Source of the DNA: an uncultured Gammaproteobacteria bacterium
GTDB taxonomy: Bacteria > Pseudomonadota > Gammaproteobacteria > PS1 > Pseudothioglobaceae
Assembly: GCA_913057955.1 (NCBI GenBank)
Contig: CAJXOB010000010.1
Span: 1-35,704, forward strand
DNA: 35,704 bases
Direction: 5' to 3'
Part shown: one piece after another, positions 1 to 35,704 of the stretch
Layout of the letters: each line of letters opens with the position of its first letter
Position numbering within the stretch: position 1 is the first letter of the stretch
The notes under the pieces: model-generated
Database searches by the model: none
The model's input: only the letters and a program-made list of their open reading frames with translations
Told to the model about the DNA's origin: nothing
Position numbers and translations under genes: made by a program

Positions 1-21
1 TCATATGTGTATAAGAAACAG
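1..21 (-). other. Tn5/Nextera mosaic-end-like sequence at contig edge
   Basis: Read on the minus strand, the first 21 bases match the Nextera transposase adapter (mosaic end CTGTCTCTTATACACATCT followed by GA) at 19 of 21 positions; the differences are at adapter positions 5 and 18. It lies exactly at the window edge, and there the lhgO protein departs from its family and stops. The most likely explanation is residual library adapter in the assembly rather than a genomic element. Confidence 0.7.
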
Positions 22-363
22 ATACCTTTCATAAAGCTCATCCATGCGCTTTAATTCAACATCATTTGTGGCTACTAGCAATTTGCCGCACTGATGGAAT
101 GGAATTTGATGAAGTGAGCAGAATTTGATTGTTTCTTTTAACCCTTCTCTGCAAAATTCAGCCTTCAAGCTGCCAGGTTCATAATAAACTCCTGCATGAA
201 TTACGCCGCTATTATGACCCGTTTGGTGACTAGCAAACGATTTTTCTTTTTCAACTAATAGGACTTGTTTTTTTGGGTGCTTTGTAATGAGAGATAAGGC
301 TGTTGATGCGCCAACAATTCCACCACCCACAACAATATAGTCATAGATTTTTTCATCCATCAT
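1..363 (-). CDS. lhgO: L-2-hydroxyglutarate dehydrogenase/oxidase, N-terminal fragment
   Basis: FAD-dependent enzyme that oxidises L-2-hydroxyglutarate to 2-oxoglutarate and passes electrons to the membrane quinone pool. Visible are the Rossmann FAD motif GGGIVG at residues 13–18, the ribose-binding Glu38 after the second strand, and the family block HNSGVIHAGVYY at 50–61. About 120 residues are present against roughly 400 in the family. The frame stops at bases 1–3, but the last few codons lie in a sequence that resembles a Tn5 adapter, so the gene is cut by the contig edge rather than naturally short. An upstream TTG at 381 is in frame, but ATG 363 (or 360) fits the family start better. It lies 26 bases downstream of glaH, whose product is its substrate, as in the E. 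coli csiD–ygaF pair. Confidence 0.88.
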   Translation of the reverse strand: MMDEKIYDYIVVGGGIVGASTALSLITKHPKKQVLLVEKEKSFASHQTGHNSGVIHAGVYYEPGSLKAEFCREGLKETIKFCSLHQIPFHQCGKLLVATNDVELKRMDELYERYLFLIHI

Positions 364-389
364 TTTGCACACTTTTAACAAGTGAATTA

Positions 390-1346
390 TTAATTGTTAT
401 CGCCAGTATTTTCAACAAATACACCTCTTTGGCGAAGAAGTTCGCGATGTAACCCTTTATTGGCTATAAATTTGTCTCTTCCATGGAGCCAAAAATAGTT
501 ATTAATAATAAGCATACTGCCTTCATTAAGCGTTATATTGTATGTCTTTGACTCACCCTCTAGAGACTCACCAAGTTCATAGAGGTATAGGCCTTGATCC
601 ATGTTTAAAGGCTCTACAAACTGATCAATATAAGACATTATTGGTTTTCCATCTTCCATCTCTTCTAAAAAAATAGGGTGGAATGTTTTGTAGCCAACAT
701 TCTTACTAGAAGGAGACCCCCAGCGAAGACTTTCTTTTGCTAGCGGGTGTTGATAAAATTTTTGTAAATCCTGCCATTCATCTACATGAAGAAGAAGTGA
801 GCCACCCCCTTCAACATTGGACTCGATAATTTTTTGCATGATTACCCAATCCGTTTTTTCTTGGACATAGGTGCCATCATTATGAAGCTCCATCCTTCGG
901 TGCGCTTGACGAAGGTAGCTGTCACTATCATCTTCATTTTTAACGCTAAATCTGGCATAGAACTTGCCTGACATTGAGTCAAGATTTGGAAGGCCTATTA
1001 AATGTGAAATGGCTGTTGACAAAAGAATATTGAAGTCAATAGACTCAATACTTTTAGAATCTTTTTTCGCGATACTTTCACATTGAAGTAATATAGCCCC
1101 TGTTGTGCGCTTTCTTAATATTTCTAACAAGTAATTCCCAAGCGTATTTTCAGTTAACTTATTAAGACAATCAGCAATATAAAAACGCAGAAAGGGCTTG
1201 TATTCAATAGCTTGAACTTTATGCAGCTTTATTTTTTTACTGAACTTTGATAAGGTGTCTCCAGATAAAGTAACAACAATTAGCCTTGGCTTGGCGGGAT
1301 GTGGCTCAGCATTAAATCCTATGCATTGACTATTTAATAGGGTCAT
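390..1346 (-). CDS. glaH: Glutarate 2-hydroxylase (Fe(II)/2-oxoglutarate dioxygenase, CsiD family)
   Basis: Hydroxylates glutarate to L-2-hydroxyglutarate using O2 and 2-oxoglutarate, in the lysine/glutarate degradation route. At 318 residues it is close to E. coli GlaH (about 325). The iron-binding facial triad is visible as H155 and D157 (ELHNDGTY) and H288 (FWLHGRD). The C-terminal arginine-rich RELLRQRG (301–308) is where the family binds the 2-oxoglutarate carboxylate. Long stretches such as HLIG, DSYLRQ and YIDQFVEP follow the CsiD family closely. The start codon overlaps the rppH stop by 4 bp (ATGA), so translation is probably coupled to rppH. lhgO, the next enzyme, follows directly. 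I expect a cytosolic tetramer, as in the family. Confidence 0.95.
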   Translation of the reverse strand: MTLLNSQCIGFNAEPHPAKPRLIVVTLSGDTLSKFSKKIKLHKVQAIEYKPFLRFYIADCLNKLTENTLGNYLLEILRKRTTGAILLQCESIAKKDSKSIESIDFNILLSTAISHLIGLPNLDSMSGKFYARFSVKNEDDSDSYLRQAHRRMELHNDGTYVQEKTDWVIMQKIIESNVEGGGSLLLHVDEWQDLQKFYQHPLAKESLRWGSPSSKNVGYKTFHPIFLEEMEDGKPIMSYIDQFVEPLNMDQGLYLYELGESLEGESKTYNITLNEGSMLIINNYFWLHGRDKFIANKGLHRELLRQRGVFVENTGDNN

Positions 1347-1876
1347 AATCTTATTGCAGTAAATTGAAGTGGGCGAGAAAATTTTGTAGGAATACTGTGT
1401 TCATTTTCAAATAGAATTGGTGCAAGCGCTTTAAGCATGTCCTCGTAGACATCCCTTTTAAAATTAATGACTTCTTCGACGGGTCTCCAATAGTCAACCC
1501 ACTTCCAGTCATCAAATTCAATGTCATGATGCAGATCAAGTGAAATTTCATCATCACTTGAGTCGAGTTTTAACAAAAACCAGACTTGTTTTTGTCCAAT
1601 ACAAGTGGGCTTTTGGCTTCGCCGAATATGTTCTAAAGGCAAATCATAACGAAGCCATTTAGGCGTCTTAGCAAGAAGCGTTACATGTCCTGGATTTAGA
1701 CCAATTTCCTCCTCAAGCTCCCTGTAAAGAGCGTCTAACTCAGTTTCATCTTTATCAATTCCACCCTGAGGAAGTTGCCATGCATTTTGTTTAAAGCGCT
1801 TTGCTAGAAGTATTTGCTTTTTTTCATTAGTAATTACAATGCCAACATTTGCGCGATATCCATCGCTATCTATCAC
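1343..1876 (-). CDS. rppH: RNA 5'-pyrophosphohydrolase
   Basis: Nudix hydrolase that removes pyrophosphate from the 5' end of primary transcripts and so opens them to RNase E decay. The Nudix box GX5EX7REUXEEXGU is complete at about residues 39–61 (GGIDKDE...RELEEEIGL). The N-terminal YRANVGIV and the QVWFLLKL strand are typical of RppH rather than of general MutT proteins. At 177 residues it matches the family length. It starts with GTG, whose G is shared with the yccA stop (TAGTG), and it ends in a 4 bp overlap with glaH. The coupling with glutarate catabolism genes is unusual and has no obvious functional reason. Confidence 0.95.
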   Translation of the reverse strand: MIDSDGYRANVGIVITNEKKQILLAKRFKQNAWQLPQGGIDKDETELDALYRELEEEIGLNPGHVTLLAKTPKWLRYDLPLEHIRRSQKPTCIGQKQVWFLLKLDSSDDEISLDLHHDIEFDDWKWVDYWRPVEEVINFKRDVYEDMLKALAPILFENEHSIPTKFSRPLQFTAIRL

Positions 1877-2535
1877 TAGTCATCGCCAGAAAACACACCT
1901 AATAGGTGTAGAAGGCTCAAGAATAGGTTGTAAATAGAGATGTATAAAGTAACCGTTGCCATGATGTAGTTGGTTTCTCCACCATGAATAATGTTGCTTG
2001 TTTCATACAATATAAGACCACTCATTAATAAAATGAATGCAGATGAAACTGCCAAAGACAAAGCGGGCATCTGGAAAAAGTAGGCCGCTATACCTGCTAA
2101 AAATGCAACAACAATTCCAGCCGTTAGGAATCCAGACATAAAGCTAAAGTCCTTTTGAGATGTAATGGCATAAACAGAAAGCGATAAAAAGATAACTGCC
2201 GTTCCTGTCATTGCCATTCCAACTAGCTCCGCTCCATTTGAGAAGGAAGTTGTGTAAGCTCCAACGATTGGCCCAAGAGTTAGCCCCATAAAGCCAGTTA
2301 GTGCAAAGACTGCTAAGATTCCAAAAGCTGAGTTTCTAAGTCTTGTCACTAAAAATAAGAGGCCAAAATAGCCACCTAGTGTTATTAAAAGACCAAAGTA
2401 AGGTAGCCTAAGGTACATTGATAAATATGCCATTAAGCCGCTAAAAAGAAGTGTTGCGGATAGAAGTTGATAAGTATTTCTTAGTGTTCGGTTGATTACA
2501 ATCGAGCTTGAATTTGTTTGAACATTTGTAGGCAT
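1876..2535 (-). CDS. yccA: Bax inhibitor-1/YccA family inner membrane protein
   Basis: Integral membrane protein of the BI-1 (UPF0005) family; the E. coli member YccA interacts with and restrains the FtsH protease. The 219-residue chain carries about seven hydrophobic segments beginning near residue 22. It ends with the family signature region LYETSNIIHGGETNYIMATV followed by LYISIYNLFLSLLHLLG. Length equals E. coli YccA (219). It is the first gene of a minus-strand unit leading into rppH with a one-base overlap. The 62-base gap to murD on the other strand must hold divergent promoters, but I see only weak candidates there (for example TTGACT on the minus strand near 2569–2574). YbhL/YccA subfamily placement is by overall resemblance. 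Confidence 0.88.
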   Translation of the reverse strand: MPTNVQTNSSSIVINRTLRNTYQLLSATLLFSGLMAYLSMYLRLPYFGLLITLGGYFGLLFLVTRLRNSAFGILAVFALTGFMGLTLGPIVGAYTTSFSNGAELVGMAMTGTAVIFLSLSVYAITSQKDFSFMSGFLTAGIVVAFLAGIAAYFFQMPALSLAVSSAFILLMSGLILYETSNIIHGGETNYIMATVTLYISIYNLFLSLLHLLGVFSGDD

Positions 2536-2597
2536 AATAAAATAGTGAAGTAAAAGTGTAAAATATAGTCAATTTTGATCGAAAACACAAGGTTTTC

Positions 2598-3902
2598 ATG
2601 AAACTTATTTTAGGGCTAGGTATTACAGGTCTCTCAGTAGCTCGTTTTTTCTATAAAAATGATATCTCATTTCGCATTGCAGATTCTCGTCAAAACCCAC
2701 CTATGCTGGATATAGCAGGGAAAGAGGGCTTACTTGCAGATAGCTACTTTGGTGAATGGAGTAAGCCACTTTTAGAGGGTGTTACAGAAATAATAATTAG
2801 TCCTGGAATCGCAGAAGCTGAGACAATTGTTGACTGGTCTAGGCAACAAAGTATTTCTATTATTAGTGATATTGAGTTATTTGGACGTTTTTCAAAGGCA
2901 CCAATTATTGGAATTACGGGCTCTAATGGAAAGTCAACCGTAACTCAATTATTAGGCGAGATGGCACTTGCTGATGGGAAAAATACTGTTATTTGCGGCA
3001 ATATCGGCAACCCTGTAATGGATGGTTTAATTGATCATGCGGAACTCTATATTGTTGAGTTATCAAGCTATCAATTGGATTATACGAATAATATTGACCT
3101 TCTTGCTGGTGTTATTACAAACATATCACCTGATCACCTTGATAGGTATTCAAGTTATGATGATTATATTTCCTCTAAATTATCAATTTATAATTATTGC
3201 AAGTATAAGGTTGTTAACTTAAAAGAGGCTCTAGTGAGTGAAGTTGAGGGAGATAATTTTTATTCAGTTGATGGCTACGATGAAATATGTGATTTTAGTG
3301 CCAAGAAAATTGGCGGCCTGTATGAAGTCTTTCATCAAGGCAATTCTGTAATTATTAGTAATGACCTAATGGTCATTGGGAAGCACAATATAGAAAATCT
3401 ATTGGCCGCTCTAACTCTAGGTTATCGATTTGGATTATCTATAAAAGCTATGACCCAGGCTGCAATTGATTTCAAGGGCTTAGAGCATCGATTGGAATTT
3501 GTTTCAACAAGAAACAATGTAGATTACTACAATGACTCAAAATCAACCAATGCGATCTCTACAAAAACTGCCATTAATGCTCTTTTCGAAAAATATAATA
3601 ACGTGACATTAATTGCTGGTGGAATATCAAAAAAAGAGGATTATTCAGAGCTTTTCCGATTAATAAATGAAAAAGTTAGTGCAGTTGTTTTGATTGGTGA
3701 GTGCAGAAATGATTTTTCAAAGCAAATTACAGTTCCTAATGTAGAAATTGCCGAGTCAATGGAAAAAGCAGTGTTAATGGCTACTTCTATAGCACAAGGG
3801 GGCGCAGTATTGCTTTCGCCTGGCTGCGCAAGTTTTGATATGTTTGTTGATTTTAATGATCGAGGGGAGACTTTTAAGCGTCACGTTCTTGAAGGAATTT
3901 AA
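2598..3902 (+). CDS. murD: UDP-N-acetylmuramoyl-L-alanine–D-glutamate ligase
   Basis: Cytoplasmic Mur ligase that adds D-glutamate to UDP-MurNAc-L-Ala using ATP. Its 434 residues show the N-terminal Rossmann-like UDP-binding domain (MKLILGLGITG), the ATP loop GITGSNGKST at 105–114, the central ELSSYQLD and NISPDHLDRY motifs, and the C-terminal YYNDSKSTN block typical of MurD. Length is close to E. coli MurD (438). It stands alone on the plus strand, away from the other mur genes of this window (murC, murB and ddl at 9.1–12.2 kb). Its last 29 bases overlap the 3' end of miaA on the opposite strand. An AAGG about 5 bases before ATG may serve as the ribosome binding site. Confidence 0.97.
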   Translation: MKLILGLGITGLSVARFFYKNDISFRIADSRQNPPMLDIAGKEGLLADSYFGEWSKPLLEGVTEIIISPGIAEAETIVDWSRQQSISIISDIELFGRFSKAPIIGITGSNGKSTVTQLLGEMALADGKNTVICGNIGNPVMDGLIDHAELYIVELSSYQLDYTNNIDLLAGVITNISPDHLDRYSSYDDYISSKLSIYNYCKYKVVNLKEALVSEVEGDNFYSVDGYDEICDFSAKKIGGLYEVFHQGNSVIISNDLMVIGKHNIENLLAALTLGYRFGLSIKAMTQAAIDFKGLEHRLEFVSTRNNVDYYNDSKSTNAISTKTAINALFEKYNNVTLIAGGISKKEDYSELFRLINEKVSAVVLIGECRNDFSKQITVPNVEIAESMEKAVLMATSIAQGGAVLLSPGCASFDMFVDFNDRGETFKRHVLEGI

Positions 3903-4803
3903 GTACTTTTTCAATCTCTATTTGTTTTAATTTAAGAGCTTTATCTTCATCTCTTAGCCATGTGCATTGACGTTTACATAATTGCCTAGTCGCGATGATT
4001 GCTTTTTCAATCATTTCTTTTTTGCTATAACTTCCTTCAAAATAATTCCATGCTTGCCTATAACCTACACACCTCATAGAGGCTAAATCTAAATTTAGTT
4101 TCGTATTATTTCTAAGTGCTTCGACCTCATCAAGAAACCCATCTTTAATCATTTGTATAAAACGCTGCTCAATTCTTTTATGAAGTTCAGCTCTTTCAGG
4201 CATAAGAACAATCTTTTTAATTTTAAGATCGAGTTTATGCTGATTTTTTTTACCTTGAAGCTTGCTTAAGGTTTCTCCAGAAAGGTGAAAAACCTCAAGC
4301 GCCCTGGTAATTCTTTGTGAGTCATTCGAGTGAATGCGTGCAGCAGATTTAGGATCAATTTCTACTAATTTTGAATGAAGTTTCGCACTGCCTTCAATTT
4401 TTAAAAGGTTGTTAAAATGCTTTCGAGATTCATCAGTAGATGCTGGAAGTTTAGATAAACCATGCTCTAAAGCGTTAAAGTAAAATGAAGTTCCTCCAAC
4501 TAGAATAGGTAATTTACCTTCTGCTAAAGCTGACTTAATATGTTTTTTTGCCAGCGAGATAAATTCAGTGACAGAAAAACTGTCTTCAGGTTCGCAAATA
4601 TCAACTAATTCATGAGGGTGCGCCTCAAGAGTACCTTTTCCTGGTTTTGCAGTCCCAATATCCATACCTCGATATATTAAAGCTGAGTCAACGCTTATTA
4701 ACTTTGAATCAATGTGCTTGCTAATTTCTATAGCTAATTCAGTCTTTCCAGAGGCAGTTGGACCCATCAAAAAAACTACAAAATTTATTGGCTCAATTGC
4801 CAT
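3874..4803 (-). CDS. miaA: tRNA dimethylallyltransferase
   Basis: Transfers a dimethylallyl group to N6 of A37 in tRNAs that read UNN codons; MiaB (20–21 kb here) then methylthiolates the product. Visible are the P-loop GPTASGKT (14–21), the substrate motif DSALIYRGMDIGTAKP (39–54), LVGGTSFYFNAL, and the C-terminal ATRQLCKRQCTWLR motif. At 309 residues it matches the family. Its 3' end overlaps that of murD by 29 bases in convergent orientation. Both ends are good family C-termini, so the overlap appears genuine. The usual partner hfq is not adjacent. Confidence 0.97.
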   Translation of the reverse strand: MAIEPINFVVFLMGPTASGKTELAIEISKHIDSKLISVDSALIYRGMDIGTAKPGKGTLEAHPHELVDICEPEDSFSVTEFISLAKKHIKSALAEGKLPILVGGTSFYFNALEHGLSKLPASTDESRKHFNNLLKIEGSAKLHSKLVEIDPKSAARIHSNDSQRITRALEVFHLSGETLSKLQGKKNQHKLDLKIKKIVLMPERAELHKRIEQRFIQMIKDGFLDEVEALRNNTKLNLDLASMRCVGYRQAWNYFEGSYSKKEMIEKAIIATRQLCKRQCTWLRDEDKALKLKQIEIEKVLKFLQERDA

Positions 4804-4837
4804 AGCAATACTAAGTTTATATCTGTAAGACCTACAT

Positions 4838-4843
4838 TATAAT
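4838..4843 (+). promoter_or_regulatory. Candidate -10 element (TATAAT) for the reductase operon
   Basis: A perfect TATAAT lies 31 bases before ATG 4875. The -35 region is weak (GTTTAT at 4815–4820, 17-base spacing). The hexamer overlaps the more upstream in-frame ATG at 4842, so a transcript from here would start near 4850 and exclude that codon. This supports ATG 4875 as the true start. Confidence 0.45.
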
Positions 4844-4874
4844 GTCAGCTTTATATTTTTTATCTCCAAAAACT

Positions 4875-5891
4875 ATGTTTACGGTTTTAAATCAAGTTAG
4901 TGGCAAATCATTTCAGTGCGGGAGTGAAGAGTCTGTATTAAACGGAGCCCTATCTAACGGCTTTAATTTCCCATACGGCTGTCAAAATGGTTTTTGTGGA
5001 CAGTGTAAAGCAGTTGTTCTTAATGGTGAAATTGAATACGATGGTGAAGTTCCATCAGTGCTAAGTAGTGAGGATATTGAGTCAAATATGGCGTTACTTT
5101 GCCAATGCAAACCTAAGAGTGATTTATACATCGCAGTTGATGAGCTTGACTCTCTAGCAAATATTGAGGTTCGCAGTATGCCTTGTCGAGTAGAGCAAAT
5201 TAATCATTTGAATCATGACGTAATCCAGCTAGTATTAAAGATACCTGGCGCTCAATCTCTGCAATATTTAGCAGGTCAATACCTCGACTTAGAGCATTCA
5301 GACTTTGAGCCAAGATCTTATTCTATAGCCAATGCCCCAACCAATTCAAATTTAATTGAGCTTCATATTCGATTAGTCGATGATGGAAAACTGACTAACT
5401 TTATCTTTAATATGCTAACCGTTAAAACAATATTAAGAATTGAAGGCCCTAAAGGAAGCTTCTTTCATAGAGAGGACAGCGAATGCCCAATTATATTTAT
5501 TGCTGGAGGCACTGGGTTTGGCCCAGTCAAAGCAATAATAGAGCACCTAATCAATATTGGCTCTACCAGGGTGGTTTATTTATACTGGGGCGTAAGAAGC
5601 GAGGTTGATTTGTACTCAAACCTTCCATCTGAATGGAGTGAAAAGTATCCCAACATCTCTTTTGTTCCAGTATTATCAGAGGCAAGTGAGTCTTGGAATG
5701 GCAACAAAGGCTATGTTCATGACTCGGTCGTTAAGGATTTTGAAGACTTAGCAGATTTTGAGGTATACGCTTGTGGGCCGCCAGTAATGGTTAATGCCGC
5801 AGTCAAGAGTTGCCTTGAACATAAACTAGTTAAAGAGAATTTCTTTTCTGACTCTTTTGAATACGCAAATGTGAGTAATGACGATGTCTAA
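4875..5891 (+). CDS. NAD(P)H-dependent ferredoxin-fused flavin reductase (CDP-6-deoxyglucoseen reductase-like)
   Basis: Three-domain electron transfer protein. From ATG 4875 (338 residues), an N-terminal plant-type 2Fe-2S ferredoxin domain has cysteines C36, C41, C44 and C76. It is followed by an FAD-binding barrel with RSYSIAN (147–153) and a NAD(P)-binding domain with GGTGFGPVKA near 213–222 and YACGPPVMV near 310. The same layout occurs in AscD/RfbI-type reductases and in oxygenase reductase components such as BenC. In many proteobacteria this stand-alone form has no assigned partner, and no deoxysugar or oxygenase genes are nearby here. An upstream ATG (4842) would add 11 residues, but a TATAAT overlaps it. 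The 3' end overlaps bolA by 14 bases, so the two are likely cotranscribed. Confidence 0.8.
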   Translation: MFTVLNQVSGKSFQCGSEESVLNGALSNGFNFPYGCQNGFCGQCKAVVLNGEIEYDGEVPSVLSSEDIESNMALLCQCKPKSDLYIAVDELDSLANIEVRSMPCRVEQINHLNHDVIQLVLKIPGAQSLQYLAGQYLDLEHSDFEPRSYSIANAPTNSNLIELHIRLVDDGKLTNFIFNMLTVKTILRIEGPKGSFFHREDSECPIIFIAGGTGFGPVKAIIEHLINIGSTRVVYLYWGVRSEVDLYSNLPSEWSEKYPNISFVPVLSEASESWNGNKGYVHDSVVKDFEDLADFEVYACGPPVMVNAAVKSCLEHKLVKENFFSDSFEYANVSNDDV

Positions 5892-6186
5892 TATGCAAAG
5901 CCACTTAAAAAGCCAACTTGACTTAGCTCTGAGTCCAGAACATTGCGAAGTTAGTAATGAGTCTAGTCAACATTCAGGGCCAGCTTCAGAGTCTCACTTT
6001 AAAATTGTAGTCGTAAGTTCATCTTTTGATGAAATGAAACTTATTGACCGCCATCGATTTATTAATAAGCTTTTTACTGAAGAGTTGCAGCATATTCATG
6101 CCTTGGCAATGCATACCTACACTCCTCAAGAGTGGCAAAAACGTCAGATTGCACCTAATTCACCCGAATGCTCAAGTAAGAAATAA
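5878..6186 (+). CDS. bolA: BolA family protein
   Basis: Small protein of the BolA family, which pairs with monothiol glutaredoxins to bind 2Fe-2S clusters and in E. coli affects cell shape. The fold's signature FKIVVVSSSFDEMKLIDRHR (residues 42–61) is followed by the helix with the HIHALAMHTYTPQEW block, whose HALA...TYTPQEW pattern is typical of classical BolA rather than IbaG. The start is uncertain: ATG 5878, 5884 and 5893 are all in frame. A GTGAG at 5871–5875 sits at a better distance from 5884. It overlaps the preceding 2Fe-2S reductase gene by 14 bases, a sensible iron–sulphur neighbourhood, and is followed after 2 bases by mltD. Confidence 0.9.
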   Translation: MTMSNMQSHLKSQLDLALSPEHCEVSNESSQHSGPASESHFKIVVVSSSFDEMKLIDRHRFINKLFTEELQHIHALAMHTYTPQEWQKRQIAPNSPECSSKK

Positions 6187-6188
6187 AA

Positions 6189-7727
6189 GTGAGATCTGCT
6201 CTTTTATTAATCTTTTTGATTCTTTCTGGCTGTCAATCGGTCATTGATCAAAATCAAACTTTAACCAGCCTAAAGAGTAACTCAGTCAATACTATTCAAT
6301 ACTCTCAAGAGGGCAATTTATGGCAAGTTATTGCCAATCGTCAGGATATCAAAAGTGTTTCTAATTCGAGGGTTCAAAATCGTATTGACTGGATAAGCAA
6401 TCATCCAGAGTATCTATCTTCAATTTCAAAAAGAGCAGAGCCCTTTCTTTATCTTGTTGTCTCTGAACTAGAAAGGCAGGATATTCCAATTGAAATTGCT
6501 TTGTTGCCTATTGTAGAATCTGATTACTATCCATTTTCATATTCCCATGGAACAGCGGCAGGTTTATGGCAATTTATACCTTCAACTGGAAGGCTCTATG
6601 GCCTAGAAGAAGATTGGTGGCATGCCGATAGAAGAGATGTGCTCGCTTCAACTCAAGCAGCAGCAAGTTATTTAAAAGATCTAAATCGAATGTTTAATGG
6701 AGATTGGCTTCTGTCAATTGCTGCTTATAATGCAGGTCCAGGAAGAGTTCAAAAAGCCATTGATGCAAATATTAAGTTAGGGAAAAAGACAGATTTTTGG
6801 AGCCTAGATTTGCCAAAAGAAACTGAAAAATATGTCCCTAAACTTCTTGCTCTAAGTCAAGTAATCAAAAATCCATCTCTCTATAATCAAAAACTACTTA
6901 AGATTGACAATAAGGCTTTTCTAAAGGCAATTGAGCTAGATTCACAATTTGATTTAGCACTTATTTCTCAGTGGACTGGGCTAAGCATTGAGCAGATTTA
7001 TAACTATAATCCTGGATTGAAGCGATGGGCAACTCCTGAGTCGCTCCCATACACAATTCTACTGCCTGAAGAAGTTATTTATAGCTTTAATAATAATTTA
7101 TCTAAGCAAGGGCAAAGACCAAAAATTAGCTGGACTCGTTATAAAATTAAGGCAGGCGATAGTCTAAGCCATATTGCTCAAAGTTACAACACAACAATTG
7201 GCCAGATAAAGAGTGTTAATGAGCTCGATAATGACACCATAAGAATTGATAAGTATTTAATTGTTCCTTTGGCTCAACAAGGAGAAGACTACTATTCTTT
7301 GTCAGAAAATCAACGGGAAAAAAGTAGGCTAAATATTCAACAAAAATCAGAAAAAATTATTTATAAAGTTCTTGCTGGAGATAGTCTATGGAAGATTGCT
7401 ACTAAATTTGATACAACTATCAATAATCTTGTAAGGTGGAATCAAATTATTCCAACTGACTCTTTGTCTATTGGAAAAGAATTAGTTATCTTAAGGGATA
7501 ACAAAAATACGACAGAGTTAGCTAAAATAACAAATACTGGAATGGACATTGACAGAAATATTTTTTACACGGTAAAAGAGGGTGATAACCTTTCAAAGAT
7601 TGCTCAAAAATACAATGTTAAAGTTTTAGATATTAGAGCTTGGAACGATTTAAGTGAAGGATATATTTTGCAACCAGGTGACAAATTAACCATTACAATT
7701 AATATAGTCAATTCGAATTTATCATGA
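6189..7727 (+). CDS. mltD: Membrane-bound lytic murein transglycosylase D with three LysM domains
   Basis: Outer-membrane lipoprotein that cleaves glycan strands of peptidoglycan to form 1,6-anhydro ends. It starts with GTG and has a lipoprotein signal with lipobox ILSGC (lipidated C15). The transglycosylase domain (about 80–220) carries the catalytic Glu110 in LPIVESDYYPF, then AAGLWQFIPSTGRLYGL and AAYNAGPGRV. Three LysM peptidoglycan-binding repeats follow at about 318–360, 392–434 and 460–503. At 512 residues it is a full-length MltD (E. coli 452, two LysM). The stop overlaps the next gene by 4 bp (ATGA). Confidence 0.96.
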   Translation: MRSALLLIFLILSGCQSVIDQNQTLTSLKSNSVNTIQYSQEGNLWQVIANRQDIKSVSNSRVQNRIDWISNHPEYLSSISKRAEPFLYLVVSELERQDIPIEIALLPIVESDYYPFSYSHGTAAGLWQFIPSTGRLYGLEEDWWHADRRDVLASTQAAASYLKDLNRMFNGDWLLSIAAYNAGPGRVQKAIDANIKLGKKTDFWSLDLPKETEKYVPKLLALSQVIKNPSLYNQKLLKIDNKAFLKAIELDSQFDLALISQWTGLSIEQIYNYNPGLKRWATPESLPYTILLPEEVIYSFNNNLSKQGQRPKISWTRYKIKAGDSLSHIAQSYNTTIGQIKSVNELDNDTIRIDKYLIVPLAQQGEDYYSLSENQREKSRLNIQQKSEKIIYKVLAGDSLWKIATKFDTTINNLVRWNQIIPTDSLSIGKELVILRDNKNTTELAKITNTGMDIDRNIFYTVKEGDNLSKIAQKYNVKVLDIRAWNDLSEGYILQPGDKLTITINIVNSNLS

Positions 7728-8377
7728 AAACAATACCAATACAAAAAACTATTTTAGCTACTTTAGCATTTGCTTTTTCTAATTGGAAGAAGTTACTTGA
7801 GGCCAGTATTTTTCCATTACTTCTAGCCCTTCCTTTCTTGCCAGAGCTAATGGATTTGTTATCTATGGTAAGAACTGGAAGTGAAATTCCAGATAATATT
7901 AACTTCCATGTAACTTATTTTTTAATGTTTATTTATGCCTCAATGGCAATGTTAATAAATGTGTATAGACTTGTTATTCTGGGGAATAATTCTATAAATC
8001 GATTAGGCTTTGTATTGCCTAGCCTAAGGTTTGGTCGCTTTTTTCTTTTGGCGATTCTTTTAGGTATTGGCCAAGCAATAACACTTGCTTCAATTTATTT
8101 GTTACCGTTTTTTCTTTTACTTGTTCCATTGACGCTTAATTTAGTATCAATAGCAAATGATGTGCCCTATAAGAGAATAGAAGTGACATGGCAAGCTCGC
8201 TTGAATATTTTTTTGATCAATTTTATTGGCCCATTCATTTTAATTTCTTTGATAGGGCTAATAGAAAATGACTATCTGGATTCTTTCTTTAGTTTCATCT
8301 CAATCTACTGGACTTCAATTAGTATAGCGTTGTGTTACAAAGTCATAATGGCGAATAGCTCAAAGCAAACCCATTAG
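7724..8377 (+). CDS. Unrecognised polytopic membrane protein
   Basis: I do not recognise a family. The 217-residue product has about five or six hydrophobic segments (approximately residues 26–46, 66–87, 106–124, 125–145, 161–180 and 186–205). A conserved-looking hydrophilic stretch near 147–158 (NDVPYKRIEVTW) sits between segments. The layout resembles small membrane proteins that precede or follow cell-wall genes, but no catalytic motif is visible. It is translationally coupled to mltD (ATGA overlap), suggesting a shared envelope role. Its last 35 bases overlap the 3' end of ftsQ on the other strand. Base composition and codon use resemble its neighbours, so it appears native. Confidence 0.8.
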   Translation: MKTIPIQKTILATLAFAFSNWKKLLEASIFPLLLALPFLPELMDLLSMVRTGSEIPDNINFHVTYFLMFIYASMAMLINVYRLVILGNNSINRLGFVLPSLRFGRFFLLAILLGIGQAITLASIYLLPFFLLLVPLTLNLVSIANDVPYKRIEVTWQARLNIFLINFIGPFILISLIGLIENDYLDSFFSFISIYWTSISIALCYKVIMANSSKQTH

Positions 8378-9071
8378 GGTATCTCATATCAAAAATACCC
8401 CTAGTTTTAATTTTTGGATACTTTTTTAGTTTATCAAAAGATTTGACAAACAACTCTAGGCGTTCATTTTGCTTTTGGTATCCTAAGATCACCTTTATAT
8501 TATTATCTAGGGTTAATTCATCAATAGAAGTTCTTTCAAAAAGAGAAATTTGAACTGGCTCTAAGATTGACTGGTAGATAGTAAAGTCAAAATAAAATTG
8601 TTTGATCTCTTTTTCAGATACTTTTCCAATAGGTTTTTCTGAGTTAATTGTTAAGTTTGGTTTAAATAATATACCTCTAGAAGATATATAGCCTTCAGTT
8701 CCAAAGCGCATAGCAATATCATGCTTTTCTAATTTAATTCGAATTCTATTCCAAAATATTCTTTCAACCTCTACATTTGAAATCCAAGGATTCTCACCTA
8801 GCTTATTTTTAATTTGAGAGAGATTAAGGAAGTATTTATTCTTAAGAAGGGGCTTAATTAATTCATTGTACTCATAAGCTTGAGTTTGTAATTCTCCTTT
8901 AATTTCCCAAGAAACATTTGGCTTAAGTAGTGTTGAATTTTCAATAAAATATATTAAGAAGACAATTAAAAGCGCCAAAACAAGATAGAAAACTGATTTA
9001 AATATTTTATTTAAAAAATATTTAAATGGTTTTTTTTGTTTTTTTACGAGGTTTTTTCTTTCTCTAGTCAT
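8343..9071 (-). CDS. ftsQ: Cell division protein FtsQ
   Basis: Bitopic divisome protein that links FtsB/FtsL to the early division machinery. It has a basic cytoplasmic tail (about 1–25), one transmembrane helix (about 28–45), then a periplasmic POTRA-like region with NPWISNVEVERIFWNRIRIKLEKHDIAMRF. That is the strongest FtsQ signature (PWV..v.v.r.wP..l.v.v.e..p.a.w). At 242 residues it is slightly shorter than E. coli FtsQ (276). The start overlaps ddl by 8 bases, the usual ddl–ftsQ order. Instead of continuing into ftsA and ftsZ, the run ends here, with the ftsQ 3' end overlapping a convergent membrane protein gene by 35 bases. ftsB from the same complex lies upstream in the same gene run. 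Confidence 0.92.
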   Translation of the reverse strand: MTRERKNLVKKQKKPFKYFLNKIFKSVFYLVLALLIVFLIYFIENSTLLKPNVSWEIKGELQTQAYEYNELIKPLLKNKYFLNLSQIKNKLGENPWISNVEVERIFWNRIRIKLEKHDIAMRFGTEGYISSRGILFKPNLTINSEKPIGKVSEKEIKQFYFDFTIYQSILEPVQISLFERTSIDELTLDNNIKVILGYQKQNERLELFVKSFDKLKKYPKIKTRGIFDMRYPNGFALSYSPL

Positions 9072-9942
9072 TAAGGATTTTGATTACTAATTCTTCAAAA
9101 CTTATATTAGAGGCTTTAGCTGCAATTGGAACAAGTGAGTGAGATGTCATACCCGGAACAGTATTTACTTCTAATAAGTATGGCATCATATTTTTATCAA
9201 GAATAAAATCAACCCGACCCCAGCCAGATGCCCCAGTTAAATTAAAAGCTTTTAACGCAATCATTTGAATATTTTTTTCTTGCTCTATAGTTAAACCTGA
9301 TGGACAAAGGTATTCAGTTTTATTACTAAAATATTTTGAGTGATAGTCATAAATATCATGGTCTGAAATAATTTTTATGCTTGGGAGTGTTTTGTTATTT
9401 AATATTGCAACAGTATATTCGTCACCTTCAACCCATTGTTCTATTAATGCCTCGTCGTTATAATGCCATGCTGCTTTAAGTGCATCTTCAAGTTCATTTT
9501 GACTTTTAACTTTTGTAATACCAATACTAGAGCCTTCCAAAGTTGGCTTAACAGCCCATGGAAGAGGAAAATCTATTGAGTCTAAATTCTGTCCTTTTAC
9601 AGCAACGATTGATGGAGACAGGGGGAGGCTATGCTTACTCCATAAATCTTTAGTTGCGGCTTTATTCATGCATAGATTCGATGCTAGAGCACTCGAACCT
9701 GTAAATGGAATCCCTTTTTTTATAAGTTGAGATTGAATGTAACCATCTTCCCCACCTCTTCCATGCAAGACTATAAATGCTTTATCAAATTCTTTTTCCC
9801 AAAGAGTTTCAAGGTTTTCACGATTAAGATCAAACGAGAAACAATCTACATTGCTTTTAAGTAGAGCTTCATAAACAGCATTGCCACTTAGTAGTGATAT
9901 CTCTCTTTCGGCTGAGAAGCCACCCATTAATACAGCAATCAT
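9064..9942 (-). CDS. ddl: D-alanine–D-alanine ligase
   Basis: ATP-grasp enzyme that joins two D-alanines for the peptidoglycan stem peptide. Visible are the N-terminal MGGFSAEREISLLSG, HGRGGEDGYIQ, the central KPTLEGSSIGITKVK loop, and the metal-binding GRVDFILDKNMMPYLLEVNTVPGMTSHSLVP. At 292 residues it is a little shorter than E. coli DdlB (306) but shows all main motifs. The start overlaps murB by 4 bp (ATGA) and the end overlaps ftsQ by 8 bp. It is the only ddl seen in the window; whether a second copy exists elsewhere cannot be judged. Confidence 0.97.
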   Translation of the reverse strand: MIAVLMGGFSAEREISLLSGNAVYEALLKSNVDCFSFDLNRENLETLWEKEFDKAFIVLHGRGGEDGYIQSQLIKKGIPFTGSSALASNLCMNKAATKDLWSKHSLPLSPSIVAVKGQNLDSIDFPLPWAVKPTLEGSSIGITKVKSQNELEDALKAAWHYNDEALIEQWVEGDEYTVAILNNKTLPSIKIISDHDIYDYHSKYFSNKTEYLCPSGLTIEQEKNIQMIALKAFNLTGASGWGRVDFILDKNMMPYLLEVNTVPGMTSHSLVPIAAKASNISFEELVIKILND

Positions 9943-10772
9943 ATGATAATTATTTCAGTTTCAAGTTCAATATTATGCTTATTCTTTATTACACTTTGAA
10001 TATGATTAATTAAATTTTCAATATCTAAAGCGCTTGCGTTGTTCTGGTTAATAATATAGTTTGCATGCATCTCTGAAACGCAAGCTCCCCCAATACAAAA
10101 ACCTTTAAGGCCACTTGATTCAATTAATTTAGCTGCATAATGATTTTTGGGATTTTTAAAAACACTTCCACAACTTGCTAAACCGATTGGTTGTGTTGAG
10201 TTTCTTTTATGAAGTAAGTCCTGAACATTGTCACTCGGCTGTTTTAAATTAAAGTCAAAAATAGCACTAATAAAAACTTCGTCACTAAATTTATGAAGAG
10301 TAGATCGATAAGCAATTTCATAGTCATTGGGAAACCTTTCTTGAATCTTTCCAGATAAAGTTATGGTTTTGACTGAATGAACATATTGCCATATCTCAGA
10401 TCCAAATGCACCTGCATTCATAGCAAGTGCTCCACCTACACTTCCAGGGATAGCACTAAGAAATTCAGCGCCAAACTTTAAATTTTTTTGAGAAAATCTT
10501 GATAATTTTGCGAGAGGGGTCCCGGCACCTGACTCGATTAATCCATTTAAAATAGTAAGGTCTTTGAGATTTTTTGTGTTGATTGTGACGCCATGAAATC
10601 CACTGTCACGAATTAATAAGTTACTTCCAAGACCAACCATTAATACTGGCTTTGTATTAGTTTTTAAAAAATTAGAGAGCTCACTTACATCCTCAGGCTT
10701 AAGAAATTCAGTAGATATGCCACCTGATCTTAAAGAGCAGTGTTTTGACATTGGTTCATTAAACTTGAGCAT
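9939..10772 (-). CDS. murB: UDP-N-acetylenolpyruvoylglucosamine reductase
   Basis: FAD- and NADPH-dependent enzyme that reduces enolpyruvyl-UDP-GlcNAc to UDP-MurNAc. Visible are the FAD-binding VGLGSNLLIRDSGFHGV (residues 46–62), the AIPGSVGGALAMNAGAFG block, the YRSTLHKF tyrosine/arginine region, the proton-donor serine in SCGSVFKNP, and a C-terminal glutamate in LETEIIII. At 277 residues this is the shorter MurB form (about 300), not the 340-residue type of E. coli. It sits 4 bases downstream of murC and overlaps ddl by 4 bp, the standard murC–murB–ddl order. Confidence 0.97.
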   Translation of the reverse strand: MLKFNEPMSKHCSLRSGGISTEFLKPEDVSELSNFLKTNTKPVLMVGLGSNLLIRDSGFHGVTINTKNLKDLTILNGLIESGAGTPLAKLSRFSQKNLKFGAEFLSAIPGSVGGALAMNAGAFGSEIWQYVHSVKTITLSGKIQERFPNDYEIAYRSTLHKFSDEVFISAIFDFNLKQPSDNVQDLLHKRNSTQPIGLASCGSVFKNPKNHYAAKLIESSGLKGFCIGGACVSEMHANYIINQNNASALDIENLINHIQSVIKNKHNIELETEIIII

Positions 10773-10776
10773 TTTT

Positions 10777-12189
10777 TTATTCTTGAAAATGATCTTTTAA
10801 CTGGTGTGGGATTTTATTTACATCTCCAGCACCAAGAGTAAGAATTACATCATTTTTAGTAACTATATTTGGAATTATTTCAATGATTTCGGCAATATCT
10901 TTAACTACGATTGGGTCGATTGTGCTTCTTCTTCTTATGGAATCAGCAAGTGTCGATGAACTAATTGTGTTAATTGGTGATTCATTGGCTGGATATATAT
11001 TTAGTAAAACTAACGTATCAACTTTAGAGAGGCAGCTTACAAAATCATTGAACAAGTCCCTAGTTCGTGAATATCTATGAGGCTGAAAAATAACCATAAG
11101 CCTTTTGTCTGGATAAGTATTCCTTAAAGTGCTAACAACCTCAGTGATTTCATTAGGGTGATGCCCATAATCATCAAAGAGTGGAACGAGATGAGTGTTT
11201 ACAATTAAATTTTGATGGTAATCAAGTCTTCTAGATACGCCACTAAAATGTGACAATGCTTTTTGTATTACCTTAAGTTCTATGTCAAGTTCAATTGCAA
11301 CACTAATTGCAGCAAGAGAATTTAAGATGTTGTGTCTTCCCATTAAATTGAGTGAAACAGGGAATTTTTTTTGATATTTTTTGCAAGTAACATCAAATGA
11401 CATTTTCATCTCACTTTGTTTCACGTTTGTTGCTTTGACATCAGCATCATCACTGAAACCATAACTCAAAACAGGCCTATGAATTTTTTTAAGAATATCT
11501 TTGACTCCATTGTCGTCAATACAGGCGACACAAACTCCATAGAAGGGTAAATTTGATGTAAAGCTTACAAAGGCATCAATAAGGTTGTCATAGTTATGAT
11601 TATAAGTGCTCATGTGATCTTCATCAATATTTGTGATAACACTCAACATTGGCTGAAGATGAAGAAAAGATGCGTCACTTTCATCTGCTTCAGCAATTAA
11701 GTAATCACTTTTTCCCAGTTTAGCATTCATACCAGTTGCATTTATAATGCCACCAATAATGTAAGTTGGATCAAGCTTTGCTTCACTCATTATGTGAACG
11801 ATCAGACTAGTTGTCGTTGTTTTGCCATGAGTCCCAGAGATAGCTATTCCAAAGCGAAAGCGCATAAGCTCTCCTAACATTTCAGCCCTTGGGACAATTA
11901 GTAATTTTTGCTGCCTAGCTTCCTGGAGTTCGGGGTTATTTTTATTGATTGCTGACGATACAACTACCGCCTGTTTGCCTCGAACATTTTCTGCTTTTTG
12001 CGTGTAACTGATACTACAACCTATTTTCTCAAGTTTTTCTGTCGCTTGGTTAGACTGAATATCTGATCCGGATATTTCGTAACCTAAGTTAGCAAGCACC
12101 TCTGCAATTCCGCTCATTCCTGAGCCGCCTATACCTATGAAATGTATTTTTTTAATTTTTGAGCGCGTGGGGTTGTCTATTAGAGTCAT
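10777..12189 (-). CDS. murC: UDP-N-acetylmuramate–L-alanine ligase
   Basis: First Mur ligase, adding L-alanine to UDP-MurNAc. It opens with the nucleotide-binding IHFIGIGGSGMSGIAEVL and has the ATP loop GISGTHGKTTTTSLI. It then shows YLIAEADESDASFLHL, the NIDEDHMSTY metal-binding motif, the DDYGHHPNEI block and FQPHRYSRTRDLF, all of which mark MurC specifically. At 470 residues it is close to E. coli MurC (491). The start overlaps the ispF stop by 4 bp and murB follows closely, so all three should be translated from one message. Confidence 0.98.
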   Translation of the reverse strand: MTLIDNPTRSKIKKIHFIGIGGSGMSGIAEVLANLGYEISGSDIQSNQATEKLEKIGCSISYTQKAENVRGKQAVVVSSAINKNNPELQEARQQKLLIVPRAEMLGELMRFRFGIAISGTHGKTTTTSLIVHIMSEAKLDPTYIIGGIINATGMNAKLGKSDYLIAEADESDASFLHLQPMLSVITNIDEDHMSTYNHNYDNLIDAFVSFTSNLPFYGVCVACIDDNGVKDILKKIHRPVLSYGFSDDADVKATNVKQSEMKMSFDVTCKKYQKKFPVSLNLMGRHNILNSLAAISVAIELDIELKVIQKALSHFSGVSRRLDYHQNLIVNTHLVPLFDDYGHHPNEITEVVSTLRNTYPDKRLMVIFQPHRYSRTRDLFNDFVSCLSKVDTLVLLNIYPANESPINTISSSTLADSIRRRSTIDPIVVKDIAEIIEIIPNIVTKNDVILTLGAGDVNKIPHQLKDHFQE

Positions 12190-12662
12190 GATTTACTAAC
12201 CGTTATGATGGTAATTGCTTGGATTCCTTCGCCTTTTCCAAAGGCAGTCAGTCCTTCACCTGAAGTTGCAGTTATACCTACATCAGCAATATTTATTTTG
12301 CAGATACCTGAAATTTTTTGTTTCATAAGTTCAATTTGTGGGGATATTTTTGGTTTCAAGCATTCAATAGAGATTGCTATATGGTTTATTTTCCATTCCT
12401 GTAAATCGTTGAGAGCGATTTGCAGATATTTACTGCTATCTTTTACACCTTGCTGCGAAAGTTCATCGGCAACTGAACCTAAAATATTTTTACCTGTAAC
12501 GCTTGAAATAGCATTTGTAATTGAATGAAAGATGACATCAGCGTCACTATTTCCTTTTAAACCTAAAGAGTGATCGAAATTGACGCCTGCTAGAATCAAA
12601 GGTTTTCCTGGTTTTATTTCAAATGCATGAGAGTCTTGCCCTATGCCAGTTTTTATAGTCAT
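12186..12662 (-). CDS. ispF: 2-C-methyl-D-erythritol 2,4-cyclodiphosphate synthase
   Basis: Zinc-dependent trimeric enzyme of the MEP isoprenoid pathway. Metal ligands D10 and H12 in GIGQDSHAF and H46 in SDADVIFHS are visible, with the C-terminal TSGEGLTAFGKGEGIQA block. Length 158 equals the usual size. It lies 3 bases after ispD, which works two steps earlier, and overlaps murC by 4 bp. Undecaprenyl phosphate links the pathway to the mur genes in the same run. Confidence 0.97.
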   Translation of the reverse strand: MTIKTGIGQDSHAFEIKPGKPLILAGVNFDHSLGLKGNSDADVIFHSITNAISSVTGKNILGSVADELSQQGVKDSSKYLQIALNDLQEWKINHIAISIECLKPKISPQIELMKQKISGICKINIADVGITATSGEGLTAFGKGEGIQAITIITVSKS

Positions 12663-12665
12663 AAT

Positions 12666-13358
12666 TTATTGTAGGTAGTGGTTTGCTAACTCAAGGTCAT
12701 CAATTTGTGTAATTTTAATATTACTTGAAGAACCAATAACAATTTTAATTGAATAACCTAGGTTTTCTATTGCTTCAGACTCATCCGTAATATGATTACC
12801 AAGTTTTAATGCGTTATCAAGCGCATCTTTTAAAATTCCAAATCTAAACATTTGAGGAGTTTGAGCCTTGTACAGTTTTTTTCGGTCAATTGTTGAGACT
12901 TCGCCATCGTTAGAAACTTGTTTAATTGTATCCACAACACTGGTAACTAGAATTCCCCCAGTTTGATGATTTGAAACCTCATTAATTAACACCTCAATAT
13001 CAGTTTTTTTGACGCAAGGTCGAACTGAGTCATGCACTAAAACCCAATCATTAGGCTTAGCAACTGAACTTAATGAATTTAACGCATTTAGGACTGAATT
13101 AAATCTTTCTTTTCCACCCTTAGCTGTTGCTAGCATTTTTGAGTGGTTGAAATAGATTGAAGATTTAAATAATGTGTCTTTTTCCGAGAGCGAAACTACA
13201 AAGCCTTTAATTTCATCAACTTCTAATAGAGTTTTAAGGCATTGGTCAATTATAGTTAAATCATTTCCAAGCTTTAAGTATTGTTTTGGAATTTCAGATT
13301 TCATTCTTTTTCCAATGCCACTAGCTGGTATCACTAGGTAATAATTGTCTACATTCAT
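12666..13358 (-). CDS. ispD: 2-C-methyl-D-erythritol 4-phosphate cytidylyltransferase
   Basis: Transfers CMP to methylerythritol phosphate in the MEP pathway. Visible are the nucleotide-binding PASGIGKRMKSEIPKQYLKL near the N-terminus, AKGGKERFNSVLNAL, the metal-binding VLVHDSVRPCV, and KAQTPQMFRF. The 230 residues match the family. It overlaps ftsB by 4 bp (ATGA), the conserved ftsB–ispD–ispF order of gammaproteobacteria. Confidence 0.97.
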   Translation of the reverse strand: MNVDNYYLVIPASGIGKRMKSEIPKQYLKLGNDLTIIDQCLKTLLEVDEIKGFVVSLSEKDTLFKSSIYFNHSKMLATAKGGKERFNSVLNALNSLSSVAKPNDWVLVHDSVRPCVKKTDIEVLINEVSNHQTGGILVTSVVDTIKQVSNDGEVSTIDRKKLYKAQTPQMFRFGILKDALDNALKLGNHITDESEAIENLGYSIKIVIGSSSNIKITQIDDLELANHYLQ

Positions 13359-13714
13359 AAAGCAGACTCGCTATTTTCAGCTAAATTATCTGTCTCAATA
13401 ATTTTGTTTATTTTAAAAAAAAACTCACCTTCCTTAATTAAGCCATATTTAAATCTAGCTTGAGATTCAATTAAGCTAGAGTCTTTTTTTATGAAATTGC
13501 TTATTTGACTTTGAAGAAGAACATTTTGATTTATTAAATCATTACTAACCAATTTAATATCACTAATTTCTTTTTGTTTATTTAAGACAATAGTTGGGAA
13601 GTTATTAGTAAAAATATTCTGCTTTATTAAGGAAAATAAAATTACAATTAGAACTAGAGTAAGTTTGTTTTTATTAACAAACCCAATTAGCCCAGTATAA
13701 GATCTATTGCTCAT
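13355..13714 (-). CDS. ftsB: Cell division protein FtsB
   Basis: Small bitopic protein of the FtsQ–FtsL–FtsB divisome subcomplex. It has a short cytoplasmic end, one transmembrane helix at about residues 18–34, a coiled-coil stretch (about 45–80), and the DivIC/FtsB signature ESQARFKYGLIKEGEFFFKI near 83–102. At 119 residues it resembles E. coli FtsB (103) with a short tail. It begins directly after the RDD protein stop (TAA then ATG) and overlaps ispD by 4 bp. Its partner FtsQ is encoded at the end of the same run. Confidence 0.88.
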   Translation of the reverse strand: MSNRSYTGLIGFVNKNKLTLVLIVILFSLIKQNIFTNNFPTIVLNKQKEISDIKLVSNDLINQNVLLQSQISNFIKKDSSLIESQARFKYGLIKEGEFFFKINKIIETDNLAENSESAL

Positions 13715-14119
13715 TTATTTATGAATTGAAGTAAGGTAAGTTCTTGAATAGTAGTCATGTATTGGAAGTTTATATTTGTTAAAAAACTGAAATATAAAAC
13801 CAACTCCTGCTAGTGACGTTATTGCCAATATTAATCTAATAAGGGATTGTTTGTAAGTAATATTCTCACCATCTTGTTGGGAGATTTCAAACTTCCATGC
13901 CCTCATTCCTAAAGTTTGCTTTCCTTTGACCCATGATATCGAGAAATAAGAGTAAATGACTGGAAGCGTTAAAAGGTAGAAGAAAAGGCTATTAGTGATT
14001 GGCTCTTTTTGGTTTATAAGAATTACCACTCCTGCAATAAAAAATACAAATGAGAACACAAGTAATAAATCATAAACAATTGAGCCTAATCGACGTAAAA
14101 ATGAGACATTAGATTGCAT
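13715..14119 (-). CDS. RDD family membrane protein
   Basis: Small membrane protein with an RDD domain, named for one arginine and two aspartates. R9 sits in FLRRLGSIVYDLLL with the first Asp at 16–17, and a later aspartate occurs in LPIHDYYSRTYL near the C-terminus. The intervening KGKQTLGMRAWKFEI is the usual RDD motif after the second helix. Three or four transmembrane segments are visible. Function in this family is mostly unknown; some members are linked to ion transport. It lies 30 bases after xseA and abuts ftsB. Confidence 0.85.
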   Translation of the reverse strand: MQSNVSFLRRLGSIVYDLLLVFSFVFFIAGVVILINQKEPITNSLFFYLLTLPVIYSYFSISWVKGKQTLGMRAWKFEISQQDGENITYKQSLIRLILAITSLAGVGFIFQFFNKYKLPIHDYYSRTYLTSIHK

Positions 14120-14149
14120 AATTCAATTTACAATGGTATATATTTTTCA

Positions 14150-15415
14150 CTAATTATCCTCTTTCTTTGTAACTTTTGAAATGACTTTACCATCATGAAA
14201 TTTAGTGACAATTAGGTCTCCAGGATTAATTTTTTTGAATGAGACTATAACTTTTTCTTTTTCATCATGAGTAATTGTATAGCCTCTTGAAAGAGTATTA
14301 AGAGGAGAAAGAAGATTAAGTAGACTTGCTTTGTTACTTAATTGATTTTTTTGGAATTTAATAAAATAATCTGAGTAATTTCTTAATCGAGTAATTTGTT
14401 GATTTAGGTTAGTTTTGTTTATATCAATTAGGCTATTTGAAATTTTAAATAACCGCGCCTCATAGTCATCAAGTTTTTGGGCATTAAGAAGTAGTTGTTG
14501 ACTTGGATTAATAATTTTGAGCTGAAGCATATTTAGAGATGCATACTGCTTATCCAAGGATTGATTAATTAAATCTTGCAAGTTCTTTCTAAATTTTGAT
14601 GCTTTATAGATTAAAACATTACGATCAGGTGTCGCAGATACAGCAGCAGCCGATGGAGTTGGAGCCCTTACATCTGAAACAAAATCAGCGATCGTTGTGT
14701 CAGTTTCATGGCCTATTGAGCTAATTATCGGCGTTGAGCAATTAAATATTGCTCTAGCTAGGTCTTCCTCGTTGAATGCCCACAGGTCTTCTAGTGAACC
14801 GCCACCTCTTGCTAAGATCAGAACGTCACAATTTTTTTGACTATCGGCAGCTTGAAGCGCTTTGATTATCTTTTTATGAGCATTTTCACCTTGAACAACT
14901 GTATCGTAAAGTAGAATTTTTGCAAAAGGGTATCTTGATTTTAAAACTTTAATTATGTCCCTAATAACTGAGCCATTTGATGAAGAGATGACGCCAATTT
15001 TTTGAGGATATAAGGGCAAGTCTTTTTTATTCTCTGATTCAAATAACCCTTCAATTCTCAACTTATTTTTTAGTTGGTCAAACGCAAGCTGGAGGTTTCC
15101 AATTCCTGCAGGCTCCATTTGTTGAACTATTAGTTGAAAATCTCCCCTTTGCTCATAAAGTGTTGGCGCTCCTCTAATAATTACAGACATTCCATTTTCA
15201 GGATTAAATTGTATTTTTCGCTGATTCAGCCTAAAAAAAGCACATCTGATTTGTCCGTTGGCATCTTTTAATGAAAAATACCAGTGCCCAGAAGACGGTT
15301 TAGATAAATTAGAGATTTCACCTTGAATAAAACAATGCGGTACATTTTTTTCAATTGAACTCCGACATAATTTTAAGAAGTTAGTTACTGTGTATATTTC
15401 ATCTATATTAAACAT
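14150..15415 (-). CDS. xseA: Exodeoxyribonuclease VII large subunit
   Basis: Large subunit of the single-strand-specific nuclease ExoVII. The OB-fold domain (about 1–100) reads IYTVTNFLK...GEISNLSKPSSGHWYFSLKD. The catalytic domain follows, with GVISSSNGSVIRDI, the RGGGSLEDLWAFNEE block, SSIGHETDTTIADFVSDVRAPTPSAAA, and then a long helical region. With ATG 15415 the product is 421 residues. A frame open further upstream would add 22 residues unlike the family. The ATG overlaps the smr stop by 8 bases, which favours coupled translation. The small subunit xseB is not in this window. Confidence 0.95.
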   Translation of the reverse strand: MFNIDEIYTVTNFLKLCRSSIEKNVPHCFIQGEISNLSKPSSGHWYFSLKDANGQIRCAFFRLNQRKIQFNPENGMSVIIRGAPTLYEQRGDFQLIVQQMEPAGIGNLQLAFDQLKNKLRIEGLFESENKKDLPLYPQKIGVISSSNGSVIRDIIKVLKSRYPFAKILLYDTVVQGENAHKKIIKALQAADSQKNCDVLILARGGGSLEDLWAFNEEDLARAIFNCSTPIISSIGHETDTTIADFVSDVRAPTPSAAAVSATPDRNVLIYKASKFRKNLQDLINQSLDKQYASLNMLQLKIINPSQQLLLNAQKLDDYEARLFKISNSLIDINKTNLNQQITRLRNYSDYFIKFQKNQLSNKASLLNLLSPLNTLSRGYTITHDEKEKVIVSFKKINPGDLIVTKFHDGKVISKVTKKEDN

Positions 15416-15902
15416 TTGCTCTGAGGTGAGCAAACACCGCCCCTGTTCCACCCATATCTTGAGGGCAAGAGCAGAATGCAAGTACCTCTGGATGTTGCTT
15501 AAGATAATAAACTACTTGGGATTTGATAATTGATAGTCCATTATCTGAATGATAACCCTTGCCATGAATGATATGAATAAAACGCTCATTTGAGTGAAAA
15601 TGAATGAATTTAGATAGTGATTGGCAGGCTTCCTCTATCTTATGACCGTGTAAATCAATAGATGGAGTGGAGCCTATGTTGCCTTGCTTCATTTTTTTAA
15701 GAATTTTTGGTGATAACCCAGATTTTGAATGAATTACAGCTTCGGATCCGGATATATTGGGTTCATACAAAAAACTATATTTTTGAAATGGCGTGTTTGT
15801 CCTTCTTTTCGAGGCATCAATACTTTGAACAGCATCTTTATCGATAGGCTTTTGGTGCTCCACAGTAGATCGAAATAATGATTTGTCGTTTTCATCAACC
15901 AT
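15408..15902 (-). CDS. Smr domain protein (SmrA/SmrB-like putative endonuclease)
   Basis: Contains a C-terminal Smr domain. The DLHG motif (PSIDLHGHKIEEACQSLSKF) is followed by the GKG loop in IIHGKGYHSDNG and the FCSCPQDMGGTGAVFAHLR end. This is the layout of the gammaproteobacterial SmrA/SmrB group, some members of which (SmrB) cleave mRNA at collided ribosomes; which member this is cannot be settled. About 164 residues with ATG 15902. The upstream in-frame ATG at 15938 lies inside the rpsT terminator hairpin and is unlikely to be used. It overlaps xseA by 8 bases and appears to be the first gene of the long division/cell-wall run. Confidence 0.88.
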   Translation of the reverse strand: MVDENDKSLFRSTVEHQKPIDKDAVQSIDASKRRTNTPFQKYSFLYEPNISGSEAVIHSKSGLSPKILKKMKQGNIGSTPSIDLHGHKIEEACQSLSKFIHFHSNERFIHIIHGKGYHSDNGLSIIKSQVVYYLKQHPEVLAFCSCPQDMGGTGAVFAHLRANV

Positions 15903-15924
15903 ATTAGTAAAAAAATTTGAACAT

Positions 15925-15949
15925 AAAAAAACCCTCAACAGAGGGTTTT
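15925..15949 (-). terminator. Intrinsic terminator after rpsT
   Basis: Perfect 9-bp stem: AAAACCCTC at 15928–15936 pairs with GAGGGTTTT at 15941–15949, with a 4-base loop. On the minus strand it is followed by a run of Us templated by the As at 15925–15930. It ends the rpsT transcript about 50 bases after the stop codon. Confidence 0.88.
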
Positions 15950-15950
15950 A

Positions 15951-15975
15951 ATTATAGCAATGATTTTGCTGTCAA
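15951..15975 (-). promoter_or_regulatory. Candidate smr promoter beside the rpsT terminator
   Basis: Minus strand carries a perfect TTGACA (15970–15975) and a perfect TATAAT (15951–15956), but with only 13 bases between them, too short for normal sigma-70 use. The -10 with a poorer -35 is possible. Initiation would fall near 15944, inside the upstream arm of the terminator hairpin, so the new transcript would escape it. Confidence 0.35.
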
Positions 15976-16001
15976 TATATTAACCTGTAGCAAGCAAATC
16001 T

Positions 16002-16262
16002 TTATAGTGCTTTTATTTGAGCAATGATGCGGGATTTCTTTCTAGCTGCTTGATTTTTATGCATTAATCCTTTACTCACAGCCTGATCAACATTTTTTTG
16101 CATCTCAGTAAAGCCACTAGTTGCTTCCTTTTTATCTCCAGCATCAATAGCATAAGAAACCTTCTTAATAAAGGTGCGAACTTTTGCTCTAATTTGAGAG
16201 TTATGTTTGTTACGCTTTACTGCTTGTCTTGCGCGTTTTTTTGAACCTGCTGAATTGGCCAT
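16002..16262 (-). CDS. rpsT: 30S ribosomal protein S20
   Basis: Binds 16S rRNA in the small subunit body. The 86-residue protein begins MANSAGSKKRARQAVKRNKHN, is highly basic and helical, and ends with the GLMHKNQAARKKSRIIAQIKAL segment typical of S20 (E. coli 87 residues). It has its own strong promoter upstream and an intrinsic terminator downstream, so it forms a monocistronic unit. E. coli rpsT is also controlled on its own, with autoregulation by S20; no such site can be assigned here. Confidence 0.98.
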   Translation of the reverse strand: MANSAGSKKRARQAVKRNKHNSQIRAKVRTFIKKVSYAIDAGDKKEATSGFTEMQKNVDQAVSKGLMHKNQAARKKSRIIAQIKAL

Positions 16263-16297
16263 ATTTTTTTAGTTATTGCTAAATTACGAAAACACGA

Positions 16298-16326
16298 ATT
16301 ATAGAGTCTCACCTTCATTTATGCAA
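16298..16326 (-). promoter_or_regulatory. rpsT promoter
   Basis: Minus strand reads TTGCAT (16321–16326), a 17-base spacer, then a perfect TATAAT (16298–16303). Predicted initiation is near 16291, giving a leader of about 28 bases before the rpsT ATG at 16262. This is one of the best sigma-70 matches in the window. Confidence 0.78.
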
Positions 16327-16344
16327 GCATTTGTTTGCATTAGA

Positions 16345-16950
16345 TTAATTTGCTAATGATTTAATACATTCAAGTGTTTTCTTCTTTCCGAGCAATAATT
16401 GCCATGAATTACCGCCTTCAGTTTTCCATAAAGATACAGCTCTTATCCCAGCAAGCAGTAAAGCTCTTATGTGGTTAGCAGTATGACGGTTAGAAAGGTA
16501 AATTTGCTCACCTCGAACCATAATTGTTGGATTAAGGCTTCCGAGCGTGTTTTTATAAAGCTCTGCAAGTCTAGCGATTGAATTACTATGATGAATGTCA
16601 AAAAACTCCTGTTTATTAATCACACTGATTTCATTTGAAATCTGATTTAATAGTTGAGGTTTTTTCATTAATTTTTTTTCTAAATTAATTAGAGCGGTTG
16701 CGTAAAGCATAACATTGTGCATATCTATTGTTTTTTTCTCAAGAATTAATTTGAGAGAGTCAAATCCTGTCTTTAGATCTTCAGGAGAGGTAAAAATTTC
16801 ATCGATAGAGTCACTTTTACTAACAATGCTACTTAGGCTTGCTTTATTAGTATGATCGTCACACTTGCCAGTTAAAGCGAGCTGATGAACCAAAGCGGTA
16901 GATTGAAATATACTAGCTAGTGCAAGAGTTTGTTTGGTTGCCTTATTCAT
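16345..16950 (-). CDS. hflD: High frequency lysogenization protein HflD homolog
   Basis: HflD (YcfC) is a peripheral inner-membrane protein; in E. coli it binds the lambda CII activator, and its native role is unclear. With ATG 16950 the product is about 201 residues and shows the family pattern: N-terminal QTLALASIFQSTALVHQLA, central YATALINLEKKL, then IARLAELYKNTLGSLNPTIMVRG and the C-terminal IRALLLAGIRAVSLWKTEGG. The ATG overlaps the mnmA stop by 8 bases, reproducing the conserved mnmA–hflD pair. A longer start at 16977 would extend far into mnmA and is less likely. purB, which follows in E. coli, is absent; rpsT follows instead. Confidence 0.93.
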   Translation of the reverse strand: MNKATKQTLALASIFQSTALVHQLALTGKCDDHTNKASLSSIVSKSDSIDEIFTSPEDLKTGFDSLKLILEKKTIDMHNVMLYATALINLEKKLMKKPQLLNQISNEISVINKQEFFDIHHSNSIARLAELYKNTLGSLNPTIMVRGEQIYLSNRHTANHIRALLLAGIRAVSLWKTEGGNSWQLLLGKKKTLECIKSLAN

Positions 16951-18034
16951 TAGATTTCGATTTAATAACGCTTCCACCTAGGCATATATCACCATCATAA
17001 AATACAACGGATTGTCCAGGTGTTATCGCTCTTTGCGAGTCAATAAAATTAACTTTGATAGTTTGATCAGCATTTAAGATTACTTCACATCTTTGTGAGG
17101 CTTGTCGGTATCTTATTTTAGCGCTACAGCTGAATGATGACTTGGGAGCGCTATCAACCCAATGGATGTCATCTGCAATAAGCGAATTGTGATAAAGCAG
17201 CGGATGGTCGCCCTGAACTGCAACAATTTTATTGGAATCTAAAATTTTATCTGCAACGAACCATGGTTCGGGTGAATTACTAAACCCTCCGCCAATTTCA
17301 AGCCCTTTGCGCTGACCTATTGTATAAAAAGGAAGTCCGTCATGGTGTTTTATAAAGGCACCATTCTGATCAATAATATCGCCTTTTTCTTTCGGTAAGA
17401 AAGTGGTTAAAAACTCTGAAAATGGTCTTTCGCCAATAAAACAAATACCTGTAGAGTCCTTCTTATCAGCATTAATAAAGTTATTATTTTTTGCAATTTC
17501 ACGCACCTCTATCTTGTCAATTTCACCAAGCGGGAAAAGACTTTGAGATAGTTGCTTTTGGTTAAGTAAGTGAAGAAAATAGCTTTGGTCTTTATTGCCA
17601 TCTAATCCAGCTTTAAGTAAATACTTACCATTTTCTTCTGCAATCCTGGCGTAGTGACCTGTTGCAATTTTTTTTGCACCAAGATCTTTTGCATAATCTA
17701 AAAAGGCTTTGAATTTAATTCTTTGATTGCATAGTACATCTGGATTTGGAGTCCTTCCTTTTTTGTGCTCAGATAAGAAGTGCTCAAATACATCTTCCCA
17801 GTATTCATGTGAAAAATTGACTGTATGAAGTTTGATTCCAAGTTGATCTGCAACTTGCTGGGCATCTGCAAGATCTTCAGATGCGCTACAGTATTCATCT
17901 TCATCATCTTCATCCCAGTTTTTCATGAACAACGCCTCTACTTCGAAACCTTTTTCAAGCAAAAGAAAGGCTGCAACGGACGAGTCAACTCCTCCTGAGA
18001 GGCCAACAATTATTTTTTTATCACTCGATTTCAT
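16943..18034 (-). CDS. mnmA: tRNA-specific 2-thiouridylase
   Basis: Makes 2-thiouridine at wobble U34 of tRNAs for Lys, Glu and Gln using sulphur relayed by the Tus proteins. The ATP pyrophosphatase loop GLSGGVDSS spans 11–19, the MKNWDEDDE region follows, and the two catalytic cysteines are C102 (NPDVLCNQRIKF) and C198 (DSTGICFIGE). The 363 residues match E. coli (368). The start shares a base with the phoH stop (TAATG) and the end overlaps hflD by 8 bases. Confidence 0.97.
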   Translation of the reverse strand: MKSSDKKIIVGLSGGVDSSVAAFLLLEKGFEVEALFMKNWDEDDEDEYCSASEDLADAQQVADQLGIKLHTVNFSHEYWEDVFEHFLSEHKKGRTPNPDVLCNQRIKFKAFLDYAKDLGAKKIATGHYARIAEENGKYLLKAGLDGNKDQSYFLHLLNQKQLSQSLFPLGEIDKIEVREIAKNNNFINADKKDSTGICFIGERPFSEFLTTFLPKEKGDIIDQNGAFIKHHDGLPFYTIGQRKGLEIGGGFSNSPEPWFVADKILDSNKIVAVQGDHPLLYHNSLIADDIHWVDSAPKSSFSCSAKIRYRQASQRCEVILNADQTIKVNFIDSQRAITPGQSVVFYDGDICLGGSVIKSKSNE

Positions 18035-18948
18035 TATGCATTGTCGTAAGCGCTTACAATTTTTTTAACTAGCTGGTGTCTGACTACATCTTGAGCATCA
18101 AAATTACAAAATGCAATATGTTCAATACCTTTAAGAATTTTGATTGCATCTGTAAGGCCTGATTGGCTAGGGTTCGGTAGGTCAATTTGAGTAACATCGC
18201 CTGTTATTACCATTTTTGAGCCAAACCCCATGCGCGTCAAAAACATTTTCATCTGGGGTATGGTTGTATTCTGCGCCTCGTCCAGGATGATATAAGATTC
18301 ATTTAAAGTCCTTCCCCTCATGAATGCTAATGGGGCAACCTCAATCACGCGCTGTTCTATTAATTTGTTGACCTTTTCAAAGCCTATAAATTCATAGAGT
18401 GCGTCATAGATAGGTCGAAGGTATGGGTCAACCTTCTCACTAAGGTCGCCAGGAAGAAATCCTAGTTTTTCACCAGCTTCAACTGCTGGTCGAACCAAGA
18501 CTATTCTCTTTACATCTGAGTTTTCAAGAGCTTCTACTGCCCTTGCAACTGCTAAATATGTTTTACCTGTCCCTGCAGGTCCAACTGCAAAAACAGCATC
18601 ATTTTCTACAATTGCATTGACGTAATTTTGTTGATTAGCGCTTCTGATATGAATATGCTTTCGACTTGTTTTTATTGTGACTGATTTGATTTCTCCATTA
18701 GGATTATTCAGTGATTTTATGCAAAGGTCTATATCACCAAAGTCGATTGCTTTACTTTCGGATACAACAAGAAGGTCTTGCAATACTGAAACAGCTATGG
18801 CAGAGTTCTCACCTTTTATATTAAAGTCCGACCCTTTGTTAGAGATATCAACGCCAAGGTTGGCACCAATATTTTCAATGTTTTTGTCATAACTCCCACA
18901 AATATTTGCTAGTTGCTCTGAGCTTTGAATATTAAGAGTAAATTTCAT
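18034..18948 (-). CDS. ybeZ: PhoH-like ATPase (YbeZ)
   Basis: P-loop ATPase of the PhoH family linked to RNA metabolism; the E. coli member associates with YbeY. An N-terminal RNA-binding-like region (about 1–100) precedes the Walker A loop GPAGTGKT (123–130), LVRPAVEAGEKLGFLPGD, and the Walker B region YIILDEAQNTT, then TGDVTQIDLP. At 304 residues it is slightly shorter than E. coli YbeZ (346). In most gammaproteobacteria miaB–ybeZ–ybeY are together; here ybeZ leads into mnmA, miaB lies 1.1 kb away in a separate unit, and ybeY is not seen. Confidence 0.95.
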   Translation of the reverse strand: MKFTLNIQSSEQLANICGSYDKNIENIGANLGVDISNKGSDFNIKGENSAIAVSVLQDLLVVSESKAIDFGDIDLCIKSLNNPNGEIKSVTIKTSRKHIHIRSANQQNYVNAIVENDAVFAVGPAGTGKTYLAVARAVEALENSDVKRIVLVRPAVEAGEKLGFLPGDLSEKVDPYLRPIYDALYEFIGFEKVNKLIEQRVIEVAPLAFMRGRTLNESYIILDEAQNTTIPQMKMFLTRMGFGSKMVITGDVTQIDLPNPSQSGLTDAIKILKGIEHIAFCNFDAQDVVRHQLVKKIVSAYDNA

Positions 18949-19029
18949 GGCTTTTATTTTACTGAATTACTTTGAAAACAAATGTTAAGTTGCATGATTT
19001 GCTGCACTATTTGATTTATCATTTATCTT

Positions 19030-20052
19030 ATGAAAATATTAAGCATATTTGTAAAGTTATCTATTTTAATCAGTATTCTGCTGCCATTAAATTCTTATGC
19101 AAGTGAAAGTGACTGTGTACTTCTTGTGTACCATCGTTTTTCAGATGATGAGCCTAAATCTACAAGCACTTCACCTGATCTATTTAAGCAACATTTAGAG
19201 TATTTAAAGGAGAATGAATACAAAGTACTTCCTTTGAAAAAAGTCATTAAAAATCTCAATGCTAAAGAAGATTTACCTGAGAAATGTGTTAGTTTGACTG
19301 CCGACGATGGTTTTTTGTCTTTCTATACTGAGGCTTTTCCATTACTTGTTAGATATCAATTTCCTATGTCTGTCTTTGTTTCAACGGAGTCTATTGATAA
19401 AAATTATGATTTAATGATGTCGTGGAACCAGTTGAAAAATATGACGCCGTTGGTTGACGTTTATAACCATAGCACTAAGCATCTTCATTTAGTGAATCAA
19501 GATGCTTTAACATTAGAAAATGAAATCTCTTTCGCGCAAGAGAGAATTGCAAAAGAGTTGGGTACTAACGACAAATTTTTTGCTTATCCTTATGGTGAAT
19601 TTGACAATACTACCTACTCATATCTAGGTTCATTTGGATACACTGCATTTGGACAACAGTCTGGTGTTGCAAGCCAGTCAAGTGATTTTTTAAACCTTCC
19701 TAGATTTTCTATGTCGGGGCCATATGCAAAAATGGATAGTTTTTCACTTAAAGTTCAAACAGTGCACATGCCAATTAAAAACGATAGCCCTAAGTCTTTA
19801 ATTATTTCGAATGATTACAAGCCCACATTAGATTTAGTTTTTTCAAGGCCACTAACGAGCTATGAAAAAAATAATTTCTCTTGTTTTGTTTCTGGACAAG
19901 ATGTAGCAGATCTTCAATGGAACAGCCTTCAGTCAGTAAGTGTTCAATCAAAAGCACCACTTTTGATTGGAAGGAGTCGCTATAACTGTACTATGCCTTA
20001 TAAAGATAAAGGCCGATATTATTGGTATTCTAAACTCTGGCTAAGGTTGTAG
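19030..20052 (+). CDS. Exported polysaccharide deacetylase (NodB domain) with extra C-terminal domain
   Basis: Carbohydrate esterase family 4 type deacetylase. A signal peptide covers about residues 1–24 (cleavage likely after NSYA), so the enzyme acts in the periplasm or outside. Motif 1 appears as TADDG (90–94) with D93 as probable metal ligand, motif 2 as HSTKH (147–151), and motif 3 as FAYPYGEFD (184–191). YHRF near 35 is the usual entry strand. Substrate is unknown; PgaB-like deacetylases act on poly-N-acetylglucosamine, but no pga genes are nearby. After about residue 245 an unassigned region of some 95 residues follows, with two cysteines and many aromatic residues. It is a lone plus-strand gene ending 3 bases from convergent miaB. 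Confidence 0.87.
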   Translation: MKILSIFVKLSILISILLPLNSYASESDCVLLVYHRFSDDEPKSTSTSPDLFKQHLEYLKENEYKVLPLKKVIKNLNAKEDLPEKCVSLTADDGFLSFYTEAFPLLVRYQFPMSVFVSTESIDKNYDLMMSWNQLKNMTPLVDVYNHSTKHLHLVNQDALTLENEISFAQERIAKELGTNDKFFAYPYGEFDNTTYSYLGSFGYTAFGQQSGVASQSSDFLNLPRFSMSGPYAKMDSFSLKVQTVHMPIKNDSPKSLIISNDYKPTLDLVFSRPLTSYEKNNFSCFVSGQDVADLQWNSLQSVSVQSKAPLLIGRSRYNCTMPYKDKGRYYWYSKLWLRL

Positions 20053-20055
20053 TTT

Positions 20056-21378
20056 TTAAATTAACTCTGCTTGAAGTGAGTTTCCTATTCCATCAGTGAT
20101 TTTAACTGATACGATTTTTCCAATTAATTGTTCATTGCCAATAAAGTGAGCTGTCCTCATGTTTTCAGTCCTACCTGATAAAGTGTCTCCTTTTTTTGAG
20201 TTTCCTTCGACAAGGACCTTTTGAATACTTCCAATCATTGATTTAGAGATTGCTTCGGTATTTTTATTAAGTTTGTCTTGAATTACCACTAATCTTTGTT
20301 TTTTAGTTTCAGGACTTACATCGTCGTCAAAACTTGATGCTATTGTCCCTGGTCTTTTTGAGTAAATGAAACTAAATGATTTGTCAAAACCTATTTCTTC
20401 AATTAAATTAACTGTGTCATTAAAGTCTTTTTCAGTTTCACCAGGAAAGCCAATAATGAAATCTGAAGATATAGAAATACCAGGTCTAATTTTCTTCAAA
20501 TTTCGAATCTTAGATTTATATTCAATAGCAGTATGTCCACGTTTCATAAGACCTAAAACTCTATCAGATCCACTCTGAACTGGCAGGTGAAGATGTGATA
20601 CTAACTCTGGAACTTCAGCATAAGCCTGAATAAGCCTGTCACTAAACTCTACTGGATGAGAAGTTGTGTAGCGTATTCGCTCGATACCTGAAACTTGGGC
20701 AACAATCGCTATTAAAAGTGCTAAATCAGCAACTTCACCATCATCCATTACGCCCATAAAGGAGTTTACATTTTGACCAAGCAGATTAATTTCTTTAACA
20801 CCTTGATTAGCCAAAATTTCCACTTCACGAATTACATCATTAAATGGTCTAGAGATTTCCTCACCTCTTGTATATGGAACGACACAAAAAGTACAGTATT
20901 TACTGCATCCTTCCATTATCGAAACAAATGCTGTTGCGCCATCACTATGAGGCTCAGGTAAGTGATCAAATTTTTCAATTTCTGGGAAAGAGATATCAAT
21001 ACTTATTTGATTTTCATTTAGGGCTTCATTTAGCATATTTGGAAGCCTATGAAGAGTTTGTGGGCCAAAAATCATATTAACATAGGGCGCTCTTTTAAGA
21101 ATAAGGTCGCCTTCTTGAGAGGCAACACAACCACCAACACCAATGACTAAGTTTGGCTTCTTTTCTTTTAATTTTCTCCAACGACCCAGTTGATGAAATA
21201 ATTTTTCCTCGGCCTTTTCACGAATTGAGCAAGTATTAACCAAAAGAACATCAGCCTCAGTAATGTCTTCAGTTAATTCGAGACCATGAGATTCTTTAAG
21301 GACATCACTCATTTTATTTGAGTCGTACTCATTCATTTGGCACCCAAAAGTGCGAACGTACAATTTAGAGATGCTCAT
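20056..21378 (-). CDS. miaB: tRNA-2-methylthio-N6-dimethylallyladenosine synthase
   Basis: Radical SAM methylthiotransferase that modifies ms2i6A37 after MiaA. The N-terminal domain cluster cysteines are C13, C50 and C84, the radical SAM triad is C158, C162 and C165 ([18 protein letters not shown]), and a C-terminal TRAM domain occupies about 370–440. At 440 residues it is close to E. coli MiaB (474). It is the last gene of the glyQ-to-miaB run and abuts mscS without a gap. The enzyme uses SAM, whose synthesis genes are about 5 kb away. Confidence 0.97.
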
Positions 21379-22413
21379 TTAAGTCTTTTGAATATGCAAA
21401 GTCTGAGTGGGATAAGCAATCTCAGCTTTATGGTCTGCAATAATCTGAGCAATATCAAGCAGAAGCTTGCCTTTCATTTTCTTAAACTCACCTGCATCAG
21501 TAAGCGAGCTAAATGCCCAAATTACAAAATCAAGAGATGAGGCGTTGAATACATCAAAGTAAACTCTATAGGCTTGTTCGTGATCGATATGCTTGTTATT
21601 TTTCAATAATTCATGAACCTTCTCAATGATACTATCCATCTGCGCAATATCATCGTACCTTATTCCAATAACCTCATAAATCTGGCGATTAGTCATTCGA
21701 GAGGGGGTTTCAATCGGAATGGTTGCAAAAATTCCGTTTGGAACATAAACTGGATTTTTACTAAAGGTTCTAATTCGAGTCATTCTCCATCCAATTTTTT
21801 CAACAACACCTTCGATACTTCTATCTGAAGTGCGAATCCAATCTCCAGTAGAAAAAGGTTTATCCATTTGAATCATAAGGCCACCAAAAACGTTAGCAAG
21901 CATGTCTTTAGCGGCAAAACCGACGACAATACCACCGACACCACCTAGAGTAAGTATTGAAGAGATAGCGTAGCCATAAAATTGAGCAACTCCAAGAATA
22001 ATGGCAAAGACAAAAAGAATTTTCATTAATCGAGCAAATAGCCTGACAGAGTCTTTATCAAAGCTTCCTTCAGATTCAAGCATAAAGTTTTCGACGCTTG
22101 AAATTAACCTTAAGATTCCCCATGTCAAAATAAATACAGGTGTAATGCTGATATAGCTAACAATTTGCCCAAGTGACTGGATTTCTGATGTTAGTTCACG
22201 CAATGAAAAGTATAACCATCCATACCAAATTAGGACCTTAAGGGGCGCAGAGATTGCTCTAATTAAGTGGTCATCTATTTGCGTTTTAGTGCTGCCAGAA
22301 TGTTTTATGATTTGTTTAAGAACAAAGCTTAAAACAATATGAACAATAACAGCTAATACTAGAAGAGCTGCAACCATCTGAAATGGACTAATGTTTTGGA
22401 TAAATTCATTCAT
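21379..22413 (-). CDS. MscS family mechanosensitive channel
   Basis: Inner membrane channel that opens on membrane tension. Four hydrophobic segments precede the pore helix region ILTLGGVGGIVVGFAAKDMLANVFGG (about 153–178), the glycine/alanine-rich TM3 typical of MscS. A beta domain with FSTGDWIRTSDRSIEGVVEKIGWRMTRIRTF and a C-terminal alpha/beta domain follow. At 344 residues it resembles YnaI/YbdG-type small channels in layout more than E. coli MscS (286). It starts in a one-base overlap (TGATG) with the LytM-like lipoprotein gene and abuts miaB. Confidence 0.93.
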   Translation of the reverse strand: MNEFIQNISPFQMVAALLVLAVIVHIVLSFVLKQIIKHSGSTKTQIDDHLIRAISAPLKVLIWYGWLYFSLRELTSEIQSLGQIVSYISITPVFILTWGILRLISSVENFMLESEGSFDKDSVRLFARLMKILFVFAIILGVAQFYGYAISSILTLGGVGGIVVGFAAKDMLANVFGGLMIQMDKPFSTGDWIRTSDRSIEGVVEKIGWRMTRIRTFSKNPVYVPNGIFATIPIETPSRMTNRQIYEVIGIRYDDIAQMDSIIEKVHELLKNNKHIDHEQAYRVYFDVFNASSLDFVIWAFSSLTDAGEFKKMKGKLLLDIAQIIADHKAEIAYPTQTLHIQKT

Positions 22414-22910
22414 CAGAGGTATTTTAATGGATTAATGGGCTCTTCATATTTTTTCATTTCGAAATAAAATGGTTTTTCACTGGTAAGGGCTATTAAGCCA
22501 CCTTTTTCTATAATATCACCCTCACTCACGAGTAGCTCTTGATTTTGATTGTAGATACTATAGAAGCCATAAGCATGTTTGATAATAATCATTTTTCCAT
22601 AACTTGTCATTTTATCACCGCTATACACAACTTCACCTTTTCTGATAGCCCTTACTTCTTGACCAGCAGAATTATTATAAGTTAAACCAAAATGGTTGTT
22701 TTTTTCAGAATAGTTTTTAAGTATTGAAGAGTCAATTGGCAAAGACCAGTCTTTGCTAACATTAGATTTACTGGTTTTTGATTTAGTTTTTTGTTGAACA
22801 GACTCTATTTTGTTGAATGATTTTTCTACGACTGTTACTTGTCCAATATCATTGGTTAAGCAGCCAGAGAGAAAAATAAGCAAAAAAAGAGTCAGAAGTT
22901 TAGTATGCAT
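22413..22910 (-). CDS. Degenerate LytM-domain lipoprotein (NlpD/EnvC-like)
   Basis: Lipoprotein with signal and lipobox LSGC (C16 from ATG 22910), a short charged linker, and a C-terminal LytM-like (M23) domain of about 100 residues. The fold is recognisable from RAIRKGEVVYSGDKMTSYGK, IIIKHAYGFYSIY, ELLVSEGDIIEKGGLIAL and NPLKYL, the last as in E. coli NlpD. The zinc ligands of active M23 enzymes are missing: HxxxD is replaced (NNHFGLTYNN) and HxH reads YFE. It therefore probably activates an amidase rather than cutting peptidoglycan. It lacks the LysM domain of NlpD. The ORF is open 18 bases further upstream, but ATG 22910 gives the proper signal. It overlaps yqaA by 11 bases. Confidence 0.82.
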   Translation of the reverse strand: MHTKLLTLFLLIFLSGCLTNDIGQVTVVEKSFNKIESVQQKTKSKTSKSNVSKDWSLPIDSSILKNYSEKNNHFGLTYNNSAGQEVRAIRKGEVVYSGDKMTSYGKMIIIKHAYGFYSIYNQNQELLVSEGDIIEKGGLIALTSEKPFYFEMKKYEEPINPLKYL

Positions 22911-23478
22911 ACCACACAATAAAAGCAATAATAATTATAAGAAAGTAGCCCAGCCAATCAATGTATTTATTTAACCATGTATCAGCCATTTTTCCAAGTT
23001 TTCTAACTAAATATGAAATTAAAAAATATCTAGCGCCTCTTGCAATTAAAGAAAAGGCCACAAAAGGAATAATTGGCATCGCCATCATTCCTGCTGTAAT
23101 TGTAAATAATTTGTATGGAATCGGACTAAAACCTGCAATAAGTATGATCCATATGCCATATGTATTAAAGTACCTCTCAGCTGTATATAGCTCTGGCATG
23201 TAATTAAATTTATCCAGGATAGGCATGAATAGGTTTATTGCATAGACTCCAATATAGTAACCAACAACTGCGCCAAGTACAGAGGCAATAGTACAAATTG
23301 CAGCAAAGTAGTATGCCTTAGGTCTGTTTTTTAAAGACATTGATGCCAATAAAAGGTCTTGCAAAGGAAGTGGCAGTATCGAGGACTCTAGAAAGCTTAT
23401 TAGAGACAGCCACAGGATTGCAAATCGACTGGCGGACCAATCTAAAATTTTGCTATATACGGAGTGAAAAGGTCTCAT
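22900..23478 (-). CDS. yqaA: YqaA/DedA family (VTT domain) membrane protein
   Basis: Small DedA-superfamily membrane protein; members include undecaprenyl-phosphate or phospholipid transporters, but YqaA itself is not well defined. The 192-residue chain has the family marks SFLESSILPLPLQDLLLASM near 28–47, the conserved GFSPIPYKLFTITAGMMAM near 115–133, and several transmembrane segments. It follows glyQ by 14 bases and overlaps the LytM lipoprotein gene, which gives an envelope-related pair. Confidence 0.85.
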   Translation of the reverse strand: MRPFHSVYSKILDWSASRFAILWLSLISFLESSILPLPLQDLLLASMSLKNRPKAYYFAAICTIASVLGAVVGYYIGVYAINLFMPILDKFNYMPELYTAERYFNTYGIWIILIAGFSPIPYKLFTITAGMMAMPIIPFVAFSLIARGARYFLISYLVRKLGKMADTWLNKYIDWLGYFLIIIIAFIVWYAY

Positions 23479-23492
23479 AAGTATGGTAAGAC

Positions 23493-24389
23493 TTATTTTT
23501 TTAGCATTGGGAAGCCCAGTCTTTCCCTAGAGTCAAGATAAGCCTGGGCTACTTTTTGACTCATTGCTCTAACTCTACGAATAAATCTTGCTCTGTCTGT
23601 AACGCTGATTGCACGACGTGCATCGAGAAGATTAAAAAGATGTGACGCCTTCATAGTTTGCTCATAAGCAGGGAAAGGGAGGCTCTCTTCAATGAGTTTT
23701 AAGTTCATTGCTTCGGCTTCATCAAACTGCCTAAAAAGAACATCAATATCTGCAATTTCAAAGTTATATTTAGATTGCTCAACTTCATTTTGATGGAAAA
23801 CATCTCCATAAGTTAAGCCCTCTGTCCAAATAAGATCATAAACGCTATCTACGCCTTGAAGGTACATTGCTAGCCTTTCTAAACCATAGGTTAATTCACC
23901 TGAAACAGGCTTACATGGTAGGCCACCGACCTGCTGAAAATATGTAAATTGACTAACCTCCATTCCATTAAGCCAAACCTCCCATCCTAGGCCCCATGCC
24001 CCTAGTGTTGGCGATTCCCAATTATCTTCAACAAACCTTACATCATGCATCTTTAGGTCAATACCAATATAGGATAACGAGTTAAGATATAAGTCTTGAA
24101 TGTCTTTTGGAGATGGTTTTAATAAAACTTGAAATTGATAATAGTGCTGAAGGCGGTTTGGGTTTTCTCCATATCGACCATCACTAGGTCTTCTTGAAGA
24201 CTGCACATATGCTGCTTTCCATGGCTCAGGTCCGATTGATCTGAGAAAGGTTGCTGGATGAAAGGTTCCAGCACCAACTTCCATGTCAAAAGGTTGGGTG
24301 ATAGCACATCCTTTTTCAGCCCAATAATTTTGTAATTTTAGGATTAAGTTTTGAAATGATTTGGTTGTATCGAGTTCTGAGGTTGACAT
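23493..24389 (-). CDS. glyQ: Glycine–tRNA ligase alpha subunit
   Basis: Catalytic subunit of the bacterial alpha2beta2 glycyl-tRNA synthetase. Nearly the whole chain follows the family: [49 protein letters not shown] region, [22 protein letters not shown], and the C-terminal [18 protein letters not shown]. Length 298 matches (E. coli 303). The beta subunit gene glyS, normally immediately downstream, is not here: yqaA follows instead. The gene begins about 90 bases after the ahcY terminator, and no convincing promoter hexamers are visible. Confidence 0.97.
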
Positions 24390-24480
24390 TTATTTGAACT
24401 AAAAATAACAATAACAAAAATTTTACCTCACCAATAACTTCTGAGGGTTAGCATTTATATTTTTGTATTAAGTACTATTA

Positions 24481-24515
24481 AAAAAAAATGCGGGAAAAAA
24501 TCCCGCATTTTTTTT
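24481..24515 (-). terminator. Strong intrinsic terminator after ahcY
   Basis: A perfect 15-bp inverted repeat: 24481–24495 pairs with 24501–24515 around a loop of five As, with core GCGGGA/TCCCGC. On the minus strand a U run follows the GC core, 16 bases after the ahcY stop. The T/A tracts on both sides mean it could also work on the plus strand, where no gene needs it. Confidence 0.92.
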
Positions 24516-24530
24516 GTAGCTAAAAAAAAC

Positions 24531-25943
24531 TTAATATTTATAAGTCTCTGACTTAAACGGACCTTCTTTAGGAATATTAATGTACTTTGCTTGAGTATCA
24601 GTCAGAATGGTCATCACTCCTCCAAAACCTCCAACCATTCCAGCAGCTACTTCTTCATCAAGTTTCTTTGGAAGAATCTCAACTGTGACATTCGCAGCTT
24701 TTTCAGCATTAGGAAGGTTAGCAAATTTTTTCTCAAAAAGATGCATTTGAGCTAAAACCTGGTTTGCAAAAGAGCCATCCATAATTCTAGAAGGGTGGCC
24801 AGTTGCATTTCCTAGATTAACTAATCGACCTTCAGACAACAAAATTAAGTAGTCATTTTTATTTTCCGAGCGATAGATACGGTGAACTTGGGGTTTTACT
24901 TCATCCCATTTCCAATTATCACGCATATATAAAGTATCGATTTCATTATCAAAATGACCAATATTACAAACTACAGAGCCTGCTTTTAGGCTTCTAAGCA
25001 TTGCTGAGTCGCAAACGTTGGTATTGCCAGTTGTCGTTACAATTAAATCAGTAGTGCTTAGCAATTCTTTATTAATACAATCCATTGAGCCTGTATTAAT
25101 TCCATCAATATATGGTGAAACAACCTCAAAGCCATCCATACAGGCCTGAAACGCACAAATAGGATCAACTTCAGTGATCTTTACAATCATTCCTTCTTGA
25201 CGAAGTGACATAGCAGAACCTTTTCCAACATCACCATAGCCTATTAGAAGGGCTTTCTTTCCTGACATTAGCATATCTGTGCCGCGTTTTATAGCATCAT
25301 TTAATGAGTGACGACATCCATATTTATTGTCATTCTTTGCTTTAGTGACTGCGTCATTAACATTGATTGCTGGAACTTTAAGCTCACCACTTTCAATCAT
25401 CTCTAGAAGGCGGTGGACACCCGTTGTAGTTTCTTCACTGATACCATGAATTTTATCAAGCATTTCAGGGTATTTTTCATGAACCATACCAGTTAAATCA
25501 CCCCCATCATCCAAAATCATGTTGGCATCCCATGGCTTACCATTATGAAGAATAGTTTGTTCAATACACCATAAAAACTCTTCTTCAGTTTCACCTTTCC
25601 AGGCAAAAACTGGAATATTTTTTGCAGCCATTGCAGATGCAGCATGATCTTGCGTTGAGAAAATATTACAAGATGACCAGCGAATTTCAGCGCCTAGATC
25701 TATTAGCGTTTCCATAAGGACAGCGGTTTGAATTGTCATATGAATGCAGCCCATAATTCTTGCTCCATTCAAAGGCTGTTCTTTACTATACTTTGATCGA
25801 AGGGCCATTAAAGCAGGCATTTCAGCCTCTGCTAGCTCAATCTCTTTGCGACCATACTCTGCTAAATTAATGTCAGCAACTTTATAGTCAAGATTAAGAT
25901 CTGCAACTTTAAAACCAGTATTATCTGTTTTTGATTCGCTCAT
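24531..25943 (-). CDS. ahcY: Adenosylhomocysteinase (SAH hydrolase)
   Basis: NAD-dependent enzyme that splits SAH to adenosine and homocysteine, relieving product inhibition of methyltransferases. Visible are [50 protein letters not shown], the NAD-binding [13 protein letters not shown], and the C-terminal [19 protein letters not shown]. At 470 residues it has the approximately 40-residue insert of proteobacterial forms. It is preceded by its own promoter and an SAH riboswitch and followed by a strong terminator. Having SahH instead of the Pfs–LuxS route is common in marine and non-enteric gammaproteobacteria. Confidence 0.98.
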
Positions 25944-25971
25944 TTTATTTCCTGTTAAATTGAAAAAAAAT

Positions 25972-26032
25972 GAGCGTCGTTTTGGTTACCAAGCCTGATT
26001 GAGAGGTATCTCAATGCAACGCTCCTCGGTAA
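25972..26032 (-). promoter_or_regulatory. SAH riboswitch (ahcY leader)
   Basis: Minus-strand leader carries the family's conserved elements CCGAGGAGCG, TTGC, CAGGCTTGG and GACGCTC in order. P1 pairs 26025–26032 with 25986–25993 (8 bp with one G-U). The variable hairpin P2 pairs 26009–26015 with 25998–26004 (7 bp, 4-base loop). The pseudoknot pairs GAGCGT (26019–26024) with ACGCTC (25972–25977), 6 bp. The aptamer sits directly after the predicted start site and 28 bases before the ahcY ATG. In this class SAH binding turns ahcY on. A tract of eight Us follows the pseudoknot arm, then AGGAAA as ribosome binding site. Confidence 0.95.
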
Positions 26033-26039
26033 GTTTGAT

Positions 26040-26045
26040 ATTATA
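26040..26045 (-). promoter_or_regulatory. ahcY promoter -10 element
   Basis: Perfect TATAAT on the minus strand preceded by TG, placing initiation near 26033, at the first base of the SAH aptamer. The -35 region (about 26063–26068, TTTCTT) is poor. It lies between metK and ahcY, so ahcY has its own transcript. Confidence 0.65.
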
Positions 26046-26068
26046 CAAAAAAAAAATAAAAAAAGAAA

Positions 26069-27202
26069 CTATTTTAGTAATCCTGCCCTATCAGTTTTTT
26101 CCCAGCTAATTGAGTCCTCAGTTCTTCCAAAATGACCATAGCTAGCGGTCTGTTGATATATTGGGCGCTTTAAATCCAGCATTGAGATCAAGCCTTTAGG
26201 TCTAAGATCAAAGTGTTCTCTAATCAAGGCTACAATTTCATGGTGCGGCATCTTTCCAGTGCCAAAAGTATCAACACTAATACTCGTTGGCTCTGCAACA
26301 CCAATTGCATAAGAGACTTGAATTTCACATCTTTCAGCAATGCCTGCTGCTACGATATTTTTTGCTACATATCGAGTAGCGTAAGCTGCACTCCTGTCAA
26401 CTTTTGATGGATCTTTGCCTGAAAAAGCACCACCTCCATGTCTAGCCATACCGCCATAAGTATCTACAATAATTTTTCTTCCAGTTAGACCGGCATCTCC
26501 TACAGGGCCGCCTATTACGAAGTTACCAGTAGGATTAATATGATATTGAGTATCATTTGTCAGCCATTTTTCTGGCAAGATTGGTTTTATGATTTTTTCT
26601 AAGACTGTTTCTCTAAGCTCATCAAGAGAAACATCACCATCATGTTGGGTGGAAAGCACTACCGCATCGATTCCTACGATTTGATTGCCTTCGTAAATAC
26701 AAGAAACTTGGGACTTTGCATCAGGGCGAAGCCATGGAATGGTTCCGTTTAGCATTAAGTCTGCTTGTTGTTTAACAAGTTGATGAGAAAGCATGATTGG
26801 CGCTGGCATTAACTCATCAGTAGAGTTTTCAGCATAACCAAACATAAGGCCTTGATCACCCGCTCCTTGTTCATGGTTTTCACTTTCTGTAACACCCATA
26901 GAGATGTCTTGGGACTGCCTACCAAGCAGATTAGTTATAGAGCAAGTATTACCGTTAAAGCCATACTCTTCTTTGTTATAACCAATACTGAGGATAGTTT
27001 CTCGAACGATAGCTGAGTAATCGATTTCAGCATCAGTAGTTATTTCACCAGCTAGGACGACTTGATTATCTTTGACTAAAGTTTCAACTGCAACTCTAGA
27101 ATTGATGTCTTGTTTTAGTGCTGCATCGAGAATTGCATCAGAGATTTGGTCACAAACTTTATCAGGGTGACCAGCAGAAACAGATTCAGAGGTAAATATC
27201 AT
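26069..27202 (-). CDS. metK: S-adenosylmethionine synthetase
   Basis: Makes SAM from methionine and ATP. Visible are the N-terminal [25 protein letters not shown], the methionine/ATP loop [12 protein letters not shown], and [23 protein letters not shown]. At 377 residues it is close to E. coli MetK (384). It is preceded by a good promoter and a leader with a SAM-II-like riboswitch, and an AGGA lies 8 bases before ATG. It ends about 25 bases before the ahcY -10, with no hairpin terminator between, so some readthrough into ahcY is possible. Confidence 0.98.
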
Positions 27203-27226
27203 AGTGCAATCCTTTTTTTAAATTAA

Positions 27227-27245
27227 AAACCATAAAGATGGGTTT
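27227..27245 (-). promoter_or_regulatory. Weak terminator-like hairpin in the metK leader
   Basis: On the minus strand, AAACCCAU (27238–27245) can pair with AUGGUUU (27227–27233) with one bulged C and a CUUU loop, followed by UU and an A/U-rich tract. It lies between the SAM-II-like aptamer and the metK ribosome binding site, so it could be an expression platform. Stem strength is low. Confidence 0.35.
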
Positions 27246-27256
27246 CTAGGAAAACA

Positions 27257-27317
27257 CCAGCTTTAGCTTGTTTTAGTCACCTTAGTGACAACGCTAGCAA
27301 TCGGAACAAATCAGCGT
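27257..27317 (-). promoter_or_regulatory. SAM-II-class (SAM-II/SAM-V-like) riboswitch in the metK leader
   Basis: Minus-strand leader contains, in order, ACGCUGAUUUGUU, GAUUGCUAGCGU, UAAAACAAGCUAAA, which follow the SAM-II core (P1, the U-rich loop L1, and the conserved AGCUAAA). P1 pairs ACGCU (27313–27317) with AGCGU (27291–27295). A pseudoknot can form between UUUGUU of L1 (27305–27310) and AACAAG (27267–27272), with five Watson–Crick pairs and one G-U. An extra hairpin GUCAC-UAAG-GUGAC (27276–27289) is inserted after P1, not present in the minimal SAM-II aptamer. Initiation is predicted at the first base of the aptamer, and the gene product makes the ligand. SAM-II versus SAM-V cannot be settled by eye. 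Confidence 0.78.
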
Positions 27318-27323
27318 AATTAG

Positions 27324-27351
27324 ATTATAATCTTTTATAAATAAATGTAAA
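27324..27351 (-). promoter_or_regulatory. metK promoter
   Basis: Minus strand has TTTACA (27346–27351), a 16-base spacer and a perfect TATAAT (27324–27329). Initiation is expected near 27317, where the riboswitch aptamer begins. It starts 2 bases beyond the ccmB stop. Confidence 0.78.
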
Positions 27352-27353
27352 GC

Positions 27354-28019
27354 CTATTCCATGCTAATTTTTAGAGCTAATGCGCTAACAAATGAAGCAG
27401 TCATTAGGCTAACGATTAGAATGAATCCTAAAAAATAGAATTGACCATTTATTGGAAGGCCGAACTGTGATTGAGAAACTGCACTCGTTGCAAAAATTAA
27501 AATAGGTATATAAAGAGGTAGTATTAACAAAGACAATAACATTCCAGAGTTTTTGATACTCACCACCAATGAAGCGCCTATAGATCCAATGAGGCTTAAA
27601 CAAGGGGTAGCCAGGCACAGTGTTAACATTAAAATATATATGCTATTAGGTTCTAAAAATAAAGCCATCCCTAGTAATGGTGAAAGCAATATTATTGGTA
27701 GGCCAGTAAGTATCCAATGCGCAGTAGTTTTAGCAAATAGTATTAAAGAGAGGGACTGGTGCGAAGTGACTGCTTGCTCAAGTACGCCATTATCATAGTC
27801 ATAGTGAAATAATGAGTTGAGCGATAAAAGCACAGAAAGCATTGTGATAACCCAAATAATTCCAGGCGCTAAATTTGATAATGTTTCTGCATCTGGGCTT
27901 ATAGCTATTGGAAATAGTGAAATAGAAATAACAAAAAACATTAAAGGGTTAAGAAAGCTAGATGGGTTTCTAAAAGCCATTTTTAAATCTCTTGTTAATG
28001 TTTTTAAGAAGATATTCAA
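27354..28019 (-). CDS. ccmB: Heme exporter / cytochrome c maturation permease CcmB
   Basis: Membrane subunit of the CcmAB ABC transporter, which frees heme–CcmE for c-type cytochrome assembly (system I). The 221 residues show six hydrophobic segments, the N-terminal LTRDLKMAFRNPSSFLNPLMFFVI and the LFHYDYDNGVLEQAVTSHQSL loop characteristic of CcmB. It starts with TTG overlapping the ccmA stop (TTGA); the next ATG would remove the conserved RDLKMAFR part. Other ccm genes (C to I) do not follow: metK does. Confidence 0.94.
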   Translation of the reverse strand: MNIFLKTLTRDLKMAFRNPSSFLNPLMFFVISISLFPIAISPDAETLSNLAPGIIWVITMLSVLLSLNSLFHYDYDNGVLEQAVTSHQSLSLILFAKTTAHWILTGLPIILLSPLLGMALFLEPNSIYILMLTLCLATPCLSLIGSIGASLVVSIKNSGMLLSLLILPLYIPILIFATSAVSQSQFGLPINGQFYFLGFILIVSLMTASFVSALALKISME

Positions 28020-28618
28020 AGTGAAATCTCCTTAAGATTTTTAATATTGCAATCTTGATGAGTTGTTAAGATACAAACCCCACCTTCTAAACGATGTTTT
28101 TCAATTTGACTTTCAATAATCTTGATTCCATCTGAATCTAGTGAAGTGAAAGGTTCATCAAGAAGCCAAACTTTGGATTGACTAATAAAAAGCAGCGATA
28201 AGGCGACTCTTCTTTTTTGACCTGCAGAGAGATTTCCAGCGAGTTCATTTTCGTAATTTGTTAAACCAACTGCTTGTAAAGCTTTATGAAGATTTGGGAA
28301 TGCAATATCAGTACTTAGATTAGTTAAATACTCTAGATTTTCGATGCAGCTAAGTTCTGAGCTTAGGGGGGCGTAATGGCCAAGATATAGGGTTTCTAGT
28401 TGGTATTTTTCACTGCTAACTTCACTTTGATTGTATGTTATAGATCCTGATTCAGGGGAGTTAAGTCCGGAAATTATCTTTAGTAACGAAGTTTTTCCGG
28501 ATCCATTTGGACCAGAAATTCTTAGGACTTCACCAGGACTCAAATTAAAAGATAGGTTTTCAAAGAGAAGATTGTAGCCCCTTTGACAGCTTAAGTTATT
28601 GACTGTTAGTTTCGACAT
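28016..28618 (-). CDS. ccmA: Cytochrome c maturation ABC transporter ATP-binding protein CcmA
   Basis: ATPase subunit of CcmAB. Visible are Walker A GPNGSGKT (36–43), the Q-loop region, the ABC signature LSAGQ (130–134) and Walker B LLDEP (152–156), followed by the switch histidine in ILTTHQD. At 200 residues it has the short form typical of CcmA (E. coli 207). Identity rests on the short length plus the overlapping ccmB partner. The presence of system I implies c-type cytochromes and respiration. Confidence 0.94.
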   Translation of the reverse strand: MSKLTVNNLSCQRGYNLLFENLSFNLSPGEVLRISGPNGSGKTSLLKIISGLNSPESGSITYNQSEVSSEKYQLETLYLGHYAPLSSELSCIENLEYLTNLSTDIAFPNLHKALQAVGLTNYENELAGNLSAGQKRRVALSLLFISQSKVWLLDEPFTSLDSDGIKIIESQIEKHRLEGGVCILTTHQDCNIKNLKEISL

Positions 28619-28694
28619 GCTTACATTTTAGTTGATAAGACAAATAAAGGCGCAAAAATCTACACAGAGCATAACTTTGTAAAAAAACTTTTTG

Positions 28695-29141
28695 CTAATT
28701 AATATTTGAAATTTCTTTTAAGCCACTCTTGTCAATTTCAGATAGGAGGTTGTCTGTAAATATAAGTCTTAAGCGATATCTAATTTCTATTTCACCATCT
28801 ATTGTTGAGTGATTAATATAGTCCCATTGGTATTGATGAAAAGGGTCAATAATACTTGGAGATCCAATAAGGTTCATTACAGCTTCTTTTGACATGCCTA
28901 GTTGAAGCTGATTAACCTCTTTAATATCTAGAATTACTCCCTGCATAATTGTTGGTTTATATACATCAATTGAGGGCAACTTAGGCTTAGCCCAACTAGG
29001 TAATGATAGCTTTGGCATGTTTGGTAGATCGGGCATTGAAAACTTTGGTAGTTTAGGAAGATCAGGCACCTTAGGAAGAGAATTTGTACACCCAGTCAAT
29101 ACAAGGCAGGCCACTAGAATAAAAGTTAATCTCTTCATCAT
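28695..29141 (-). CDS. bamE: BamE/SmpA-like outer membrane assembly lipoprotein with proline-rich spacer
   Basis: Lipoprotein component of the BAM complex that inserts outer membrane proteins. The lipobox LTGC gives a lipidated C18. Residues about 19–57 form an unusual spacer with repeated LP-K/N/D units (PDLPKLPK, MPDLPNMPKLSLP). The BamE domain follows: IMQGVILDIKEVNQLQLGMSKEAVMNLIGSPSIIDPFHQYQWDYI carries the family's GM-K-V-LG-P..DPFH..WDY pattern. At 148 residues it exceeds E. coli BamE (113), mainly through the spacer. It diverges from fur across 50 bases, the conserved bamE–fur arrangement of gammaproteobacteria. Confidence 0.88.
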   Translation of the reverse strand: MMKRLTFILVACLVLTGCTNSLPKVPDLPKLPKFSMPDLPNMPKLSLPSWAKPKLPSIDVYKPTIMQGVILDIKEVNQLQLGMSKEAVMNLIGSPSIIDPFHQYQWDYINHSTIDGEIEIRYRLRLIFTDNLLSEIDKSGLKEISNIN

Positions 29142-29191
29142 TAGTTAAAACATATAAAATATAAACAAGATTTTACCTTAAGGATTTTTAA

Positions 29192-29599
29192 ATGGATGCA
29201 GAAGATTTAAAAAGTGCTGGTCTTAAAGTTACCCTTCCAAGGCTAAAGATTCTAGAAGTATTGGAGAATTCACCAAACCATCATTTAAGTGCTGAAGATA
29301 TTTATAGGGTTCTTATTGAGCAGAATGAAGATGTTGGTGTTGCAACAATCTATCGCGTTTTATCTCAATTTGAAGAGTCAGGCATTGTGCATAAATTAAA
29401 TTTTGAAAATAACCAAGCTGTCTATGAGTTATGCGGGTTAGAGCATCACGACCATCTGGTTTGCGTTAAGTGTAATAAGATTATCGAGTTCCAAGATGAT
29501 GTTATTGAGCAACATCAGCTTCAAATTGCAAAAAAACATGGCTTTGAGTTAACTGACCACTCACTTTATCTGTATGGCTTATGTAAGGACTGTCATTAG
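29192..29599 (+). CDS. fur: Ferric uptake regulator Fur
   Basis: Metal-dependent repressor of iron uptake genes. The winged helix occupies about 1–83 (GLKVTLPRLKILEVL, EDVGVATIYRVLSQFEESGIV), then the metal-sensing segment HHDH (85–88), C91-x-x-C94 (CVKC), IIEFQDD and a second Cys pair in LCKDCH at the C-terminus. At 135 residues it is a normal Fur rather than Zur (the bamE neighbour and GLEHHDHLVCV segment support Fur). It is followed after 22 bases by znuB, so a link to zinc regulation cannot be excluded. AAGGA upstream of ATG is a good ribosome binding site. Confidence 0.93.
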   Translation: MDAEDLKSAGLKVTLPRLKILEVLENSPNHHLSAEDIYRVLIEQNEDVGVATIYRVLSQFEESGIVHKLNFENNQAVYELCGLEHHDHLVCVKCNKIIEFQDDVIEQHQLQIAKKHGFELTDHSLYLYGLCKDCH

Positions 29600-29621
29600 G
29601 TTTTTTAGGACTTTATAAATT

Positions 29622-30410
29622 ATGGATGATTTTATTTATAGGGCTTTAATGGCATCAATAGGCGTCTCTGTAATCGCAGGCTCTCTTGGCTGTTTTGTTA
29701 TCTGGAAGCGACTTTCTTATTTCTCTGATTCTATTTCACATAGTGCGCTTCTAGGGGTGGCTCTTGGTCTCGCAACTGGACTAGGGATTAATTTTGGATT
29801 GATTATTGTTGGTGGATTATTTGCAACTTTAATTGTTTTCTTGCAGCAAAAAGAGTTCTGGTCAAGTGATGCGGTGCTGGGTATCTTCTCTCATATTTCA
29901 CTCTCCTTAGGAATAGTTGTTTTAGGGTTTATTGGCGATCAAAATACAGATTATTTTTCTTATCTTTTTGGAGATATATTATCTATAACCTCTAACGATA
30001 TCTATTGGATATTTTCTGTTATGGTGATAGTTGCTTTCCTTTTATTTATTAATTGGAAAAAACTATTATTACTGACGCTTAATGAAGAGTTAGCAAAAGC
30101 TGAAGGTATTAATAAAACTTTTTATGAGCTTCTTTTTATGTTTTTAATAGCGCTCGCTGTATCTGTTTCAGTTCAAATTGTAGGCGTTTTGCTAATCACC
30201 TCTTTGCTAATTATTCCACCTGCTGTGGCTCGTGTTTTTTCAGACTCGCCTGTATCAATGATCTTTAGCTCAATGCTAATATCAATTGGTGCTGTTTTAT
30301 TAGGCCTTTACTCGTCGATAGCATTTGATCTGGCTACTGGCCCAGCAATAGTTATTACTTTAGGACTTTTCTTTTTAATTGTTCAGTTTCTACCGAGTAA
30401 AAGTAGTTAA
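29622..30410 (+). CDS. znuB: Zinc ABC transporter permease ZnuB
   Basis: Inner membrane permease of the ZnuABC zinc importer (ABC-3 family). The 262 residues have about eight hydrophobic segments. Family marks include [30 protein letters not shown] near 21–50, the [11 protein letters not shown] loop, the [10 protein letters not shown] coupling region, and [17 protein letters not shown]. znuA and znuC are not in the window, though they are often adjacent. It follows fur closely and ends in a 4 bp overlap with convergent prfA. A manganese/iron role is possible for this family but the sequence reads as ZnuB. Confidence 0.9.
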
Positions 30411-31495
30411 AGGGATTCGTTAAGCGCCGTCAATTGGTTAGTTTGTTGCTCAATTACTAGTGGATCTATAATTGCCTCTAAGTCGCCTTCCATAACTTCA
30501 CTTAATTTGTAAAGCGTTAAATTAATTCGATGATCAGTAACTCTTCCCTGAGGATAATTATAAGTTCTAATCCTTTGAGAGCGATCGCCACTTCCAACCA
30601 ACTCTTTTCTTTGAGAGGCCTGCTCCTTTTGTTGCTCTTGTTGTTGAGCATCTAAAATTCTGGATGCTAAAACTGATAAAGCTTGGGCCTTATTTTTGTG
30701 TTGAGATCGACCGTCTTGGCATTCTACAACTGTTCCAGTAGGAATATGAGTTACACGAACAGCTGAATCAGTTTTGTTGACATGCTGGCCCCCAGCTCCA
30801 GAAGCTCTAAAGGTATCTACCCTAACATCATTCATATTGATATTAACTTCTTCAATGCTAGAAACTTCTGGCATAACGGCAACGGTGCACGCAGATGTGT
30901 GAACTCTGCCTTGTGACTCTGTTTCAGGAACCCTTTGAACACGATGAGCCCCAGATTCAAATTTAAGTTTTGAGTAGACATTAGTTCCACTTATTCGAGC
31001 TATAATTTCTTTAAACCCACCGTGTTCTCCTAAATTAGAGCTCAAAATTTCAAGCTGCCATTTGGATTTTTCTACATATCGGGTATACATTCTATAAAGA
31101 TCACCTGAAAAAATACTCGCTTCATCACCACCGGTTCCTGCTCGAATTTCAATAATTATATTACGTGAATCATTAGGGTCTTTTGGTAAAAGAGATTTCT
31201 TAAGATCTAATTCAAGTTGCTCTAGAATCTTTCGACCGGAAGCAATTTCTTCTTCGGCCATTTCTTTAATATCTTGATCATCTTCTTTAAGAAGTATTTC
31301 AGCAGCGTCAATGTCACCAATGACAGATAAATATTCAATATACTTATCATTTATGGGGCTTAACTGAGAGTGCTCTATAGAAAGCTCTCTAAATTTATTT
31401 TGATCAGTGGCAATAGACTGATCTGAGAGCATCGCATTGATTTCTTCAAGGCGCATGGACAATTGCTCTAATTTAGTAAGGATTGATTGGTTCAT
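30407..31495 (-). CDS. prfA: Peptide chain release factor 1
   Basis: Class I release factor for UAA and UAG. The GGQ motif sits in [22 protein letters not shown], and the tripeptide that reads the stop codon is PET in [15 protein letters not shown] (E. coli RF1 has PAT), so it follows the RF1 PxT pattern, not SPF of RF2. The 362 residues match E. coli RF1 (360). It shares one base with the hemA stop (TAATG), reproducing the conserved hemA–prfA pair. prmC, which often follows, is replaced by convergent znuB. Confidence 0.98.
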
Positions 31496-32763
31496 TAGTT
31501 GTCGATCTTAGAAGGTTTTGTTGTGTCTTTTTCGACTACTTCATGGGAGTTGGTATTAAAGCTGCTAGGATTTTTTAAATTTTCTAAAGTTTTATGGAGT
31601 AATTTATTAGTCAGTTTATCTGCTAACTCCTCAACTACTAGATCTGGATTGGAGCCCAACTTAAGTTTTCTTAATGCAACTTGTAAAAGTTCATCCTTCA
31701 GCAAATTTGCTTGCCTTCTATGATTTTTTATTATCTCTTCATTGGGAATATTGTTAGCCCATTCAATAAAATCAACACTTTTCTCGTTAATTATTTCCTT
31801 TGCAAGAACTTTTTCTTTCAGTCTTTCCTCTAGATTGCTATTGGCAATTTGCTGTAAATCATCCACACTGTAAAGAAATACATCTTTTAACTGATTAGCT
31901 TCTGGCTCAATATCTCTAGGTATAGCTAAATCAATAAGCAGCATAGGCTTATGCTTTCTCTGGTGTAAAACCGTTTCAATCAAGCCTTTTCCAATAATTG
32001 GAATAGGCGCTGCAGTTGAGGAAATAACTATATCTGCCCTATGAAGGTTTTCAGACAGGCTTTTTAATGAAATTGCCTCTGCCTCATACTTGATAGCAAT
32101 AGGTTGCGCGTTTTCTATAGTCCTATTTGCAAAAATCATCTTCTTTACGCCCCTCTTACTAAGATGCTGTGCACTAAGCTCAATCATTTCTCCCGCACCT
32201 ATAAGTAAGACTGTTTGGTTTGATAGATTTGTAAATATTTTTTCACTTAGCTTGACCGCGCAATAGGCAACTGAGATTGGTGAAGAGCCAATGTTAGTAT
32301 CTGTACGAACTTTCTTTGCAGTTTTAAAGACGTGTTGGAAAAGTTTCTCTAAAATTTTATCTAAAGCACCCTCACTTTTTGAAAGCTGATACGCATCTTT
32401 AAGTTGCCCAAAAATTTGAGGCTCTCCCAGAACTAAAGATTCTAGTCCACAGGCAACATTGCAAATATGTTGAACGGCTTCATTTGTCTCATAATAAGAA
32501 GCATATTCATTTAATGAAAGATAATCAATGCCGTGACTTGATGCTAAAAATTTTATCAAAACATCACGTATATTCTTTGAGTCATGTGATACATAAATTT
32601 CTGACCTGTTGCAGGTAGAAAAGATAACGCAGCCTTTAATTTCTTTAAGTGAGAGTAGTGATGAAATAGCAGGCTCAAGCTCACTTTGAGCAAAGGCTAC
32701 TTTTTCCCTAATTGCGACTGGGGCTATTTGATGGTTTACACTCAGGATTGCAATATTTGACAT
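31495..32763 (-). CDS. hemA: Glutamyl-tRNA reductase
   Basis: First committed enzyme of the C5 route to heme: reduces glutamyl-tRNA to glutamate semialdehyde with NADPH. The catalytic cysteine is C51 in [11 protein letters not shown], followed by the [16 protein letters not shown] block, the NADPH motif [24 protein letters not shown] and [12 protein letters not shown]. At 422 residues it matches E. coli (418). Its promoter is visible upstream, and prfA follows with a one-base overlap. Confidence 0.97.
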
Positions 32764-32794
32764 TTAAAAAAAACGAAAATAATTTAATCGATTA

Positions 32795-32823
32795 ATTATA
32801 CATTGTCTATTCAATTTCATCAA
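32795..32823 (-). promoter_or_regulatory. hemA promoter
   Basis: Minus strand has TTGATG (32818–32823), 17 bases, then a perfect TATAAT (32795–32800). Initiation would be near 32788, giving a leader of about 25 bases to the hemA ATG at 32763. Confidence 0.7.
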
Positions 32824-32857
32824 AAGATAAACCTTTTAAGATATACCGATAGTTTTA

Positions 32858-32902
32858 TATAATTAATAAATCGAACTACCTATTGGTCTAAAATAAAGAC
32901 CA
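32858..32902 (+). promoter_or_regulatory. ruvB leader: -10 element and 6-bp inverted repeat
   Basis: A perfect TATAAT lies at 32858–32863 with only a weak -35 (near 32835–32840). Downstream, TGGTCT (32884–32889) and AGACCA (32897–32902) form a perfect 6-bp inverted repeat around AAAATAA, 25 bases before the ruvB ATG. It could be a hairpin or a protein-binding dyad. It is not an E. coli-type LexA box (CTGT-N8-ACAG). No clear Shine–Dalgarno precedes ruvB. Confidence 0.45.
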
Positions 32903-32927
32903 TAAATTAAAAATAAAATTAATAAAT

Positions 32928-33956
32928 ATGATTGAAGAGGACAGTCTAGTTGGCGGAGAAAGTCAAAATAATGAGGATCTAAAAGTTACCTCAGTTAGGC
33001 CAAGTTCATTTGCAGATTATATTGGACAAGAAGACGTCAAATCACAAATGTCTTTGTTTATTCAGGCAGCAAAGTCACGTTCAGATGTTCTTGATCATTG
33101 TTTGATTTATGGCCCCCCTGGCTTAGGCAAGACGACTCTTGCTAATGTCATTGCCAACCAAATGGGTGCTGGGATTAAGCAAACGTCTGGCCCGGTCCTA
33201 GAGCGCTCTGGAGATTTAGCTGCAATACTTACAAAACTTGAGCCGTTTGACATTCTCTTTATAGATGAAATTCATAGGCTTAACCCAGTTGTGGAAGAAA
33301 TTCTTTACCCTGCGCTAGAAGATTTTAAACTTGATATTTTAGTGGGAGAGGGCGTTGCTGCTCATTCAGTTCAACTTGAATTGCCTCCATTTACTTTGAT
33401 TGGAGCGACTACTAGAGCAGGAATGCTTACCTCACCACTCAGAGATAGATTTGGAATAGTTCATCGATTGACTTTTTATAATGTTGAAGAGCTGCAAGAG
33501 ATAGTAGAAAGGTCGGCATCAATTTTGAATATCGAAATCGAAAGTCAAGGTTCATTAGAAATTGCTAAGCGCTCTAGAGGGACTCCGAGAATTGCTAATC
33601 GTCTTTTGAGAAGAGTTCGTGATTTTGCAGACGTAAAAACAAATGGTGTAATTAATATACAAATTGCAAAAGAGGCTCTTGAGACCTTAAAGGTTGATGA
33701 GGCCGGACTTGAGCAGCTTGATAGAGATTATCTGAGTTTAATTATTACTAAGTTCTCTGCAGGACCTGTTGGTCTTGATACATTAGCTACTGCGCTAGGT
33801 GAAGAGCGTTCAACTTTAGAGGATATGATAGAGCCCTATCTTCTTCAGCAGGGCTTTATAATGAGGACGCCACGTGGAAGAATAGCTACTGATCTTGCTT
33901 TTTCTCATTTAGGAGAGGTTCGTCTCAGTCATACCCAAGACTTGTATGGTAAATGA
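32928..33956 (+). CDS. ruvB: Holliday junction branch migration helicase RuvB
   Basis: AAA+ motor that, with RuvA, drives Holliday junction branch migration. Walker A GPPGLGKT spans 62–69, Walker B is [10 protein letters not shown], sensor [15 protein letters not shown] and the arginine finger region follow, and the C-terminal winged helix reads [17 protein letters not shown]. At 342 residues it matches E. coli RuvB (336). ruvA and ruvC are not adjacent; divergent hemA lies upstream. It overlaps ybgC by 4 bp, the common ruvB–ybgC–tol order. Confidence 0.98.
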
Positions 33957-34357
33957 GTAGTTTAACTGTCAGAGTCTACTATGAAGATACAGATGCTGGT
34001 GGGGTTGTTTATTATGCCAATTATTTAAAATATATTGAAAGAGGTAGGACTGAACATCTACGTGAGCTTGGTTTTGAGCTGGTTACTATTGCCAATGAGA
34101 GTGGGCTGGTCTTTGTTGTTAAATCTGTAAAGGCAGATTATCTATTGCCTGCTTTTCTGGATGACACTATTGAGGTGCAAACTAGCATTGAATTAGTTAA
34201 GCATGCGAGCTTAATTTTTACTCAGAAAATAACGAATATAGAGAAAAATACGGTATTATTTAACGCGGAAGTAAAGGTAGTTTCTGTATTAAAAAATAAT
34301 TTAAAACCTTGCGCTTTTCCGCAAGAAATCTTGGAGAAACTAAATGGAAGAAAATAG
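33953..34357 (+). CDS. ybgC: Tol-Pal system acyl-CoA thioesterase YbgC
   Basis: Hot-dog fold thioesterase encoded at the head of tol-pal clusters. The motif [26 protein letters not shown] near the N-terminus contains the catalytic Asp of the YbgC/4-hydroxybenzoyl-CoA thioesterase family. At 134 residues it matches E. coli YbgC. It overlaps ruvB by 4 bp and tolQ by 14 bp. Confidence 0.95.
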
Positions 34358-35015
34358 CTTGTCAATTGTTGGTCTAATATTTAGCGCTGGCCTCGTTGTC
34401 CAACTAGTGATGATTATATTGGTCTTAATGTCAATTTACTCTTGGACTGTAATTATGTCTAAGAAAAAGATTTTGATGGATGCGTCTAAAGATGTTGAAA
34501 ACTTTCATCAAGAATTTGAAAAAGAAAGTGAGCTATCTGTTTTATATAAAAATTTACCACCCTTAGCTTCTGACTATACTGCAATGGAAGATATTTTTGG
34601 CTCTGGTTACAAAGAGTTTACTCACAGTAAGTCCACGTCTAGCCAGTTACGCATCATGAACTCAGAAAGAGCTTACAGGTCAATGAACACCTCTGCGAGT
34701 AATGAAATTGATCGACTTGACTCTAGCCTTTCTATCCTTGCAATGATTGCATCATCAAGCCCTTATATTGGTCTTTTTGGAACGGTCTGGGGAATTATGC
34801 ATTCATTTATTGGCCTCGCATCAGTTAAGCAAGCAACCATAGCGATTGTTGCCCCCGGTATTGCGGAAGCTCTTATTGCAACTGCTTTTGGACTTTTTGC
34901 GGCAATACCCGCAACTATTGCTTACAACAGATTGGTTTCGCATGTTGAAGAAATTGGTAATAAATACACCGCATTTGTGGAAGAGATTTTTGTAATCCTA
35001 CAGAGACAAAAATGA
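34344..35015 (+). CDS. tolQ: Tol-Pal system protein TolQ
   Basis: Proton-channel subunit of the TolQRA motor that energises outer membrane constriction. Three transmembrane segments are visible at about residues 10–33, 126–150 and 168–190, with the conserved SSPYIGLFGTVWGIMHSF and ATAFGLFAAIPATIAYNRL regions around the pore. At 223 residues it matches E. coli TolQ (230). GGAG lies about 8 bases before ATG. It overlaps ybgC by 14 bases and tolR by 4. Confidence 0.97.
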   Translation: MEENSLSIVGLIFSAGLVVQLVMIILVLMSIYSWTVIMSKKKILMDASKDVENFHQEFEKESELSVLYKNLPPLASDYTAMEDIFGSGYKEFTHSKSTSSQLRIMNSERAYRSMNTSASNEIDRLDSSLSILAMIASSSPYIGLFGTVWGIMHSFIGLASVKQATIAIVAPGIAEALIATAFGLFAAIPATIAYNRLVSHVEEIGNKYTAFVEEIFVILQRQK

Positions 35016-35464
35016 TAGAACTGCCAAGGCGCTCAAGACCTGATATCCATGCAGATATCAATATCGTTCCGTATATTGATGTAATGTTGGTGCTTTTGGT
35101 TATTTTTATGATGACCACTCCTATTATAGAGCAAGGCGTTGAGGTCGACTTACCAAGTGCGCCAGCTGGAGTCGTTGATTATCAAGATCAGCAACCATCA
35201 ATTATTTCAGTTGATGTAGATGGAAACTACTTTATTAACCCAATGACCAGCCCAGGAATGGATGCGATTGAAGATCTAGAGCCGGTGTCATTAAATGTGG
35301 CTATAAATCAAGTACTTGCTCGAAAAGAGATATATCCAGATATGCAGGTTTTTGTTAGGGGTGATAAAAAAGTTGCTTACGAAAAAGTTATCGAAATTAT
35401 TGCTGTATTAAAGCGGTATGGCAAGATTGACAAGGTTGGCTTTATGACCGAAAACCCAAATTAG
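35012..35464 (+). CDS. tolR: Tol-Pal system protein TolR
   Basis: Bitopic partner of TolQ. One transmembrane helix (about 19–40) contains the proton-pathway Asp23 in NIVPYIDVMLVLLVIFMM, the same position as in E. coli TolR, followed by TTPIIEQGVEVDLP and a periplasmic domain. The 150 residues match the family (142). It overlaps tolQ by 4 bp. Confidence 0.96.
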   Translation: MIELPRRSRPDIHADINIVPYIDVMLVLLVIFMMTTPIIEQGVEVDLPSAPAGVVDYQDQQPSIISVDVDGNYFINPMTSPGMDAIEDLEPVSLNVAINQVLARKEIYPDMQVFVRGDKKVAYEKVIEIIAVLKRYGKIDKVGFMTENPN

Positions 35465-35477
35465 TTGAATTCAAATT

Positions 35478-35704
35478 ATGAATTTTTTAAAAAAAATTAC
35501 TCAGTTTTTTAGTAACTTATTACCTAAAAAAATAGAAGTAGCGTCAAAAGAAAAAGAGAAAGGTAAGTTATCAGATGTCCAAGAAGATAAAACTTCTAGG
35601 ATTAAAAATTTCATTATTAAGATTTCAAGTTTTATTTATAGATACCTAAAAAAATTCGTTATATTTTTATTGGGCCTCATTAATACAATGATGCAGCCAA
35701 TGAT
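35478..35704 (+). CDS. Unrecognised open frame in the tolA position, 3' truncated by the window
   Basis: Starting at ATG 35478, 13 bases after the tolR stop, a frame stays open to the window end (75 complete codons). The visible part is lysine-rich (MNFLKKITQFFSNLLPKK, then a charged stretch), with a hydrophobic stretch beginning near residue 59 (FVIFLLGLINTMM). By position it should be tolA, but TolA normally has its membrane helix within the first 35 residues. It could be an extended TolA, or another gene inserted between tolR and tolA. No family signature is visible in the available part. Confidence 0.6.
   Translation, partial: MNFLKKITQFFSNLLPKKIEVASKEKEKGKLSDVQEDKTSRIKNFIIKISSFIYRYLKKFVIFLLGLINTMMQPM

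Follow-up and report, generated by a model that had tools for sequence, protein, structure and literature searches.

The two closest described classes of regulatory RNA are the SAM-II and SAM-V riboswitches. The SAM-II pocket is built from the triples G8-G42-C23, U11-A45-U21 and U12-A46-U20, one of the two U:A.U triples reading the sulfonium charge (PMC3764141). SAM-II transcripts start at P1, and Coxiella and Bordetella are named among the carriers of the class (PMC1273637). The crystal structure of SAM-V shows a stem-loop (P3) directly after P1, followed by adenines lying in the minor groove of P1, whereas SAM-II is described as being without P3 (PMC6061858). The SAM pocket of SAM-V superimposes on that of SAM-II. 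We describe here a metK leader whose core is otherwise that of SAM-II but in which a hairpin occupies the position of P3, as judged from its position directly after P1 and from the AAAA segment that follows it.

Setting and layout of the metK leader

The window, i.e. the whole stretch of 35,704 nucleotides that was analyzed, belongs to the 1.57 Mb genome of a gammaproteobacterium, a sulfur-oxidising marine bacterium. Its MetK shares 97% identity with the protein encoded by an uncultured SUP05-cluster genome and ~80% with the MetK of Candidatus Thioglobus. The minus strand carries, in this order, ccmA, ccmB, the leader, metK, an SAH riboswitch and ahcY. The SAH riboswitch, the sole family above threshold in an Rfam scan of the whole window, occupies the same place between metK and ahcY in 19 of 20 relatives. 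SAM and SAH sensors thus alternate with metK and ahcY in the gene cluster. The features discussed below are as follows, all on the minus strand.

27346–27351: -35 box TTTACA; a TTTACA-like box is present in most of 32 relatives
27324–27329: -10 box TATAAT, conserved in the 32 relatives
27257–27318: SAM-II-type aptamer, 62 nt; best match of the family model R1 (89.9 bits, the window sequence being included in R1 training)
27313–27317: 5' strand of P1, ACGCU, pairing with AGCGU at 27291–27295 (99.4% of cells paired, n=32)
27307–27312: L1 third strand GAUUUG, equivalent of SAM-II G8, U11 and U12 (triples from PMC3764141); GAUUU invariant in 32 leaders
27303–27304: CC, paired with the GG that forms P2a (91% paired, no double changes)
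27297–27300: 5' strand of P2b, UUGC, equivalent of SAM-II U20, U21, G22 and C23; invariant in 32 leaders
27291–27295: 3' strand of P1, AGCGU, from the alignment of 32 leaders
27276–27289: inserted hairpin GUCAC UAAG GUGAC, equivalent of P3; two-sided changes in 5/5 pairs, 95% paired
27271–27274: AAAA segment of L3, conserved
27263–27264 and 27266–27267: AA and GC, partners of UUGC
27257–27267: GCUAAAGCUGG, the 3' strand of P2b with a bulged U, then the 2-bp P2a; GCUAAAG invariant
27249–27257: GUGUUUUCC, 5' arm of a helix sequestering the Shine-Dalgarno sequence; duplex with 27204–27212, p = 0.003 against shuffles
27225–27247: weak attenuator-like hairpin AGAAACC/GGUUUUU, between aptamer and start codon
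27233–27241: CCAUCUUUA, stem end and loop of the attenuator-like hairpin, complementary to UAAAGCUGG of the aptamer
27204–27214: Shine-Dalgarno sequence AAGGA (27214–27210) and 3' arm GGAUUGCAC (27212–27204)
26069–27202: metK, methionine adenosyltransferase (TIGR01034, 581 bits)
25965–26033: SAH riboswitch RF01057 between metK and ahcY (51 bits, above cut-off)
24531–25943: ahcY, adenosylhomocysteinase (TIGR00936, 513 bits)

Read 5' to 3', the leader consists of P1 (ACGCU/AGCGU), GAUUUG, UUCCGAUUGCU, the hairpin GUCAC-UAAG-GUGAC, UAAAACAA and GCUAAAGCUGG; the aptamer elements through GCUAAAGCUGG occupy 27318–27257, and the metK start codon is found at 27202, 54 nt beyond the aptamer. The promoter (TTTACA, a 16-bp spacer and TATAAT) matches 11 of 12 consensus bases, about one promoter-like site being expected by chance in a region of such length. 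The position of the TATAAT box sets the transcript start at approximately 27318–27317, just at P1, which matches the description of SAM-II in PMC1273637. A preliminary description made from the sequence had proposed that the leader follows the SAM-II core order and begins at the predicted start site: all the elements it described are present.

Conservation, covariation and recovery by covariance models

We aligned 32 metK leaders of the same family that contain the element. Pairwise identity across these leaders is 90% in the core columns and 57% in the inserted hairpin. Standard pairs are formed in 97.1% of the cells, compared to 91.4% in shuffles and 14–46% when the partners are slid by 1–3 columns, and the whole structure contains 34 double-changed cells versus 10.0 in shuffles (none of 500 shuffles reached as high a count). 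The compensations seen in the hairpin are G-C to A-U, U-A to C-G, C-G to U-A, and A-U to G-C or U-A. The extra perfect GUCAC/GUGAC stem pointed out after P1 is therefore real, since all five of its pairs are compensated among the 32 leaders. The covariation anticipated for P1 and the pseudoknot was recovered in part: P1 contributes a weak signal, with one pair changed on both sides, and P2b, complementary in 32/32 leaders, does not vary, so that within the family the pseudoknot is neither supported nor contradicted by covariation. The outer pair of P2a is broken in 5/32 leaders.

The element, as defined by a match to R1, was found in 74 of 83 genomes of the same family or order (Thioglobaceae/SUP05) and in 47 of the 49 better-quality ones. 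Several of the genomes bearing it consist of a single contig, and those devoid of it are mostly less than 90% complete. A degenerate aptamer precedes metK in genus G036 (L038:1404–1456, plus strand; R1 12.2 bits), where UUGC and GCUAAAA are retained and GAUUUG is lost. The pattern GATTTG-N2-10-TTGC-N15-45-GCTAAAG occurs once in the window and in none of 100 shuffles; a looser SAM-II pattern has two sites in the whole genome (1.57 Mb), one of which is the metK leader.

The letters equivalent to those of the SAM-II triples (G7, U10 and U11; U19, U20 and C22; G52, A55 and A56 in the 62-nt numbering) are invariant in the 32 leaders, and their spacing inside each strand is that of SAM-II in PMC3764141. 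The aptamer also lies upstream of metK, i.e. in a methionine/SAM-gene context.

The Rfam models recognize the leader poorly. No family is above threshold there, and the best permissive match is to the SAM-II family RF01726 (27321–27253), with 17.8 bits for a cut-off of 44 and an E value of 0.73 for the stretch against 4227 families; dividing by the number of families gives, by our arithmetic, ~2e-4 for this single model. Neither RF00521 nor SAM-V is listed at the leader in the permissive scan (SAM-V even at E 10), and the Rfam comparison proposed in the preliminary description accordingly gave nothing significant. A search of the source genome with RF01726 returned 20 weak matches, from which the metK leader is absent; as this model scores comparably elsewhere in the genome, the Rfam score alone proves nothing. 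At gathering level, no SAM_alpha/SAM-II was found in 20 relatives. The shortfall is probably caused by the inserted hairpin. Moreover, a gathering threshold is a database cut-off and not a structural feature.

By contrast with the Rfam scores, the family's own model argues for SAM-II. R1 is a covariance model derived from the 32 family aptamers only, with no outside bacteria in its training. When applied to 12 SAM-II loci found independently with RF00521, it matched 11 of them in the same place (E 0.0013 to 1.0). Among its 12 best matches outside the family, obtained from searches of 369 and 398 sampled genomes, nine precede metX (L149, L150), metZ (L140), a homocysteine methyltransferase gene (L145), metN (L139) or metK (L143, L144, L146, L147). 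No other evidence speaks as strongly for homology with SAM-II as this recovery of methionine-gene leaders elsewhere. The other three matches (L141, L142 and L148) were dismissed as chance, P1 being broken, GAUUUG missing or a leader context lacking. A second covariance model, R2, made from 12 compact gammaproteobacterial SAM-II, ranks the metK leader first in the window, albeit with 11.5 bits and an E value of 0.11 and with the 3' part misaligned, because compact models cannot place the inserted hairpin; as a detector of the family from outside, it is weak.

Further SAM-II-like sites came to light in these searches. L143, L144, L146 and L147, from two other families, carry a compact SAM-II with a clear antiterminator and terminator directly upstream of metK. 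A SAR86 genome has a SAM_alpha-like match of 19.6 bits (R2 12.6) directly upstream of metK (L051:2860–2928, plus strand), in L043 and L044 the elements are arranged more loosely, as UGAUUU...UGC...GCUAAAA, and L145 contains a second SAM-II-like match (260–311, minus strand, 22.3 bits) ~1.2 kb from the first.

Conservation, hairpin covariation and the recovery by R1 of leaders elsewhere outweigh the sub-threshold Rfam score. They bear out the earlier proposal that a SAM-II-like aptamer containing an extra hairpin precedes metK, and on these grounds the element is very likely a SAM-II-type SAM aptamer. We hold it highly probable that the leader would act as a hairpin-variant SAM-II riboswitch, binding its ligand and switching metK expression. 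The switch class is known, and its hairpin-bearing form before metK appears to be undescribed; a limited literature search joining SUP05/Thioglobus with SAM riboswitches returned nothing useful, an absence that is not proof of novelty. The occurrence of SAM-II in a gammaproteobacterium is not notable, contrary to what had been suggested: among 185 genomes sampled from the GTDB class Gammaproteobacteria (which includes the former beta-proteobacteria), 16 have an RF00521 match above the cut-off, so that SAM-II is common there.

Pairings downstream of the aptamer and the regulatory output

The gap of about 55 bases noticed between aptamer and start codon measures 54 nt to the AUG, and the weak terminator-like hairpin seen in it, AGAAACC/GGUUUUU, is not a good terminator. 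The idea that classical SAM-II elements usually hide a nearby ribosome binding site did not hold: most are transcriptional, many with terminators (PMC6061858, PMC1273637), so the distance to the start codon is no departure from the class.

Duplexes were assessed on leaders taken from correct starts, not cut at ATGGTTTT. The helix GUGUUUUCC/GGAUUGCAC, which covers part of the Shine-Dalgarno sequence, has p = 0.003 in the window and p < 0.05 in 19 of 32 leaders. Other genera retain the pairing although their letters differ considerably (GUUCUUCUU/AAGGAGAAC and AUUUCUUCU/AGGAGAAAU). In an anchored count over 13 close relatives, seven of its nine positions stay paired in every or almost every sequence, and one double change is seen. 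The fold of the platform has a z value of -2.5; RNAalifold gave no consensus for the platform of the relatives, whose lengths vary too much. In equilibrium folding, the unpaired fraction of the Shine-Dalgarno sequence is 0.27 in the free and 0.28 in the bound state for the window (mean of the 32 leaders, 0.21 versus 0.17). Exposure is thus about equal whether the aptamer is free or forced, and equilibrium folding does not reveal a switch; either the decision would have to be made kinetically, or the model lacks something.

A second pairing links the aptamer to the attenuator-like hairpin, whose loop lies inside the antiterminator complement: UAAAGCUGG pairs with CCAUCUUUA at 8 of 9 positions (p = 0.10 in the window alone). 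A CUUUAG(C) complement also follows many other SAM-II aptamers, with p < 0.05 in 19 of 44 leaders, and L145 shows a matching change in this pairing (GCUAAAACG with CGUUUUAG). The same aptamer could thus act by transcription attenuation, an antiterminator formed by UAAAGCUGG and CCxxCUUUA competing with a terminator, instead of by Shine-Dalgarno sequestration. Strong terminator-like hairpins are found at the corresponding place in the relatives L026–L029 and L037. The CUUUAGC element is also present in SAM-II leaders elsewhere, which finish with U-rich terminators, and SAM-II control is mostly transcriptional (PMC6061858). In the window, however, the stem has two G-C pairs and a terminator search found none, obvious terminators are missing from L015–L018 and L020–L022, and the Shine-Dalgarno helix is better supported than the antiterminator (p = 0.003 versus 0.10). 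We therefore regard attenuation as a serious but less probable output for the window species, and termination as likely in some relatives. Shine-Dalgarno sequestration is, on balance, the probable main output in the window species; the two are not mutually exclusive.

The locus combines a conserved structure, the SAM-II pocket letters, the gene context and the potential for Shine-Dalgarno pairing. From this point we infer SAM binding, the direction of the response, the antiterminator step and, in the window species, an effect on translation rather than termination. When SAM is plentiful, it would stabilize the pseudoknot of UUGC and GCUAAA, with the L1 strand GAUUUG in its groove. Held in the pseudoknot, UAAAGCUGG would be unavailable for the alternative pairing with CCAUCUUUA; with CCAUCUUUA left free of this partner, the weak terminator-like hairpin and the outer helix GUGUUUUCC/GGAUUGCAC would form. 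The outer helix would hide the Shine-Dalgarno sequence and metK would be turned down, the product thereby feeding back on its own synthetase. That SAM binding turns metK off is, in our estimation, very probable.

The inserted hairpin and the relation to known systems

The covarying 5-bp hairpin between P1 and L3 departs from the absence of P3 in SAM-II. In our view, that absence is one of the distinctions drawn between SAM-II and SAM-V and does not serve to define SAM-II. By analogy with A40–A42 of SAM-V (PMC6061858), the AAAA segment that comes after the hairpin is expected in the minor groove of P1.

A hairpin is also found in a second family (f108) with genomes of 2.4–7.2 Mb, probably beta-proteobacteria filed by GTDB under Gammaproteobacteria, whose metX-type leaders (L149–L173) are SAM-II by sequence. 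Most are compact and five have a hairpin in the same place: at the junction after P1, L149, L151, L153 and L156 (~1501–1565) carry for instance CGGAAC...GUUCCG or CGAAAC...GUUUCG, and that of L160 is less regular. For L149, metX was confirmed as the downstream gene. Because L149, L151, L153 and L156 share it, we treat the hairpin as a variant and not as an exclusion from SAM-II; its presence in metX leaders likewise indicates that the insert either recurs or is ancient, and is no accident of a single lineage. Since L149 went unreported in the Rfam search, members with the hairpin can be missed by the Rfam models. It is an even call whether SAM-II has a hairpin-bearing subclass that current models do not see and that connects its core with the P3 architecture of SAM-V. 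SAM-II and SAM-V would then be ends of one continuum; P3 would have been acquired, or retained, in Thioglobaceae metK and some metX leaders at the least, and would tune pseudoknot folding.

The likeness raises the question of whether the leader is itself a SAM-V riboswitch, a pseudoknot with P3 that hides the Shine-Dalgarno sequence. The order of the elements is the same, with P3 after P1 and before the A-minor adenines, and SAM-V has a 2-bp P2a (PMC6061858) as the metK leader does. Yet Rfam lists SAM-II and not SAM-V, SAM-V typically lies within ten nt of the start codon (PMC2704228) whereas 54 nt separate the two here, R1 recovers RF00521 sites and none reported as SAM-V, and the present trend of the comparison between the classes favours SAM-II. 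A SAM-V identity is unlikely, and we rejected it on model match and start-codon spacing.

Still less probable is a SAM-II-derived aptamer with a changed ligand, for example SAH or SAM/SAH. Aptamer variants with altered ligands are known in other riboswitch classes, and SAH is sensed in the same operon. In Rhodobacterales, metK is under the control of a SAM/SAH aptamer (PMC4239095, PMC2864571). Against a change of ligand, the tested pocket letters, including those of both U:A.U triples (PMC3764141), are invariant, and a separate SAH riboswitch already serves ahcY. Finally, that the block is mere conserved promoter or leader sequence, as the promoter boxes directly preceding it might suggest, is scarcely credible, as the hairpin letters diverge while pairing is kept, and the core letters, which fit a class of RNA, reappear upstream of other methionine genes.

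The reading as a hairpin-variant SAM-II riboswitch can be set against each known system. The metXZ element of beta-proteobacteria is similar in that a pseudoknot and a terminator are described in metX and metZ leaders (PMC4239095); it differs in being presented there as new. Going by that text description, it is probably SAM-II scored by Rfam near or under the cut-off. With SAM-II RF00521 (SAM_alpha), the metK leader shares P1, the GAUUUG third strand, UUGC, an A-rich L3, GCUAAAG, a start at P1, methionine/SAM genes downstream and a complementary CUUUAG element further on. It differs from it by the hairpin between P1 and L3, the 2-bp P2a, metK as the target, a terminator that is weak or absent in the window species, and a score below the Rfam cut-off. 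RF01726 (SAM-II with long loops; Bacteroidetes, marine) is the best Rfam match and has a longer connection between P1 and GCUAAAG, but the leader falls 26 bits under its cut-off, and the model has a 3-bp pair inside L1 and CUG/CAG as P2a. SAM-V (RF01826) resembles the leader in the P3 stem-loop after P1, the adenines assigned to the P1 groove and the short P2a; unlike the leader, it has a P3 of 3 bp instead of 5 bp and lies within ~ten nt of the start codon, and it gave no Rfam match.

With this comparison, a regulator can be assigned to the synthesis of SAM in the abundant oceanic sulfur oxidisers of the SUP05/Thioglobus group, in a single gene cluster where SAM would be sensed before metK and SAH before ahcY. 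It also indicates that standard SAM-II models lose members with a hairpin after P1. Apart from supplying an architecture between SAM-II and SAM-V, the leader would be a feedback switch of a known and ordinary kind.
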